The notes beneath the pieces are model-generated. The model saw only the letters and a list, made by a program, of their open reading frames with translations. It was not told the DNA's origin and ran no database searches. A stretch of 64,000 nucleotides of DNA from an uncultured Chloroflexota bacterium (GTDB lineage: Bacteria > Chloroflexota > Anaerolineae > UBA4142 > SHND01), in the NCBI GenBank assembly GCA_937870825.1, contig CALMZO010000059.1:1-64000 (forward strand). Direction: 5' to 3'. The stretch's first letter is position 1. Every line of letters starts with the position of its first letter. Position numbers and translations under genes: made by a program. This document shows, piece after piece, positions 1 to 64,000 of this stretch.

Positions 1-26
1 CGCAAATCCGAGGAATAAGCATTCAT
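1..26 (-). CDS. N-terminus of a probable IS630-family transposase (cut by window edge)
   Basis: Reading leftward from the ATG at 26-24, only eight full codons are visible: MNAYSSDL, followed by CG, which is the start of an Arg codon. IS630-family transposases commonly open with a similar M-x-A-Y-S-x-D-L-R string, so this is probably the first residues of such a protein. About 90 bases upstream of the start there is a TGGTTAATGCAGC motif that resembles the ends of the repeats at 10356-10563, as expected for the terminal repeat of the element. The evidence is very short, so this remains tentative. Confidence 0.35.
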
Positions 27-114
27 GGCGCGCAATTTACCACATTCGTCCCTTGAGTTAAATAGGAATCCGTTCTAATTCGGCAAATGGTGCGACTCGA
101 GCAAAACTCACGAA

Positions 115-127
115 TGGTTAATGCAGC
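115..127. repeat. Probable terminal inverted repeat of the edge IS630-like element
   Basis: TGGTTAATGCAGC matches 12 of 13 bases of the right end of the MITE-like repeats at 10356-10563 (TGGTTAATGCTGC). It lies on the 5' side of the truncated transposase start, where an IS end should be. The outer bases differ from the MITE ends, so the exact border is uncertain. A TATAAT at 144-149 and a GCGCGAAA/TTCGCGC hairpin at 184-201 lie between here and the next gene. Confidence 0.35.
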
Positions 128-256
128 GCGCACACACGCATGTTATAATCTGAACGCCCGTGACCCACGTGGCTGACGTACGAGCGCGAAACATTTCGCG
201 CCCCGCGTTGACACACTTGGGACCTGGTTAAAGGAATTTCAGGAAAGGAAAATCGA

Positions 257-1831
257 ATGGGTTCGTTTCTTGCATTGGCGCCGTATCTGCCGCTGCTGTT
301 GGTGATGATTATTATTCTCGTGGTGGTGCACGAGTTGGGTCATTTGCTCGCGGCAAAACGGTTTGGCGTAGAGGCGCCGGAATTTGGAATTGGTTTCCCG
401 CCGCGCATTTTTACTTTTTGGAAAACCGACGGCTGGGTGCAGCTGCAGGGTCGCAAAATTGTCATTCCCAAAAAATTTGTTTTTCCCGAAGCGGTTCCGC
501 ACGGTTCATGGGTGACGTACAAAACCGAAACCCAAAACGGGCGCGAAATTTTGAGTTCCATTGCGCCGGTGGACGAAGCAAGTCGCGAGGTCGCTCACGC
601 TAGTCAAATTCAAGCCCTGGACCGCGGCACGGAATTTACCATGAACTGGGTCCCGCTCGGCGGTTTCGTTCGCATGAACGAAGATGAAAATTCGACGTCG
701 CCCACCGCGTTTGTAAACAAACCCGCGTGGCAGCGCGCGATTATTCTCGTCGCAGGCGTTGTGTTTAATTTTGTTTTTGCGTTTATCGTCTTTGCGTTCG
801 TCGCCATGTCCATCCCCCAACTTTCCACGCCCGCGACGACGACCACGCTGCAAGGAATTTTGCCCAACTCGCCCGCGGCACGCGCAAACTTGCGTGTGAA
901 TGATACGATTGTGTCAGTCAACGGCGTCGAGGTTCGCAATGACCGCGAAAAAATGATTCGCGAACTGACCGCGAATTGCAACAAACCTGTGAGCTTGACA
1001 GTGGAACGGCCGCAAGCGCGCGGGAATTTGGAACAACTGCAAATCGCGTTGACACCGGGACCTGCGGGCGATTTGCCCTGCGCGCTCGGCGTGCAAATTG
1101 GACAACAGATTGGCGTACAAATCGCGAGTGTGAGACCGGGTTCGCTTGCCGAACAAGCAGGCATTCAGCCGAATGACGCGCTCGTTTCGTTCGGTTCGTT
1201 CTCGATGATTCCGGCGGATGCCGATTCGATTTTTGATTTGCATGACGAAAAAAATCTCGCCGCGTTTGTGCAAACGCAATCCAAAGTTCGCACGATATTG
1301 ATTGCGACGTACATTCGCGCGGGGCAAACACATCAAGTAAAAATTCCAATTCCCGAAGACCTGCCTCCGGAACAAGCGGACCTCGGACTCGGATTTCATT
1401 TGAATGTGGTGCAAGCATTCACTACTTCGGCAGAGCGCATGTACACGGCGATGACGCTGCTGCCGCGCACGTTGCAGCGCGCTTTTACCGCGTCCTTGCA
1501 AGGACAAAACGCGGGACTCATGGGACCGGTCGGCATGACACAAGTGTTGCAGCAAACGGTGCCGAGCGCGGGCTTGCTCGCGGTGGTAGGACTGTTGATT
1601 GATTTGAGTCTCAGTCTTGCCATCTTTAACCTCTTTCCGATTCCCGGACTCGACGGCGGGCGGCTCGTCTTTGTGATTGCAGAAATGATTACGCGCGGAC
1701 GCCGCTTGAACCCGCGCATCGAAGGGATGATTCATCTTGCGGGTTTTGCGGTGCTGCTCGTCTTTGTGATTTTTGTTTTCTATTCTGACATTTCGCGGGT
1801 GATTGCAGGCAAGACCCCGTTCAGTCCGTAA
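257..1831 (+). CDS. rseP: RseP-like M50 site-2 zinc metalloprotease
   Basis: Membrane-embedded zinc protease of the site-2 family, which cleaves anti-sigma factors or other transmembrane substrates within the membrane. The HELGH zinc motif lies near residues 25-29 inside the first hydrophobic segment, and the second zinc ligand motif LDGGR lies near residue 465 between C-terminal membrane helices. A PDZ-like region with a typical PGSLAEQAGI stretch lies in the middle. At 524 residues it is long for the family: about 75 extra residues separate GIGFPPR from the MNWVPLGGFVRM segment that normally follows closely. AGGAAAGG at 241-248 serves as ribosome binding site for the ATG. It stands alone, not next to dxr or uppS. 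The TATAAT at 144-149 may belong to its promoter, though no good -35 was seen. Confidence 0.9.
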   Translation: MGSFLALAPYLPLLLVMIIILVVVHELGHLLAAKRFGVEAPEFGIGFPPRIFTFWKTDGWVQLQGRKIVIPKKFVFPEAVPHGSWVTYKTETQNGREILSSIAPVDEASREVAHASQIQALDRGTEFTMNWVPLGGFVRMNEDENSTSPTAFVNKPAWQRAIILVAGVVFNFVFAFIVFAFVAMSIPQLSTPATTTTLQGILPNSPAARANLRVNDTIVSVNGVEVRNDREKMIRELTANCNKPVSLTVERPQARGNLEQLQIALTPGPAGDLPCALGVQIGQQIGVQIASVRPGSLAEQAGIQPNDALVSFGSFSMIPADADSIFDLHDEKNLAAFVQTQSKVRTILIATYIRAGQTHQVKIPIPEDLPPEQADLGLGFHLNVVQAFTTSAERMYTAMTLLPRTLQRAFTASLQGQNAGLMGPVGMTQVLQQTVPSAGLLAVVGLLIDLSLSLAIFNLFPIPGLDGGRLVFVIAEMITRGRRLNPRIEGMIHLAGFAVLLVFVIFVFYSDISRVIAGKTPFSP

Positions 1832-2048
1832 AGAATTTGTGGACGAATCGCAGTTCGCTGCAAACATCGTTCAGCGATTGGAAATCGCCGTCCGAAAAAA
1901 ATTCAAATCGCGCGGCGATTCCCAATGCAGCGCATTTCTGTCTTGATTCCGGCTTGAAATTCTATTTCATGCGAGCCGAGCGATTTGAAATGCGTTTGTC
2001 CTGTGCCTGCGGACGTTCCGCAAACGTTTTGAATTTTGTGGTATAAAG

Positions 2049-2081
2049 AACCTCGCTCGATGCAAATTGGGCGAGGTTTTT
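2049..2081 (+). terminator. Rho-independent terminator
   Basis: AACCTCGC (2049-2056) pairs with GCGAGGTT (2071-2078) and the stem is followed by TTTTT. It closes the 270-bp gap downstream of the RseP-like gene. No gene was recognised between 1832 and 2048. Confidence 0.7.
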
Positions 2082-2105
2082 GATTTCCATTTTCGGGTAG
2101 CATCC

Positions 2106-3623
2106 ATGTCGCGCTCTTCTGTCTCTCGCAAAAATTCGCGCTATGAATTTCCATCGCCCCCCCATTTCACCGACGCGCTGCGCCGCGAAAAAGTCCAAAG
2201 CGCGCTCCCTGACATTCATCACCTTCTCGAACAATGGGCGGTGGACAATCATGTGCCGGGGCTCGCCGTGGGTCTCGTGATGGACAATGCGCTTGTCCAC
2301 GAATTTTTTTACGGCGTTCAAAATGTAGAGACGAACGCACCTGTCACGCACGAGACGCGTTTTCGCATCGCGTCCATGTCGAAAAGTTTTGTTGCGATGG
2401 CAATATTGAAACTGCGCGATGAAAAAAGATTGCGGCTCGACGACCGCGCGGCAAAATACATTCCCGAATTGAAAGCGCTCGTGTACCCGACGGGCGATTC
2501 GCCCGACATTACGCTGCGGCATTTGCTTACCATGTCGCCGGGATTTCCCGAAGACAATCCGTGGGGCGACAGGCAAATGGCAATCACGGACCGCGAATTT
2601 TCCAAGTGGCTGCGCGCGGGCATTCCATTTTCGAACGCGCCGAACGTGACGTTCGAGTATTCGAATTATGCGTACGCGATTCTCGCGCGCGTGGTGACGC
2701 GCGTATCGGGCAGCGCGTTTCAAAAATACATCACAAAAAATATCCTATTTCCGCTCGGTATGACCGCGACGACGTGGAACAAAAAACGCGTGCCGCAGGA
2801 ACATTTCGCGTTGGGCTATCGGTGGGAAGACGAAACATTCAAACCCGAACCCATATTGGCAGATGGCGCGTTCGCGGGCATGGCAGGACTCTTTACAACG
2901 ATTCCAGATTTTGCGCGCTATATGAATTTTTTGCTCGATGCGTTTCCGCCGCGCGAGGATATGGAAACGGGTCCGGTGATACGCGCAACGGCGCGCGAGA
3001 TGCAGCAACTCGCGCGGTTTGAAGAACTGGTCGAACGCAAGACCGCGCAAGACGCGACATGGCACGCCGCTTCCGGCTATGGTTTCGGACTTGCCATTTG
3101 GCACGATGATTTTTTGGGCTATGGTGTCTCGCACGGCGGCGGCTTGCCCGGCTATGGCAGTTATTTTTATTTACTGTCGAATCATGGCATCGGCATTGTC
3201 GCGCTGACCAACAAAACGTATTCGGGCATCGGGCGGACCTTTCCCGAATTGTGGGTGCGGCTGGCAAAAACGGGCGGACTGCACCCGCGTCGCGCAGTTC
3301 CCGCGCGTATTCTTCAAGAAATCTGCCATGTGGTACAGCGGTGGCTTGAGGGTGGTGACGACGCGGAATTTGTTTCCGCTGCGGCGGACAATTTTTTCCT
3401 CGACAGCGATTTGCAGCATCGCTATGCGGCATTGGAAAAAATTCGCGCAGAACTGGGCGCGTTCCAACACGTCGGCGAAATTGTCGCGTTGAATGCCCTG
3501 CGCGCCAAATGGACGATTGAATGTGAACGCGGCGCGCTCGATGTAATGCTCACGCTCGCGCCGACGATGCCGCCGAAATTGCAAATGTTGAATTTGACGC
3601 CGCGCGTGTCGAATGAAAAATAA
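2106..3623 (+). CDS. Beta-lactamase-family serine hydrolase
   Basis: Penicillin-binding/class C beta-lactamase-fold hydrolase, 505 residues from this start. The catalytic SxxK is SMSK (about residue 90, in IASMSKSF), the YxN motif is YSN in EYSNYAY, and the third motif is HGGG in SHGGGLPGYGS. Families like this act as esterases, D-aminopeptidases or peptidases; the substrate cannot be told. There is no clear signal peptide, so it may be cytoplasmic. An upstream TTG at 2067 would keep the frame open but lies inside the terminator hairpin, so the ATG at 2106 is preferred. The C-terminal 130 residues after the HGGG motif have no recognised domain. Confidence 0.85.
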   Translation: MSRSSVSRKNSRYEFPSPPHFTDALRREKVQSALPDIHHLLEQWAVDNHVPGLAVGLVMDNALVHEFFYGVQNVETNAPVTHETRFRIASMSKSFVAMAILKLRDEKRLRLDDRAAKYIPELKALVYPTGDSPDITLRHLLTMSPGFPEDNPWGDRQMAITDREFSKWLRAGIPFSNAPNVTFEYSNYAYAILARVVTRVSGSAFQKYITKNILFPLGMTATTWNKKRVPQEHFALGYRWEDETFKPEPILADGAFAGMAGLFTTIPDFARYMNFLLDAFPPREDMETGPVIRATAREMQQLARFEELVERKTAQDATWHAASGYGFGLAIWHDDFLGYGVSHGGGLPGYGSYFYLLSNHGIGIVALTNKTYSGIGRTFPELWVRLAKTGGLHPRRAVPARILQEICHVVQRWLEGGDDAEFVSAAADNFFLDSDLQHRYAALEKIRAELGAFQHVGEIVALNALRAKWTIECERGALDVMLTLAPTMPPKLQMLNLTPRVSNEK

Positions 3624-3644
3624 AGTATTCTTTTGATTGCCGTA

Positions 3645-3673
3645 TTGAATCTCTCGCGCAGCTCTGGTACAAT
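3645..3673 (+). promoter_or_regulatory. Promoter placing transcription start at the GTG of the next gene
   Basis: TTGAAT (3645-3650), a 17-base spacer and TACAAT (3668-3673). The predicted transcription start falls about 7 bases downstream, on or beside the GTG at 3680, so the mRNA may be leaderless. Confidence 0.5.
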
Positions 3674-3679
3674 TTCCAT

Positions 3680-4498
3680 GTGTCCGGCGAATATCCTTTG
3701 ATTACAACTCCGCGTATTCGATGCAATTATTGCAGCAAACGCATTCCCGCGTCGTCGGTGGTGTGTCCGAATTGCCAACGCAACCCGCGCGCGTTTTATT
3801 GGAAGCGCGGGCATGTGTTTGCGTTGCTCGGTCTGGGCGTCATGGCATTGATTGTCGGCGCGTTTTATTTTGAAAGTGATGTCCGGCGCTTTATTCCCGC
3901 AACGATTGCGTTGAATGCGACCTCTACGCGCACACTCACGCGCGCACCCATCACCGTCGTGCTTGTCGCTACGCGCGCGCCCGCGACAAGCACGCGCGTT
4001 CCGCCAACCGCGACGCACCCAAGTGCTACGGTACTGCCGCCGCCAAGTACCCCAACTCTCACCGCAACAGCAACGCGCGCCGCGAATGTTTCCACACAAA
4101 TCCCGCGCGCCACCGAAACGCCATCGCCGCTTCCGACAGCGATTCCCATTACGCCGCCGCAGCTTGTTTCGCCGCCGGATAACGAACGCATCATCGGCGC
4201 GAACAAGCGCGTCATTTTGCAATTTCAACCCGCCCAGCCATTGAGCGCGCGAGAATGGTTTCGCGTTCAGGTAGATTTTTTAGACCGCGCGGGCAATCCC
4301 GTGAGCTGGTGTGGTTTCACCAAAGAGAGCGCGCAAGAATTTCCGCGCGATTTTTTTGACGATTCGTCGCCGAGCGTCCGCTCGTTTTTATGGCGCGTGA
4401 ATGTTGTGCGTTCCGAGCAAAGCGTTCCCCAGACGTGTGAAGCGCAGTACGAAATTTCGAGCGCACCGAGTGAGGTGTGGACGTTTTATTGGTATTAG
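3680..4498 (+). CDS. Zinc-ribbon, single-pass membrane protein with Thr/Pro/Ala-rich linker
   Basis: 272-residue protein of unknown function. The N-terminus carries a zinc-ribbon (CNYC near residue 15 and CPNC near residue 31), then a hydrophobic segment (about residues 46-66, FALLGLGVMALIVGAFYF). A roughly 100-residue Thr/Pro/Ala/Arg-rich low-complexity linker follows, then a C-terminal globular domain starting near PQLVSPPDNERI that resembles an extracytoplasmic Ig-like fold. The architecture suggests a cytosolic ribbon, a membrane anchor and an outer domain. The GTG start is chosen because the overlapping ATG at 3678 is in another frame that stops at once, and because a promoter places the mRNA start here. 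Confidence 0.65.
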   Translation: MSGEYPLITTPRIRCNYCSKRIPASSVVCPNCQRNPRAFYWKRGHVFALLGLGVMALIVGAFYFESDVRRFIPATIALNATSTRTLTRAPITVVLVATRAPATSTRVPPTATHPSATVLPPPSTPTLTATATRAANVSTQIPRATETPSPLPTAIPITPPQLVSPPDNERIIGANKRVILQFQPAQPLSAREWFRVQVDFLDRAGNPVSWCGFTKESAQEFPRDFFDDSSPSVRSFLWRVNVVRSEQSVPQTCEAQYEISSAPSEVWTFYWY

Positions 4499-4499
4499 C

Positions 4500-4617
4500 G
4501 GCTCGTTGTTCGTTATCGGTTATTTGTTCATTGGCAAGTCTCACTGTGTTCGCCGCGATTCTTGAAGCGAAGAACCAAGAACGAATAACGAACAGTGTAT
4601 AACTAACAACGAATAAC
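4500..4617. repeat. Imperfect inverted-repeat hairpin of the GTTCGTTAT/ATAACGAAC type
   Basis: The gap between two genes is made of low-complexity copies of GTTCGTTAT-like sequence (about 4503-4530) facing ATAACGAAC-like sequence (about 4567-4617). Similar hairpins recur at 7558, 21271, 35212 and 37962. Confidence 0.6.
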
Positions 4618-4625
4618 TTTTCTTT

Positions 4626-5801
4626 ATGAACATCACTATCGTAGGCGCAGGCATCAATGGCGCGACAGCCGCCGTTGAATTGCAACAGCGCGGACATGCT
4701 GTCACGCTGCTGGACCCCGGTCCGATTCCGCATCCGCTTGCGGCGACCACCGATATTTCCAAAGTCGTTCGGATGGAATATGGCGCGGATGAAGAATACA
4801 TGACGCTCGCGGAAAGCGCGCTCGCGGGCTGGCAAGCATGGAATCATGAGTTTGGCGCGGACTTGTTTCACCAAACCGGCGTGTTGTATTTGCGGCGCGG
4901 CGAAATGAAACGCGGGACGTACGAATGGGACAGCTGGAAACTGTTAATGCAACGCGGACATCATCCGCAGCGGATGAGCGTTCCCGAAATCAGAAAACGT
5001 TTTCCGATGTGGAATGCGCGCAAATACGTTGACGGCTTTTATGACCCCGAAGGCGGTTATGCCGAAAGCGGGCGCGTGGTTTTGCGTTTGGTGGAAAAAG
5101 CGAAAACGCTGGGCGTGAAATTACGCGAAGGGACCGCGTTCCGCGAGTTGCTCGAACGAAATGGACGCGTGCGCGGACTGGTCACAACGGATGACAAAAA
5201 AATCGCGGCGGATGTGGTGATTGTTGCGGCGGGCGCGTGGACACAATTTTTGCTGCCGTGGCTCAAGCCGTACTTGCGTTCGAACGGAATGCCCGTTTTC
5301 CATCTTGCGCCAAAGAATCCTGAAGATTTTCGCGCCACCACCTTTCCGGTTTTCGCGGCGGACACTTCGTCAACGGGCTATTATGGTTTTCCCATCAATC
5401 GCGACGGCGTCGTGAAAATCGCGCGGCATTGGGACGGTCGCGCGATGCACCCCGAAGCCAATGAACGCGTCGTGAACGAATTTGAAGAAAACAATTTGCG
5501 CGAATTCCTTAAGGTGACATTTCCCGCGCTCGCGGATGCGCCAATTGTGTACCGCCGCATCTGTTTGTATTCGGATACGTGGGATGGGCATTTTTGGGTT
5601 GACCACGACCCCGAACACGCCGGACTCGTCGTCGCGGCAGGCGACAGCGGACACGGTTTCAAATTCGCGCCGCTGTGGGGAGGAATCATTGCCGACGCGG
5701 TGGAGCAAAAAGAAAATCGCTGGCTGAAAAAATTTCGCTGGCGTCCCGAAGTGAGACCGGCGCGGCCGGAAGAGGCGGCGAGATTCATCGGAAGAGAATG
5801 A
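4626..5801 (+). CDS. FAD-dependent oxidoreductase, monomeric sarcosine oxidase-like (DAO family)
   Basis: Flavin amine oxidase of 391 residues that probably oxidises an N-methyl or secondary amino acid. The Rossmann motif is at the very start (IVGAGINGATAA, GxGxxG). The C-terminal RRICLYSDTWDGHFWVD segment matches the monomeric sarcosine oxidase region in which a Cys binds FAD covalently, and the Cys is present. VVKIARHWDG resembles the active-site Lys region of that family. The substrate is not determined. ATG follows a poor ribosome binding site and a repeat hairpin. A second family member lies at 60681-61859. Confidence 0.82.
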   Translation: MNITIVGAGINGATAAVELQQRGHAVTLLDPGPIPHPLAATTDISKVVRMEYGADEEYMTLAESALAGWQAWNHEFGADLFHQTGVLYLRRGEMKRGTYEWDSWKLLMQRGHHPQRMSVPEIRKRFPMWNARKYVDGFYDPEGGYAESGRVVLRLVEKAKTLGVKLREGTAFRELLERNGRVRGLVTTDDKKIAADVVIVAAGAWTQFLLPWLKPYLRSNGMPVFHLAPKNPEDFRATTFPVFAADTSSTGYYGFPINRDGVVKIARHWDGRAMHPEANERVVNEFEENNLREFLKVTFPALADAPIVYRRICLYSDTWDGHFWVDHDPEHAGLVVAAGDSGHGFKFAPLWGGIIADAVEQKENRWLKKFRWRPEVRPARPEEAARFIGRE

Positions 5802-5850
5802 TGGGCGAGAATAAAAAGGAAAAAAAGGAACGAATAGAGCTCTCAAAAGT

Positions 5851-5921
5851 CGTAGGATGGACTCGACGCTTCAGCGGGTTGATGGGGAGTAACCGCATAA
5901 ATGCTCGAGTCCAAGGCTACG
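5851..5921. other. Three-tier structured hairpin, possible small RNA or repeat element
   Basis: Nested perfect or near-perfect stems with internal loops: CGTAG (5851-5855)/CTACG (5917-5921); GGACTCGA (5859-5866)/TCGAGTCC (5905-5912); GCGGGTT (5874-5880)/AACCGC (5891-5896) with one bulged G; and a 10-base loop. It lies in the 190-bp gap between two converging genes. A second small hairpin (AACTC/GAGTT, about 5923-5937) follows. There is no U-tract, so it is not a simple terminator. Confidence 0.45.
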
Positions 5922-5990
5922 AACTCTCTTTGAGTTGACTACAAGGGACGTCTGATTTCTTCTATTTCCCCCGGTTCCCTTCAATCCTTT

Positions 5991-6590
5991 TTATTCCGCC
6001 AAGAGTTGTTGGATTACTCTTTCCGAGCCGTCGTAATCGCCCTCGCCAACGTGCGTGTAACGGATGTATCCTTCTTTGTCCACAATGAACCACGTGGGCC
6101 ATGCCCGGACGTTATAACGATTCCAATTGGCAAAGTCGCCGTCAATCGCCACCGGATATTTGATGTTGTACCCTTGCACCGCCTTGCGGACATTTTCCAC
6201 ATCTTTTTCGAACGAGAGCTCGGGGGTGTGGACGCCGAGAACGACGAGTCCCCGGGCACGATATTTTTCGTCCCACGCTTTTTTGTAGGGCAGGGTATTT
6301 TTGCAGTTGTAGCAGGCGAACGTCCAAAAATCGATGAGGACCACTTGACCGCGTAGTTCGTCCCAATTGATTTTTTCGGAATTGATCCAGGTCTCGCTCG
6401 CAATCTCGCGCGCGAGTTTGAACTGATGCTTGTCCACTTTGGCTTGAGCAGTCACTTGTACGTCTTCTCCTGTCTGCTGCGTTGGTGCGCCGGGTCCGGT
6501 CGAATTTGCCTGCGCGCATCCGTTCAAGACCATTCCACAGACCAAAAGAAAAATAAATTGCATAGCATGGTGCCGCACGCGTTTGTGCAT
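5991..6590 (-). CDS. TlpA/ResA-like thioredoxin-fold lipoprotein
   Basis: Extracytoplasmic thiol-disulfide protein, 199 residues from this start. A lipoprotein signal with LNGC near residue 25 anchors it to the membrane. The redox motif is CYNC in WTFACYNCKNTLPY (about residue 92), within a redoxin domain that includes GVHTPELSFE, a segment seen in DipZ-like and thiol:disulfide interchange proteins. The start at 6590 is preferred over the upstream frame because GGAGG lies just before it on this strand. A role in keeping exported cysteines or cytochrome c maturation factors reduced is inference. It converges with the flavoenzyme gene. Confidence 0.85.
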   Translation of the reverse strand: MHKRVRHHAMQFIFLLVCGMVLNGCAQANSTGPGAPTQQTGEDVQVTAQAKVDKHQFKLAREIASETWINSEKINWDELRGQVVLIDFWTFACYNCKNTLPYKKAWDEKYRARGLVVLGVHTPELSFEKDVENVRKAVQGYNIKYPVAIDGDFANWNRYNVRAWPTWFIVDKEGYIRYTHVGEGDYDGSERVIQQLLAE

Positions 6591-6842
6591 TTTAACCTCC
6601 GCAAATAATTTTCGCCGCAATGTGTTTCCAACCTATCAAACATTCCTTACAATTTTGTAACGCGAAATGCTCCGCCGAATCGAATTTTGCGGCGAACGCT
6701 GCAACGATTGAACACATGCAGAGGAAAAACGTTTTTGGTGTTCGGACGTTCTTGCGTTTCCGGTCCTGTTCCCCAGACGAAATTTAGAAATTCGTAAGAA
6801 ATTCGACAGTGTGCTTCAACAACTCGCGATGAAAATCAAGGA

Positions 6843-7544
6843 ATGACGGCAATGCAAAAAGTTCTGGTGGTTGACGATGAACCGCAAATCCTCGAAGTGG
6901 TGAGCAAATATCTCGCGCGGGAAGGTTTTCAGGTTTCGACAGCGCGTGATGGGGAAGCCGCACTCGCGACCTTCAATTCGAGCAAACCCGATTTGGTGGT
7001 GTTGGACTTGATGCTGCCCAAAGTGGACGGACTGGAAGTGTTTCGCCGCTTGCGCACACTCAGCGCGGTCCCGGTGATTATGCTCACCGCCAAAGGCGAA
7101 GAGACGGACCGCATTGTCGGTTTGGAGCTGGGCGCGGATGATTACATTACCAAACCGTTTAGCCCGCGCGAATTGGTGGCGCGGGTGAAAGCGGTGTTGC
7201 GTCGCGCGACGACGGGCTCGATGCTCGAAACGGGCGAACGCACGCTCGTGCGCGGCGAATTGCGAATTGACCCGCGCGCGCGGTCAGTGTTGGTTGCGGA
7301 CAAAGATGTGGAATTGACGAGCAAAGAATTTGATCTGTTGTGGTTTCTCGCGTCGCATCCCGGTCAAGTGTTCACGCGCACACAATTGCTGGACCATGTG
7401 TGGGGGTTTGAATACTATGGCGATTCGTCCACTGTCACGGTCCACATTCGCCGCCTCCGCGAAAAAATTGAAAGCGACCCCGCCAACCCACATTATCTTT
7501 CGACGGTGTGGGGGGTGGGGTATAAATTTGAAAAAGAGGTTTAG
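6843..7544 (+). CDS. OmpR/PhoB-family response regulator
   Basis: 233-residue two-component regulator. The receiver domain (residues about 5-118) has the acidic pair in VVDDEP, the phosphoacceptor Asp in VVLDLMLPKVDG and the Lys of LTAKGEE. A winged-helix DNA-binding domain occupies about residues 135-232, with the LTSKEFDLLWFLA and STVTVHIRRLREK segments typical of the PhoB group. It precedes a sensor kinase by about 80 bases, so the two should form one system. An in-frame ATG at 6852 is a possible alternative start. Confidence 0.93.
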   Translation: MTAMQKVLVVDDEPQILEVVSKYLAREGFQVSTARDGEAALATFNSSKPDLVVLDLMLPKVDGLEVFRRLRTLSAVPVIMLTAKGEETDRIVGLELGADDYITKPFSPRELVARVKAVLRRATTGSMLETGERTLVRGELRIDPRARSVLVADKDVELTSKEFDLLWFLASHPGQVFTRTQLLDHVWGFEYYGDSSTVTVHIRRLREKIESDPANPHYLSTVWGVGYKFEKEV

Positions 7545-7557
7545 CAAATGCCTGACA

Positions 7558-7608
7558 GCCGATAGCCGATAGCGGTGACCTGCCGCGTCGTTTGCTATTC
7601 GCTATCTG
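7558..7608. repeat. GCCGATAGC/GCTATTCGC inverted repeat
   Basis: GCCGATAGCCGATAGCG (7558-7574) faces TGCTATTCGCTATCTGC (7591-7607) in the gap between regulator and kinase. It resembles the hairpin family at 4500 and 37962 and may limit read-through within the operon. Confidence 0.5.
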
Positions 7609-7627
7609 CGCTTTGCTCTCTGCCATC

Positions 7628-8884
7628 ATGCGTCGTTCACTCACCTTTGGCATCCTTCTCTTGGTCGCCGCGCCCCTCGCGGCGTTGTTGCTTGCGCGCG
7701 TGTGGCTCGGCTCGCCGCCGGGAGAGCTGCTCGAATTGACGCGGTTGTTTTTGATTGCGGAAAGCGCCGCGCTGATTTTGGGATTCGCCGCGTACTATGC
7801 AGTGCTGCGCGCGGGGATTGGCGGCATTAGCGGCAAAGTGGCGTTGGGCTATGCGTTGTGTGTTGGCGTCACGGCAATCGTGATTTTGCTCGTTTCGATG
7901 CCCATGTTTATTTCCACACACGACGCGCAGTTCTTGTTGGTGCTGCTGGTTTTTTCGGGAATTATTTCGCTCGGTTTTGGCTATTTGATTTCGCGGACGA
8001 TTACACGCGGCTTGAGCGAATTGACCGTTGGCGCGGAAAAAATCGCGCAGGGCAATTTTTCCGCGCGCGTGAATGTGAAATCGGGGGACGAAGTGGAACG
8101 ACTCGGCGCGGCGTTCAACCGCATGGCAGAAAAATTGGACCAAGCTGCCACGAAACAAAAAGAATTGGAACAGGCGCGCCGCGATGTCGTCGCCGCCGTG
8201 TCGCATGATTTGCGCACGCCGCTCGCATCCCTGCGCGCGATGATTGAAGCCATCAACGATGGTGTCGTCACCGACGAAGCAACGACGCGGCGTTATCTCA
8301 ACAGCGCGCAACTGCAAGCAGAAAATCTTTCACTGCTCGTGGACGATTTGTTTGAACTGTCGCAACTCGACGCGGGCGTGATGCAGTGGCGCGTGGAGCC
8401 AAGTTCGCTGCGCGATTTGATTTCGGATACGTTGGAAACGATGCACGTGCAAGCGGCAGAAAAGAACATCAAATTGAGCGGATGGGTTGACCCGAACGTT
8501 GACCCCGTGCTGATGAATTCACACAAAATGCAGCGCGTGTTGTACAACCTGATTCAAAATGCAATCCGGCACACGCCAACCGACGGCACTATTTTTGTCG
8601 AGGCGCGCAAGCACGAACTCGATGACCAAGTACAGGTGGACGTGATTGATACGGGTGAGGGCATTCCCGAAAGTGATATGCTGCGCATTTTTGAACAATT
8701 TTATCGCGGCGAAAAATCGCGGGCGCGCGAATCCTATGGCTATCATTCGGGCAGCGGCGCGGGGCTCGGTCTCGCCATCGCCCAGCGCATCGTACAAGCA
8801 CACCACGGAAAAATTTGGGCAGAGTCGAAACGCGGCACGGGGAGCAGGTTCAGTTTTACTTTGCCGCGCGCGGCGAAACTCTAG
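7628..8884 (+). CDS. HAMP-containing sensor histidine kinase
   Basis: Membrane sensor kinase of 418 residues. The N-terminus has several hydrophobic segments (about residues 5-25, 40-58, 75-97 and 105-125), then a HAMP linker (ITRGLSELTVGAEKIAQG) and a HisKA domain with the phosphoacceptor His in VSHDLRTPLASLR. The ATPase domain shows an N box (NLIQNAIRHTP), G1 (DTGEGIP), an F box (IFEQFYRG) and G2 (GAGLGLAIA). It lies just downstream of the PhoB-like regulator. A TTG at 7592 would add 12 residues but falls in the hairpin repeat. The external signal is not evident, as there is no large periplasmic domain. Confidence 0.92.
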   Translation: MRRSLTFGILLLVAAPLAALLLARVWLGSPPGELLELTRLFLIAESAALILGFAAYYAVLRAGIGGISGKVALGYALCVGVTAIVILLVSMPMFISTHDAQFLLVLLVFSGIISLGFGYLISRTITRGLSELTVGAEKIAQGNFSARVNVKSGDEVERLGAAFNRMAEKLDQAATKQKELEQARRDVVAAVSHDLRTPLASLRAMIEAINDGVVTDEATTRRYLNSAQLQAENLSLLVDDLFELSQLDAGVMQWRVEPSSLRDLISDTLETMHVQAAEKNIKLSGWVDPNVDPVLMNSHKMQRVLYNLIQNAIRHTPTDGTIFVEARKHELDDQVQVDVIDTGEGIPESDMLRIFEQFYRGEKSRARESYGYHSGSGAGLGLAIAQRIVQAHHGKIWAESKRGTGSRFSFTLPRAAKL

Positions 8885-8943
8885 AATCACGTTTCCGGGT
8901 TTCATGCGTTATCACTTTTGAACCCACGACACAGGATATGTGA

Positions 8944-9540
8944 ATGGATTTGCCCAATCGTTTCGTGTTACCTCCGGCTGCGCTCCTGCCGCATGAGGCA
9001 TTGACCTCGGCGCCATCAGCGCCTCTTGATGTAGAAACCGACGAAAAAGAAAAACCGAAACATCCGCACGAGATGACGCCCGAAGAAATCCGCGCCCGCA
9101 TCATCGAGTTGGGCTTTGAGGGCGACGCGGCGCGTTTTGAAGAATTTTGCGAACGCTTGCGAAATGGCTTGCCCCCCGGAACGTGCGTTGCCGTACGGGG
9201 CAGCGCGGTTACGGGGGTTCGTTGGGAAGATGGCGCGCCATTCGACGCAAAAGGCAAGGGGACAAGCGACCTCGACATTACACTCATCGGCGACCAAGTG
9301 ATGGGCTGTTGGAATCCCGACGGCTTTTACATTCCCGCGCTTCACACGAAACCTGCAGGCGACGAGTATCCCGATATGGCTCCCCCGCTCGAACCGCTTC
9401 GTCGGGAATTGCAGGCGCTTGCAGGACGCCCCGTCAATTTTCAGGCCACGAACAATCTCGTGCTGTATGTGCGCGATATTCTGATGGGGCAGCCGTACTT
9501 TATGCTCATCGAGCCGGAACCTGCCTTGTCAACCGAATAG
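8944..9540 (+). CDS. Polymerase-beta-superfamily nucleotidyltransferase-like protein
   Basis: 198 residues. The RGSAVTG segment (about residue 80) and KGTSDLDITLIG (about residue 106) together form the GS...DxD signature of the nucleotidyltransferase fold, so it probably transfers a nucleotide or is an inactive relative. The first 40 residues are Pro/Glu/Lys-rich and probably disordered. Substrate unknown. It is followed within 42 bases by the EEP-family gene on the same strand, so co-transcription is likely. Confidence 0.65.
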   Translation: MDLPNRFVLPPAALLPHEALTSAPSAPLDVETDEKEKPKHPHEMTPEEIRARIIELGFEGDAARFEEFCERLRNGLPPGTCVAVRGSAVTGVRWEDGAPFDAKGKGTSDLDITLIGDQVMGCWNPDGFYIPALHTKPAGDEYPDMAPPLEPLRRELQALAGRPVNFQATNNLVLYVRDILMGQPYFMLIEPEPALSTE

Positions 9541-9581
9541 CGCGTTCTGCCGTGACGCGCCCGTTGTTCGAGTAATCCATT

Positions 9582-10328
9582 GTGACGTTCAAATTGTTGA
9601 GTTACAACATTCGCTTTGGCGGCGCGGGGCGCGAACATTTGATTGCCCGGGTCATTCGCGCCGCAGCGCCCGAGCTGGTTGTCTTTCAAGAGGCGACTAA
9701 TCCGGAGGTTATCGAACAGATTGCCGAGGAAACGGAATTTCCGTTGTGGGCTGCCAAGCGCGGACATTCGATTGCGTTTTTGAGCCGCATGGCGGTTGCG
9801 CATTACGAGTGGCATTATTCGCTCGGCGCGCGGCATCCCTTTATGGAAATCGAGTTGACGCCGCAGACGCGCGTGTTCGGTTTGCATTTGAGCGCGCGAT
9901 TTTCAAAATGGAGTGAAATGCGGCGCGTGCGCGAAATTCGGCAACTGCTCGCGGACATTCAAAAGTACCAGTACGGTTTTCACGCCCTCGTCGGCGATTT
10001 CAACACGCTCGCGCCGGGCGAAATCTTGAACGTAAAGCGAATGCCGACATGGATTCGCGCGCTGATTTGGCTGAGCGGACGCGACATTCAGCGGCATACG
10101 ATTCAAACGATGCTCGATGCGAATTATGTGGACGGGTTTCGGCATTTGCATCCCGTCGGCGACGGGGCGACGTTCCCCACCTGGGACCCGCATTTGCGCC
10201 TCGATTATGTTTTTATTCCGAAAGGTTTTGCGCCACGCTTGAGACAAATGCACGTCTTGAAAGATATTCCAAACGTGACCGGCGCATCTGACCATTTTCC
10301 GCTGTTGGCAGAGATTGAATGCGAATAA
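9582..10328 (+). CDS. Endonuclease/exonuclease/phosphatase (EEP) family protein
   Basis: 248-residue metal-dependent phosphodiesterase-fold protein starting at GTG. Signature segments are in order: LLSYNIRFGG at the N-terminus, the metal-binding Glu in VVFQEAT, GDFNTLAPGE in the middle and TGASDHFPLLAE at the end with the catalytic His. No signal peptide is seen, so it is probably intracellular. It could be a nuclease, an inositol phosphatase or a sphingomyelinase-like enzyme; the sequence does not decide. Confidence 0.85.
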   Translation: MTFKLLSYNIRFGGAGREHLIARVIRAAAPELVVFQEATNPEVIEQIAEETEFPLWAAKRGHSIAFLSRMAVAHYEWHYSLGARHPFMEIELTPQTRVFGLHLSARFSKWSEMRRVREIRQLLADIQKYQYGFHALVGDFNTLAPGEILNVKRMPTWIRALIWLSGRDIQRHTIQTMLDANYVDGFRHLHPVGDGATFPTWDPHLRLDYVFIPKGFAPRLRQMHVLKDIPNVTGASDHFPLLAEIECE

Positions 10329-10355
10329 AATTGCGCCCTGATGCCTCCTGATACC

Positions 10356-10460
10356 TAGTGCAGCATTAACCAAGCTCTTGGGGGTCGCGCACAATGAAAT
10401 CGTTTAGAAAGCGTCTTTCAACGCATCGGTATGCAAAACAAGTTGGTTAATGCTGCACTA
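10356..10460. mobile_element. MITE-like 105-bp element, copy 1
   Basis: It begins TAGTGCAGCATTAACCA and ends with the exact inverse TGGTTAATGCTGCACTA, giving 17-bp terminal inverted repeats that include a TA at each end. The second copy follows directly and shares the central TA. It has no coding capacity. TA borders are typical of IS630/Tc1-type target duplication. Together with copy 2 it fills most of the 342-bp gap between the EEP gene and the thioesterase gene; no gene was seen in the rest. Confidence 0.75.
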
Positions 10461-10563
10461 GTGCAGCATTAACCAAGCTCTTGGGAGTCGCGCACAATGA
10501 AATCGTTTAGAAAGCGTCTTGCAACGCATCGGTACGCAAAACAAGTTGGTTAATGATGCACTA
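10459..10563. mobile_element. MITE-like 105-bp element, copy 2
   Basis: Same length and sequence as copy 1 apart from four substitutions (G to A near 10487, T to G near 10521, T to C near 10535 and C to A near 10555). The last spoils one base of the right inverted repeat. The pair forms a perfect head-to-tail tandem sharing a TA. Confidence 0.75.
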
Positions 10564-10670
10564 GCGCGATTTGATTCATGCACACGGGCCCTGGGCGCAC
10601 CACGGCGGAATATTTCTTTGCACTGCCAAGAGATGTGAATGCCAACGTGTGCTGAACGCGCAGTGACCAA

Positions 10671-11207
10671 TCACACCGCAACTGCCATCTCTGCTTTGGG
10701 CGCGCGATGACGCGTCTGTTGCCACACTATTTCGACACGTTGATTAAAGCCATCGGGATAGGACTGGACGGGCACAGCAATTGCGCGGCAGAGCTCCATC
10801 AGCTCTTCGGGATGCGTGGTTGGTCTGCCGGTTGTCAAACTGATATAGGCAAATTCCACCCACGCCATCGCTTTGAGATGCTTTGCCTCTTTGTCCAGCA
10901 TCAGTCCTTCTACAACCAACGTTTTGTCTGAATAGTGAATCAGGCGTGTGCGAATCAGAACCTGCTCCATCACCTGTGCCGGGCGCAAGTACGAGATTTG
11001 AGTTTTCTTGACGACCCAGCTGGAATGCGCCGGGTTATTTGGTTCGTACGTGTACAGATTATAGTGTTCGGCAATTTGGTCCTGGCGCGCATTAAAGAAA
11101 TAGTCAATGTACCGCGCATTGTTCAAATGCCCGAACGGGTCACAGTCTTGAAAACGAATGGTAACGAGGCTTTCCGGCTCGCGCACGGGGTTGTCTAGCT
11201 TGAGCAT
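10671..11207 (-). CDS. Hotdog-fold acyl-CoA thioesterase (YbgC/4-hydroxybenzoyl-CoA type)
   Basis: 178 residues. The N-terminal segment RFQDCDPFGHLNNARYIDYF holds the catalytic Asp and the HLNN pattern of the 4-hydroxybenzoyl-CoA thioesterase-like hotdog family, which hydrolyses acyl-CoA thioesters in the cytosol. It is one hotdog domain with a C-terminal tail. It lies downstream of a TetR regulator on the same strand and has a TetR-type palindrome 77 bases upstream of its start, so it is probably the regulated target. Its codon use looks less 'gcgcg'-rich than the flanking genes, which hints at transfer. Confidence 0.8.
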   Translation of the reverse strand: MLKLDNPVREPESLVTIRFQDCDPFGHLNNARYIDYFFNARQDQIAEHYNLYTYEPNNPAHSSWVVKKTQISYLRPAQVMEQVLIRTRLIHYSDKTLVVEGLMLDKEAKHLKAMAWVEFAYISLTTGRPTTHPEELMELCRAIAVPVQSYPDGFNQRVEIVWQQTRHRAPKAEMAVAV

Positions 11208-11283
11208 AAATACACCCTGACTCCCACGTCCTCACGCGAAAGATGGTTTTCGTTTCCCGTGAGGAGCAGGCGGAATCTTTCAC

Positions 11284-11297
11284 AGACCGTTCGGTCT
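11284..11297. promoter_or_regulatory. TetR-type operator upstream of the thioesterase gene
   Basis: AGACCGTTCGGTCT is a perfect 6-bp-arm palindrome with a 2-base centre. It nearly repeats the operator at 11987-12000 and lies between the TetR gene and the thioesterase gene. Confidence 0.7.
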
Positions 11298-11380
11298 GTT
11301 TTTGTTGCAAAAAAATATCTTGCTCCTGGCATACGACTTGGCGATGCGTGCTCCCTCTGGTAGGTGCAAGAGCGTGCATT

Positions 11381-11983
11381 CTACGCACGCACCTCACGTT
11401 CCAAATAGCCGGTCAGATATTCGACGGCACGATTCATCGGACGCAGATTGCCGTACAAGCGGCTCTGCATAATCGCTCCTTCCATCACAGAAATGAACAC
11501 GCTTGCCAGCATTTCACCATCAACCTCTGCCTTGATTTCGCCTTTTTCTTTGCCGCGTTGAATGATGCGGCGAATGAATTGGTGCCACTCAGCCATCGCT
11601 GCTTTGGCTCGTTCACAAAGTGCAGGCTGCGTATCATCGGCTTCGATGGCAGTGTTCATAACAGGGCAGCCGCCGGGAAAGGGATAGCCCTCCGCTGCCC
11701 TCTGATAAAACCCAATCAGTCCAATCAAGCGGTCTGCCGCATTCTTTTTGTCAGCGGTGGCGTTTTTGATTTCTTGTCGCAAAACATCGACGGCATAGTC
11801 AAACGCCTGCAAGGCCAAATCTTCTTTGCTGGTGAAATGATTATAGATGCCGCCCTTTTCCAGCCCTGTCACGTCCATAATGTCGGACATGGCAGAACCG
11901 AAAAAACCGCGCCGATTAAATACTTGCGCGGCTTGGTGCAGGATCATTTCCTTGGTTTGGTCACCTTTTGTCATAACGCTCAT
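11381..11983 (-). CDS. TetR/AcrR-family transcriptional regulator
   Basis: 200 residues from the ATG at 11983. The N-terminal helix-turn-helix is clear: KEMILHQAAQVFNRRGFFG then SDIMDVTGLEKGGIYNHF. The C-terminal ligand domain resembles the TetR_C group seen with thioesterase, quinone or fatty-acyl responses. The start is fixed by a promoter and operator lying immediately upstream; a longer reading frame to 12040 would run through them. It should repress itself and the thioesterase gene. The ligand is unknown. Confidence 0.9.
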   Translation of the reverse strand: MSVMTKGDQTKEMILHQAAQVFNRRGFFGSAMSDIMDVTGLEKGGIYNHFTSKEDLALQAFDYAVDVLRQEIKNATADKKNAADRLIGLIGFYQRAAEGYPFPGGCPVMNTAIEADDTQPALCERAKAAMAEWHQFIRRIIQRGKEKGEIKAEVDGEMLASVFISVMEGAIMQSRLYGNLRPMNRAVEYLTGYLEREVRA

Positions 11984-11986
11984 TTC

Positions 11987-12000
11987 AGACCGTTTGGTCT
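11987..12000. promoter_or_regulatory. TetR-type operator at the regulator's own start
   Basis: AGACCGTTTGGTCT lies 3 bases before the TetR start codon and directly downstream of the -10 box, at the expected transcription start. Autorepression follows from the position. Confidence 0.75.
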
Positions 12001-12007
12001 GGAATAG

Positions 12008-12036
12008 AGCATACGCCCATTTTGGGGGATTGTCAA
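12008..12036 (-). promoter_or_regulatory. Sigma-70-type promoter of the TetR gene
   Basis: On the minus strand TTGACA (12036-12031), a 17-base spacer and TATGCT (12013-12008). The operator lies just downstream. Confidence 0.7.
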
Positions 12037-12057
12037 GCACGAAGACGGATTGAACAG

Positions 12058-12182
12058 GGCAACTGCAAAGTCGCGTTAACTGTCATTTCGAGCGAATGCG
12101 AGAAATCTCACTACGCGCGGTAGCCGAGATTTCTCACTCCGTTCGAAATGACACCTCCTTGTCAAGGGACTTTGCAGTCGCC
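12058..12182. mobile_element. MITE-like 125-bp palindromic element
   Basis: Outer arms GGCAACTGCAAAGTC (12058-12072) and GACTTTGCAGTCGCC (12168-12182) match at 14 of 15 positions. Inner arms starting TGTCATTTCGAGCG (12081-12109) face GAGATTTCTC to AAATGACA (12126-12153). The whole can fold as one long hairpin. It has no coding capacity. It is a different family from the repeats at 10356. Confidence 0.65.
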
Positions 12183-12281
12183 GTGATGGATTGGATTTTT
12201 GTGGAGGGTCATTGGAAAATTTTGTCGTTGCAGCGGCATCGCACTCTTCAAAGGGCTTTGAAAGCAACGGCTCCACGCGGG

Positions 12282-13022
12282 TCAGAATTGGTCCCGTGCG
12301 CGTTCTAACAACTCGACAACTTCTGAATCCATAATTTGTTCAAAGTCCTCATAAAAATGTCCCACCGCCACAAACGGTTCGGGCGTGTCGAGCAAAACGA
12401 GTTCGTCGCACTCGGCGCGCAAATCCTTTACCACTTGACGCGGCGCGACGGGAACCGCGAGAATCACGCGCGCCGGTCTGCTGTGCTTGAGCGCGCGGAG
12501 TGCCGCGATGGTCGTCGCACCGGTTGCAATGCCGTCGTCCACCAAAATTGCAATTTTGTTGTCCAACGCGAGCGATGTTTTGTTGCGGCGATAGAGTTGG
12601 AGACGACGTTGAATCTCAAGCTTTTGATTCTCGCATTCCAGTTCGACAAGTTTTTGTGGAATGTGCAGTTGGTGAATCAAGGCTTGGTCGAGAAACACCG
12701 TGCCGTCGCTTGCCACAGCGCCCAGCGCAAGTTCTTTATTGAACGGCGCGCGAATTTTTCGCACGATAAAAACATCCAGCGGCGCGTGCAACACGCGCGC
12801 GATTTCCGCCGCGACGACAACGCCGCCGCGTGGGATGCCCAACACAATTACATCGCGTAGGGGCAATCCCTTGCGGTCGCCCGTCACAATTGCGTCGCGT
12901 AGGGGCAATCCCTTGTGGTCGCCCGTCACAATTGCGTCGCGTAGGGGCAATCCCTTGTGGTCGCCCAAGATTTTCGCGCCAAGTTGTTGTCCGGCATCGC
13001 GGCGATTTTGAAATTGTGTCAT
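12282..13022 (-). CDS. Phosphoribosyltransferase with a repeat-derived N-terminal insertion
   Basis: 246 residues from the ATG at 13022. The PRPP-binding loop is AILVDDGIATGAT near residue 160, and the family segment VIVLGIPRGGVVVAAEIA lies just after the repeats, so this is a type I phosphoribosyltransferase of the 'predicted phosphoribosyltransferase' group rather than a named purine enzyme. Residues about 20-60 are three near-identical 14-residue units (consensus GDHKGLPLRDAIVT) encoded by a 42-bp DNA repeat. The start overlaps the stop of the upstream membrane-protein gene as ATGA, so translation is probably coupled. Confidence 0.82.
   Translation of the reverse strand: MTQFQNRRDAGQQLGAKILGDHKGLPLRDAIVTGDHKGLPLRDAIVTGDRKGLPLRDVIVLGIPRGGVVVAAEIARVLHAPLDVFIVRKIRAPFNKELALGAVASDGTVFLDQALIHQLHIPQKLVELECENQKLEIQRRLQLYRRNKTSLALDNKIAILVDDGIATGATTIAALRALKHSRPARVILAVPVAPRQVVKDLRAECDELVLLDTPEPFVAVGHFYEDFEQIMDSEVVELLERARDQF
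12857..12966. repeat. 42-bp tandem repeat inside the phosphoribosyltransferase gene
   Basis: GTAGGGGCAATCCCTTG followed by (T/C)GGTCGCCC occurs at 12857, 12899 and 12941, a 42-bp period that keeps the frame. The same half-palindrome occurs at 50160 and, as a full palindrome, at 53599. Confidence 0.85.
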
Positions 13023-13429
13023 GGTACGACAGGCGCGATAGATTTTGGGGGTGGTGTAGGGCGCGCCCAAGTTGGCGTTTCCTCGCGCCAGACAAAAACG
13101 TAAAAATACAATGGCATGGCGAAATAGCCGAACACATAAATTCCAACTCCAAAAATAATTCGCCACACGTCTGCCGTTGTCGTATTTTTGATAATGTACG
13201 CCCAATAAAAACCCATCAGCGCAACATTGAGGAACACGCTGAGCAAATAAATCAGCCCTGCACACATAAAAATTGCAAAAAACGCGATGGGCGGTTCGCC
13301 GCGCAAAGCCACCCTCGAGAATATGCCTGTAAATCCGGCGAACCAAAGAACAATAAACACAAGTGGATAAACCAGCATCCAGAGCGTCACCGCACCGATA
13401 ATGCGTTTTTGAGTCTTCGAAAGTTTCAT
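13019..13429 (-). CDS. Small integral membrane protein
   Basis: 136 residues with about four hydrophobic segments (residues about 11-32, 45-65, 68-80 and 88-112) and a Pro-rich cytoplasmic tail. No family was recognised. It is the upstream gene of a coupled pair with the phosphoribosyltransferase (4-base overlap). Another gene (ThpR) ends 4 bases upstream of it, so all three probably form an operon. Confidence 0.65.
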   Translation of the reverse strand: MKLSKTQKRIIGAVTLWMLVYPLVFIVLWFAGFTGIFSRVALRGEPPIAFFAIFMCAGLIYLLSVFLNVALMGFYWAYIIKNTTTADVWRIIFGVGIYVFGYFAMPLYFYVFVWREETPTWARPTPPPKSIAPVVP

Positions 13430-13433
13430 TGCC

Positions 13434-14039
13434 CTATTCCTTTCTGAATTTGGCTCGCGCCAATGTTGTATAAATCGAACCTGTAGGTTTCAAGTCACTT
13501 GCTATCAAATGAATTGCGTCCGGGTGAAGCGTACCATACATTTGGGTTGGAAAATTTTTGACAAGGTCGCCAAGTTTTGCGCGTTCGTGATTCGATGCGT
13601 CCCGTTTCACGCGCGCGAGCGTGAGATGCGGGGCGAACCCGCGTTCCTCGCGCGCAAAACCCAACGCGTGCGTTTCCTTTTCGATGTGTTGAGCGAGCAG
13701 GGCAGCCGTTTGGATGTCGCCTTCGACGCCAACCCAAAGGGTGTTCGGACGCCGCGCGTTTGGAAAACAGCCGAGTCCGCGCGCAGTGAGTACAAACGGC
13801 GCGATATATTTTGCCGCGCGTTCGAGGGCTGTGGTGAGCGCGGGAATTTGCGCGCGAGGGAAGTTACCCAAGAAATTGAGTGTGAGGTGAATGTTTTGTG
13901 GTGCGACCCAGCGAATCGTGTTTGCAACCGCAGCACGCAAACATTCGTCTTGTACTTGTTTTTGCGCGCGTTTCAATTCCGCGCGCAGCGCGTCGTTCAA
14001 TTCGATGGCGATAAAGAGACGGAGTGATGCGGAATCCAT
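13434..14039 (-). CDS. thpR: RNA 2',3'-cyclic phosphodiesterase (2'-5' RNA ligase family)
   Basis: 201 residues with the two H-x-T/S-x catalytic motifs of the 2H phosphoesterase superfamily: HLTLNFLG near residue 51 and HLTLARVK near residue 138. The N-terminus LRLFIAIELND is typical of ThpR. Family members open 2',3'-cyclic phosphates on RNA ends and can ligate 2'-5' bonds in vitro. It is the first gene of the run that continues with the small membrane protein and the phosphoribosyltransferase. Confidence 0.9.
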   Translation of the reverse strand: MDSASLRLFIAIELNDALRAELKRAQKQVQDECLRAAVANTIRWVAPQNIHLTLNFLGNFPRAQIPALTTALERAAKYIAPFVLTARGLGCFPNARRPNTLWVGVEGDIQTAALLAQHIEKETHALGFAREERGFAPHLTLARVKRDASNHERAKLGDLVKNFPTQMYGTLHPDAIHLIASDLKPTGSIYTTLARAKFRKE

Positions 14040-14084
14040 CTCAAAAATTGTATCACAAGGCGGTCAGAATTTCTTGGCGGCGTT

Positions 14085-14112
14085 TTGAGTTATTCGGGAT
14101 TGTCTGTACAAT
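14085..14112 (+). promoter_or_regulatory. Probable promoter of the penicillin-binding protein gene
   Basis: TTGAGT (14085-14090), a 16-base spacer and TACAAT (14107-14112), about 130 bases before the ATG and divergent from thpR. Confidence 0.4.
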
Positions 14113-14240
14113 CACGCCATCAACCCTTCGCAATGCGTCTGTCTCCGCTCCCACAAGTTGCTTCCTTGACGTGACGTTTAACGTTTAACCCGTACACCTT
14201 TCGAGTGAGCCGTTTGACGCTTCACGTGTGAATTTCCTGC

Positions 14241-17200
14241 ATGAGTTCTCTTCCCGTCTACAACTATCGCCGCCGCACGCGCCATGAGAAAAAATCCGGC
14301 GGCAGCTGGATTCCCAAAATCATTCTCGGCGCTGTCGCCATCCTCGTTTTCGGCGCCGCCTTTGCAATTGTTGGCACCGTCGCGGTTTCCGCGATGACTG
14401 TCGTGAACGTGTATAACGAGTACGCGAAAAATTTGCCCGAGCCCGAAAAAATTTCGCAGCAGGCGTCCACCCAATTCAAGACCACCAAGATTTATGACCG
14501 CACGGGCAAAGTCGTGTTGTATGAATTGTTCGACCCGACGGGCGGCAATCGCACGAACGTTTCCCTCGACAAAATTTCGCCGTACTTGATTAATGCCACC
14601 ATCGCGCTCGAAGACAAAACATTTTGGACGAACGAGGGCGTGGACTTGTTGGGACTCGTGCGCGCGTTTTACAACATGGCGCGCGGACAGCAGCTGCAAG
14701 GCGCATCCACGTTGACGCAGCAGCTCGTCAAAAAAGTTTTGATTCCCGAACGCGAAACACTTTCGCGCACCAACATCGAATTGAAAATTCAAGAGATGAT
14801 TATGGCGCGCGAAATTTCGCAGCGCTATTCCAAACAGCAAATTTTGGAATGGTATCTCAACACGATTTATTACGGCAATTTCGCGTACGGGATTGAAGCG
14901 GCGAGCGAAGCGTATTTTGGGAAACATGCCAAAGATTTGACCTTGAATGAAGCCGCGACGCTTTCGGCGATTCCGCAGTACCCCGCGCTCAATCCGCTCG
15001 ACAATCCCGAAGTTGCCAAAGAACGCCGCGACATTGCGCTCGACCGCATGGTGATTGAAGGATACATCACCGAAAAGCAAGCGGCAGAGGCAAAAGCCCA
15101 AGAGATTCAAGTTTTCCAGAAAAAGTTTGACATCAAAGCGCCGCATTTTGTTTTTTATGTGCGCCGCTATCTGGAAGACAAGTACGGACCCGACGCGGTG
15201 AACAAGGGCGGTTGGAGTGTGATTACAACGCTCGATTACAACATGCAGACGCAAGCCGAAGAAATCGCGCGCAATCAAATCACGAAACTCACTGCCGAAA
15301 AACGCAACGTAACAAACGCGTCTGTCGTCGTCATCAAACCCAAGACCGGCGAAATCAACGCGATGGTCGGTTCGGTGGACTATTTTAATCGCGACATTGA
15401 CGGGCAGGTCAACATTGCAATCTCTGACCGCCAACCCGGTTCCTCATTCAAGGTATTCAGTTACTTGCAAGCATTCGAAGTGGGCGCGTTGGACGGCACA
15501 AAACTCTCGCCTGCCAGTGTAGTGTACGATGTTCGCACCGCGTTTGAAGACCCGCCGAACCCGCCGTACGTTCCCGAAAATTACGACCGCAAATATCACG
15601 GACCCGTGCGCTTGCGGACTGCGCTCGCGTCGTCCTACAACATTCCCGCAGTCAAAGTGTTGGACACGGTCGGCATTCGCAATGTGCTTGACCTCGCGCA
15701 TCGCATGGGCATCACAACCCTCGATAAAAATTATGGACTCGCGTTAACGCTTGGCGGCGGCGAAGTGAAATTGCTCGACCAAACGTACGCGTATGGCGTG
15801 ATTGCAAACGGCGGCGTCATGGCAGGACAAGAGGTGCCGCAGAACGAACGCCGCGATGGTTTTCGCAAATTGAATCCCGTGTCGGTTTTAAAAGTTACGG
15901 ACGCCGACGGCAAAGTGTTGGAAGAATACAAGCAGCCGAAAACCGAACGCATTGTTTCCGAACAAGCCGCGTATCTCATCACCGATGTTTTGAGTGACAA
16001 CAACGCGCGCGCACCCGCGTTCGGTTTGAACAGCGTTCTCAAAACTTCGCGTCCCGCCGCTGTGAAAACGGGAACGACTTCATCCTGGAAAGACAACTGG
16101 ACGCTCGGTTACACGCCCGATTACGCGGTGGGTGTTTGGGTCGGCAACGCCGATAACGCCGAGATGGAACACATTTCCGGTATTACGGGCGCCGCGCCGA
16201 TTTGGCATGATGTGATGGAATTGATTCATCAGAACTTGCCTGTCACAGAGTTTGTGGAACCTCCGAATATCACGCGCATTCCCGTTTGTCTCGCGAGTGG
16301 TCTGTTGCCGACCAAAGAATGTCCGCAAGTGGTGCGCGAAGTGTTTATTCAAGGCAACGAGCCAACGCAGCCCGACAACATTTGGAAACCGTTCCGCATC
16401 TTTACGCCGAATGGGAAACTTGCGACGGCGTTCAATCCCCCCGACCAAGTGACGACGGTAGTGTATCCGATTTATCCGCCGCAAGCCGCCGACTGGGTAA
16501 AAGAAAATAACATCCCGCAGCCGCCCACAGAATTTGACACCACGTACGCGGCGAGCGCGGCGGGCGGCGACCTCGCGATTTTTTCACCGTCGAATTATTC
16601 GTCGGTGAAAGGCGCAGTCGAAGTGCGCGGCAACGCGAAAATCGGTGACATGCGCGAGTGGCGTTTGAATGTCGGCTCAGGTCTCGACCCCGCCGAATGG
16701 TTGACGATTGGACAAGGGGGGGGGGGAATTGACAATGGCACCCTCGCGGTGTGGCAGACAGGCGACAGCGGCTTGTACACGCTGCAGCTGATTGGGATTC
16801 AAAACGACGGCAATGTGCATACCGCGACGTCGCAAGTAACGGTGGACAACAACGCGCCCCGCGTCGAAATCATCAATCCCTGGGATGACAAACAGTACAT
16901 CATGGAGGAAGACGAGTGGGTGAGCATTGACGCAGAGGCACAAGACAATCTTTCGATGGGCTATGTGGATTTCTGGGTGGACAATTCGTACCTCGGACGC
17001 ACGCAAGTTTCACCCTTTACGCTCAAATGGAATATCGTCATGCGCGATGCACTGACGCCGACGCTCAAAGCCGCGCTCGAACTTGCTGCCGACGCGCCCA
17101 ACTTGCCTACGATTTCGTACAACGCCGCAACGCGCAAACTCGAAGACGACGGCAAAACGATTACGACGATTACCGAAACGTTGACCGCAACCATGACAAA

Positions 17201-17471
17201 ACGCGCCGACCGCGTCGTTGCCGTCTTTCCAAACGGTTTTGGCATGATTATGGACGCGGGTGGGTACACGGAAACGCATCAGGTGCGCGTCAAAGCATAT
17301 GATGTTGCGGGCAATTTTATCGAAAGCGCAAGCGTGCGCTTTCTCGTCTCGCACAGGCCGCGTCCCAAGCCCGAAGACGGTGCACCCACAGGATTCTATT
17401 ATTTTCGGGATGAACGAACGCGTGTGGTCTTGAATTTCCGCCGGGAATTTTTGACGAAAAGAGAAACGTGA
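14241..17471 (+). CDS. Class A penicillin-binding protein (GT51 plus transpeptidase)
   Basis: Bifunctional peptidoglycan synthase of 1,076 residues. A short basic cytoplasmic start is followed by one membrane segment (about residues 29-55). The GT51 glycosyltransferase domain carries the catalytic Glu in ALEDKTFW, with GASTLTQQLVK and the long EMIMAREI helix region. The transpeptidase has SSFK (about residue 401), the SSYN motif and KTGTTSSWKDNW (about residue 609). The C-terminal 300 residues look like two Ig-like or bacterial sugar-binding-like beta domains (FSPSNYSSVKGAVEVRG; TSQVTVDNNAPRVEI). A run of nine G bases near 16720 encodes GGGG and is a likely site for replication or sequencing slippage. 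It makes and cross-links cell wall outside the membrane, which implies that this organism has peptidoglycan. Confidence 0.93.
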   Translation: MSSLPVYNYRRRTRHEKKSGGSWIPKIILGAVAILVFGAAFAIVGTVAVSAMTVVNVYNEYAKNLPEPEKISQQASTQFKTTKIYDRTGKVVLYELFDPTGGNRTNVSLDKISPYLINATIALEDKTFWTNEGVDLLGLVRAFYNMARGQQLQGASTLTQQLVKKVLIPERETLSRTNIELKIQEMIMAREISQRYSKQQILEWYLNTIYYGNFAYGIEAASEAYFGKHAKDLTLNEAATLSAIPQYPALNPLDNPEVAKERRDIALDRMVIEGYITEKQAAEAKAQEIQVFQKKFDIKAPHFVFYVRRYLEDKYGPDAVNKGGWSVITTLDYNMQTQAEEIARNQITKLTAEKRNVTNASVVVIKPKTGEINAMVGSVDYFNRDIDGQVNIAISDRQPGSSFKVFSYLQAFEVGALDGTKLSPASVVYDVRTAFEDPPNPPYVPENYDRKYHGPVRLRTALASSYNIPAVKVLDTVGIRNVLDLAHRMGITTLDKNYGLALTLGGGEVKLLDQTYAYGVIANGGVMAGQEVPQNERRDGFRKLNPVSVLKVTDADGKVLEEYKQPKTERIVSEQAAYLITDVLSDNNARAPAFGLNSVLKTSRPAAVKTGTTSSWKDNWTLGYTPDYAVGVWVGNADNAEMEHISGITGAAPIWHDVMELIHQNLPVTEFVEPPNITRIPVCLASGLLPTKECPQVVREVFIQGNEPTQPDNIWKPFRIFTPNGKLATAFNPPDQVTTVVYPIYPPQAADWVKENNIPQPPTEFDTTYAASAAGGDLAIFSPSNYSSVKGAVEVRGNAKIGDMREWRLNVGSGLDPAEWLTIGQGGGGIDNGTLAVWQTGDSGLYTLQLIGIQNDGNVHTATSQVTVDNNAPRVEIINPWDDKQYIMEEDEWVSIDAEAQDNLSMGYVDFWVDNSYLGRTQVSPFTLKWNIVMRDALTPTLKAALELAADAPNLPTISYNAATRKLEDDGKTITTITETLTATMTKRADRVVAVFPNGFGMIMDAGGYTETHQVRVKAYDVAGNFIESASVRFLVSHRPRPKPEDGAPTGFYYFRDERTRVVLNFRREFLTKRET

Positions 17472-17480
17472 AAAAAAATT

Positions 17481-17507
17481 GGCTCGGAGTACCGAGTCAT
17501 TTTTTTT
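17481..17507 (+). terminator. Rho-independent terminator after the penicillin-binding protein gene
   Basis: GGCTCGG (17481-17487) pairs with CCGAGTC (17492-17498), with one G-U pair, and is followed by eight T. Confidence 0.85.
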
Positions 17508-17512
17508 GAAAA

Positions 17513-17540
17513 TTGCAATCTCTGGCGAAACGGCTAAAAT
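17513..17540 (+). promoter_or_regulatory. Probable promoter of the cupredoxin gene
   Basis: TTGCAA (17513-17518), a 16-base spacer and TAAAAT (17535-17540). The untranslated leader would be about 95 bases, ending in GAGGAGAGAAGT before the ATG. Confidence 0.4.
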
Positions 17541-17642
17541 AGGCGCGCCGGGTTTGTGAAATTCATTTCAATCCCGGAGAAACCATTTACATCAAGCTGA
17601 TTTGCGCGAATTTTGTTCGCGCGCACACTAGAGGAGAGAAGT

Positions 17643-18032
17643 ATGGCAAGTCGCAAGAAACTATTACTGATTGGATTGTTGATGGTGGCGATTGCGGCGC
17701 TCGCGGCGTGCGGACCCGGTGGGGGCGGAGGTGGCAGCACTACGGGACAGACGATTAATGTCGAAGGTGGAGAATTTTTTTATCAACCGGTTGACATTAA
17801 CGCCAAGCCCGGCGAACGCGTCAACGTGAATTTCAAGAATGCCGGTACGGTGGAACACACGTTTGTCATCAAGGACATCAATTTCAAATTGGTGGCACAA
17901 CCCGGGCAAACTGTAAAGGGAACTTTTACCGCGCCGTCCGCCGCAGGGACGCACGAGATTCATTGTGACGTCCCGGGACATACCGAAGCGGGAATGATTG
18001 GCAAGCTGACCGTCGTCGCCGCGAACAATTGA
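17643..18032 (+). CDS. Plastocyanin-like cupredoxin lipoprotein
   Basis: 129 residues starting at the ATG behind GAGGAGAG. A lipoprotein signal (LLMVAIAALAAC) is followed by a Gly/Ser-rich linker and one cupredoxin domain. The type I copper ligands are visible: His in VEHTFVI, then Cys, His and Met in HCDVPGHTEAGMIGK. It probably carries electrons outside the membrane. It stands alone between two terminators and converges with the cyclase gene. Confidence 0.9.
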   Translation: MASRKKLLLIGLLMVAIAALAACGPGGGGGGSTTGQTINVEGGEFFYQPVDINAKPGERVNVNFKNAGTVEHTFVIKDINFKLVAQPGQTVKGTFTAPSAAGTHEIHCDVPGHTEAGMIGKLTVVAANN

Positions 18033-18105
18033 TGCGTCCCGCATCACACGCGGCGTGTTGCCGCGTTCGCCGTCACGTTCCCTGACCGGTGAATGGTCAA
18101 ACAAA

Positions 18106-18143
18106 AAAACGCGTCTCTTTTTGCAAGAGACGCGTTTTTTTAA
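18106..18143. terminator. Bidirectional terminator between converging genes
   Basis: ACGCGTCTCT (18109-18118) and AGAGACGCGT (18126-18135) form a perfect stem, with A-runs on the left and T-runs on the right, so it can end transcription from both sides. Confidence 0.9.
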
Positions 18144-19753
18144 ATTTGGTTTTGGTCAAGCGGAATGGAATAAATTTGAACACCCTGTGTTTTCCCTTTG
18201 AGCTGCACTTTGCCTTGCGGCTCGACTGCAATCGAATCGCGCAAACCGCGGCGCGTATTTTCGTCAATCAAAAGGGGCTGCTTGACCACTTTGGTATGCG
18301 CTTCCAAACGCGCGGCGAGATTGACCGTATCGCCAACACAAGTGTACGTCGCGCGCAGTTCCGTTCCGGTAAAACCTGCGATGACGCTGCCCGACGCGAT
18401 GCCGATGCCGATTTGAATTGCGCGTTTCCCTTGCGCTTGCTGCGCGTCGTTGAACTGCGCGATGCGTTCGAGCATTCTCAACGCCGCGCGCACCGCGCGT
18501 TCGCGATGGTCGGCGCGCGGCAGCGGCGCGCCGAAAATTGCCATCAAACCATCGCCGACCATTTGATTGACGATGCCTCCCTCACTTGCAATCGCTTCCA
18601 TTACGTAACCGAAATAGCTGTTCAACAAACGAATCGTCTCGGCGGGCGTTTGCGCTTCCGCGATGGTTGTGAAGGAACGAATGTCGGAAAACATTGCCGT
18701 CGCCTCGACCAATTTTCCGCCGAGTGAAAAGCCCGTCGCCATCAATTCGTCCACCACTTCGGGCGTCGCAAATTTGCCAAAGAGTTCGCGTTGTTGGTCG
18801 CGCAGGCGTTTCTTTTCCAATGACGACTCGATGCGCGCGTTCAAAATCACCGGATTGAACGGCTTGGGCAAATAATCTTCCGCGCCCATCTCGATACAGC
18901 GCACCACGCTGTCCAATTCATCCAGCGCGGAAATCATAATCACCGGCAGCTCGCGCAATTTGCGGTCGGCTTTTAATGTTTGCAAAACTTGAAAGCCGTT
19001 GAGTTCGGGCATCAAAATATCCAACAGCACCAAATCAAAATTTTTTTCGTGAACCAATTCCAACGCGCGTCTGCCGTTTTCGGCGGCGGTAACCGCGTGC
19101 CCTTGCCGCGTGAGGCGATGGATGAGAATGTCGCGATTCACCGCACTATCGTCCACAACCAGGATGCTGCCACGTTCCTGTGTGACGGTTCCATTCTCGT
19201 CGAGCGCCCGAATGGAACTTACAGCTTGTTCGACCAGCTCGCCTGCGGCAGCAGATTTTTCATCAAAATCTACGCGTTGTGTGCCAATGACGGCGAGACT
19301 GATAATGTCGTTAATGGCGAGAGAAAAATTGTGCGCGGCGGTGTGAATTTTTTCCAAGTCGGCGGCAAGCGCGTCCGCGCCGTTGGCGCGCGCGTCTTCG
19401 AGCAAGAGTTCGCTGTAGCCGATGACCACATCCGTCGGCGTACGCAGACGATATTGCAAATCGGCGGCGATGGCTTGAATATCTACATCGCGCGACTCGT
19501 CCAAAATTTTTTCACTCGCGAGCGCGTCATTCACGGCGGCTTCCAATTCCTTGCCCGCCGCGCGAATTTTTTCCAAATCGGGAACAATGGACGCGTCCGC
19601 GCTTTCCGGCGCGTCCTCGAGCAAAATTTCGCTGTACCCAAGAATCGCATTAATCGGCGTGCGAAGGTCATGGCGCAATTTCGCAAGCAGCGCGTACTGC
19701 GCGCGGCGCGTCACCTCATCTTTTGAAGCAGTCGGCTTGAGGGGTTCGTTCAT
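18140..19753 (-). CDS. Response regulator-adenylate/guanylate cyclase with two HisKA-like segments
   Basis: 537 residues, cytosolic. Two HisKA-like helical repeats lie at about residues 20-95 (LRHDLRTPINAILGYSEIL) and 100-180 (LQYRLRTPTDVVIGYSELL). The second has Tyr where the phosphoacceptor His should be, and no ATPase domain follows, so these are probably docking or dimer modules. A receiver domain (about 190-310) has LVVDDS, the Asp in LVLLDILMPE and the Lys in LPKPF. A class III cyclase domain (about 335-530) has the metal Asp in FSDIRSFT, MVGDGLMAIFG and GDTVNLAARLE. It should make cyclic nucleotide in response to phosphorylation. Its start overlaps the upstream regulator's stop as ATGA. 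Confidence 0.9.
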   Translation of the reverse strand: MNEPLKPTASKDEVTRRAQYALLAKLRHDLRTPINAILGYSEILLEDAPESADASIVPDLEKIRAAGKELEAAVNDALASEKILDESRDVDIQAIAADLQYRLRTPTDVVIGYSELLLEDARANGADALAADLEKIHTAAHNFSLAINDIISLAVIGTQRVDFDEKSAAAGELVEQAVSSIRALDENGTVTQERGSILVVDDSAVNRDILIHRLTRQGHAVTAAENGRRALELVHEKNFDLVLLDILMPELNGFQVLQTLKADRKLRELPVIMISALDELDSVVRCIEMGAEDYLPKPFNPVILNARIESSLEKKRLRDQQRELFGKFATPEVVDELMATGFSLGGKLVEATAMFSDIRSFTTIAEAQTPAETIRLLNSYFGYVMEAIASEGGIVNQMVGDGLMAIFGAPLPRADHRERAVRAALRMLERIAQFNDAQQAQGKRAIQIGIGIASGSVIAGFTGTELRATYTCVGDTVNLAARLEAHTKVVKQPLLIDENTRRGLRDSIAVEPQGKVQLKGKTQGVQIYSIPLDQNQI

Positions 19754-20115
19754 TTTTTCAAAAACGCTTCAATCTTGGACAGCAGTCGTTCCAACTCAAT
19801 CGGCTTGGTATCGTATTCATCGCAGCCCGCCTGCATGGCTTTTTCGCGGTCGTCAGACATGGCGTGCGCGGTGAGCGCGATAACGGGAATCGCTTTCGTT
19901 GCATCGTTCGCTTTGACGCGGCGCGTCGCTTCCCAGCCGTCAATCACGGGCAAGCTCATGTCCATCAAAATCAAATCAGGACTCTCCGCCTCCGCCATTG
20001 CGACGCCCTGTGCGCCGTCAAACGCCATAACCACTTGATAGCCGCGCCGCTCCAAGCGCCGCGACAACATGTCGCGATTCATTTCATTATCTTCGACCAA
20101 GAGAATTTTCTGCAT
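19750..20115 (-). CDS. Single-domain CheY/Spo0F-like response regulator
   Basis: 121 residues, receiver domain only: LLVEDNEMNRD at the N-terminus, the phosphoacceptor Asp in LILMDMSLPVIDG, Thr in IALTAHAM and Lys in YDTKPIEL. The start at 20115 follows AAGGAAAA. It lies 130 bases downstream of the giant hybrid kinase and overlaps the cyclase start, so it probably relays phosphate within this operon. Confidence 0.92.
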   Translation of the reverse strand: MQKILLVEDNEMNRDMLSRRLERRGYQVVMAFDGAQGVAMAEAESPDLILMDMSLPVIDGWEATRRVKANDATKAIPVIALTAHAMSDDREKAMQAGCDEYDTKPIELERLLSKIEAFLKK

Positions 20116-20244
20116 TGTATTTTTCCTTTGTGGTTTGATTCGCTTGGGATATCGGCCGGGAATTCGGCGAATCGAATTCGCAGCAACGAAAACGCGACAC
20201 GTGCTGCAATGCACAGCATTGCCACGCACGTTGAGGCGCGAGTT

Positions 20245-23200
20245 CTAATCGTTTAATGCGCGTGCGTGAATCAACGCGCGTACGTGCGCCAACAATTCCT
20301 CGCGCGTGTGCGCGTCTTTGTGCAAAACACTCAAAACGTAACCGTTCAACTTGGCGCGTTCGTCGGCGGTCAAATCTTTGGCGGTGACGACGATAACGGG
20401 GATATTTTTCCATTCCGCATTTTTTCGCAATTCCGCGACAAATTGAAAGCCGTCCATTTCGGGCATCATCAAGTCGAGCAAGAGGAGCTGCGGAATTTTT
20501 TCGTTCAAACGTTCCAGCGCGACGCGTCCGTTTTCGGCAGTGGCGACGCGCCAATTTTCTTTTTGCAAAACGCGCGTGAGCATTTCGCGCGTCGTCGCGT
20601 CGTCTTCGACCACGAGCGCGTGGTGTTGAGCATTGGCATTTCGATAGCGCGCGAGAATGTTCGACAATCGTTCGCGGTCAATGGGTTTCGTGAGATAGTC
20701 CGCCGCGCCGAGCGTGTATCCGAGATTTTTGTCGTCGAGAATTGTGAGGACGATGACGGGAATGTCCGCCGTTTCGGGATTTGCTTTCAATTCGGTCAGC
20801 ACTGCCCAACCGTCCATGCCCGGCATAATCACATCGAGCGTAATCAAGTCGGGATGAATCGCTTTGACGAGCCGCAGCCCTTCTTCACCCCCCCCCGCCG
20901 TGAGGACTTGGAAACCTTCCGCGCGCAAGAGGCGGTGTAACAAATCGCGCGCGGTGGGTTCGTCGTCAATCACGACAACTTTTTTCGCGCTCGTGGCAAG
21001 CGGTTCTGTTGGTGTTTCAATTTTTTCTGGCGCGTTTTTTGCATCCGTGACCTGCGTGGGTAAAACGATGGTGAACGTGCTGCCTTTGCCCGCCTGACTT
21101 GCGACGGTAATGTCGCCGCCCATCATGCGACAGAAGCGTCGGCTCAATGCCAGTCCCAATCCCGTGCCGCCGTACTTGCGCGAGGTGCTGGCGTCCGCCT
21201 GTGTAAATTCTTCAAACAATTTTTCGCGCTGCTCGTCGGTCATGCCGATGCCGGTGTCGGTGACGGCAAGACGAATGACGGATGACGAATGACCAAGGAC
21301 GAATGTTGCATCGTTCGTCGTTCGTCCTTTGTCGTTCGTCAAACCCACACTCAATGTAATCGTCCCATGCTCTGTAAATTTCGCCGCGTTGCTCAAGAGG
21401 TTGAACAAACTTTGACGGACTTTGGTGAGGTCGGCGTGCATTGTGCCAATGTCGTCGGGAACATTCACTTGGAGCGTGTTGCCGTTTTTCGCGACGAGCG
21501 GTTGAATCACGCTCACGACATCGCTCACCATTTTCTTGACATCAAACGTTTCGAGATACAAGTCCATCTTGCCCGCTTCGATTTTGCTCAAATCCAAAAT
21601 CGCGTTGATGAGGTCGAGCAGGTGCTTGCCCGCGACATTGATTTTTTGCAAATCGGGTAGCATGTGCGTTTGCCCGCTGTCTTGCGCTTCTTCGCTCAAC
21701 ATTTCGCTGTAGCCGATGATGGCGTTCAACGGCGTGCGAAGTTCGTGACTCATGTTGGCGAGAAAAGTTGATTTGGTGCGATTTGCGGCTTCGGCGGATT
21801 CGCGCGCTTGTTTTGCTTCGTCGAGCAACCGCAAACTTTCGTCAAACAAACGCGCGTTTTGAATCGCAATCGCGGCTTGGCGCGAGAGTCCGACGATAAA
21901 ATCCAAATCGCTTTGCACAAAGGGTCCGCTGGTTGTGCGGTCACGCCACAACACCATGACGCCCGTGACAACCCCGCGCAAAATGAGCGGCGCAAACATC
22001 ATCGCTTCCGTTATTTCATCTGCTTCGGTGCCGGGTAAATCTTGTGCGCGCGGGTCGTTGTCCGGGTCGTTCACAATTTCGGCGGTGCCCGTTTGCGCGA
22101 TGCTGCCTGTGATGCCTTCGCCGAGATAAAGCATATCGCCTTTGTTGATTTCGGCGTACTTGCCGACGGCGACGACGGTAGGCAATGAGCCATCGGGCTG
22201 CACCAAGCGAATGGAAACATCCCGCGCGTTCAAGACATTTTTCGCGTGCGTGGCAATTTGTTCCAACACGGCGTTCAAATCAAGCGTCGCGGAAATTTCG
22301 CGTCCGATTTCGGTAAGCGCAGTCATTTCATTCGCGCGGCGCGTCGTCTCGTCAAAGAGGCGCGCGTTTTGCAGGGCAACACTCATGGACAAGGCAACCG
22401 TTGTGAGCAAACGCACTGCCGCGTCGTCGAACGCGTTTTCGCGGTCAAGATTTTGCAACGAAAGAATGCCGATGACTTGGTCGCCGTTGAGAATTGGCAC
22501 GCTCAACCATGACTTGGGCGCTTCGCCGACGACGGCGAGACGCATCCCGAGTTCGGCGCAGCGTTCCGCGTATTTTTCATTGATGTGGAGTGGTTGACGC
22601 GTGCGAATAATTTCCATTCGCAGCGCGTCGGGCGGCGTTTCAGAAACCGCCGCGAGACGCTTGCCGCGTTCCATCATGTATTCGTGGTCAATGCGATTTT
22701 CCGCCGCGTCGTACAGACTAATCATCAAACTTTCGGCGGAAAAAATTTCGTGGAATTTCGCGCCCACCAATTCGATGATGGCGCGGAAATCGAGTTTCGA
22801 GGCAAGCCCTTGTTGGATGCTGTTGATGATGCCGAGTTCTGCCGCGCGCTGTTTGGTCTCGCTCAAGAGACGATTGGTTTCGTCAAACAGACGCGCGTTT
22901 TCCAACGCGACGCTCATCGAAGACGCGACAGTTTCCAACAAGCGCGTCACGCCCTCATCAAACGCGTTTTCGCGGTCCAGATTTTGCAAACTGATAATGC
23001 CCGCGACTTGTTCGCCGCGCGTGATAGGAACGCCGAGCCACGATTTGGGGCTTTCCCCCGCAATCACATCCGTCATGCCTAACGCCGCGCAGCGTTCCGC
23101 GAAATTCGCGTTGATGACAAGTGAACGTCGCGTTTCGAGAATTTGCGCGCGCAGCGCGTCGGGCGGCGTTTCGGAAATCGCCGCGAAACGTTCGCCGCGT

Positions 23201-26200
23201 TCGAGCAAATACAAATGGTCCATGCGATTCGCGGCGGCATCAAACACACTAATCATCATCGTCTCGGCAGCAAAGATTTCGTGAATCTTGTTCCCCACCA
23301 ATTCGACAATCCCCTCATAACTGAGCTGCGACGCGAGTCCTTGCTGGACGCTGTTGATGATTTGCAATTCTGCCGCGCGCTGATTCGTTTCATTCAACAA
23401 TCGTTGTGAATCGTCAAACAAGCGCGCGTTGTGAATCGCGATGCCCGCCTGCCGCGCCATGCCGTCGAGAAACGTTAAATCATCTGGCGTGAACGCTTCG
23501 TCTGGCGCGCCGCGCCATGCCGCAATCGCGCCGCTTAACCGATTCGCGCTGAACATGGGCGCAACCAACAATTTTTCGCCTTGCGCGGTGGGACCGGTGC
23601 CGGGCAAATGAATCGTGCGCGCGTCGAGAGAGGAATCCGCAATCGCTTCGGCAACGCCGTTTTGTGCAATCGTGCCGATGAGCCCTTGACCGAGACGCGG
23701 ACGAAACTCCATCACCGCTTCCGCCGTCTCGCCGATGGCGGAAATCGCGCGCAAGGTTTTGCCGTCAGGTTCAATCAAGTACACCGCGCTCGTGCTGGCG
23801 CGCAAAACCTTTTGCGCGTTCTGCGTGACGCGTTCCAACACGATATTCAAATCGAGTGACGCGGAAATTTCGCGTCCGATGTCGGTGAGCGCGGTCATTT
23901 CATTCGCGCGGCGCGTGGTCTCGTCAAGCAAGCGCGCGTTTTCGAGCGCGACGCTCATGCTGTTGGCGAGAGTTTGCAAAAGGCGCACATCGCTTTCGCT
24001 GAACGCGTGTTCGCGTTCATAGTTGCTGATGTGAACCAAGCCGCGCACTTGTTCGCCAATCATGAGCGGCGCGTAAATGGCGGATTGCGCAACCTGTGTG
24101 CCGGGCAAAAGATACGCGCCATATTTTTCGCGCGCGTGCGCGGCATTTTCGTTGATGAACAAGGTCTCGCGCGTGCGAATGATGTGCGCGGCAAAACCCT
24201 GCTCGGTGAGCGGGTACGGCGCAACGGTAATCCGTTCGCCTTTTTCGTACAAGTAGGGCAAGTGAATCAACTGCGTCGCGGGGTCATAGATGCGAATGCC
24301 GACATCGGCGTTGAAAATTTCGCGCATCTTGCTGCCGACGGCATCATAGATGCCTTCGAGGTTGAGTTCAGCGGCGAGCGCGGCTTGCACGCTGTTGATG
24401 ATGGCAAGTTCGGCGTTGCGCTGTTCGGTTTCTTGGAGCAGACGCGTCGTCTCGTCAAACAAGCGCGCGTTTTCGAGCGCGATGCTCATCGAGTTGGCAA
24501 GCGTTTGCAATAATCGTACATCGGATTCACTGAACGCGTTTTCCCGGTCAAGGTTTTGTAGTGAGATGACGCCTTTGACTTGAGTGCCAACAATCATCGG
24601 CACATACAATGCAGACTTGGATGGTTCACCGCTGAGGACAGACGGGTTGTCGTACTGGGCATTCGCTTCGCTGAGGTTCTCATTGATGAGGAGGGGCTGG
24701 CGCGTTTCGATGACATGCTTGCGGTAACCAATCAATTGCATCGGCTCATCGGGAAAACGCACGCCGCGTTCGATGGTGTAAGGAAAGTGAATTCTATTTT
24801 CGTTCGGGTCATACAACCCAATGTCAACAACTTGGGCGTCAAAGATGTCGCGGATTTTGTCGCCAACCAAATCGTAGATGCCTTGAATATCCATCTTGGC
24901 GACGAGACCTTCTTGGACGCTGTTGATGATGGCGAGTTCGGCGTTGCGCTGTTCTGTTTCTTTCAAGAGCCGTTGCGTTTCGTCAAAGAGGCGCGCGTTT
25001 TGCAACGCGACGCCCATGTTGGCAGACAGAGTTGTCAACAAGCTGACAGTTGATTCAGGGAAGGCATGAGTATCTACGGAATAGAGGGTGATGACGCCAA
25101 TCACTTGGTCCGCAGACCAGATGGGCGCGCACGCGATGCTTTGTGTAATGTCGGGTTCATTTACATCTCCAATGATTTTCGTTTTCAGACCGAGTTCCAA
25201 TTTTTTCTGTTCAAAGTTTTCATTGATGACCAGCGTTTTGCGGTTTCGAATGACCCATCCGCCAAATCCTTCACCCAGCGGACTCGGCTCTATCGGAAAG
25301 CGGTCGCCATGTTCAATGTAATACGGCGTGGACAAGATGTCGGTGGAGGCGTCATACAGCCCGATATACATGTCCTCCACCTTAAAGTCTTGTCGAATTT
25401 TTTCGCCGACGAGGTCAATGATTGCCTGAAAATCGAGTTCGCGCACCAACCCTTCGCTGACGCCGTTGATGATTGCCAATTCCGCCGCGCGCTCTTCGGT
25501 GATTTTCAGGAGCCGTTGTGTTTCATCAAAGAGGCGCGCGTTTTCAAACGCCACACTCAAACTGCCGGCGAGCGTTTGCAGCAAGCGGAAATCGGATTCG
25601 TCAAACGCGTTTTCTTGGTCCACATTTTGAATCGAAATCACGCCGCGCGCTTCGTCGCCGATGACAAGCGGAACCCAAATTCCCGACTTTGTCACTTGAC
25701 CCCCGCCGACAACAAATGACCCAAGTTCTGCTGCGCGTTCGAGCATATCTTGATTGACCATCAAGGGCTGGCGCGTACGCATGACGAACGGGCTAAAGCC
25801 CTTGTCATCCAGAGGTTGCGGTGCTTCGGTGAGGCGTTCGCCTATTTCGTAGATGTAGGGATAGTGCAGCAAGTTAGTCTGACGGTCATAGGTGGTGATG
25901 ATCACCGCTTGCGCATCAAACGTGTCGCGGATTTTGTCGCCAACCAAATCAAAGATGGCTTGAATGTCCAACTGCGCCGCCAAACCCGACTGCACGCTGT
26001 TGATGATGGCGAGTTCTTCGGCGCGCTCTTCGGTGATCTTGAGCAGGCGTTGCGTCTCGTCAAAGAGGCGCGCGTTTTCGAGCGCGACACTCATGGCGTT
26101 GGCAAGCGTTTGCAAGAGGCGCACATCCGACTCGCTGAACGCGTGTTCACGTTCCGTATTCACAATGTCAATCAGTCCGCGCGCTTGCTCGCCTACGACA

Positions 26201-28284
26201 AGCGGCACATAGAGCGCGGATTTGGTCGCTTCTGTGCCCGGGATAGTGAAACTGCCGTACTGTTCCATTGCCTGCGTCATGTTCTCGTTGATGACGATTG
26301 TCTCGCGCGTGCGAATCACATGTGCGGCAAAGCCGCGCGACGCCAAGGGAGTGGAAGGAATGGCGATAGGCGCGCCATTTTCATACGCATAGGGGAATTG
26401 AACCAGATTGGTTTTGGGGTCATAGATGCGAATGCCAACATCGGCTTGGTGGAAGATTTCGCGAATCTTGTCGCCGACTGCATGGTAGATGCCCTGAATG
26501 TTCAGTTCTGCCGCGAGCGCCGCTTGCACGCTGTTAATGATGGCAAGTTCGGCATTGCGTTCTTCTGTAATTTTCAAAAGCCGCTGTGTTTCGTCAAAGA
26601 GGCGCGCGTTTTCAAGGGCGGTACCAAGCGATGCAGCGATGGTGGTGAGCAAACGCAAATCGGAATCGGCATAGGCATACTCGCGTTCAAAGTTTTCCAA
26701 GCTAATATCGCCGAGAAAGCGGTCACTGCTAATAATTGGCACGCTTACCATTGATTTGCATTGGTCTGTGCCTGCCAATGGGGGACCCGCCATTGCGATT
26801 GCTTCTTCGGGAGTATTTAGTACGAGCAGTTGACGCGTCTGCATCAGAGTCTCGTAAATTCCACCCGCGCGCGGCGGCTTGCTTTCGACTGTCAGCCGCT
26901 TGCCATTCTCATACATGTAGAGCCAGTGGACCAGATTGGCTTTTTCGTCATACCATGTGATTGTCAAACTAGGCGCATCAAACACCTCGCGCAATTTATC
27001 TCCCACCAAATCCACAATCGCTTGAAAATCCAACTCGGCGGCGAGTCCTTGTTGAATCGAGTTGATGATTTGCAATTCCGCGACGCGTTCTTGTTCGGCT
27101 TGGAAGAGCCGTTGTGTTTCGTCAAAAAGGCGCGCGTTTTCGAGCGCGACACCCATCGCATTGGCAACCGTTTCCAGCAAGCGCACGTCAGACACGCTGT
27201 AGGCATTTTCACGCTCGTGGTCAAAGATATCAATAAACCCAATAATCTGGTCGCTGGCGATGATTGGCGTACGCACCATAGATTTTTGCTGGTCGGTACC
27301 CTCGACATTACTGATTTTCATGGCTTGCTGTTCTGCCACTGAATTCATCACCACTGACTTGCGGGTCTTGACCATTTGGAACCAAGCATCGCTGCCAGGT
27401 GGTATGGGAGGTTCCGGTTCGGAGCGGACGCCATGTTCATAGAAATACAAACTATGATTGAGATTCGTTCGGCTCTCATGCCAAACCACTCCGATGTCGC
27501 CTGTGTGGAAAATCTCGCGCAGTTTATCGCCGACCAAATCTACAATCGCTTGAAAGTCTAGTTTGGATGCGAGACCTTGCTGAATCGAGTTGATGATTTG
27601 CAATTCCGCGACGCGTTCTTGTTCGGCTTGAAAGAGGCGCGCGTTCTGGATGGCGACGCCCATGTTGGACGCGAGCGTTTGCAAGAGGCGCACATCGCTC
27701 TCGTTGTACGCATCTTGTTTGTAACTTTGCACCGAGACTACGCCGATGACTTGGTCAGCTGCAAAGATTGGGACGCCCAAGTAGGATTCCGTATCTTGTT
27801 CATCGCTGCTGAGCTTTGGCGTAGGGAAGGCGCCTGCGGCGTCCGCTTCCTCGCCGATGCCAAACAATAATGGTTTGCCTGAATTGATGATTAGGGATGT
27901 CAGCCCCTTGCCCATTGGGAAAAAGGTATCGGTAAAATCCCGGTAGCCACGGTCATAATCATAGGTGTGCTCGATGAGATTTGTCGCGGGGTCATATAGG
28001 CGGATGGTCACAGATTCGGAAGCGAAAATACTCTGCACCTTATCGCCAACAATCTTTGCTACGGTCTTGACGTCGAGCGTTTTTGCCATCGCTTCGCCGA
28101 CGCTGTTGAGGATGGCGAGTTCGTCCTGGCGCTGCCGCAGTTCGGCTTCGAGCGCGGCAATGCGCGCGCGCAAAGGTGACGCGGCGCGTTGTCGCGGGGG
28201 TTTGGGTGCGATTGGTTTGGATTTTTTGGGCAGAGATTTTTTGGGGGCGGTGGTCACGGATTTTTTCATACCTGCTCGCGTCAT
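20245..28284 (-). CDS. Giant multi-GAF hybrid histidine kinase (12 GAF, HisKA, ATPase, two receivers)
   Basis: 2,679 residues with no membrane segment. After a Lys/Pro-rich N-terminus there are 12 GAF domains starting near residues 55, 228, 405, 581, 760, 936, 1118, 1298, 1465, 1641, 1818 and 1990. Each ends in NARLFDE-like sequence and a short coiled linker ([19 protein letters not shown] type). GAF9 and GAF12 belong to a different subtype (TALTxIGREIS). Then come HisKA (SHELRTPLN, about 2180), an ATPase domain ([21 protein letters not shown]; about 2280-2410) and two receivers (VVVIDDEPT, about 2436; LVVEDDATT, about 2555). The ATPase domain carries a repeat-derived insertion near residues 2313-2337. 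Many GAF copies suggest integration of several small-molecule or redox signals. It leads the operon to the regulator and cyclase. The start has a promoter 6 bases upstream, so the message may be leaderless. Confidence 0.93.
21271..21342. repeat. Hairpin repeat inserted in the kinase ATPase domain
   Basis: GACGAATGAC/GGACGAATG units (21271-21306) face CGTTCGTCGTTCGTCC/GTTCGTC units (21308-21340), an imperfect inverted repeat like the intergenic ones at 4500 and 37962. It is in frame, encodes a [15 protein letters not shown]-like segment and lies between two conserved strands of the ATPase fold. Confidence 0.65.
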
Positions 28285-28290
28285 GCGTAG

Positions 28291-28319
28291 AGATAAAATT
28301 GTGCGCGTTTATTCTACAA
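28291..28319 (-). promoter_or_regulatory. Promoter of the giant kinase operon
   Basis: On the minus strand TTGTAG (28319-28314), a 17-base spacer and TTATCT (28296-28291). The -10 box ends 6 bases before the ATG at 28284, consistent with a leaderless mRNA. Confidence 0.45.
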
Positions 28320-28367
28320 TACATTCGCCGGTGTGTCTGTCATCAATCTGACATACGAAAATTCTAT

Positions 28368-28396
28368 TTGGTTTTCGCTCTTAATAGCTGTATCAT
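28368..28396 (+). promoter_or_regulatory. Probable promoter of the aminotransferase gene
   Basis: TTGGTT (28368-28373), a 17-base spacer and TATCAT (28391-28396), about 100 bases upstream of the start and divergent from the kinase promoter. Confidence 0.4.
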
Positions 28397-28496
28397 CGTC
28401 GCGCACAAGATTTTTTTGCTGTGCGCGGCGCAATGAAGCGCGCGCCCCGATGATGTGTTGCAAACAGAGGTCGGAAAAATTCTGATGGAGGATTTT

Positions 28497-29483
28497 ATGA
28501 TTGAAACCATCGTTTCACCGCTGCCCGTACTCTCGCAGCGTCGCGAGAAATCCAAACGCGTTGTCCCCATGGGCAAGTGGGCATTTTTTGAAGACGAATT
28601 CGTTCCACTGGAGGAAGCTAAAGTTGGGATTGCCACGCATGCGTTCAACTATGGCACGGGTTGTTTCGGCGGCATTCGCGCGTATTGGAATGACGAACAG
28701 CAGCAGTTGTACATCTTTCGCGCGCGCAGACACTTTAATCGCTTTCTCGAATCGTGCCGTTTGCTCAATATCCAACTGCCGTACTCGATTGACGATTTGA
28801 TTGAAATTACGCTCGAACTTTTGCGCCGCGACAATTATCGTCAAGACGCGTACATGCGCCCGATTGCGTACAAAGCGACAGAGGATATCACGCCGCGTTT
28901 GTACGATTTGGAAGACGCGTACGCCATGTTTACACGCCCCCAAGGCAATTACATCAAGCTCGAAGTCTCCGCAGGCACGTCGTCATGGCGGCGCGTGGAT
29001 GACAATTCGATTCCCGCGCGCGGCAAAATTACCGGTTCGTACATCAATTCCGCGTTCGCGCGCACGGAAGCGCATTGGAACGGTTATGACGAGGCGATTG
29101 TGTTGACGCAAGAAGGACATGTCTCGGAAGGCAGCGCGGAAAATTTCTTTATGATTCGGCAGGGCAAATTGTTCACGCCCAGCACACACGACAATATCCT
29201 GGAAGGGATTACGCGCGCGACGGTGATTGAGTTGGCAAAAGATGAGTTGGGACTTGAAGTGATTGAGCGTTCGATTGACCGCAGTGAGCTCTATCTCGCG
29301 GATGAAGCGTTCTTTACGGGTACGGGCGCCCAAGTCGCGGCGATTGTCGAAATTGACCATCGTCCCTTGGCGAACGGTTCCGCAAGACCTATTACACGCC
29401 AAATTCAAGATTTGTATTTCCGCACGGTGCGCGGCAAGAACGAACGCTACGCGCATTGGGTGACGCCGGTCTATCCGCGCTGA
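28497..29483 (+). CDS. ilvE: Branched-chain amino acid aminotransferase
   Basis: 328-residue fold-type IV PLP aminotransferase that interconverts Val, Leu and Ile with their 2-oxo acids. The pattern is typical: HAFNYGTGCFGGIRAYW near the N-terminus, the PLP Lys in RGKITGSYINS, EGHVSEGSAENFF and the ITRATVIELA region. The start at 28497 has GGAGGA five bases upstream; an in-frame ATG at 28485 and a more distant TTG are less likely. No other ilv gene is nearby, so it is a stand-alone last-step gene. Confidence 0.93.
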   Translation: MIETIVSPLPVLSQRREKSKRVVPMGKWAFFEDEFVPLEEAKVGIATHAFNYGTGCFGGIRAYWNDEQQQLYIFRARRHFNRFLESCRLLNIQLPYSIDDLIEITLELLRRDNYRQDAYMRPIAYKATEDITPRLYDLEDAYAMFTRPQGNYIKLEVSAGTSSWRRVDDNSIPARGKITGSYINSAFARTEAHWNGYDEAIVLTQEGHVSEGSAENFFMIRQGKLFTPSTHDNILEGITRATVIELAKDELGLEVIERSIDRSELYLADEAFFTGTGAQVAAIVEIDHRPLANGSARPITRQIQDLYFRTVRGKNERYAHWVTPVYPR

Positions 29484-29489
29484 TACGCG

Positions 29490-29553
29490 AGCCCCGAAGG
29501 GTTTTGCGCGCGCGTATCGCACTGAACACGTACGCCAAAAACCCTTTGGGGCT
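29490..29553. repeat. Inverted repeat between ilvE and the next gene
   Basis: AGCCCCGAAGGGTTTT (29490-29505) and AAAACCCTTTGGGGCT (29538-29553) pair with one G-U mismatch across a 32-base loop. There is no T-tract at the 3' side, so it is a palindromic repeat rather than a clear terminator. Confidence 0.6.
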
Positions 29554-29561
29554 TGAACTCT

Positions 29562-29957
29562 ATGCGTCAACTTGCTCTGCCGCCGACCTTGCTTGACCGT
29601 CTGCCGGAATGGCTGCAGGCGGTGTTGCGTGACCGCTTTATTTGGGCGATGGTCATCATTGCCTTGTTTGTGAATTTGGGGTTGTTTGCGTTTTTGCTGT
29701 TGGTTGCGGGTCAATTGCCGCCGCTCGTGCCGCTCCATTTTGACGCGACGGGGCAGCCGGACCGCATCGAGGACAAGAGCGCGATTTTTTCGTTGCCGCA
29801 AATCGGGGTGATTATGATTGTGGTAAATTTTTTGTTCGGGAGTTTGATATACCGGCGCGAACCGTTGGCGGCGTATTTGCTCGGCGGGATGGCAATCGTC
29901 GCGCAGTTTTTGTTGTGGTACGCCGCGGTTTCGATTGTGCGCGCCGTGTTGGTCTAA
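29562..29957 (+). CDS. Small membrane protein (DUF1648-like)
   Basis: 131 residues with three hydrophobic segments (about 28-51, 80-100 and 108-128). The RFIWAMVIIALFVNL and PPLVPLHFDATGQPDRIEDKS segments resemble DUF1648, in which a His-Phe-Asp-x-x-Gly-x-P-D pattern is common. Function unknown. The upstream TTG at 29553 sits in the hairpin, so the ATG at 29562 is used. The DUF92 gene follows after 28 bases. Confidence 0.65.
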   Translation: MRQLALPPTLLDRLPEWLQAVLRDRFIWAMVIIALFVNLGLFAFLLLVAGQLPPLVPLHFDATGQPDRIEDKSAIFSLPQIGVIMIVVNFLFGSLIYRREPLAAYLLGGMAIVAQFLLWYAAVSIVRAVLV

Positions 29958-29985
29958 TTTCTTTTTCGGTCGTGTCTTGGAAGCA

Positions 29986-30882
29986 ATGTCGCTCCCCGTT
30001 TCTATTCTGCTCGGTCTCGTCCTCAGCTTTGTCATCGGCTTGTTCGCTTATCAACGCGGTTCCCTGACGCGTGGCGGCGTTGTCGGCGCCATCCTCACCG
30101 GCACGGCGATAGTTGGCTTTGGCGGCTTTGTTCCGGGTTTCCTCCTCGTCGCGTTTTTCGTCTCCTCTTCACTGTTGTCAAAATATCAAGCTCGCGCAAA
30201 ACAAAGCGTCAACGAAAAATTTCAAAAAGGTTCACGCCGCGATTTTGGACAGGCGATGGCGAATGGCGGATGGGCGGCTGTGCTTGCCATCGCGCTGGGA
30301 CTCGCGCCGCTCATGGGCGGTGATGCGCGCACCCAACAACTTTTGTTTGCCGCGTTCGTCGGCGCCATCGCAACCGTGACAGCGGACACGTGGGCAACGG
30401 AAATTGGCGTGTTGAGCAGAACAATGCCGCGCATGATCACCACATGGCGTCTGGTACCGGTTGGAACATCGGGTGGAATTACGCTGCCGGGTACAATCAC
30501 CGCGCTGATTGGTGCGATGTTCATCGGCGCGATGGTGAACACAGCAGACGTTTTCTGGTTTGTTATCACCGATTTTGCGCGCGCCGGTTCGGTAGGAGCG
30601 GACGTTTTTCTGACGCGGCTTGCCTCCGGCGTAGGAATTATTTTTGTCGCGAGCAGTAGTGGACTCGCCGGCGCGTTGTTTGATTCGCTGCTCGGCGCGA
30701 CGGTGCAGGGCATTTATTTTTCCGAATACGATGAGTGGCAAACGGAAAAAGCATTCGACTCGCAAGGCAGTCCGACACGCTTGATACGCGGGGTGGGTTG
30801 GTTCGACAACGATTGGGTAAATTTTATCTCGTCGGTCTTTGGCAGTCTCGTCGCGGCAGGCATCAGTTTTTTGATTTTATGA
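29986..30882 (+). CDS. DUF92 family integral membrane protein
   Basis: 298 residues with about six to seven membrane segments. The N-terminal GLVLSFVIGLFAYQRGSLTR, the KSVNEKF/GRRDFGQAMANGG-like loop and DTWATEIG, plus ITLPGTITALIGAMFIG, match the DUF92 (TIGR00297) family, whose plant member acts in phytol/prenol phosphorylation. A prenyl kinase role here is inference from the family. It probably forms one unit with the preceding small membrane protein. The stop is within a GACGC/GCGTC hairpin (30879-30895) that may be a weak terminator. Confidence 0.85.
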   Translation: MSLPVSILLGLVLSFVIGLFAYQRGSLTRGGVVGAILTGTAIVGFGGFVPGFLLVAFFVSSSLLSKYQARAKQSVNEKFQKGSRRDFGQAMANGGWAAVLAIALGLAPLMGGDARTQQLLFAAFVGAIATVTADTWATEIGVLSRTMPRMITTWRLVPVGTSGGITLPGTITALIGAMFIGAMVNTADVFWFVITDFARAGSVGADVFLTRLASGVGIIFVASSSGLAGALFDSLLGATVQGIYFSEYDEWQTEKAFDSQGSPTRLIRGVGWFDNDWVNFISSVFGSLVAAGISFLIL

Positions 30883-30960
30883 CGCAGTGCGTCATTTATG
30901 TTATAATGGTTCTGCCTGCCAGGCGGTAAGCACAATCCGGTTTTTTTATGGAGGGCAAAG

Positions 30961-31383
30961 ATGTCCAAATTTTTGTTTCCATCAGACGAATGGGTGAAAC
31001 AGCTTGAGAACGAACTCAACACGAGCGACGCGTATGCCGATGCGGCGAAAAATTGGGAAGGCGATTTTTATTTTGTCATTGACCCTGACAAAGAAAATCC
31101 CCAAAACTTGGAAACCAAATATCTGTACATGGACTTGTGGCACGGCAAATGCCGCGAGGCGCGCTCTGTGATAAACAAAGAGGAAAAGCATCCCGCGTTC
31201 ATCATGTCCGGTACGTATTCAAAATGGAAACGCGTCGTCACCGCGCAATTGGACCCGATTCAGGGATTGATGACGGGACAGTTGAAACTCAAAGGCAATA
31301 TGGTGATGGTGATGAAGAATGTCAAAGCCGCGCAAGAGATGGTGAAAGCGTGTACGCGCATTGACGCGGAATTTTTATCGTAA
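30961..31383 (+). CDS. SCP2 sterol-binding domain protein
   Basis: 140 residues. The C-terminal half LDPIQGLMTGQLKLKGNM followed by a KNVKAAQEMVK-like helix is the standard SCP-2 fold ending, which binds lipids or acyl-CoA in a hydrophobic tunnel. No signal peptide. GGAGGG seven bases before the ATG is a strong ribosome site, and TATAAT at 30902-30907 is a possible -10 box without an evident -35. The gene ends two bases before the left end of the DUF559 element. Confidence 0.85.
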   Translation: MSKFLFPSDEWVKQLENELNTSDAYADAAKNWEGDFYFVIDPDKENPQNLETKYLYMDLWHGKCREARSVINKEEKHPAFIMSGTYSKWKRVVTAQLDPIQGLMTGQLKLKGNMVMVMKNVKAAQEMVKACTRIDAEFLS

Positions 31384-31575
31384 GGCCTCACCCCCTGGCC
31401 CCCTCTCCTGAAAAATTGCATTCGCGATTTTTCAGGAGAGGGGGAATTTTATTTTGGCGCGCTGCAAAGAGTTCGAGGGGAGGGGAATTTTATTTTGGCG
31501 CGCTGCGAAAAGTTGGAGGCGCGGTAGAGTTAAGATGCGTGCGCAATGTTTCGGGAGAGGGGGAATTTTATTTCC

Positions 31576-31947
31576 ATGACACGCGGGTTACGTGGCAAGA
31601 CAAGCGCAAAAACGGTTTATACGGCGCGTGCTTTGCGCCAAGCAATGACACCGGCAGAAAAAATTCTGTACGCCGCGCTTCGCGGGCGAAAATTAGCGGG
31701 CTTGAAATTTCGACGACAGCATCCATTCGGACAGTACATTCTTGATTTCTATTGCGTTGAAAAAAAGTTAGTTGTTGAAGCCGATGGAGGCGGACATCTT
31801 GAACCTGAGCAAATCGCCTGGGACGAGGCGCGCAGCGAATATCTTGCAGAACAGGGTATTCTCATTCTACGTTTTCCAAATCATCAGATTTTACATGAAC
31901 TCGAAAATGTGTTGGACCAGATAGTCAAGATTGTATCCACTCGATAA
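31576..31947 (+). CDS. DUF559 (Vsr-like endonuclease fold) protein
   Basis: 123 residues. MTPAEKILYAALR, FRRQHPFGQYILDFYC, KLVVEADGGGH and GILILRFPN are hallmark segments of DUF559, a family related to very-short-patch-repair-type restriction endonuclease folds; the Asp and Glu in LDFYC...VEAD fit the catalytic pattern. In vivo function is not established. The ATG at 31576 is preferred; the upstream ATG at 31546 lies in a repeated GAGAGGGGGAATTTTATTT sequence. It lies centrally in an inverted-repeat-bounded unit, which suggests it is cargo or a mobility factor. Confidence 0.8.
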   Translation: MTRGLRGKTSAKTVYTARALRQAMTPAEKILYAALRGRKLAGLKFRRQHPFGQYILDFYCVEKKLVVEADGGGHLEPEQIAWDEARSEYLAEQGILILRFPNHQILHELENVLDQIVKIVSTR

Positions 31948-31983
31948 ACTCATCCCCTCTTCCAGTTCGTATCAAGACCGCCC

Positions 31984-32205
31984 GAGATTTCAATTGGGAT
32001 GGAATGAATTGGGACACACTTTTTATCACCTACTCCCCCTCTCCTCAAAACGGCTTGAGAGCTCAATTGGAATGGTAGGAATTGAAACACATCTTTTTTT
32101 ATCACCTACTCCCCCTCTCCTGAAAACGGATTGAGATTTCAATTGGGATGGAATGAATTTGGACACATTTTTTTATCACCTACTCCCCCTCTCCTGAAAA
32201 TGCTT
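31984..32205. repeat. Three tandem units of 73-76 bp (CRISPR-like appearance)
   Basis: Units start at 31984, 32057 and 32133. Each opens with a GATTTCAATTGGGATGG-like part of about 35 bases and continues with a shared TATCACCTACTCCCC / CTCTCCT part. The first part resembles CRISPR repeats (middle copy contains AATTGAAAC), but the 'spacers' are nearly identical. It fills the 290-bp gap between the DUF559 gene and the AOR gene; no gene was seen in it. Confidence 0.7.
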
Positions 32206-32239
32206 TTTGTTTTCAGGAGAGGGGGTAGGGGGGTGAGGC

Positions 32240-34123
32240 GTGAACGGCTACACAGGCAGACTTCTTGTCATCAATCTCACAACCGGCGACATTTCTACCC
32301 AAGAATTGAATCGCGGCTACGCCGCGCAGTATCTCGGCGGCAGTGGTCTTGCCGCGCGTTACCTTTACGACTGGATTGATGCAAAAACCGACCCGCTCGG
32401 TGCGGACAATCCGCTTGTGTTTATGAATGGTCCGCTCGACGGAACGGGCGCGCCATCGTCAGGACGTTTCGCTGTCTGCGCGCGCTCACCGCAAACCGGC
32501 TTGTGGGGCGAAGCGATTGCGGGCAATTTTTTCGGACCGGAATTGAAATTCGCGGGCTATGATGGAATTGTCATTCGCGGCAAAGCAAACTCGCTTTGTT
32601 ACTTGCACATTACGCCAGACAGGGTTGACATTCACGACGCGAGTGATTTGCGCGGCAGGACGACGTACGAAACGGGCGACGCGATTCGCGCGGAATTGCA
32701 GGACGACGCGCTGGTCACCGCGTGCATCGGACCCGCCGGCGAAAATTTGGTGCGCTACGCGTTGATTCTCGCGTCCAGCAAACGACCGGGCGCGAAAAAA
32801 GGCATTGCGGGACGCTGCGGCATGGGCGCGGTGATGGGTTCAAAAAATTTGAAAGCGATTGCAGTGCGCGGCTCAAAGCATCATCGTACCCACAAACTGC
32901 AGCTGTATGACCCGGCGCGTTTTCGTCGAGCCATGTTGGCGGCGCAAAAATTTTTGAGCGACGACATGTCCACCGAGGTTTTTCGCGCGGTGGGCACGAG
33001 CGGCACAATGGACTATCTCGGCTTGCTTGGCGATGTGCCGGTAAGATACTGGACGCAAGGTTCTTTTGATTACGCAAAAATTTCGGGCAACGTTTTGGCG
33101 GAAACCATTTTGACGGGACGTTCCACCTGTCACGCGTGCATGGTGGCGTGCGGGCGCAAAGTGGAAAAAGCGGGCGAGTATGTGTTGCCGCACGCGGAAG
33201 GACCGGAATACGAAACCCTCGCCGCGTTCGGTTCGCTGATGCTGGTGGACGATTTGAATTTGCTGGCGTGGATTGGCGCGCAGTGCGACGCGTTGGGGCT
33301 GGATTCCATCAGCGCGGGTTCGACGATTGCGTTCACAATGTACTTGCGCGAGATGGGAATGATGCCGCGTGCTGCGTTGTATGGTATGGATTTGGCGTGG
33401 GGCGACGGGCAAGCCGCATTGAAAATGGTGGAACAAATCGCGCATCGCCGCGATGTTGGTGAGTTGCTCGCGCTCGGTTCGCGCGAACTCGGCGCGCGGT
33501 ACGGCGTGGAAGGTATGGCAGTCCAAATTAACGGGATGGAAGTGGCGATGCACGACCCGCGCGCGGCAATGGGTATGGCAGTTTCGTACGCGACCTCGCC
33601 GATTGGTGCGAGTCACAATCACAGCGATTATTTTATGGTGGAAACGTCGGGGCGTCCGATTGATGAACTTGGCATCGAGACGATTGACCGTTTTGCCAGT
33701 TCGGGCAAGGCGGAATCGCTCGCGCGGCATCAAGATTGGCGCACCATCAACAACGCCCTCGTGCTGTGTTTTTTTCCAAATCCGCCCGCGCCGGAAATGT
33801 GCGAAATGCTCGCGGCGGCAACGGGGTATGATGTGACCACGAACAACATTTTGGAATGGGGCCAACGCATTTGGAATTTGAAACGCGCGCTGAATTTGAA
33901 ATTGGGCTACAATGCACGCGGCGCGGAAATGCTTCCTGAACTGTTGTTTCGTCCCTTGAAAGATGGCGGCACGGAAGGACACGTCCCCGATTTTGAAAAC
34001 ATGCTGCGCGAGTATTACACGTATCGCGATTGGGATTGGGAAACGGGAAAGCCGTCGCGCGAAAAGCTGGAAACGTTGGGAATGGGAGAGATTGCCGATT
34101 CATTATGGAGCAAACATGATTAA
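32240..34123 (+). CDS. Aldehyde:ferredoxin oxidoreductase (tungstopterin family)
   Basis: 627 residues with the family N-terminus (GYTGRLLVINLTTGDI, then YLGGSGLAARYL) and the GNFFGPELKFAGYDGIVI segment. The Fe4S4-binding cysteines fit CHACMVAC (about residue 297), with a later Cys in NALVLCFFPN. AORs use a bis-pterin tungsten or molybdenum cofactor to oxidise aldehydes to acids with ferredoxin, in the cytosol. The start is GTG, directly after the right end of the DUF559 element, so any promoter must lie inside that element. It overlaps the downstream peptidase gene by eight bases. No ferredoxin or MoaD-like gene is adjacent. Confidence 0.92.
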   Translation: MNGYTGRLLVINLTTGDISTQELNRGYAAQYLGGSGLAARYLYDWIDAKTDPLGADNPLVFMNGPLDGTGAPSSGRFAVCARSPQTGLWGEAIAGNFFGPELKFAGYDGIVIRGKANSLCYLHITPDRVDIHDASDLRGRTTYETGDAIRAELQDDALVTACIGPAGENLVRYALILASSKRPGAKKGIAGRCGMGAVMGSKNLKAIAVRGSKHHRTHKLQLYDPARFRRAMLAAQKFLSDDMSTEVFRAVGTSGTMDYLGLLGDVPVRYWTQGSFDYAKISGNVLAETILTGRSTCHACMVACGRKVEKAGEYVLPHAEGPEYETLAAFGSLMLVDDLNLLAWIGAQCDALGLDSISAGSTIAFTMYLREMGMMPRAALYGMDLAWGDGQAALKMVEQIAHRRDVGELLALGSRELGARYGVEGMAVQINGMEVAMHDPRAAMGMAVSYATSPIGASHNHSDYFMVETSGRPIDELGIETIDRFASSGKAESLARHQDWRTINNALVLCFFPNPPAPEMCEMLAAATGYDVTTNNILEWGQRIWNLKRALNLKLGYNARGAEMLPELLFRPLKDGGTEGHVPDFENMLREYYTYRDWDWETGKPSREKLETLGMGEIADSLWSKHD

Positions 34124-35204
34124 CGAACAACGTCTCGTACAAACTTTTCTTGATTTGGTACAAATTGATTCGCCGTCGGGGGACGAAAGCGCGATTGCAG
34201 AATTTGTTGCCGCGCGCTTGCGAAGGCTCGGCGCGGACGCGCATGTGGACTCGCTGTTCAATGTGACTGCAAAAATTCCCGGACGCGGTGTCGGCGAAAA
34301 AACGAAACCACTCTTTTTCAACGCGCACATGGACAATGTTGCGCCCGCGCGCGGCATCAAGCCGATTGTCGCGGGCGGACAAATTGCATCGGACGGCACA
34401 ACCGTTTTGGGCGCGGATGATTTGGCGGGCGTCGCCGCCATTCTGGAAGGCGTGCAGTCGCTGGTCGAGGATGGCAAAAAACATTTGCCTCTCGAAATCG
34501 CGATTACGTCTCAAGAAGAACTGGGACTCGTCGGCGCGAAAGGTCTGGACTTGGCGTCGTTCCAAGCCAAAGAGGGTGTCGTGTTGGACGGCGGCGGACC
34601 TGTCGGTTCCATTACCCTCGCTGCGCCGACGCACAATCTGTTGGAAGTGACCATTACGGGCAAAGCCGCGCATTCCGCGATGCCGGAGGGGGGGGTGAAC
34701 GCGTTGACGTTGGCGGCGCACGCGCTCACGCAGGCAAAAGTTGGAAAACTCGACAAGGACACGACGGCGAATTTTGGAATCGTTCGCGGGGGGAATGCGC
34801 GCAACATTGTCCCCGAAAAAATTGAACTGGTGGGTGAGGTACGCAGCCGCAACGTGAACAAATTAGAGCGGGCGACGCGACAAATCAAAACCGCGTTTGA
34901 AAAGGCATTAAAAGGCAGCGGCGCGCAGCTCGATTTTCGTGTGGCGCGCGCGTACAACCAGTACGAATTTGGCAAAAATGACAAGCTCGTCCAGCGTGTC
35001 GCAACAGCCCTGAAAAAAATCGGTCGGACGCCGCAGTATCGAGCGACGATGGGCGGGAGTGATGCCAACATCTGGAATGCCAAAGGCATCAAATGCGTCG
35101 TCACCAGCGTCGGATATGAGCAAATTCACACCACAAGCGAATACATTCCCATCGCGGAGTTGGTGAAAACGGCAGAATTGGTGGAAACCCTCGCGGGAAT
35201 TTGA
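34116..35204 (+). CDS. M20-family metallopeptidase, PepT/YqjE-like
   Basis: 362 residues. The metal-binding and catalytic pattern of M20 peptidases is clear: FFNAHMDNV (first metal His and Asp), LGADDLAGVA (bridging Asp), SQEELGLVGAKGLD (catalytic Glu) and a dimerisation domain with TGKAAHSAMPEGGVN, ending with GGSDANIWNAKGI. This is the PepT/tripeptidase-like branch that trims short peptides. The start codon lies inside the last codons of the AOR gene, so the two are translationally coupled although no metabolic link is evident. Confidence 0.9.
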   Translation: MINEQRLVQTFLDLVQIDSPSGDESAIAEFVAARLRRLGADAHVDSLFNVTAKIPGRGVGEKTKPLFFNAHMDNVAPARGIKPIVAGGQIASDGTTVLGADDLAGVAAILEGVQSLVEDGKKHLPLEIAITSQEELGLVGAKGLDLASFQAKEGVVLDGGGPVGSITLAAPTHNLLEVTITGKAAHSAMPEGGVNALTLAAHALTQAKVGKLDKDTTANFGIVRGGNARNIVPEKIELVGEVRSRNVNKLERATRQIKTAFEKALKGSGAQLDFRVARAYNQYEFGKNDKLVQRVATALKKIGRTPQYRATMGGSDANIWNAKGIKCVVTSVGYEQIHTTSEYIPIAELVKTAELVETLAGI

Positions 35205-35211
35205 AAAGGTC

Positions 35212-35271
35212 AATTTGAAATTGCGAATTGCAGCCCTCAAATTCGCAATTGCCAGTTCGCAATTTCAAATT
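35212..35271. repeat. 16-bp perfect inverted repeat after the peptidase gene
   Basis: AATTTGAAATTGCGAA (35212-35227) and TTCGCAATTTCAAATT (35256-35271) pair perfectly, with further partial copies of GCGAATTG in the loop. It may act as a terminator-like hairpin. No gene was seen between 35205 and 35382. Confidence 0.65.
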
Positions 35272-35382
35272 TCTCGTTTCCCCTTGTTCCGTGTAAAATG
35301 TTGCAACTTTGAAATCTGCTGCAGCGTGTTTTCTATTCTTTTTTGGCGACGGGGCTGTGAACTTTAACAGAGGCATGGCGCT

Positions 35383-36780
35383 ATGCGCTTGACGTTTTGG
35401 GGCGCGGCGCGTGAAGTCACTGGTTCGATGCACTTGGTCGAATCGAATGCGACGCGTTTGCTGCTCGATTGCGGCAGCAAACAGGGACACCGCGCCGAAG
35501 CGAATGCGCGTAATGCCAATTTGCCGTTCGACGCGTCGGATATTGATGCAGTGCTGCTTTCACACGCGCACATTGACCATTGCGGCAACTTGCCCACCTT
35601 GACCAAAAACGGTTTTACGCGCGACATCATCGGCACGCACGCGACAAATGATTTGGCGCGCATCATGCTTTTGGATTCCGCGAAAATTCAAGAACAGGAC
35701 GCGGCGTACTTGAACAAAAAACGCGCGCTGCGCGGCGAAGAGCCGATTCAGCCGCTTTACACACGCGCCGATGCCGAAGCCGCAATTCGCGCGCTGACGG
35801 GACGTTCGTACAATTTTTGGTTTGAACTGCCGCGCGCGAGTATGCGCGTCCAATTTCTGGACGCGGGTCATATTCTCGGTTCCGCGATTACCATTCTGCA
35901 TATTCACGAAGGCGAACGCACGATTCGTTTGGGTTATACCGGCGATTTGGGGGTCAAGGACAAATTGATTTTGCGCGACCCGCAGCCCGCGCCGCCGCTC
36001 GATTATTTAATCATTGAAGGCACGTACGGCAATCGCCTGCACGAGTCGCGGGTGGATTCCGAAGCAGAACTCGCGCGCATCATTGGCGAGACCGCGCGCC
36101 GCGGCGGCAAGACGATTATTCCTGCGTTCGCGTTAGACCGCACGCAAGAAATTGTCTATTCGATTCATCGTTCTATTTTGAACGGCGCACTCTCTCCGCT
36201 TCCCGTTTTCGTAGATTCTCCCCTCGCGATGGATGCCACCGAAATTTATCGTATGCACCCCGAAGTGTTTGACCAAGAGACCGACGCGTTTATGGAAAAA
36301 CAGGAAGACCCTTTTGGCTTTCGTCAATTGACCTACACGCGCGATGTCGAAGCGTCCAAGGCGATTAACACGCTGCACGGTCCGGCGGTGATTATCGCGT
36401 CGAACGGCATGGTCGAAGCGGGACGTATTTTGCATCACGTCAAAAACAATATCGGCGAACCCAACAACACGATTTTGTTTGTCGGCTATCAAGCGGAAAA
36501 CACATTGGGGCGACGGATTTTGGATGGAGCGAAACGCATTCGTATTTTTGGCGATGAATATCCGGTGCGCGCCCGGGTTGAACGCGTGGAAGGATTCAGC
36601 GGACATGCCGACCGCAATGGATTATTAGATTGGGCGAGACCGATTGCGCGGGAATTAAAGGGCGCATTCGTCGTTCACGCCGAAAACGACGCGGCGGATT
36701 CGTTGGTGGACGGATTGCGCGCATTGGGCATTCCAGACGCAATCGCACCCACCTACGGACAACAAATGCATTTGCAATGA
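35383..36780 (+). CDS. Metallo-beta-lactamase/beta-CASP RNA-processing nuclease
   Basis: 465 residues, CPSF73/YSH1-like group. The MBL motif HAHIDHCG (about residue 64) is followed by GHILGSA and YTGDLG. The beta-CASP part has FALDRTQEI, DSPLAMDATEIYR and the C-terminal motifs SNGMVEAGRILHH, VEGFSGHADR and HAEND. Enzymes of this type cut or degrade RNA. It lacks the KH domains of archaeal relatives and the RNase J C-terminal domain. It is the first gene of a plus-strand run. Confidence 0.92.
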   Translation: MRLTFWGAAREVTGSMHLVESNATRLLLDCGSKQGHRAEANARNANLPFDASDIDAVLLSHAHIDHCGNLPTLTKNGFTRDIIGTHATNDLARIMLLDSAKIQEQDAAYLNKKRALRGEEPIQPLYTRADAEAAIRALTGRSYNFWFELPRASMRVQFLDAGHILGSAITILHIHEGERTIRLGYTGDLGVKDKLILRDPQPAPPLDYLIIEGTYGNRLHESRVDSEAELARIIGETARRGGKTIIPAFALDRTQEIVYSIHRSILNGALSPLPVFVDSPLAMDATEIYRMHPEVFDQETDAFMEKQEDPFGFRQLTYTRDVEASKAINTLHGPAVIIASNGMVEAGRILHHVKNNIGEPNNTILFVGYQAENTLGRRILDGAKRIRIFGDEYPVRARVERVEGFSGHADRNGLLDWARPIARELKGAFVVHAENDAADSLVDGLRALGIPDAIAPTYGQQMHLQ

Positions 36781-36832
36781 CGAGCCGGCGCTATACCACT
36801 CACCACCCGGCACTTTTTATCAGGAGTACCAC

Positions 36833-37954
36833 ATGGATTTTGTAACTGCCGAAGAAAAATTTAACGAACTGCAGGCGCGCATTCGGCGCGGCGAACCCAT
36901 GAGCGAAGACCAGTATCAAGAGGAACTCGCGAAATTAATGGTGCAAGACGATTCGGGCGTGTTTTGGTCGCTCGAACCCGGAACGGGTCGCTGGCTCTTT
37001 TTCAACGGTACGGAATGGGTACCGGGAATGCCGCCGAAACAAGCGCCAGCTCCGGCGATGCCGCCGGTCGCAGAGACGCCCTCCTATCAGCCCCCTTCTT
37101 ACGAAGCGCCCGGGTATCAAGCGCCGCAATCATTTGAATCCACACCCGAAGCGGCACAACCTCCCGAACCATCAAGTTATTACGTGCCAAGCGATGTAAC
37201 GCGACCGATAGAATATTCCGGCACGTACACGGGCGCGTCGTCGTTTTCCACTGAAGAGCCCGCGGGTTCGTCGTACGTCCCACTGCCCGGTTCTCAACCC
37301 GCGATGGAAACCGATTCGATGCCAACGTATGTGCGCGTACCGGAGCCGGAAACCATGAATGTTGGCACCGGTGGCATTCCCCCGCGTCCCGTGCGCGAAG
37401 CCTCACCCCTCGCCGTACCCGGCGGCGAACGCGCGTGGCTCCCCTTCGCATTCGGCGCACTGGTCCTCCTCTTGTGTGCCGTCGTACTTTTCTTTGGCGT
37501 CCAAGGTTTCCCGCCGTTCAGCGGGCGCGCGGCGAATCAACAACCGACCGACGAGCCGGCTCCAGAAGTGACCGATGTCCTCCCCACGAAAACGGTTGAA
37601 TTGGAACCCACCGCCGAACCGCAACCGACGGTAGAACCGACAGCGGCACCGCAGCCCACACCCGAACCGCAACCGGTGACTGCCGTAGCCACCGACACTT
37701 TGAATATCCGTCAAGGACCTGCGCGCACAACGCCATCACTCGGCAAATTGCAGCCGAATCAAACCGTCACAGTGATTGGGCGGAATGGCGACGCGACATG
37801 GCTTCAAATTGAGATTCCCGCGAACATTGGCAGTGGGGCAGGTTGGGTCAGCGCGGAATTTGTCACAACCAACGGCGACGTGAATTCGGTGCCGGTGACA
37901 AGCGGCGACAGCGGCAGCAATTCGCCTTCCCCGACCGAAACTCCTACAGGATAA
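36833..37954 (+). CDS. Membrane-anchored SH3-domain protein with Pro-rich linker
   Basis: 373 residues. The first 65 form a small acidic domain (AEEKFNELQARIRRG; SGVFWSLEPGTGRWLFFNGTEW) that looks like a repeat unit found in Chloroflexi cytoplasmic or surface proteins. A Pro/Tyr/Glu-rich linker follows, then one membrane helix (about residues 205-225), a Pro/Thr/Glu-rich stretch and a C-terminal bacterial SH3 domain (ATDTLNIRQGPARTTPSLGKL) that should lie outside. A wall-binding role is inference. AGGAG nine bases before the ATG supports the start. Confidence 0.7.
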   Translation: MDFVTAEEKFNELQARIRRGEPMSEDQYQEELAKLMVQDDSGVFWSLEPGTGRWLFFNGTEWVPGMPPKQAPAPAMPPVAETPSYQPPSYEAPGYQAPQSFESTPEAAQPPEPSSYYVPSDVTRPIEYSGTYTGASSFSTEEPAGSSYVPLPGSQPAMETDSMPTYVRVPEPETMNVGTGGIPPRPVREASPLAVPGGERAWLPFAFGALVLLLCAVVLFFGVQGFPPFSGRAANQQPTDEPAPEVTDVLPTKTVELEPTAEPQPTVEPTAAPQPTPEPQPVTAVATDTLNIRQGPARTTPSLGKLQPNQTVTVIGRNGDATWLQIEIPANIGSGAGWVSAEFVTTNGDVNSVPVTSGDSGSNSPSPTETPTG

Positions 37955-37961
37955 ATTAAAC

Positions 37962-38013
37962 GACAATGAACAATGGACCATCGTCAAGCACTTGTGTCCA
38001 TTGTTCATTTGTC
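37962..38013. repeat. ATGAACAATGGA-type inverted repeat
   Basis: GACAATGAACAATGGA (37962-37977) and TCCATTGTTCATTTGTC (37997-38013) pair with a single extra base. It sits just before the DedA start and resembles the other low-complexity hairpins in this window. Confidence 0.6.
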
Positions 38014-38024
38014 ACTGTTCATTC

Positions 38025-38678
38025 ATGGATTGCATTCTTCATCCGCAAGATTGTCTTGAAACACTCGGGCCCACCGTCGCAATGTTGGCGGTATGGGCGA
38101 TTGTGTTTGCCGAATCCGGTCTCTTTTTCGGATTCTTTTTGCCCGGCGATAGTTTGCTGTTGACCGTGGGGCTTCTCGCCTTCAATGGCTTTTTCAATAT
38201 CTGGGTTCTCGTCCCCGGCATCGTCATCGCGGCGATTCTTGGCGACAATGTCGGCTACTGGTTCGGGCAAAAAGTTGGTCCGCCAATTTTTTCGCGTCCC
38301 GAATCGCGGTTCTTTAAACCACAAAACCTCGCCAAGGCAAAAGAGTATTACGACAGGTACGGACCCATCACGATTGTGCTCGCGCGTTTCTTGCCGTTCG
38401 TTCGTACGTTTGTCCCCATCGTCGCGGGCGCAGTGCAAATGAACTATCGCACGTTTTTCTTTTACAATGTTGTGGGGGGTCTCTTGTGGGGCGCGGGCGT
38501 CACACTCGCAGGATATTTTCTCGCCTCGATTATTCCGCCCGATGTGTTGGAACGCTACTTTATCGTCATCGTTCTCCTCGCGTTTTTTATTCCCGGCATT
38601 CCAACCGTGCTGCACGTTTGGAACGACAACAAAGCAGCCATTCTCGCTCGCTTGCGCGGACAACAAAAAGCATCGTAA
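38025..38678 (+). CDS. DedA-family (SNARE-associated) membrane protein
   Basis: 217 residues with about five hydrophobic segments. The family patterns FFLPGDSLLLTVG, GDNVGYWFGQKVG, FFKPQNLAKAKEYY and ILARFLPFVRTFVPIVAG are all present, including the conserved acidic and Arg residues. DedA proteins are involved in lipid (undecaprenyl phosphate or phosphatidyl) flipping. The start at 38025 avoids translating the repeat hairpin upstream, which an in-frame TTG at 37992 would require. A strong terminator follows. Confidence 0.9.
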   Translation: MDCILHPQDCLETLGPTVAMLAVWAIVFAESGLFFGFFLPGDSLLLTVGLLAFNGFFNIWVLVPGIVIAAILGDNVGYWFGQKVGPPIFSRPESRFFKPQNLAKAKEYYDRYGPITIVLARFLPFVRTFVPIVAGAVQMNYRTFFFYNVVGGLLWGAGVTLAGYFLASIIPPDVLERYFIVIVLLAFFIPGIPTVLHVWNDNKAAILARLRGQQKAS

Positions 38679-38680
38679 AA

Positions 38681-38716
38681 AAATGGCGGACGAAATTTCG
38701 TCCGCCATTTTTTGCA
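38681..38716 (+). terminator. Strong terminator downstream of the DedA gene
   Basis: A perfect 30-base palindrome (38681-38710; AAATGGCGGACGAAA arm) flanked by A and T runs. It would work in both directions. Confidence 0.9.
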
Positions 38717-38735
38717 AATCGAACCGCGAAAAATA

Positions 38736-40052
38736 ATGTTGTCGGCACTGTTTCCCCTCACCGCGCGCCCAACCGAATCCAATCATCTCGAACTCGGCGG
38801 CTGTGATGTTGTCGCACTCGCCGAAAAATTTGGCACGCCGCTGTACATTTTTGATGAGGCGACGATTCGCGCACAAGCAGCACGCGCACTCAACGCGTTT
38901 CGTTCGCGGTGGAATGATGTTGTCGTTCTCTACGCGACGAAAGCATATTTCGCGCCGTTCCTCGCGCGGCTCTATCACGAACTCGGCGTCGGTCTCGATG
39001 TGACGAGCGAAGCCGAAATCGTCATCGCCAAACACGCGGGTTTCGATTCTGAAAAAATTTACGTACACGGCAACAACAAAACACCCGAAGAAATCCGCGC
39101 CGCGCTCCATTCAAACATCCGCCACTTTGTCGTTGATAACTTGGATGAAATCTCCAATCTTTCGGAATTGGCATCCGTCGTTCGTCGTCCGTCGCCCGTC
39201 GTTCACTGCCTCATTCGTCTCTCTCCCAACATTGACGCGCACACGCATCGCTACATGACTACCGGCGTCGCCGATTCTAAATTTGGTCTCGGCATTTCCG
39301 ACGGCATGGCAGAACGCGCCGCGCGCGAAATTTCGCAGCACAAGAATTTACAACTCGTCGGCTTGCATTTCCACATCGGCTCGCAAGTGTTTGATACCGA
39401 CGCGTTGCGCGAGGCATTGCACGCGGTGTTGGATGTCGCGGCGGACTGGAAAGCAAAATTCAATTTTGAATTGAGCGAATTGAATATTGGCGGCGGGTGG
39501 GGCGTCGCGTACAATGAAATGCACTCCACGCTGGAGATGGACGCGTTCGCGGAAAATACGACGCGCGCGTTGCGCGAAGGATTGCGCGCGCGCGACTTGA
39601 ATGAACATCTCAAATTGATTGTCGAACCGGGGCGCGGCTTGATTGCGCGCGCCGGTGTGGCAATGTATCGCGTCGGTTCCGTCAAAGAAATTCCCGATGT
39701 GCGTACCTACATCGCGATTGACGGCGGCATGGGCGACAACGTGCGCCCCGCATTGTATGGCGCACAGTATGCCGCGTTTTTAGTAAATCGAATAAACGAA
39801 AACGCAACGCGCGAATACGCGATTGCAGGACGCTATTGTGAACAAGGCGATGTGTTGCTCGAACGCGCGCACCTGCCCGAAACGCGCGTCGGCGATTTGC
39901 TCGCCATTCCCGTGGCGGGCGCGTATCAATTGCCGATGGCGTCCAATTACAATCTCATTCCGCGCCCCGCCGTCGTTCTCGTAAATGACGGCAACGCGCG
40001 TCTCGTTCGCCGCCGCGAGACGATTCAAGATATGTTGGCGTGTGATGTGTGA
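38736..40052 (+). CDS. lysA: Diaminopimelate decarboxylase
   Basis: 438-residue fold-type III PLP enzyme that makes lysine from meso-diaminopimelate. Segments in order: GTPLYIFDEATIR, YATKAYFAP (PLP Lys), VDNLDEI, HFHIGSQVFD, IGGGWGVAY, VEPGRGLIARAG, DGGMGDNVRPALYGA, GRYCEQGD and ASNYNLIPRPAVV. Near residue 150 the usual loop is replaced by VVRRPSPVVH encoded by CGTCGTTCGTCGTCCG-like repeat sequence. There is no L-box lysine riboswitch upstream; the DedA terminator isolates it. DapB lies 22 kb away on the other strand. Confidence 0.93.
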   Translation: MLSALFPLTARPTESNHLELGGCDVVALAEKFGTPLYIFDEATIRAQAARALNAFRSRWNDVVVLYATKAYFAPFLARLYHELGVGLDVTSEAEIVIAKHAGFDSEKIYVHGNNKTPEEIRAALHSNIRHFVVDNLDEISNLSELASVVRRPSPVVHCLIRLSPNIDAHTHRYMTTGVADSKFGLGISDGMAERAAREISQHKNLQLVGLHFHIGSQVFDTDALREALHAVLDVAADWKAKFNFELSELNIGGGWGVAYNEMHSTLEMDAFAENTTRALREGLRARDLNEHLKLIVEPGRGLIARAGVAMYRVGSVKEIPDVRTYIAIDGGMGDNVRPALYGAQYAAFLVNRINENATREYAIAGRYCEQGDVLLERAHLPETRVGDLLAIPVAGAYQLPMASNYNLIPRPAVVLVNDGNARLVRRRETIQDMLACDV

Positions 40053-40056
40053 AATT

Positions 40057-40089
40057 GGTTCGCAACAGAACCTTGTTCCGTTGCGAACC
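40057..40089. repeat. GGTTCGCAAC/GTTGCGAACC hairpin after lysA
   Basis: Ten-base perfect arms (40057-40066 and 40080-40089) lie between lysA and the next gene. It has no T-tract. Confidence 0.6.
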
Positions 40090-40126
40090 ACGTCCGCGAT
40101 TTCTTCCGCTTCATTCGGTTTGCAAC

Positions 40127-41794
40127 GTGAATAAAACATTTCCCCTTTTTGTTTGCCTGCTGCTTGTTCTCGCCGCGTGCGAAGCAGACCCAACGCCCGT
40201 GCCAAGTACGCCGTCTGTCCTTTCGACGACGTTTCCACCAACAGTTCAAACGCCTTCGGTACAACCAACAGCCTCGCAAAACAGTACGCCCGCGCCATCC
40301 GCGCCATCGAACGTTTCGAAATCGCCGACAATCCCGCGCGCACCCTCCGGCTCCATCACCCTCGCGGGATATGGCGCGCCCTCGCGTGAAATCACAACCC
40401 TGCCCGAATTTGTGTCGCGCGCGCTGTACGATTCGCTCTTGCGCGTCAACCCCCAGACCGGTGACCTGACGCCGGGACTGGCAGAACGTTGGCTCATTTC
40501 CGAAGACGCGAAAACATTCGTCTTTATGCTGCGCGACGATGTAGTGTGGCATGACGGCGCACCGTTCACCGCAGACGACGTAGTCTTTACGCTTCGAGCC
40601 TTTTCGAGTCCCGACATTCGCACGAATCCTGCCGCCGATTTCGGACCGATTGCAAAAATCAACGCGACAGATTCGCGTACCGTGAGCATCACTTTTGAGG
40701 AGGCGTACTGCGCCGCGCTCACGTACATTGGCGCGATTCCGATTTTGCCCGCGCATCGGTTGCAAGAGAAATCGTTGACGAATGTGGCGAATCAAGATTT
40801 CATCGGCACAGGTCCGCTGGTTTTGAAAAGTTGGAATGACAATGCAATTTCATTCACGCGCAATGAAAGGTATTGGAAGGGTGCGCCGCAGATTTTGGAT
40901 TGGACGTATCGTTGGTACGAAAATGAAAATGCTGCGCGTGCGGCGCACCTGCGCGGTCAAGCCGACCTGGTCGTTACGCGCCAACGCGCGGCAAATTCAA
41001 ATGCAAAACGCGCGTTGAATCAATTTTTCGCGCTCGCGCTCAATGTCAAACGCGCGCCGTTCGACGATGTGCGTGTGCGTCAAGCCATCGAATTGGGAAT
41101 TGACCGCGCAGCCGTCGTCCCCGAAGAATTTCGCGGCGATGCGACACTATTGCAAACGAGTCTGCTGCCCAACTTTTGGGCGAATACACAAAATGCAACA
41201 CAACCTGCATTCAACCCACAACGCGCGCGCGAACTGTTGACGAGCACGGGATGGCGCGATACGGACGGTGATGGCATTGTCGAAAAAGACCGGAAATCGT
41301 TTCAAGTCACGCTCTGGGCGCGCGCGGATGAAAACCGTTCGGAAGTGACTGCACAAATTTTGCGCGCGCAGTTGCAGCAAATTGGCGTACGCGCCGTTCT
41401 AAAATTGACCGACCGCATTTTGTTTTTGACGCGCGTCTTTTTGGAAGAGTACGACCTCGCGCTCGCACAGTTCAACATTCCGCTCGACCCCGACCAGCAC
41501 TATTTTTGGGCGTCCACCGAAGACGAGCCGGGCTTTGGGCTGAATGTAACGGGCTATCGCAACACGCGTGTGGATGAGGCATTGGACGCGGGCAATCGCG
41601 TCGCGCGTTGTGAACCCACGGCGCGCAAAAATGCGTACGCGCCCGTGTTTCAAAACATCGCGCAGGATGTGCCGATGGTGTTTTTGTTCGCGCCGCCGGA
41701 ATATCTTGCGGCGAACGCGAACGTGCGCGGCCTCGCGCCGAGTTCGTTTGCGGGAAATTTTTGGAATCTGGAGGCATGGGAGAAGGCGCCGTGA
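40127..41794 (+). CDS. Family 5 (peptide-type) ABC substrate-binding lipoprotein
   Basis: 555 residues from a GTG start that gives a clean lipoprotein signal (FVCLLLVLAACEA). An upstream in-frame start at 40049 would precede the signal with a repeat-derived sequence. A Pro/Thr/Ser-rich linker is followed by the SBP family 5 domain: LYDSLLRVNPQTGDLTPGLA, then WHDGAPFTADDVVFTLRAF, GTGPLVLKSWN and VRQAIELGIDRAAV. It should bind peptides, nickel or sugars outside the membrane. No permease or ATPase gene is nearby. The next gene (GH36) overlaps its stop, which suggests oligosaccharide uptake, but this is inference. Confidence 0.88.
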   Translation: MNKTFPLFVCLLLVLAACEADPTPVPSTPSVLSTTFPPTVQTPSVQPTASQNSTPAPSAPSNVSKSPTIPRAPSGSITLAGYGAPSREITTLPEFVSRALYDSLLRVNPQTGDLTPGLAERWLISEDAKTFVFMLRDDVVWHDGAPFTADDVVFTLRAFSSPDIRTNPAADFGPIAKINATDSRTVSITFEEAYCAALTYIGAIPILPAHRLQEKSLTNVANQDFIGTGPLVLKSWNDNAISFTRNERYWKGAPQILDWTYRWYENENAARAAHLRGQADLVVTRQRAANSNAKRALNQFFALALNVKRAPFDDVRVRQAIELGIDRAAVVPEEFRGDATLLQTSLLPNFWANTQNATQPAFNPQRARELLTSTGWRDTDGDGIVEKDRKSFQVTLWARADENRSEVTAQILRAQLQQIGVRAVLKLTDRILFLTRVFLEEYDLALAQFNIPLDPDQHYFWASTEDEPGFGLNVTGYRNTRVDEALDAGNRVARCEPTARKNAYAPVFQNIAQDVPMVFLFAPPEYLAANANVRGLAPSSFAGNFWNLEAWEKAP

Positions 41795-43770
41795 CGAATT
41801 TTCGATTGCACGACAATGGTACTTTCGATGTCTTGGACGCGCGGCGTGTCGTGTTTGCACGCGCATATGCGCGACTCGTGTATCGCAATGCGCGCGGCGA
41901 ATTGCAAACGCTTCGCACAACGCAGCAGGCGACGGATGCAAGTCTGTACGGCTCGGATGAACGCGTCAAAATCGAATTGCGTTTCGTCAATGACACCCTT
42001 TGTCTTGACTGCCAAAATTCGGGTGACGCGCCGATTTTTCTTGACGCATTTGAGGTGTTGGTGTGCAATGTCGCAGACGGCGGTGTGAACAGGTTTCCGC
42101 GCGCGGCAGAGATGGCATATTTTCATCACGGCTGGCAGTCCTGGTCCAAAACAGAAATTCGCGCAATGACCGTGCCCGAAATTTCGTACAACGGCGATGA
42201 TTTTTTTGAAAAGCATTTGCCCTATGGCGCGGCGCCAAACGACGAACGCACCGGCAACGCGTTCATGCTGATTGCAAAAAACGGGGACGAGGACGCGACA
42301 CTGCTCGGTTTTGAAACGGGCGCGAAACAGTTTTCGCAAATTCGGCTGCGCGTAGAAAACCAAAAAATCGCGAATGTGCGCGCGGTTGCCTACGCGGACG
42401 GCGCGCAACTCGATGCGGGCGCGGTGTTTGAATCGGAAACATTAATGATTCGCTTTGGCAACGCGGGGGAATTGTATGACGCGTACGCCCGGCGCGTTGC
42501 CAAGAATATGGGAGGACGCGGCGCCCGCAACACCATGCAGGGCTGGTGTTCGTGGTACTACTTTTTTAATGAAATCACTGCCAATGATATTCGCGCCAAT
42601 GTGCAGGCGATAGTCGAAAAACAATTGCCGCTCGATTGGATTTTGGTAGACGACGGGTACGAGACGGCGATTGGCGATTGGACGAGCGTGGACGCCGAAA
42701 AATTTCCCGACGGCATGAAAGCGATGGCGGATGAAATTCACGCGGTGGGAAAACGCGCGGGCATTTGGCTCGCGCCGTTCGGCGCGCGGCACGATTCGCA
42801 CCTCGCGCGGGAGCATCCTGAATTTTTACTGCGCGATGAAAACGGAACGCCCGTACGCGCATGGAATCATTGGGGACAGGATGTGTATGCGCTGGATTTG
42901 ACGCGCACGGATGTGGGCGAGTGGCTGCGTGAACTGTTTCGCACTGTTTGTTTTGCATGGGGCTATGACGCGGTGAAATTGGATTTTCTGTTCGCGGGCG
43001 CGCTGGCGGGCAAACCTTTTGATTCGCATGTGACACGCGCGCAAGCATATCGTCGCGGCTTGGAAATCATTGCCGAAACGCTCGGCGAAGAAAAAATTAT
43101 TTTGGCGTGCGGCGCACCGCAACTCGCGTCAGTGGGTCTCGTTGATACGATGCGCGTGAGTCAAGATGTGAATATCCTATGGGCGCCGCTGGACCCCGCA
43201 AACGGCGGCGCGGTCTCTACGCAACACGCGATTCAAAATACGTTACTGCGCGCGCCGTTCAATCAAGAATGGTGGCTGAACGACCCCGATTGTGTGATGG
43301 TGAGAAAACGCGGCGATGCGAATGCAATGACGCGTCACGAAACGCGTTCGCTTGCGAGCATCGCGGCGTTGACCGCCTCGATTCTGTTGGACAGCGACCA
43401 TTTGGCAAACGTTCCCGCGTCGCACCTGCAAGATTTACGGCGTATCTTGCCCGCGCAGGAACGCACCGCGCGCGTGCGAACATGGTTTTCACACGACGGC
43501 ACGCAGCCGTCACAATTGGAGATGAAACTCGATAACGGCGAACGCATTTATGCGGCAATCAATTGGAGCACGCGCACGCGCGAAACAAGTGTCGCGTTGC
43601 CGCCGGGCGAAACTTTTCGCGTCTATGATTTTTGGAGCAAAAAGGATTTGGGAATCAAACGCGGGCGTGTGAAAATTTTGAAACACGCGCCGCACCAGAC
43701 GATTGTGCTGCGATGTGTTCCGCTGTCTTTCAAACTGCGCCCAAATTTGCAGCACATTGCATCCGCGTAA
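41791..43770 (+). CDS. GH36-type alpha-galactosidase-like glycoside hydrolase
   Basis: 659 residues from a GTG that overlaps the previous stop (GTGA); an ATG at 41776 is an alternative. The (beta/alpha)8 domain shows NTMQGWCSWYYFF, ILVDDGYETAIGDWTS, GIWLAPFGARHDSHLA and VKLDFLFAGALAG, where the Asp is the likely nucleophile of clan GH-D. The first 230 residues are the beta-sandwich N-terminal domain of the family. It has no signal peptide, so it acts in the cytosol on imported alpha-galactosides or related sugars. It converges with the PhnD-like gene with a one-base gap. Confidence 0.87.
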   Translation: MTNFRLHDNGTFDVLDARRVVFARAYARLVYRNARGELQTLRTTQQATDASLYGSDERVKIELRFVNDTLCLDCQNSGDAPIFLDAFEVLVCNVADGGVNRFPRAAEMAYFHHGWQSWSKTEIRAMTVPEISYNGDDFFEKHLPYGAAPNDERTGNAFMLIAKNGDEDATLLGFETGAKQFSQIRLRVENQKIANVRAVAYADGAQLDAGAVFESETLMIRFGNAGELYDAYARRVAKNMGGRGARNTMQGWCSWYYFFNEITANDIRANVQAIVEKQLPLDWILVDDGYETAIGDWTSVDAEKFPDGMKAMADEIHAVGKRAGIWLAPFGARHDSHLAREHPEFLLRDENGTPVRAWNHWGQDVYALDLTRTDVGEWLRELFRTVCFAWGYDAVKLDFLFAGALAGKPFDSHVTRAQAYRRGLEIIAETLGEEKIILACGAPQLASVGLVDTMRVSQDVNILWAPLDPANGGAVSTQHAIQNTLLRAPFNQEWWLNDPDCVMVRKRGDANAMTRHETRSLASIAALTASILLDSDHLANVPASHLQDLRRILPAQERTARVRTWFSHDGTQPSQLEMKLDNGERIYAAINWSTRTRETSVALPPGETFRVYDFWSKKDLGIKRGRVKILKHAPHQTIVLRCVPLSFKLRPNLQHIASA

Positions 43771-43771
43771 A

Positions 43772-44557
43772 TCACAATCGCGTCGCTTTTGCGATGCGCA
43801 GCATCTCACGAATGCGGTCATAGTCCGCATCACGGATGTTCGCAACGCGCGCGATTCTTGCGCGTGCGAGGATTTCGGCTCCGTCAACCTTTTTGTGCAT
43901 GGTCACGAGTGCGTGTTGAATGTACAGACGAATTCCCTCCGAGACATGCCCGCCGATTACAAACGGAGGCATCGGGCCGGGTCCAATCGTTTCAATCACA
44001 CGCAGACGCGATACCGGTGACGGCTCGTTCGCAGACATCATTTCCAAAACCGTCCTGTCAATCGCCGCCGCGTCAACGTCTCCGCACAGAATCAATTCGA
44101 CAGAATATTGATGCGCGCCCGATTCCACAACGCGCCTAAAAAAATTCCCATTCAAATTTCGCGTCGCGAGAAAATATCGAACGACGTGAAAACCCGAATG
44201 GGAATTTTTTTCGTTGTACGCCCAGCGCGCGCCGCGCAAATTCGCAAACGTTTTGTATTGCGCATCCGCGCGTACGACGACAATGGAAAAATAGACAGGG
44301 CGATTTTCGTAGCGCGGATGCGCCATCACCGGCGCGGCGAGTATTTTTAGCGGTACGCCGCGCGCGATTTTGTTCACGTACGGCGCGCCGCATATCCACC
44401 CCATGTCAATTTCGCTCGCGTCGAGTGTGGCATTGCGTTCGTCCCATGTTCCCGTGGTAACGACTTGTGTCGTGATTCCATTCCGGGCAAGATATTCTGC
44501 TACATCGTGAATCAAGAAATCGTGAATGGATGCTTGCGAATTGGTCAGGGTCAACAT
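43772..44557 (-). CDS. PhnD-like phosphate/phosphonate-type substrate-binding protein
   Basis: 261 residues. The ligand-binding pattern of PhnD-like proteins is visible: ASEIDMGWICGAPYV, ILAAPVMAHPRYENRPVYFS, NLRGARWAYNEKNSHSGFHVVRYFL and VVESGAHQYSVELILCGDVDAAAID. There is no signal peptide or lipobox, unusual for a transporter component. It may be a cytosolic ligand-binding or enzyme-like homologue. No transporter gene is adjacent. A 16-bp perfect inverted repeat lies inside the gene at 44138-44211. Confidence 0.75.
   Translation of the reverse strand: MLTLTNSQASIHDFLIHDVAEYLARNGITTQVVTTGTWDERNATLDASEIDMGWICGAPYVNKIARGVPLKILAAPVMAHPRYENRPVYFSIVVVRADAQYKTFANLRGARWAYNEKNSHSGFHVVRYFLATRNLNGNFFRRVVESGAHQYSVELILCGDVDAAAIDRTVLEMMSANEPSPVSRLRVIETIGPGPMPPFVIGGHVSEGIRLYIQHALVTMHKKVDGAEILARARIARVANIRDADYDRIREMLRIAKATRL
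44138..44211. repeat. 16-bp perfect inverted repeat inside the PhnD-like gene
   Basis: AAAAAAATTCCCATTC (44138-44153) and GAATGGGAATTTTTTT (44196-44211) pair perfectly across 42 bases. The right arm ends in a T-run, so it could act as a weak terminator for plus-strand transcripts reading in from the GH36 gene. The encoded protein still matches its family. Confidence 0.5.
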
Positions 44558-44575
44558 GCGCGAAAATCAGCGCCG

Positions 44576-45040
44576 TTAATCTTGGTTCAACGCCTTCAGC
44601 GCGAGGCGCACGCTGTCTTTGGCAGACACACGGCGGCGCACGTCAATCAGTTTGCCTTGTTCGTCAATGACAAAGTGACTGCGAATGAGACCGATGTACG
44701 TTCTGCCGTAATTATTTTTTTCGCCCCACGCGCCGTACAGTTCTGCCACCTTGTGGTCGGGGTCCGCGAGCAGCGGGAAATTCAAATCGTATTTCTTTTT
44801 GAATTTCACATGCGATTCCACACTGTCGGGACTCACACCCAACACCACCGCGTCCGCGCCTTGCATTGCGGCAAAGTTGTCGCGAAAGTCGCACGCCTGC
44901 TTCGTGCAGCCCGGCGTGTCGTCTTCGGGATAAAAATAGAGCACAACTTTTTTCCCTTTGAACTGCGAGAGTTTTACGGTTTCGCCGCTGTCGCTTTGCA
45001 ATTTGAAATCCGGCGCGCTGTCGCCAATTTCCAATGCCAT
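44576..45040 (-). CDS. bcp: Bacterioferritin-comigratory protein-type peroxiredoxin
   Basis: 154 residues. The N-terminus GDSAPDFKLQSDSGETVKLSQFKGKKVVLYFYPEDDTPGCTKQAC holds the peroxidatic Cys (in PGCTKQAC, which also contains the typical second Cys five residues on). It reduces peroxides with thioredoxin as donor. The ATG at 45040 follows AGGAGC; the reading frame extends upstream without support. It contrasts with the second peroxiredoxin at 54377-54877, which has TGA at this position. Confidence 0.92.
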   Translation of the reverse strand: MALEIGDSAPDFKLQSDSGETVKLSQFKGKKVVLYFYPEDDTPGCTKQACDFRDNFAAMQGADAVVLGVSPDSVESHVKFKKKYDLNFPLLADPDHKVAELYGAWGEKNNYGRTYIGLIRSHFVIDEQGKLIDVRRRVSAKDSVRLALKALNQD

Positions 45041-45091
45041 GCTCTTGCTCCTGAGTCGGATTTGAGCATACATTATATCCGCAATCAAAAA

Positions 45092-45556
45092 TTATCCGCG
45101 CGCGGTGACGGGCGCAGACACGCGCTTGCGTGCGCGAACAAATTGATACGCGTATCTCAAAATGAGATACGACACAAACCCGAGGGGTCCCAACATGAAC
45201 GTAAAAAACAAAACGGGCGCCATGAGCCACGCGCTAAAATGTTGCGCGCGGCTTTCGAGATATGCCCAACGTCCCGTGAACAAATCGAACGTTAGAAAAT
45301 GCGCCCACGCAATCAACGCGGCTCTGGGTGTTGCGAGCAGTTGCGCGATGCCGTCCAGTGTTGGATTGAGCAGCGAACTCGTGAGCGAAATCATTTCCGG
45401 CAGCACGAGCGCGACGTACAACAACGCGGTTGGCAGCACAATTAACGGCGAACCGATGAGGCGTTTGGTGACAGACCAATGCGGGAGCAGAATCATCAGC
45501 GCCCAAAACGGCATAACGACGAGATTGCTCATGGCGAAAAGTGTTTCGAGGGACAT
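45092..45556 (-). CDS. ABA4-like (DUF4281) membrane protein
   Basis: 154 residues with four hydrophobic segments. The segments MSNLVVMPFWALMILLP, NPTLDGIAQLLATPRAALIAWAHFLTFDLFTGRWA and FMLGPLGFVSYLILR match the ABA4/DUF4281 family, which in plants is needed for neoxanthin synthesis. A role in carotenoid modification here is inference, as no carotenoid genes are in the window. It lies between the DUF2269 gene and bcp, all on the minus strand. Confidence 0.8.
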   Translation of the reverse strand: MSLETLFAMSNLVVMPFWALMILLPHWSVTKRLIGSPLIVLPTALLYVALVLPEMISLTSSLLNPTLDGIAQLLATPRAALIAWAHFLTFDLFTGRWAYLESRAQHFSAWLMAPVLFFTFMLGPLGFVSYLILRYAYQFVRARKRVSAPVTARG

Positions 45557-45639
45557 GTTAAAGCGTCACCCGTGAAGGACACGCACGGCGCGAATAAAAA
45601 TCATTTTCTGTTCGTCAAGTGGGTGTCATTCGCGGATTT

Positions 45640-46101
45640 TTATGAAAAGGGATTGGGTTTGAACACCATCAAGAGAATGATGGCAAGAACAATGACGACG
45701 AGCGCGATGCCGACGATTGTGCCGCGTTGCTCCAATGCTTTGTATTCGGCGGAATTCACGCCATGCGTTTCCAGCGTGTTGATTTGATTTCTTAAGGTTG
45801 GGGTGTACAGAAAAAATCCGACAAGGAACGTGATGAACCACAACACCAACGCGGCGGCAATCCAGAATGTTGTGAGCGGAATGTTGGTGGTGAACACCAT
45901 TGCCAATCCCGTGAGCAGGAGCGCGACGTACGCGGGATTGGCGAAATAGTCGTCGAGAAACTTGATGCCGCGCAGCGTGAATGCCAAGTGTTCGGGTTTG
46001 CGCGCGACGCGTTGCAACCAAATCGCATACGAGAGATTGAAACCGACGGCGACAATCGCGAGCAGAATATGAAGATATTTCAAAATGTTATACAGAGGCA
46101 T
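45640..46101 (-). CDS. DUF2269-like integral membrane protein
   Basis: 153 residues, four membrane segments. The N-terminus (LYNILKYLHILLAIVAVGFNLSYAI) and the central FANPAYVALLLTGLAMVFTT resemble DUF2269. Its start lies within the end of the upstream membrane-protein gene (14-base overlap), so they form a coupled pair under the MerR-type promoter. Confidence 0.75.
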   Translation of the reverse strand: MPLYNILKYLHILLAIVAVGFNLSYAIWLQRVARKPEHLAFTLRGIKFLDDYFANPAYVALLLTGLAMVFTTNIPLTTFWIAAALVLWFITFLVGFFLYTPTLRNQINTLETHGVNSAEYKALEQRGTIVGIALVVIVLAIILLMVFKPNPFS

Positions 46102-47095
46102 GTTGATTTCCGTTGTATGGCAAATTTTCAGATTGTCCGCGCGGCGAGCGAGACGCGTGCCCGAGGATCACCGCGTTGTATCCTACAAACGCTGCCACGA
46201 TAATTCCAAGTGTCAACAGGGTCGCCATACTCGGCGCGGTAACGGGTTCGACGCGCAATGCCTGCCATGTTACCAATGCTACGATGCCGAGATATGCAAG
46301 GAATGCGCCGAGTACCATCAAGAGACGGTGCGTTTCGCTCAAGCGATTGTTAGTTCGCCTCGCGAACATCAAGAGTCCGAATCCAAACAGTGCCAACGCT
46401 TGAGGTCCGTGAATGCCGATGAAATGCGCGACGCGCAAATCCCCATACATGGTACTCCATCCTACGAGGGGCAGACCTGCGCCCCCGTCCGGCGCGCCAA
46501 CCGTGTGCGCGCCAACCATCGCGGGCGCGATGCCTTGTTCCATTTGCGCGAGTTGGTCCGGCTGCGGACCCGTCATCATAAAACCCAATCCGAAACCGAC
46601 GAGCATAATCAACATGCCGAGCTTCATGCTCCACGCCATTGTGCGGTCGGTCAATGGCGAACGCAAGAATAACACAAAGCCGATGATGCTGACGAGATAA
46701 AAAATCGTGATGGATATTGCCATCGCGGACCACAACGCGCTGTCGAACGGCGTCGAAACGTTAAAGTGCATCGGCACGCCGCGCGCGCCTTGCAGCGCAA
46801 TCATCACCATTTCCGCGAAGAGAACAATCGCGCTCGCGGTCAGCACAAAACTTTTCAAGCGCGGCCGAAGCGTGATGTAACTAAACATCCACAACATGGT
46901 CGCGGAATAAAGCAAAAGCGAAATCGCGAATTTCACATCTTTTACCCACGTCGAAACGCCCAGCACCTGGCGCGAGTCCAACAGCATCCCCGCGATGCCG
47001 ATGCCGAGAAATATAAAATTCGAGAAAAAGAACAACGTCATGGCTTTGTTTGTGCGCCAGAACAATTTCAACGCGTCTTGGGTGATTGTCTGCAT
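46088..47095 (-). CDS. Polytopic membrane protein
   Basis: 335 residues with about eight membrane segments; no family was recognised with confidence. Features include GIHGPQALALFGFGLLMF, with a His in a helix, and FNVSTPFDSALWSAMA. Histidines in helices might bind haem or metal, but this is only a suggestion. The start at 47095 is preceded by the MerR-type promoter at 47124-47154, so the gene should respond to the MerR regulator just upstream. The DUF2269 gene follows with overlap. Confidence 0.7.
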   Translation of the reverse strand: MQTITQDALKLFWRTNKAMTLFFFSNFIFLGIGIAGMLLDSRQVLGVSTWVKDVKFAISLLLYSATMLWMFSYITLRPRLKSFVLTASAIVLFAEMVMIALQGARGVPMHFNVSTPFDSALWSAMAISITIFYLVSIIGFVLFLRSPLTDRTMAWSMKLGMLIMLVGFGLGFMMTGPQPDQLAQMEQGIAPAMVGAHTVGAPDGGAGLPLVGWSTMYGDLRVAHFIGIHGPQALALFGFGLLMFARRTNNRLSETHRLLMVLGAFLAYLGIVALVTWQALRVEPVTAPSMATLLTLGIIVAAFVGYNAVILGHASRSPRGQSENLPYNGNQHASV

Positions 47096-47123
47096 TTCAA
47101 ATCCTCCGAACTGAGATGCTGTC

Positions 47124-47154
47124 AATCTACACCCTGACGCAACGTCAGAGTCAA
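47124..47154 (-). promoter_or_regulatory. MerR-type promoter with 19-base spacer and dyad
   Basis: On the minus strand TTGACT (47154-47149), a 19-base spacer and TAGATT (47129-47124). The spacer contains the palindrome CTGACG-TTG-CGTCAG. Spacing of 19 instead of 17 bases with a dyad between the boxes is the hallmark of promoters twisted open by MerR-family activators. Confidence 0.75.
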
Positions 47155-47165
47155 GGGGCGGAAAC

Positions 47166-47200
47166 AAAAAACCCGAAAATCAAACGACTTTCGGGTTTTT
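47166..47200. terminator. Terminator between the MerR gene and its target promoter
   Basis: AAACCCGAAA (47169-47178) pairs with TTTCGGGTTT (47189-47198), flanked by A and T runs. It separates the regulator's transcript from the operon it probably controls. Confidence 0.8.
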
Positions 47201-47207
47201 CTCGGTG

Positions 47208-48080
47208 CTAAGGGGTGTCAAGCGGAGTGACAGGCAACTGAAGCTCCAGCGTGATATCACACAAGTCGTCTCCGGGTGCCTGATTCTCGCGCCAGCCATG
47301 ATGAAATTCGCGGTACGCGCCCGCCGATTGCAGACCATTCATCCCCACCCACGCATACAACGCCACAATCGCGTCGGGGATGCGCCAAAGTTCGCCGTGA
47401 TGGATGACACTCGCCACCGACGCGGCGGCGGCGAGTTCGCGCACTGTGACCTTCCCAATGCCGTTCGGAAAATTTTTTAGAACGCTCGGCTCGACGGCGG
47501 TGGCGACTTCCATGTCAATGTTTTCTTCGTGGTACTCGCGGCGATGATACAGAAAAATTTCGGGCTCGAGAGGTTTGATATTTTGTTCGCCAAGCGCGCT
47601 GTACAAATTGTTTAATGTTGGATGACGTACCGTAGCCATGTCTTGAACATGCGGCACGAGCAAGCGCAGCGATGCAATCGTGAACGCGCTTGCTTCTCTG
47701 AGCGTCACTTCATATTTTGGCGGCGCGTCTTCATTTTCGATTTGACGCAAACGCGCTTCGACGCGCATCATTCGCATTTTCGTTTCGGCGAGCTCACGTT
47801 CGAGTTCGGCTTGCTTTTGACTCAACATCCCGCGCATTTGCTTCGCAGGTAAATCATGTTTCAACAGATGCGCGATTTGTTCGAGCGAGAGTCCCAAATC
47901 CTTGAGCGCGAGGATGCGATTGAGGCGCGGCAATTGGTCGAGCGTGTAATAGCGATAGCCCGTCCATTTGTCCGTCTCGGCGGGCTTGATGAGCTCGAGT
48001 TCATCGTACAACCGTAAGGTTCGTACGGACACTTGCCCGAGTTGTGAAAAATCACCAATCTTGAAACGTGCGGGGATCAT
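47208..48080 (-). CDS. MerR-family regulator with GyrI-like effector domain (BmrR type)
   Basis: 290 residues. The N-terminal winged helix has FKIGDFSQLGQVSVRTLRLYDELELIKPA and YRYYTLDQLPRLNRILALKDLGLSLEQI. A coiled-coil dimer helix spans about residues 78-115, then a GyrI-like ligand-binding domain (about 125-285). Members of this group sense hydrophobic cations or drugs. Because the next operon has a 19-base-spacer promoter, it is the likely activator of the membrane proteins at 46088-47095 and 45640-46101. Confidence 0.9.
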   Translation of the reverse strand: MIPARFKIGDFSQLGQVSVRTLRLYDELELIKPAETDKWTGYRYYTLDQLPRLNRILALKDLGLSLEQIAHLLKHDLPAKQMRGMLSQKQAELERELAETKMRMMRVEARLRQIENEDAPPKYEVTLREASAFTIASLRLLVPHVQDMATVRHPTLNNLYSALGEQNIKPLEPEIFLYHRREYHEENIDMEVATAVEPSVLKNFPNGIGKVTVRELAAAASVASVIHHGELWRIPDAIVALYAWVGMNGLQSAGAYREFHHGWRENQAPGDDLCDITLELQLPVTPLDTP

Positions 48081-48167
48081 ACTACACCTATGGGCAAAGC
48101 ATTTTCAGACGCGTTTGTATGCCGGGTCGCATCCGCCAATGAAAATGCTTCGTCCCGATCACAATCA

Positions 48168-49298
48168 TCACCGATAAAAATCAATCCACTCGATAGAAAA
48201 TTCGCGTGCGTTGCCTTTGAGAAAGGCGCGCGGTAATTCTACTTGAAAGTATCCGTCTTGCAATGGAATGGTCTTGTTTTGCGCGATGATTTCTGTGGGC
48301 ATCCAAAATTCGCTGGTCGGGGTCAATTCGATTTCGGCTGCCGCGCCGTTCACGCGCGCCCTTTGGGTAACGGCGTTGTCACCATGCGCTGAAACGGAAA
48401 CTTGGATTTCATTTTCCCCGAACCCAAGTTTGAGAGATTCCAAACCTTTCAAATGCAGCCAAAGGATTATTTTTTTCGGAGTGTTTGGCGCGGCAAGCAC
48501 AATATTGGCACTGCCAATTCCCTTTTCACTCTGAACATCAAAAAAAGTTACGCCATCCTGAATCCTGTATGTAATCGGCAACTCATTCTCCGCCTCTGAG
48601 ATATGATACAGCGGCTGAAATTTTCCCATTGCGTTGTACTCTGCGCGCTGTTGGCGTATGGAATCAATCGTCATCTCGAGTTGCGAAAACAACAGTTCAA
48701 TTTCTTTTGGGTTTTCAAGATTTCCAATACGTTGTCCTGACGACCTGCCCGCCCTGTCCAACACGATGCCCGGAGTCCGCGTCACCGATGCCTCAGGATA
48801 TTGCTGTTCCATGCGCGCAATATCATGCGGCGTCCCTGTCAAGTACTGATACACGAGAATGTACAAGTTTTTGGGGTTGACATTCGGGTTCTCGTTTTCG
48901 TTCAGGAGAGTTGGTGTGTTGAGCGCGCGTGCGAGGTCGTCAAAATTCGCGCCGACACTTATGACAACAACGCCTCTGTCAAATTGCGCGCGCAGCCACT
49001 GGCGGTCAGCGTCACTCGCCGCATGAATTTGCTGAAGGTCCATCACAATCGCCTCAGGCGGCGCGGCGATTGCCATCGCGCGCAGTTGATTCCAAGTTGT
49101 GACATGGGTCCATCCTTGCGCGGACGTATTGATGGCATTCAAACGTCCGTGCACAGTGCCAAGCGGCGCCAGAAAGTAAATCACACGCGGCGCATTGAAA
49201 TCTATCAGGGTCTTGGGCAGAGGTGATTGGGGCGGAGGTTGCCCACAGGCGGCGAGAGCAAGCCCAAACGAAAAACACAGCAAAATCAGATATTTCAT
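48168..49298 (-). CDS. Lipoprotein of unknown function
   Basis: 376 residues. The lipobox LALAAC places the mature N-terminus at Cys 18. The first half resembles a Rossmann-like or ThuA-like domain (VIYFLAPLGTVHGRLNAI; AIVMDLQQIHAA; GVVVISVGANFDDLA), and the C-terminal third is a beta-rich region. No catalytic motif was recognised. Its start overlaps the stop of the upstream exonuclease gene as ATGA. Confidence 0.6.
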   Translation of the reverse strand: MKYLILLCFSFGLALAACGQPPPQSPLPKTLIDFNAPRVIYFLAPLGTVHGRLNAINTSAQGWTHVTTWNQLRAMAIAAPPEAIVMDLQQIHAASDADRQWLRAQFDRGVVVISVGANFDDLARALNTPTLLNENENPNVNPKNLYILVYQYLTGTPHDIARMEQQYPEASVTRTPGIVLDRAGRSSGQRIGNLENPKEIELLFSQLEMTIDSIRQQRAEYNAMGKFQPLYHISEAENELPITYRIQDGVTFFDVQSEKGIGSANIVLAAPNTPKKIILWLHLKGLESLKLGFGENEIQVSVSAHGDNAVTQRARVNGAAAEIELTPTSEFWMPTEIIAQNKTIPLQDGYFQVELPRAFLKGNAREFSIEWIDFYR

Positions 49299-50125
49299 CG
49301 AAATTTCAACGCATACCGAAATTCGCGCCAGTATGGTTCTTGCTCCGCGAATGCAAACAACGGCAATTCCCGCAGCGAACGCGCGGAATCATTCGTCGAA
49401 AGGAATTCGGACAGCGGCGGCATCCATTCAATCAACTTTTCGCGGTGCGCGGGTTCGGTGCTCATCCACGAAACATCGGGCAGCGGAAAATCAAAACACT
49501 CGCGCACGGTGAATAATTTTTTCACCGCGCATGAGGTGAAGTTGCCTTTGTTGCTCGTCCAACGAATGGTTTTCGCGTGCGCGACGATTTGCGTCAACTT
49601 TATCAGTGGCATCACATCTTCGCGCAAATAACTCAACACGGCGTCGTACTCGCCTTTTGCCCAAAGTTCGGGCGCGAGTTTGCCGCTCATTTCGTACAAA
49701 CGCGAACCGTCGTTCAGCACAACGTCTTGTTTTTTGCCCGCGATGCCCGCGCCCTTGAGCGCTTTTTGCAAACTCAAAAAGTAACCGCGCTGAAAGGTCA
49801 CAATCAACATCAAGTCTACATGTGCGAGTGCCAGTTCCGCGCACTCGCGCGCCATGCCCGATTCGTCGGCAAGAACCGCGAAATCGAACGCCGTGCCGTT
49901 CCACGTGACGAGTGTGTAGCCATCGTTCGTCACGCGCTGCAATTCACGTACGAGTTCACAACACGCGTCGCGCGACAAACTGGGCGCGGCGTGAAAAAAT
50001 GTCGGCTCGTCCTTGTCGCTATAGCCGAGCGCGGCGCATGTAATTCCCAACGGCGCGGAAGATTTCCAATTTCCCCCGTCGGGAAAACTTTTCGCGATTT
50101 CCAAATCGAACGCGGCGATTTTCAT
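49295..50125 (-). CDS. DnaQ/PolB-like 3'-5' exonuclease
   Basis: 276 residues. The DEDD pattern is visible: the N-terminal FDLEIAKSF (Asp, Glu), TWNGTAFDFAVL (Asp in the second motif) and a later YLREDVMPL (Asp in the third). The group is the predicted 3'-5' exonuclease related to the PolB exonuclease domain. The ATG at 50125 gives the right N-terminus; the frame runs on upstream into the REP half-repeat. It ends by overlapping the lipoprotein gene. Confidence 0.75.
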   Translation of the reverse strand: MKIAAFDLEIAKSFPDGGNWKSSAPLGITCAALGYSDKDEPTFFHAAPSLSRDACCELVRELQRVTNDGYTLVTWNGTAFDFAVLADESGMARECAELALAHVDLMLIVTFQRGYFLSLQKALKGAGIAGKKQDVVLNDGSRLYEMSGKLAPELWAKGEYDAVLSYLREDVMPLIKLTQIVAHAKTIRWTSNKGNFTSCAVKKLFTVRECFDFPLPDVSWMSTEPAHREKLIEWMPPLSEFLSTNDSARSLRELPLFAFAEQEPYWREFRYALKFR

Positions 50126-50159
50126 TGATGTTGGGGCGACGGTTTGTCCTCGCCCAATT

Positions 50160-50186
50160 CGGGCAACCACAAGGGATTGCCCCTAC
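50160..50186. repeat. Half-palindrome copy of the GTAGGGGCAA repeat
   Basis: CGGGCAACCACAAGGGATTG followed by CCCCTAC is the reverse complement of the units in the phosphoribosyltransferase gene. The stop codon of the M20 amidohydrolase is inside it. Confidence 0.75.
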
Positions 50187-51430
50187 GATTTCTGCATCCA
50201 CTCTATCGCTTTGTGTGCGAGACGGTCTAACGCTTTCACGCTCATCGCAAGATGTTCTTCTTTGGTGTCTTCGAGTTTAGTGTGCGAAAGACCGCGCAGC
50301 GATTGCACAAAAAGCATCACCGTTGGGACGCCCGCGCGCGCGACTTCGGCGGCATCGTGCAACGGACCGCTCGGCAAACGATGTCCCGTGCCTGTCGCTT
50401 CGCGAATCGCTTCGTCGGTGAGCGCGCGCAGTTCTTCATTAAACAGAATCGGCTCGATTTGCCAGATGCGCGTCCAAGCAACGGAAACATTTTCTTCTTG
50501 CGCGAATTTTTCGCTCGCGACTTTTGCTTCTCGCAACATCGTCGCCAACTTGTCCGCGTCGAGGTGACGCTGGTCGAGCAAACAATCGCATGTTTCGACA
50601 ACAGATGTGACGATGCCGGGTTTTGTCTCGACGCGTCCCATCGTGCAAACGCCGCCGTTGCGTTTTGCGATTTCGCGGATTTCGAGTTCCAGTTTCGCGC
50701 ACGCGGCGAGCGCGTCGCGGCGCATGTGCATCGGCGTTGAACCCGCGTGTGCGGCTTGTCCGACGAAACGAATCGAATGCCGTTCGACGCCGTACGTTCC
50801 CAAGACAGTGCCCATCGCCAAGCCCAGGCTTTCGAGAACAGGACCTTGTTCGATGTGCAGTTCGAGGTACGCTTTCGCATTCTGCAATTGTTTTTTCGCG
50901 TCGAGCGCGCGGTCAATGTTGATGCCGACGCGTTCGAGCGCGTCTTGCAGACGAATGCCGTCTTTGTCCTTCAAGTTTCGCAACTCGTCAGGGTTCATGT
51001 GCTGCGACGCGGACGACGAACCGAACAGCGAACGCCCAAACCGCGCGCCTTCTTCATCCGCCCAATCCACCAGGCGAATCGTGACGGGCGGGGTGCCTTG
51101 CGACGCGATGTGACGCAGAACTTCTACCCCCGCAAGCAAATTCAAACAGCCGTCGAGCCAGCCGCCGTTCGGCACGGAATCAATGTGTCCGCCAATCAGC
51201 AGCGCGTCGTCCGATTCGCCGACGAGCGTTGCCCATTGATTGCCCGCTTCGTCCACCTCGACTTCGATGGGCAAGTCCGCGAGTTTGTCGCGCATGAATT
51301 TGCGCGCGGTAATCCATGTGTCGGTGAACGCGACGCGCTGCGCGCCATTTTCATCGCCCGTGAGCGCGCGCAATTCTTTCAAGTCGTTGATGGTGCGTTG
51401 GGGGTCGAGCCCGGTTGAATCGTATGACAT
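50183..51430 (-). CDS. M20-family Zn amidohydrolase (allantoate/carbamoyl amino acid hydrolase type)
   Basis: 415 residues. The family is recognisable by GGHIDSVPNGGWLDGCLNLL, WADEEGARFGRS, LELHIEQGPVLES and FVGQAAHAGSTPMHMRRDAL, all close to N-carbamoyl-L-amino-acid hydrolase and allantoate amidohydrolase. Which substrate it uses cannot be told. The start at 51430 (MSYDSTGL) is preferred; the reading frame extends upstream through a hairpin. The stop TAG is provided by the REP-like repeat. Confidence 0.88.
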   Translation of the reverse strand: MSYDSTGLDPQRTINDLKELRALTGDENGAQRVAFTDTWITARKFMRDKLADLPIEVEVDEAGNQWATLVGESDDALLIGGHIDSVPNGGWLDGCLNLLAGVEVLRHIASQGTPPVTIRLVDWADEEGARFGRSLFGSSSASQHMNPDELRNLKDKDGIRLQDALERVGINIDRALDAKKQLQNAKAYLELHIEQGPVLESLGLAMGTVLGTYGVERHSIRFVGQAAHAGSTPMHMRRDALAACAKLELEIREIAKRNGGVCTMGRVETKPGIVTSVVETCDCLLDQRHLDADKLATMLREAKVASEKFAQEENVSVAWTRIWQIEPILFNEELRALTDEAIREATGTGHRLPSGPLHDAAEVARAGVPTVMLFVQSLRGLSHTKLEDTKEEHLAMSVKALDRLAHKAIEWMQKS

Positions 51431-51446
51431 CTTGATTCTCCTGTAG

Positions 51447-51494
51447 GACAAATTTGTAATTTGTCCATATGGCACGACAAATTACAAATTTGTC
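51447..51494. repeat. 19-bp perfect inverted repeat (GACAAATTTGTAATTTGTC)
   Basis: Arms at 51447-51465 and 51476-51494 pair perfectly. It lies between the GNAT gene and the M20 gene; the right arm encodes the last residues of the GNAT protein. Confidence 0.75.
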
Positions 51495-52036
51495 GTACGT
51501 CTCCACTCACTTTTCAAAATCCCATAGTACACCAAGTCTTCCGGGTCCGTCCAGCGTACAAAATGTTGGCGCAGTGTGCCTTCGTACTTCATGCCGATTT
51601 TTTGCATGACGCGTCCCGATGCAGGATTGCGCGGAAAGTGTGAGGCATAGACGCGATTGAGATTCAATTGCTCGAACGCAAATTGCAAAATCGCGCGCGC
51701 GGCTTCGCTCGCATAGCCGTGATTCCAGTACGGCACGCCAAGCCAGTATCCCATTTCCGCGCGTTTGTTGTGCGATTGAATCGTGAGACCAATTGCGCCG
51801 ATAAGTTCGCCCGTTGCGCGCAAGGTAATCGCAAACGTCGCGCCCTCGCCGTGTTCAAATTCCGAATCGAGTCCGCCAAGCCATTCTTCCGCCATGCCGT
51901 CTTTGTACGGATGCGGCATGTGTCCTGTGGTGTCCGCGACGACGAACGCACCCGCGAGATGCTGCACACGTTTCGCGTCGGCGAGTGTGAACGCGCGGAG
52001 GATGAGCTGTTTCGTTTCAAGCGTCGGAACGGGCAT
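51482..52036 (-). CDS. GNAT N-acetyltransferase (RimJ/RimL type)
   Basis: 184 residues. N-terminus LETKQLILRAFTLADAKRV, FAITLRATGELIGAIGL and the acetyl-CoA-binding region EMGYWLGVPYWNHGYASEAARAILQFAF, then NLNRVYASHFPRNPASGRVMQKIGM, are the standard GNAT pattern for N-terminal or ribosomal protein acetylation. The last four residues and the stop come from a repeat arm, so the natural C-terminus may have been altered. Confidence 0.9.
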   Translation of the reverse strand: MPVPTLETKQLILRAFTLADAKRVQHLAGAFVVADTTGHMPHPYKDGMAEEWLGGLDSEFEHGEGATFAITLRATGELIGAIGLTIQSHNKRAEMGYWLGVPYWNHGYASEAARAILQFAFEQLNLNRVYASHFPRNPASGRVMQKIGMKYEGTLRQHFVRWTDPEDLVYYGILKSEWRRTTNL

Positions 52037-52148
52037 CGGTTATTCCCACGGCACTTGCGGCGCGGCAAAGAAATTTACGTCGAACGCTTTCAAGCGCGCG
52101 CCGTAGCAATGGAATTTTTTTTCGCGTGCGACGCCGGCAGCGCGGGCA

Positions 52149-53582
52149 TCATTCGCCTTGCCCTAAAGAATAGCCGCGTTCGCCGTCAAAGGTGTACAGG
52201 TTTTCGATTTTGTTGATGTGAATGCCGCGCCGATTGATTTGTTCGAGCAGGGCGAGAACATGGTCGAAGGCGAGATTCTCGCCAAGATACCGACAGCGCC
52301 ACATGTCCGCGCGCGCCGTTTCCGCATTCGCATCAGGAAACACTTTGACGCCGCGATTCGTCATCATTTTGAATTGCAAGGGCGACGCGTCAATTTGCAA
52401 AATTTGATTGCCCAACACGTTGGGGGCGCGGTCGGCTTTATCCCAAACGAGAAACACATCCACGCCAACAAGTTTTTGTTCTTGCTTGGGAAGCGCGCGC
52501 GGGACAATATGAATGCCGCCCTCACGATACGTGAGCGCATCAAGAAATTCCGGCGCGTTGCCAAGACGTTCGATAACGGCGTCCGCGAACGCGCGTGTGC
52601 CGACGCGCTGGGCGCTGAAGGGTTCACGAAAAATGTCGGGTGTGTGAATGCCGTCTTCCAATGCGCAAAGCCACGCGTTGCGGATGCGCTGGGCGTCGTG
52701 CGCGAGACCAACATGCACGAGCAGTTGAATCGCCGCATTGAGCAGCCCGGAAGGATTCGCAATGTCTTTGCCTGCAATGTCGGGCGCAGAACCATGCACC
52801 GCTTCAAACATCGCGGCATCTTGTCCCACATTCGCGGAACCCGCCAACCCAATCGAGCCCGCGACCTGCGCGGCAATGTCGGACAAAATATCGCCGTACA
52901 AATTCAACGTCACAATCACGTCCAACATTTCGGGCTGCGCGGCGAGACGCGCCGCGCCAATGTCAATGATGAGATGGTCGCTCTTGAGTTCGGGATACTC
53001 GCGCGCAATTTCGTCAAAGACGCGATGAAACAGACCGTCGGTCATTTTCATGATGTTGTCTTTGGTCATGCACGTTACTTTTTTGCGTCCGTACGCGCGC
53101 GCATATTCGAACGCGTAACGAATGATGCTCTCGCTCCCCGGACGCGTGACGACTTTGAGGTCCAACACCACTTCTTGCGACTGCCGATATTCAATGCCCG
53201 CGTACAAGTCCTCCTCGTTTTCGCGCAGAATCACCACATTCATTTTGGGATGCAGCGACGCGACGTACGGCGTGTACGCGCGGCACGGGCGCACGTTCGC
53301 AAACAAGCCCAACGCTTTTCGCAGGGTTACATTGACGCTCTTGTATCCGCCGCCTTGTGGTGTGGTAATCGGTCCTTTGAGCAAGATGCGCTGCGCGCGA
53401 ATCACCTCCCACGCTTCGGGCGAAATTCCCGTCGAATGTCCCTTCAAATACGCGCGTTCACCAATTTCGACGAATTCGTACTCGAGCGGCGTGTTGTTCG
53501 CTTGCAATACGCGCAGTACCGCGTTCGTAATTTCAGGACCGATGCCGTCGCCGTGTGCGACGACGATGCGTTGTGTGGACAT
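52149..53582 (-). CDS. icd: NADP-type isocitrate dehydrogenase (Thermus-like, with C-terminal extension)
   Basis: 477 residues of the isocitrate/isopropylmalate dehydrogenase family: VVAHGDGIGPEIT, KSVNVTLRKALGLFANVRP, ILRENEEDLYAGIEYR, CMTKDNIMKMTDGLF, LNLYGDILSDIAAQVAGSIGLAGSANVG and FEAVHGSAPDIAGKDIANP. The extra C-terminal domain of about 145 residues is known from Thermus IDH and its relatives, which favours IDH over isopropylmalate or tartrate dehydrogenase. It converts isocitrate to 2-oxoglutarate. It lies directly downstream of lipB. Confidence 0.87.
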   Translation of the reverse strand: MSTQRIVVAHGDGIGPEITNAVLRVLQANNTPLEYEFVEIGERAYLKGHSTGISPEAWEVIRAQRILLKGPITTPQGGGYKSVNVTLRKALGLFANVRPCRAYTPYVASLHPKMNVVILRENEEDLYAGIEYRQSQEVVLDLKVVTRPGSESIIRYAFEYARAYGRKKVTCMTKDNIMKMTDGLFHRVFDEIAREYPELKSDHLIIDIGAARLAAQPEMLDVIVTLNLYGDILSDIAAQVAGSIGLAGSANVGQDAAMFEAVHGSAPDIAGKDIANPSGLLNAAIQLLVHVGLAHDAQRIRNAWLCALEDGIHTPDIFREPFSAQRVGTRAFADAVIERLGNAPEFLDALTYREGGIHIVPRALPKQEQKLVGVDVFLVWDKADRAPNVLGNQILQIDASPLQFKMMTNRGVKVFPDANAETARADMWRCRYLGENLAFDHVLALLEQINRRGIHINKIENLYTFDGERGYSLGQGE

Positions 53583-53585
53583 GAG

Positions 53586-54380
53586 TCAAATGTGAATCGT
53601 AGGGGCAATGCCTTGTGCTTGCCCAACCGATGGGCGTCCACAAGGGCGCGCCCCTACATTTGCGGTCATTTGCAATTCGACATCAAACACATTTTCAAAC
53701 GCGCGGGCGACGCGTTTGCGTACGTCGTCCATCCCAATATTTTTTTTCAAGGCGCGCGCGAGCGAGGTGACGGGTTTGTCGGGAATGCCGCAGGGAACGA
53801 TGAATTGAAAATGTTCCATCGGCGGGTCAACGTTTAGTGCGAATCCGTGATAGGTAATCCAACATTCGATGCGCGCGCCGATTTGGGCAATTTTTGCTTC
53901 AGGATGAAATTTTTTTTCGAGTGGGTCGTCCGTCGGATTTTCAATCCAAACGCCGACGAGTTTGGAATCGCGTTTGCCGTTTTCATTCAAGCCCGCGCGA
54001 TGTGCGTCGAGCCCAAAACTTTGCAGCGTTTGAATCAAAACATCTTCAAGCGAGCGCACATACCAGCCAACGTCCATCCGAAAATTTCGCAAATCGAGAA
54101 TCGGATAGCCGACAAGCTGTCCGGGTCCGTGATAGGTCACGTCGCCGCCGCGCTCGACGCGAAAAATTTCGATTCCGATTTCATCCAAATATTCGCGCGA
54201 CGCGAGAATGTGTTCCGCGCGCGCGTTGCGTCCGAGTGTGAACACGGGATTGTGTTCGAGCAGGAGCAGCATGTCATTGCCCGCGCCTCGTTTCCGCGCA
54301 TCCACGAGCTCATGCTGCAACGCGAGCGCGTCGGCATACGGCACGAGACCGAGATTGGAAAGGAAAACAGAGCGTGTCAC
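53586..54380 (-). CDS. lipB: Octanoyl-(acyl-carrier) transferase
   Basis: 264 residues. LLLLEHNPVFTLGR, RGGDVTYHGPGQLVGYPILDLR (conserved Gly-Gly-x-x-Thr-x-His) and the C-terminal GIPDKPVTSL are LipB signatures; the Lys and Cys/His active-site regions fit (IAQIGARIECWITYHGFALN, IVPCGI). LipB moves octanoate from ACP to lipoyl domains. The start is GTG overlapping the peroxiredoxin stop (GTGA). The last 20 or so residues (GARPCGRPSVGQAQGIAPT) are encoded by a palindromic repeat at 53599-53657 and do not look like part of the family. Confidence 0.92.
   Translation of the reverse strand: MTRSVFLSNLGLVPYADALALQHELVDARKRGAGNDMLLLLEHNPVFTLGRNARAEHILASREYLDEIGIEIFRVERGGDVTYHGPGQLVGYPILDLRNFRMDVGWYVRSLEDVLIQTLQSFGLDAHRAGLNENGKRDSKLVGVWIENPTDDPLEKKFHPEAKIAQIGARIECWITYHGFALNVDPPMEHFQFIVPCGIPDKPVTSLARALKKNIGMDDVRKRVARAFENVFDVELQMTANVGARPCGRPSVGQAQGIAPTIHI
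53599..53657. repeat. Full REP-like palindrome at the 3' end of lipB
   Basis: The GTAGGGGC start (53599-53606) and GCCCCTAC end (53650-53657) are the outer arms, with CCTTGTG/CCACAAGG inner parts. It belongs to the same family as the copies at 12857 and 50160. It lies within the reading frame of lipB. Confidence 0.8.
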
Positions 54381-54877
54381 TTTGCCGTTTCAATTTCGCG
54401 CAGCGCGTCCAGCAGCTGAACGGTATCAGGCAATTCGCCGGGCTTGAAAAGTTTGAGCCAGCGAATGATGCCCTCTTTGTCAACGATAAAAAGCGAACGG
54501 TCGGGACGTCCGAACTCTTCATTGAACACGCCGTACTGTTTCGATACTTGGCCGTGGGGCCAAAAGTCTGAAACGAGCGGATACGTGATGCCGCCGAGCC
54601 ATTTGCCCCACGCTTCTTTACTTGAAACCGGGTCACAGGAAACAGCCAAAACTTGGCTGTGCAATCTCTCGAATTCATCCATAAAGGCTTCCATCGAGGG
54701 AATTTGGCGGTCTCAGGTCGCGGTAAACGCGAACGGATGAAACGCGATGACGACGTTGTGTGTGCCGCGATAATCGCTCAATTGCGCGTCCACGCGTTTG
54801 ACTTCGGGTTTGGTGACGACGCCGCGCAGTTTGAAATTCGGGGCAGCGTCGCCGATGTTGAGTTTGGGTTCGGGCAT
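54377..54877 (-). CDS. AhpE-type peroxiredoxin with in-frame TGA at the peroxidatic position (probable selenoprotein)
   Basis: Read with TGA at 54715-54713 as residue 55, the frame gives a 166-residue AhpE-like peroxiredoxin. The N-terminus is GDAAPNFKLRG, then VVIAFHPFAFTAT, the TGA codon, DRQIPSMEAF, then YPLVSDFWPHGQVSKQYGVF and DRSLFIVDKEGIIRW. In relatives the residue after FTxx is the peroxide-reacting Cys (TxxC), so the TGA is exactly there (TxxU). Both sides are intact, without frameshift. Without Sec the product would be a 54-residue fragment, or a late restart at 54694. The terminal TGA overlaps the lipB GTG. An imperfect stem (TTCC/GGAA top) lies just 3' of the codon as a possible SECIS, but it is weak. 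A single-base error at a Cys codon is the main alternative. Confidence 0.7.
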
Positions 54878-54960
54878 GAATGCTGTAGTTTCCTCTATTT
54901 CCTTTCAAGGCAGAGTAACGCGCATGCAGGAACAAAAAGGAAATGCGGGAAAGCAGGGAA

Positions 54961-55365
54961 TTATGGGAAATTGCGTGTGCGTCGAATTTCAACGCCTGCC
55001 GATTCTACGACGCCGCGAATCGGCGGGGGCTGTTTGCGAACATAAATCGTCAGCGCGTCCATTGGAAATTTTTCGATGAGCGCATCGGCAATTTTACGCG
55101 CCAGCGCTTCGAGCAGCAACGATTCGGTATCTTCCACCAAATGCCGAATCGTTTTGAACACATCCGAATAACTAATCGTATCTTGGAGCGAGTCGCTGAT
55201 GCCGGCGCGCGTCAAATCGTATTCGATTTCGACATCAACGATGATGCGTCCGCCGACAATACGTTCCTCCTGCGAAACACCATGTTTGCCGTGAAACTGC
55301 GCGCCCTTGAGAACAATTTTGTCTGCCACGATGAAGGATTGTACTTGCAAAATGGCGCGTGTCAA
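54961..55365 (-). CDS. folB: Dihydroneopterin aldolase
   Basis: 134 residues. The core IVLKGAQFHGKHGVSQEER with the catalytic Lys/Glu region, DLTRAGISDSLQDTISYSDVF and LLLEALARKIADALIEKFP is typical of FolB, which cleaves dihydroneopterin in folate synthesis. The first 16 residues may be extra; a GTG near 55329 would start at VADKIVL. Gene order is folB, peroxiredoxin, lipB and icd on the minus strand. Confidence 0.9.
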   Translation of the reverse strand: MTRAILQVQSFIVADKIVLKGAQFHGKHGVSQEERIVGGRIIVDVEIEYDLTRAGISDSLQDTISYSDVFKTIRHLVEDTESLLLEALARKIADALIEKFPMDALTIYVRKQPPPIRGVVESAGVEIRRTRNFP

Positions 55366-55398
55366 TGGACGCGAGAAAGGATGAGGGAGGAAAAGATT

Positions 55399-57003
55399 TT
55401 ACGCTTCATACACAATGCGTCCATCACACATCGTGACAAGTGGTTTCTTTTCCGCAATCGTTTCGGGCGGCGCGGCGAACATGTCCGCATTCACCAGCAC
55501 CAGGTCGGCGAGAAAATCTGCGCGCACCTGTCCTTTGTGATGCTCTTGAAATTCCGCGTACGCCGCGTCGCGTGTGTACGACAAGAGAGTGTTCACGAGT
55601 GTTTGTTTTTGTTCGGGCAGATGCGGACGCCAAGGTTTTCGATTGACTGCCATGTGAATCCCGCGAAACGGATTTTGCGTGACGACGGGCCAATCGCTGC
55701 CAAACACGAGCCGCGCGTTTGCATTTCTCAAAGTTTCCCACGCGAAACTCAAATGCCAACGCGCCGCGCCGACACGCTGCGTCCAAACATCCACCCCATC
55801 GGCGTTGAGGGGACAATGTAACGGCTGCATGGACGCGATTGCATCGAGTTCGGCGAAACGCGGAATATCGTCGGGATGAATCAGTTCAATGTGTTCGACG
55901 CGATGGCGGCTGTCCCGTTTGCCATTTTTTTCGCGCGCGAGTTGATAGCCGTCCAGCGTGCGGCGCACGGCAAGGTCGCCAATCGCGTGAACAAAGATTT
56001 GAAAACCGAGTCGGTCCGCCTCGACTGCCATGCGATTGAAATGTTCGGGCGTGTAATTCGCGTCGCCGCACGTGTGCGGATTGTCCGCGTAGGGTTCGAG
56101 CAGCAAGCCCGTGAAACCTTCGATCACGCCATCCATGAAAAATTTCACGGAACCCGCGCGCACGAGTTCGCTTTGAAAGGTGCTGCGGTACTCTACGGCA
56201 TGTGTGGCGAGCGCCTCGAATGGCGTAGTGGGCTTGATGTCAAACGGCAAATAGACACGCAGGGTGAGTTCACCGACATCCTCCAACGCTGACGCCAGCA
56301 CGGGCAAATCATCGCGCGCGTCCATGTTTTGCACGCTCGTCACGCCCAGTTCTGCCGCCTGTCGCAGTCCTTTGTGCAGGAGGGCGCGTTTGCAATTCAT
56401 GTCGGGAACGGGAATCAATTTGCTGATGTGATGAAACGCGCCCGGTTCGCGCAGTTCGCCGGTTGCCTCACCGTGTTCGTCCAAAACAATTTCGCTGTTT
56501 GCCCCACACACGCCGCCGCGCAAAATGCCCGCGCGTTCGAGCGCGTGCGTGTTTGCCCACGCGGTATGTCCGTCATACGCGAGAATGAAAAGCGGGCGGT
56601 CAGACACGATTGAGTCGAGATGCTGGCGCGTCAGCGGGGAACGATTCGGACCCACGTTGTACAGCAGTTGATATCCTTCGAGCCATTCGCGCTTGGGTTG
56701 CTCTGCCGCGAAGCGTTTCACAATGTGAACCACCGTTTCAAATTCGTGTACGTCTTCGAAAGACATCCCATCGAGGTACATCGAACCGTGCATGAGATGC
56801 TAATGCGCGTCGTTGATGCCCGGAAGGAGTGTATTGTTTTGTGCGTCGATGACGCGCGTGTAGGTGCCGCGCCACGCCAGCGCGTCCGCATTGCTGCCGA
56901 CGAACGCGATGCGATTTCCGCGAATGGCGACAGCTTGCGCGAACGGTTGTTCCGCATTTGCCGTAAAAATTTTGGCGTTGATGAAAATGGTGTGAGCGTT
57001 CAT
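55399..57003 (-). pseudogene. YtcJ-like amidohydrolase interrupted by TAG in the metal-binding motif
   Basis: The frame from the ATG at 57003 gives MNAHTIFINAKIFTAN, then LLPGINDAH, a TAG at 56802-56800 and HLMHGSMYLDGM, after which 460 residues continue in the same frame (LFILAYDGHTAWANTHAL; QIFVHAIGDLAVRRTLDGY; RVEHIELIHPDDI; FGSDWPVVTQNP). The stop replaces the middle residue of the N-terminal HxH zinc motif, commonly a hydrophobic residue such as Leu (TTG to TAG would be one change). Amidohydrolases of this type (amidohydro_3) act on diverse amides. Either nonsense decay or an assembly error; pyrrolysine is unlikely with no Pyl genes in view. Confidence 0.8.
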
Positions 57004-57085
57004 AGGATGGATGTGAGATGAAGGATGAATGCACAATGCCCAAGGGACAATGCAGAAACGAGAAACGAAAAACGAAAAACGAAAT

Positions 57086-57856
57086 TCAAAATCGTAAATG
57101 CTTTACCGAAAGCCCTCTGTTGATCAGTTCGTTCAAGGAATTGATGCCGATGAGAAGATGGGATTCGACAAACTCTTGCGTGACGCGCGAATCGCTTGCT
57201 TCGGTTTTCACGCCGTCGGGAATCATCGGTTGGTCAGAGACGAGCAGCAGCGCGCCGGTGGGAATTGAATTCGCAAAGCCGCCGACAAAAATCGTCGCGG
57301 TCTCCATGTCAATCGCCATCACGCGCAAACGCCTCAAGTATGCTTTGAACGCGTCGTCATGTTCCCACACGCGGCGGTTTGTTGTATATACCGTTCCCGT
57401 CCAATAATCGCGTTCATGAAATTTAATTGTATTCGAGACGGCTTTTTGCAAACTGAACGCGGGCAGTGCGGGAACTTCGGGCGGCAGATAATCGTTCGAC
57501 GTGCCTTCGCCGCGAATTGCCGCGATGGGCAAAATCAAATCGCCCACTTTATTTTTCTTTTTCAGTCCGCCGCATTTTCCCAAAAACAAACACGCTTTCG
57601 GTTTTATTGCGCTCAACAAATCCATTACCGTCGCGGCGTTCGCGCTGCCCATGCCAAAGTTGATGATGGTGATGTTGTTCGCCGTCGCGGTCTGCATCGG
57701 ACGCTCCATGCCGCGAATGGGCACGGCATTCCATTCGGCAAACATTTTCACATAGTTGAAAAAGTTGACGAGCAGGATGTGACTGCCAAATTCTTTGAGG
57801 GGAACGCCCGTATAGCGCGGGAGCCAATTCGCGACGATTTTTTCTTTGGTGTTCAT
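57086..57856 (-). CDS. AMP nucleosidase-like purine nucleoside phosphorylase family protein
   Basis: 256 residues from the ATG at 57856. The phosphorylase fold is seen in ITIINFGMGSANAATVMDLLS, CLFLGKCGGLKKKNKVGDLILP and AIDMETATIFVGGFANSIPTGALLLVSD, followed by KTEASDSRVTQEFVESHLLIG. The nearest match is the C-terminal domain of AMP nucleosidase (Amn), without the long N-terminal regulatory domain. It would release adenine from AMP. Its start overlaps the phosphatase stop (ATGA), suggesting a joint role in nucleotide turnover. Confidence 0.8.
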   Translation of the reverse strand: MNTKEKIVANWLPRYTGVPLKEFGSHILLVNFFNYVKMFAEWNAVPIRGMERPMQTATANNITIINFGMGSANAATVMDLLSAIKPKACLFLGKCGGLKKKNKVGDLILPIAAIRGEGTSNDYLPPEVPALPAFSLQKAVSNTIKFHERDYWTGTVYTTNRRVWEHDDAFKAYLRRLRVMAIDMETATIFVGGFANSIPTGALLLVSDQPMIPDGVKTEASDSRVTQEFVESHLLIGINSLNELINRGLSVKHLRF

Positions 57857-58341
57857 CCCGTTTTTGAAACGTCGTCCATAAATCTCTTCCACGTCGCATT
57901 GGGCGCCCAAATCCATTGCAAATCTTGTCGCGCTTGTTTTTCATCCACGCCGAGAAATTTGCGGCGATACAAATACAGGAACGACGAGGCGCGGTAATTG
58001 ACTTCACAGTGGACGAAAATTTTTTTATCGCGATTCTTTTGCATCGCGTCAAAAAATTTTTCAATGTCGCTCAACTGCGGCGAATCCCAAATCACGGGAA
58101 TGTGAAGGTGCTGCATGCCCAAATTTTCGACAATCTCTTTTTCGTTCGCGAGCGCCATCTGCGCGTCAACAGGAACAAGATTGATGATGACTTGATAGCC
58201 CGCATCCCGAATGGCGGCAAATTCTTCGGGGGAAGGTTGTCCGCTCGAGACGAGTCCATCGCCGAGTTCGTAAAAGTTGATAATCGTTTCCACGCGCGCG
58301 TCTGCTATTGTTTTTTCCGCGCGTGAGTCTTTAGTTGGCAT
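57853..58341 (-). CDS. Dual-specificity phosphatase-like protein with a CX4R loop
   Basis: 162 residues from the ATG at 58341. INFYELGDGLVSSGQPSPEEFAAI and AGYQVIINLVPVD match the beta-lactamase-hydrolase-like/DSP phosphatase group. The catalytic loop is VHCEVNYRAS, which has four instead of the usual five residues between Cys and Arg; close relatives show the same. It could hydrolyse phosphotyrosine or small phosphates. It starts inside the 3' end of the monooxygenase gene and its stop overlaps the AMP nucleosidase-like start. Confidence 0.75.
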   Translation of the reverse strand: MPTKDSRAEKTIADARVETIINFYELGDGLVSSGQPSPEEFAAIRDAGYQVIINLVPVDAQMALANEKEIVENLGMQHLHIPVIWDSPQLSDIEKFFDAMQKNRDKKIFVHCEVNYRASSFLYLYRRKFLGVDEKQARQDLQWIWAPNATWKRFMDDVSKTG

Positions 58342-58649
58342 GTCCGACGATTTCGTAATGAACCTCCTTCGGCTCGAATTCCAACAAGAAAGCAGAAGCT
58401 TCAGGAATGTACTTTGCAATTTCCGCATCATCTCCGACGAATCCTGTGATGGCATTCACGTCGCGCCAAAGTCAGCGTAATGAAATGCGTCACAGCGCCG
58501 TCTGCGCGTTCGAGACCATACACGTTGAGGTTTCCGCCAACGCATCGGTACTCGGGAATGGCGCGCGCGTGGTGAAATTGGCGATAGGCGCGCGCTTTGG
58601 CTGTCGGAACGCGTCCGTGCCACACCCGCGCAATATGGCGAGCCATCAT
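58331..58649 (-). pseudogene. Antibiotic biosynthesis monooxygenase-like gene with a frameshift
   Basis: The N-terminal part (MARHIARVWHGRVPTAKARAYRQF; NVYGLERADGAVTHFITL) is in one frame. After about base 58470 the family continues in another frame (WRDVNAITGFVGDDAEIAKY, then FEPKEVHYEIVGHAN). One added or lost base near CTGACTTTGG joins the two into one 105-residue ABM protein. As it stands, the first frame ends after 20 unrelated residues. Its start overlaps the APH stop. It is a recent mutation or a sequence error. Confidence 0.8.
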
Positions 58650-59653
58650 ACGGGTCCTCCGGTCAATGCCAAATCCACCATATCGCCCGGTTCGAATTGC
58701 AGGCGAAACCATTTTAGCGCGTCGCCCTGGGTTTCTTCGGTCGCGTCGGGCAATAAGAGTACGCGCGCGGCATATTCGCATACATCATACATTGCCCAAT
58801 CGCAGCGATAGTAGGCGAGTGCAGCGTCATTGAGTTTTGTTTCACCATATCCTTCAAAAAATAATTTCTCCTGTTGGCGTGTGACACGCTTGGCGATAAC
58901 AGAATCTATGATGAAAAGAAAATCGCGTTCACGCGGCGCGAGAATCGGCTGATCCCAATCCACAACATACAAGTTGCCGTCGTCGCCGACGAGGACATTT
59001 CCCAAGTGAATGTCTGCGTGACACAAGACAAATTCGTTTGGCTGCTTTTGCAATTGCGCCGCGAGTTTCAAGGTGCGGACGCGCAGCGTTTCGATGACGG
59101 CGCGTTTGTCTTGCCACAACGCGCCGAGCGCACACTGAATGTCGTTTTGAAATTCGTGTGCGGAAATTTTTTGCTCCACCGCGTCGCGCATTTCATCCCA
59201 CTTGGGAATGAACGTTTCGCGTTCGATTTCGTTTTCAAAGTCGCGCGGCGGTTTTGTGTTGTGCAATTGTTTGACGATGCTGCCGTATTCGCGCCATTGT
59301 TGTTCCGACAATTCGCGTCGCATTCCATTTTCGCCATGAATGAACGGATACAGAATCAGCGCGTAATCGTCAATGCTTGCCTTGAGTTCGCCGCCATGGG
59401 TGGGCAATGGCGCGATGATTTGGGTAATTCCGTTTTCGTACAAATAACGCGGGAGTGCGAGTGAAAGGTTCGGAAACGCGCCGCGTTTTGTTTTGAGAAA
59501 AAAGTTTTCGCCGGGCGCGTCGGTCACGCGATAGACACCCGCGTTGGTGTCATTGCCGAGCGCGAGAAATTCCAGCGCGCGCGTTTCGATTCCAAAAGAT
59601 TCGCGTAGAGTTGCGATAATTTTTTTGTCGGAGAGAGTAGGTTTGGCAAGCAT
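58646..59653 (-). CDS. Aminoglycoside phosphotransferase-fold kinase
   Basis: 335 residues. The catalytic loop is CHADIHLGNVLV (about residue 214) and the metal-binding DWDQ in VVDWDQP follows. The nucleotide-binding part has NAGVYRV and FFLKTKRG. It is closest to the spectinomycin/choline kinase-like APH family; real antibiotic resistance is not implied. It sits just upstream of the monooxygenase gene, with an ATGA overlap. Confidence 0.87.
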   Translation of the reverse strand: MLAKPTLSDKKIIATLRESFGIETRALEFLALGNDTNAGVYRVTDAPGENFFLKTKRGAFPNLSLALPRYLYENGITQIIAPLPTHGGELKASIDDYALILYPFIHGENGMRRELSEQQWREYGSIVKQLHNTKPPRDFENEIERETFIPKWDEMRDAVEQKISAHEFQNDIQCALGALWQDKRAVIETLRVRTLKLAAQLQKQPNEFVLCHADIHLGNVLVGDDGNLYVVDWDQPILAPRERDFLFIIDSVIAKRVTRQQEKLFFEGYGETKLNDAALAYYRCDWAMYDVCEYAARVLLLPDATEETQGDALKWFRLQFEPGDMVDLALTGGPV

Positions 59654-59746
59654 GAGTTGTTCGTGTGAGCTATTTTACATGCAAAATGCGATTCGGCAGG
59701 ATGATTTGAGAAACAAGTGACGACGAAAAAGGGTGAATACCTGGTA

Positions 59747-59783
59747 AAAAAAATCGTTCGACGAATTTCGTCGAACGATTTTT
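59747..59783 (-). terminator. Terminator after the MEMO-like gene
   Basis: AATCGTTCGACGAA (59752-59765) and TTCGTCGAACGATT (59767-59780) form a perfect stem around one base, with A and T runs on both sides. It can work on either strand. Confidence 0.9.
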
Positions 59784-60656
59784 TTACATTTTTTTCCATT
59801 CCATCAACGCGGCGGCAACCCACGTCGGTTTCGGTTTTTGGTACAAGTCGGATGCGTCGCTGTATGTCATGTCCAGAATTTCGCCGCGCATTTCGCCGCG
59901 CAAGTGGCGGAATACTTGTCCCGCGTCGCGCGCATCGCTTTTCCATTGAACGCAATGTTGATTGTAGCCCCAGTAATCGCCGCGCGCGAGCGTGTCAATC
60001 CCCTCTTGAATTTTTTCACGCGCGAGTTCCAAGCCGCCTTCGTGCGGATGGTACGATTCTTCGGGCGGTGTGCCGTAACCGATGCCGTGATGAAACGGGT
60101 CGGCGGTAGAAACGACGACCGCGTTTTCGGCAAGCCGAGCGAGTTCGTCAATCCCCGGCAGACGTTCGGGATGTCCGCCTGCGAGGTACGGGTAACGTTC
60201 AAACACTTCGGGTCCCTTGATGCCGCGTCGTTTCGTTTCGGCGTTCCAAAAATGCCGCCAACTCATCAATGCGTGGTCGCCTTCCCATTCATTGCGCCAA
60301 TCAATTCCCGGTCCTTGAATTCCATAAAACGGAAATTGCGCGGGGTCCTCGCCATTTGCCACACGAATGCGCGCGTCCTCCATTTCGTCGGTGAACGCGT
60401 GCAACACGCTCACAACAAGCACGCGGTCTGCGCCGCTGTCGAGAGCAGCATTCACACACGCGGCGATTTGATGTCCGCAATCGAGAACGCCCGCGTGCGG
60501 AAAGACCAACACACCGCCCGCGTTCAACGTCGGCGCGAGATTCCATTCGCGCGCGCGTTCGAGTCGTTCGAGCGTGCCGCGTTCGCCCATCTCGGCGTGT
60601 TCGCGATTGTAGAGTTCATGAATTTCTTGTTGGAGTTTTGTGCGATTGAGTTTCAT
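59784..60656 (-). CDS. MEMO-like protein
   Basis: 290 residues. VLVFPHAGVLDCGHQIAACVNAAL (about residue 50) matches the PHAGYxYCG-like motif of MEMO1, which has the fold of class III extradiol dioxygenases with conserved His and Cys. SADPFHHGIGYG adds two further His residues. In bacteria such genes are often paired with AMMECR1 and radical SAM genes, which are absent here. It could be a dioxygenase; function unknown. Confidence 0.65.
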   Translation of the reverse strand: MKLNRTKLQQEIHELYNREHAEMGERGTLERLERAREWNLAPTLNAGGVLVFPHAGVLDCGHQIAACVNAALDSGADRVLVVSVLHAFTDEMEDARIRVANGEDPAQFPFYGIQGPGIDWRNEWEGDHALMSWRHFWNAETKRRGIKGPEVFERYPYLAGGHPERLPGIDELARLAENAVVVSTADPFHHGIGYGTPPEESYHPHEGGLELAREKIQEGIDTLARGDYWGYNQHCVQWKSDARDAGQVFRHLRGEMRGEILDMTYSDASDLYQKPKPTWVAAALMEWKKM

Positions 60657-60680
60657 GGCGTCACCTTGACGGTGTTTGTT

Positions 60681-61859
60681 TTATGCTGATGTTGTCGGAA
60701 ACGGGAGGGCTATCGCGTCGTGTACGCGCGGCGCGTTCGAAAAACGGCTCAACACAATTTCATCTTGCGGCAAATCGGAAACCTCACCATGTTGAACCAA
60801 CTCTGCCATTTTCATTCCAAGCGCGGGACCCCACATCATCCCGTGACCGCCTGCCGCGAGAACGTACACACCGCGCTGCGGCTCATCAATGATGGGCAAG
60901 TGGTCGGGCGTGAAATCAATCGAGGCAGACCAACCGCGCGAAATGTGTTGCCCGCGCAACGTTGGAAATACCTTTTCAAAAATCGGACGCATCTCGTCCA
61001 AATACGCGCGGTCAAAATCGAGTTGATACCGTTCGCTCGTGTCAATCGCTTCGTTCGGATTGCTGAAACCGAGCAAGATGCCCTGTTCTTCGGGACGCCA
61101 ATACATGCCGCGCGCCAACATGAAACACATCGGAAATTTTCCAGTGACGCTGTGTCCTGTCGTGGGAAATGTGACGATGGTGTGCCGCGCGGCGGAAACG
61201 GGAACATCCATGCCGAGCATCGCGCCGATGGCGTTTGAACCGCGCGCGCCGCCCGCGTTCACTACGCGTTCGCTTTCGTACACACCGCGCGTGGTGTGTA
61301 CACGAAAACCGTTCGCGGTGGGAACAATGTGCGTGACCGCGCATTGTTCGACGAGCGAAACATGTGGCGAACGCGTCACCGCGTAGGTGATGTTGCGCGC
61401 GATGATGGCAGGATTCACGAATCCGTCCGTCGCGGTGTACGTCGCGCCGCGAAACATTTCCCAATTCAACGCGGGAAATCGGTGCGCGCCCTCTTTGGCA
61501 TCGAGCCATTCATTTTCCAAACCGCACGCGCGGCGCAGTCGCACCAATTCCTTGAACGCGATTTCTTCATCGGGCGTTTCTGCCAAAACAAAATATCCCG
61601 TTTCATTAAAACCGCTGTCGAGTCCCAATTCGTCGCCGATGCGAACGTACGATTCGCGCGACCATTGACCCAATTTAATCGCCGTTGTCGAGCCGCCTTG
61701 TTGCCGCACGATGCCCGCCGAACGCGTTGTGGTGCCGCTGCCCGCCCAATTGCGTTCGAGCACGGCGATGCGTCCAAAATTATTTTTCGCCAAATGGTAC
61801 GCGGTCCACAATCCGAGATTGCCCGCGCCGATGATGATGAGGTCGTAGGGATGAGTCAT
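60681..61859 (-). CDS. FAD-dependent oxidoreductase, sarcosine oxidase beta-subunit-like (DAO family)
   Basis: 392 residues. The N-terminus LIIIGAGNLGLWTAYHLA (GxGxxG) is followed by GSGTTTRSAGIVRQQGGSTT, and the C-terminus DHLPIIDEPQRGVYVLAAGGHGMMWGP carries the second FAD-binding region. It probably oxidises an amine or amino acid. It is more like sarcosine oxidase beta/dimethylglycine dehydrogenase-type proteins than the family member at 4626. It lies 24 bases upstream of the MEMO-like gene and follows dapB. Confidence 0.85.
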   Translation of the reverse strand: MTHPYDLIIIGAGNLGLWTAYHLAKNNFGRIAVLERNWAGSGTTTRSAGIVRQQGGSTTAIKLGQWSRESYVRIGDELGLDSGFNETGYFVLAETPDEEIAFKELVRLRRACGLENEWLDAKEGAHRFPALNWEMFRGATYTATDGFVNPAIIARNITYAVTRSPHVSLVEQCAVTHIVPTANGFRVHTTRGVYESERVVNAGGARGSNAIGAMLGMDVPVSAARHTIVTFPTTGHSVTGKFPMCFMLARGMYWRPEEQGILLGFSNPNEAIDTSERYQLDFDRAYLDEMRPIFEKVFPTLRGQHISRGWSASIDFTPDHLPIIDEPQRGVYVLAAGGHGMMWGPALGMKMAELVQHGEVSDLPQDEIVLSRFSNAPRVHDAIALPFPTTSA

Positions 61860-61877
61860 AGAGTAAAGGGCGAGTGC

Positions 61878-62681
61878 CTAAAAATTCATCACGCTGTCGA
61901 GTCCGCGCTGTACGCCAATCAATGTGCTGACTCGCCGTATTGCCAACAACGCGCCGTCAACGTACGGCTCGGCGCTCGTTCCTGCTTCATGCCGCAAAAT
62001 CAATTTTTGTCCCGGCATTCCAAAAATTGCATCTATGGAAATGACATAACCGGGCATGCGAATCGAGTGAACTTGTGTGCCTTGTAACGATGCGCCGCGC
62101 GTTTCTTTCACGCCGTCAATATTTTCCAAGGGCACTTCGGGTTCGGCGTGATGAAATTTGGAAAGGCGATTGGCTAATTCGCGCGCGGTCCCGCTGGGCG
62201 CGTCTTTTTTCCCCGCGTGCGCGTAATCAATAATTTCCCAATGCGGAATATAGTTTGCTGCCATCTCGGCAAACTTTTGCAGCAGAACGACAGTCAGAGC
62301 AAAATTGCCTACAGCCAAAACACCGCGCCCAACTTGATTCGCGGTGCGGTCTATTTCAGCATAATCGTCATTGCTCAATCCGGAAGTGCCGATGACAACA
62401 TGCGCGCCGCCGCGCAGTGCGGACAACACATTTTGTTTTGCAACATCCGGCTTTGTGTATTCCACAAAAACATCGGGCTTGCATCGGAGCGCGTCGTCAA
62501 CGGTTGCAAAAACGGGCGCACCAAGTCCTTGAATGCCCAGCACCTCGCCCAGATTTTTTCCCGCACTCGTTCGCGCCATCGCAGATACCAGTTCCATGTC
62601 AGCGGCGCGCGCAATGCCCCTGCATAGTTCTGAACCTGCCCAGCCCGTTGCGCCGGCAACGGAAACTTTCAATTTCGTCAT
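61878..62681 (-). CDS. dapB: 4-hydroxy-tetrahydrodipicolinate reductase
   Basis: 267 residues from the ATG at 62681. LKVSVAGATGWAGSELCRGIA is the NAD(P) motif; VIGTSGLSNDDY and the catalytic HAGKKDAPSGTA (His and Lys) are DapB signatures; VHSIRMPGYVISIDAIFG and ILRHEAG complete the pattern. It makes tetrahydrodipicolinate for lysine and cell wall synthesis. Unusually, it stands next to a flavoenzyme, not with dapA or dapD. Confidence 0.9.
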   Translation of the reverse strand: MTKLKVSVAGATGWAGSELCRGIARAADMELVSAMARTSAGKNLGEVLGIQGLGAPVFATVDDALRCKPDVFVEYTKPDVAKQNVLSALRGGAHVVIGTSGLSNDDYAEIDRTANQVGRGVLAVGNFALTVVLLQKFAEMAANYIPHWEIIDYAHAGKKDAPSGTARELANRLSKFHHAEPEVPLENIDGVKETRGASLQGTQVHSIRMPGYVISIDAIFGMPGQKLILRHEAGTSAEPYVDGALLAIRRVSTLIGVQRGLDSVMNF

Positions 62682-62813
62682 GTGTCTCTCCATTCGAAGC
62701 AAAAAAGAAAAAACGCTTTGTCGGGGTTCCTCCGGGCACAAGCACACCGAATGCCAACACAGTCTGATGGAACGTGCGAGAATGATGCACCTTGTGATGG
62801 TTGGATAAACACC

Positions 62814-63116
62814 TCAGACTCGCTGCGCGCCCCACTCCCGCATCGCCTCAAAGATTGGTTCCAGCGTCTGACCATGTTTGGTCAGTGAATACTCGACCCG
62901 CGGTGGGACCTCGGGGTAAATCTTGCGCACAACAATTCCCTCTTGCTCCAAAATCCGCAACCGTTCAGAAAGTGTTTTGGGACTGATCCCACTCAGCGAG
63001 GCGCGCAGTTCGCCGAAGCGCTTTGTGCCGTCGAGTAGGTCGCGCAAGATCAGCAGGGTCCACTTGCCACCAATCACGTTGGCGGTATGTTCCACCGGGC
63101 ATCCCTTCTTTCCCAT
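62814..63116 (-). CDS. HxlR-family transcriptional regulator
   Basis: 100 residues. GCPVEHTANVIGGKWTLLILRDLL with its single conserved Cys near the N-terminus, then LSGISPKTLSERLRILEQEGIVVRKIYPEVPPRVEY, is the HxlR winged-helix pattern. Such regulators often sense electrophiles through the Cys. It is divergent from the small membrane protein at 63250, sharing a 133-bp intergenic region. Its base composition is less 'gcgcg'-rich than the neighbouring genes. Confidence 0.9.
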   Translation of the reverse strand: MGKKGCPVEHTANVIGGKWTLLILRDLLDGTKRFGELRASLSGISPKTLSERLRILEQEGIVVRKIYPEVPPRVEYSLTKHGQTLEPIFEAMREWGAQRV

Positions 63117-63249
63117 CTTCTCTCCTTTAGTTCATAAAAGGTAACTATAGCACTTTATTGTAACTACTTTACAAAATATATTCATCTGTGTTATTTTGTC
63201 AACGGTGGCGATGAGCCATCATAAACTCAAACCGAATGGAGAGAAAAGA
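63117..63249. promoter_or_regulatory. Divergent promoter region between the HxlR regulator and its likely target
   Basis: An AT-rich stretch (63137-63185) includes GTAACTATAG, TTGTAACTAC and TTTACAAAATATA, that is, repeated GTAACT-type half-sites as in HxlR/HypR operators. Boxes for each direction are not resolved. Confidence 0.4.
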
Positions 63250-63672
63250 ATGATTCGCAGACCGCTACGCATTACGCTTGTGTTTATTGGCGTCGTTCAA
63301 TTGGTGTTAGGAGTGATATTTGTGCTTGCTCCAACCCAGTTTAGCGCAATGGCAGGACTCGCAAAGGGTGCAACATGGGAGTATTGGATGTTCGGCATGT
63401 TTGGTGCACGCGCGCTGGGCTTTGCATATGGCATGTTCCTCGCCGCCCGTGATCCTGACCGGCATGTTCACTGGATTCAAGCGATGATCGGTGTGCAGGC
63501 AATTGACTGGCTTGTGACGATGTACTTTGTGCTGACCGGCACTGTTACCCTCGCGCAGGTCTCGACAGCCTCTTTCCTGCCGCTTATCTTTATCGCGATG
63601 CTCGTCATATTTTACCCGCGTCAGCAAGCAACTGCACAAACAGCTCCAGCTCAATCGCAGATGTCACGGTAA
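63250..63672 (+). CDS. Small integral membrane protein divergent from HxlR
   Basis: 140 residues with four hydrophobic segments (residues about 9-30, 43-62, 75-95 and 105-125), the last followed by a Gln/Ala-rich cytosolic tail. Segments FVLAPTQFSAMAGL and FGARALGFAYGMFLAARD recall DoxX/DUF4345-like proteins, which often sit beside HxlR or TetR regulators. The start has GGAGAGAAAAGA upstream. It is the likely target of the HxlR regulator. Confidence 0.75.
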   Translation: MIRRPLRITLVFIGVVQLVLGVIFVLAPTQFSAMAGLAKGATWEYWMFGMFGARALGFAYGMFLAARDPDRHVHWIQAMIGVQAIDWLVTMYFVLTGTVTLAQVSTASFLPLIFIAMLVIFYPRQQATAQTAPAQSQMSR

Positions 63673-63745
63673 GCGCATGATACGTTCAGGGTCAGCCGCT
63701 TTATTCGGCTGACCTTGCCTTCCCACCACAAGATTCGGTAAATTG

Positions 63746-63928
63746 ATGATTGCCTCAGGGCTTTTCGCGTGGCTCCAAGGAGCTGCTTTCTACCACGAGC
63801 TCCATCTGCAAGCCATTGTAATATTGCCGCGAGGCAATGGAGAAACCTGGCTGGATGTTGGTTGTGGTCCCGGCCTCGTGGCGCGGTTGGCGGCTGCCAG
63901 AGGATTAGGACTTGGGATGCGTGCCTGA
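63746..63928 (+). pseudogene. N-terminal fragment of a class I SAM-dependent methyltransferase
   Basis: About 60 residues: HELHLQAIVILPRGNGETWLDVGCGPGLVARLAA contains motif I (DVGCGPG). The frame then ends at RGLGLGMRA with TGA, and no continuation was found in the last 70 bases in any frame. It is most likely a truncated gene; the rest of the window shows no gene. Confidence 0.55.
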
Positions 63929-64000
63929 GTCATGTAAAAGAGTAGCCGGTCGGAACGAGCAGGCGGTCGTCAATTGCGCCAACCAAGTCCCCATGTTCGG

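Follow-up and report, generated by a model that had tools for sequence, protein, structure and literature searches.

The gene at positions 54377 to 54877 (minus strand) of the DNA analysed here, a stretch of 64,000 nucleotides that we call the window, almost certainly encodes an AhpE-like peroxiredoxin (Prx) of the 1-Cys type in which selenocysteine (Sec) replaces the peroxidatic Cys, and it is thus a predicted selenoprotein. A first-pass annotation of the same DNA had proposed a probable selenoprotein, and this proposal was borne out: Sec genes are present in the genome, the in-frame TGA is fixed across the order, and a downstream hairpin occurs in the Sec genes of the family and not in its Cys genes. 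In addition, the gene was found by computation to be coding on both sides of the TGA and to have an AhpE-like fold.

The Peroxiredoxin Gene and Its Neighbours

The prxU-like gene encodes 166 aa and is read from 54877 to a TGA stop codon at 54379-54377. There is one internal TGA only, at codon 55 (54715-54713, minus strand), which would encode Sec at the peroxidatic position of a TxxU motif; with this codon translated as a residue, the context is FAFTAT-U-DRQIPSME. The match to the Pfam AhpC-TSA domain (PF00578) scored 104.5 bits against a cut-off of 26 and extended over residues 8-140, spanning the TGA. The earlier description of an intact AhpE-type peroxiredoxin, interrupted solely at residue 55, is therefore correct. 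The lipB gene (octanoyltransferase; 53586 to 54380, minus strand) overlaps the Prx stop codon in the sequence GTGA (54380-54377), again as previously described, and is linked to the Prx gene in 17 of the 18 orthologous loci. The upstream neighbour is a dihydroneopterin aldolase-like folB gene (54961 to 55365, minus strand), retained in all six f1 loci and in several f2 loci.

If the TGA were a true stop, the gene would be either degraded or expressed as a short product accompanied by a separate downstream protein, and an ORF of 105 aa with an ATG start does begin at 54694, downstream of the TGA. However, a product split in this way would be left without the catalytic residue or with only half of the fold, and the TGA falls on the catalytic residue itself, for which the sole alternative in relatives is Cys.

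Two other features of the region were recorded. A second peroxiredoxin, of the Cys type (PrxQ/Bcp-like, with a TPGC motif), is encoded 10 kb from the Sec Prx gene at 44648-45034 (minus strand) and has no internal stop. The C-terminal tail of lipB consists of one copy of a short repeat (TAGGGGC..CCCTTGTGG.CGCCC) located at 53632-53656 on the minus strand, with further copies at 12900-12924 and 12942-12966 on the plus strand; by chance, no copy would be expected.

Conservation of the TGA and Selection on Both Sides of It

Orthologues at the level of the order were drawn from the 60 nearest genomes, and it was found that all 18 (from 18 genomes representing two families of one order and many genera) have TGA at codon 55. 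Five of them match independent assemblies of Anaerolineae or Chloroflexota. When homologues were aligned at this codon, as the first-pass annotation had suggested, the 97 related genes, a set covering the class and a few outgroups, fell into 59 with Sec (TGA) and 38 with Cys at residue 55, and nothing else was found at this position. The median dN/dS value (NG86) was 0.16 on either side of the TGA, and the part that follows it is therefore selected as protein, in frame with the part before it, contrary to what a true stop would predict. Synonymous variation was modestly lower after the TGA, at 0.34 in codons +1 to +13 compared to 0.43 overall, a difference that we do not rely on.

The genome is a draft of 7.2 Mb in 446 contigs with a completeness of 95%, and so the gene might be that of an ordinary Cys peroxiredoxin whose TGC or TGT was misread as TGA in sequencing or assembly. 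The first-pass annotation had kept error in consideration because of a TAG and a frameshift within 4 kb; an amidohydrolase gene 2 kb away does contain an isolated TAG, at 56802-56800, but the frameshift was not identified. Against an error, the TGA is found at exactly codon 55 in 17 other genomes, some of them independent assemblies, in which the same error cannot recur, and the hairpin described below accompanies TGA and not Cys. We consider an error extremely improbable for the window's gene, and the conservation of the TGA, the restriction of residue 55 to TGA or Cys, and the equal dN/dS values make both error and a pseudogene untenable for the family.

The TAG at 56802-56800 (minus strand) lies exactly between the two His residues of a DAH-x-H motif (NDAH*HLMHGS) in a YtcJ-like gene; the frame is otherwise open on both sides, and the TAG may be a mutation or an error. 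In one sister species (genome G001, locus L028), about 37 codons are missing from the Prx gene after YPLVA and the frame is shifted, due to a deletion or a misassembly, with the TGA and the hairpin retained.

Beyond the order, TGA-bearing matches were also obtained in other classes of the phylum, scored by the presence of a TGA irrespective of its codon, and a plasmid collection contained distant Prx sequences only (less than 60% identity). Two genes from Acidobacteriota (L112 and L113) have a TGA at the same catalytic position, in the context FTGG-U-TRE, which indicates that Sec forms of related redoxins reach beyond Chloroflexota.

In a tree of the 97 genes, the 18 order-level genes formed one fully supported branch, all with Sec, and a group of 12 Cys genes was nested beside Sec genes. 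This placement suggests that the 12-gene group may have arisen by a change from Sec to Cys. At least four Sec/Cys changes are needed on the tree overall, of which two are forced by well-supported branches; the deep order of the tree is weak.

Selenocysteine Machinery of the Genome

A search of the source genome for Sec genes, proposed along with the first-pass annotation, yielded the complete set: tRNA-Sec (67.9 bits; ARAGORN likewise detected it, with the anticodon TCA), selA (595 bits), selB (359 bits) and selD (354 bits). A Rfam scan of the window at gathering scores gave no matches, as expected because the tRNA-Sec gene is not located there. The presence of Sec in SelD is established, and the selD gene of this genome has its own in-frame TGA, in the context CAGUAAK (L102:1055-1057). 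In contrast to the genome's Prx hairpin, that of selD, which is itself a selenoprotein gene, has a loop that begins with G (GCU). All 18 genomes with the Prx gene contain tRNA-Sec, SelB above the cut-off, or both; the gaps are tRNA-Sec in G014 and G016 and SelB in G005 and G013.

The completeness of this machinery argues against a true stop at codon 55, and it also bears on the idea that TGA has been reassigned throughout the genome, for example to Trp or Gly, and is here an ordinary sense codon. We found no point in support of such a reassignment, and TGA terminates both the Prx gene itself and the neighbouring lipB. Furthermore, the homologues have Cys at the site and not Trp or Gly, and the genome encodes SelA, SelB, SelD and a Sec-type tRNA with a UCA anticodon. 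The probability of reassignment is therefore negligible.

A Hairpin Downstream of the TGA

When the 18 orthologues were aligned from the TGA, a common hairpin was found with an onset about 11 nt past this codon, and RNAalifold recovered it unprompted. It consists of a 7-pair stem (alignment columns 15-21 with 45-51) and a 2-pair apical stem (columns 29-30 with 36-37), and in the window this SECIS-like hairpin is located at 54665 to 54701 (minus strand). Paired cells amounted to 92.6%, compared to 83.4% after shuffling, and covariation was 0.285 compared to 0.106; none of 500 shuffles reached either value, and sliding the register of the hairpin gave far lower scores in all cases.

Because this region is coding DNA, stability was evaluated against shuffles of synonymous codons, which leave the protein unchanged. 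At position +9, the mean z value was -2.1 for the 18 genes of the window's clade and -3.1 for the 41 other Sec genes, whereas it was 0.04 for the 38 Cys genes, and values at most other gene positions were near 0. These z values ignore the relatedness of the genes, and so the p value for Sec versus Cys genes (1.5e-15) is descriptive only. A conserved hairpin downstream of the TGA is thus a feature of the Sec genes and is absent from the Cys genes.

The window's own copy has one C.A mismatch (54699/54667) and a z value of about 0.1, that is, it is no more stable than its shuffles, whereas good folds were obtained for the copies of two close relatives, L012 (-16.4) and L028 (-15.8). The published rules for bacterial SECIS elements specify a G within the first two positions of the loop, an MFE of at most -7.5 and a spacing of 16-37 (PMC13188914). 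Under the apical-G rule, the window's copy reached -5.2 kcal/mol instead of the required -7.5, and without the G rule it reached -10.2. Of the 38 Cys genes, 33 also satisfy these rules, which hence do not separate Sec from Cys genes. The folding of the window's copy is unconvincing when taken alone, and so we based the argument from the hairpin on the family. The first-pass judgement that the hairpin is not compelling thus holds for this one copy, but it does not extend to the relatives, in which covariation and the shuffle z values support the structure strongly. The mismatch may be counted in favour of a true stop at codon 55; weighed with the evidence given above for translation through this codon, it leaves that explanation highly improbable.

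Predicted Structure and Catalytic Model

The predicted structure had a pLDDT of 95.5, and its top 12 fold matches in the PDB were all AhpE proteins, with 39-42% identity. In the PDB sequence search, AhpE was likewise first (E value of 5e-35), followed by the next family at 1.5e-20. Both position 55 and Arg127 are invariant in alignment A4, with Thr52 nearly so. Cys81 is present in 17 of the 18 orthologues (Ser in L019) and sits just past the strand that follows the active-site helix; because of its near-invariance and this position, it could resolve a selenenic acid.

From these features we infer Sec incorporation, peroxidase activity and a source of reductant, as follows. The UGA at codon 55 would be decoded by SelB and Sec-tRNA-Sec, aided by the stem-loop just downstream. 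The selenolate of Sec55, held by Thr52 and Arg127, would reduce hydroperoxides and be converted to selenenic acid, which would then be reduced by a thiol or thioredoxin-type partner, or possibly by Cys81.

A more far-reaching proposal has three parts: the gene would belong to an AhpE-like subfamily of selenoproteins in Chloroflexota that is large and has gone unrecognised; the order-level clade of the window would have acquired an N-terminal insert as well as a nearly invariant Cys81, with which the selenenic acid is resolved by forming a selenenylsulfide; and in part of the genus, the stem-loop used for decoding would not follow the apical-G rule that applies to known bacterial SECIS elements. 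We regard this combination as speculative and rather unlikely to hold in full.

Significance

The Sec-Prx of E. acidaminophilum is the founding member of a family of selenoprotein peroxiredoxins (PF00578, TxxU) that has been listed (PMC13188914), and selenoprotein peroxiredoxins have been counted as 91 proteins in 78 organisms (PMC5029168). In the open-access literature, we found no description of Sec forms of AhpE or of a Sec-Prx family in Chloroflexota, and Anaerolineae are little treated in the selenoproteome papers that we found. Judging from the genes compared here, AhpE-like peroxiredoxins with a predicted Sec occur commonly in Anaerolineae, and they appear to be an unnamed branch of the established TxxU family. 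Standard annotation is likely to break the gene in two at the TGA or to cut it short there, and none of the NCBIfam models covers this gene. With Sec and Cys genes paired in one class, there is a natural set for asking why fast peroxidases keep selenium and how the stem-loop disappears when Sec reverts to Cys.

Comparison with AhpE, PrxU and Selenoprotein Peroxiredoxins

AhpE of M. tuberculosis (Rv2238c; 1xvw, 4x0x and 5id2) is the best match in both sequence and fold, with TM values of about 0.84-0.91 and an alignment that is nearly end to end. The catalytic Cys of the AhpE structures aligns with the TGA codon, in agreement with the first-pass placement of the TGA at the peroxidatic position of a TxxC motif, and Thr52, Sec55 and Arg127 correspond to AhpE Thr42, Cys45 and Arg116, which serve to stabilise the reactive thiolate (PMC4965862). 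The predicted protein differs from AhpE by Sec in place of Cys45, Gln58 in place of Glu48, Thr54 in place of the Ile before the catalytic residue, a longer N-terminal half and the presence of Cys81, which AhpE lacks. The AhpE subgroup is marked by a Val or Ile that follows PxAF(T/S) and immediately precedes the peroxidatic residue (PMC5302317), whereas the sequence here is PFAFTAT-U, with Thr before Sec. This residue is Thr in most of the window's clade and Ile or Asn in some of its members, and it is Val or Ile in a second Sec clade. Because the window's protein lacks Val or Ile before the catalytic residue, we use the term AhpE-like and do not assign it to AhpE in the strict sense.

The closest NCBIfam model is PrxU (NF040737), which has the same domain; the gene scored 65.7 bits, far under the curated cut-off of 270, and membership in PrxU was rejected. 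Compared to the selenoprotein peroxiredoxin family, the gene is alike in the PF00578 domain, the predicted Sec at the peroxidatic position, the TxxU motif and a bacterial type of Sec decoding with a downstream stem-loop. It differs in being AhpE-like and not PrxU-like, in coming from Anaerolineae and, compared to its nearest Sec relatives, in having an insert of six residues.
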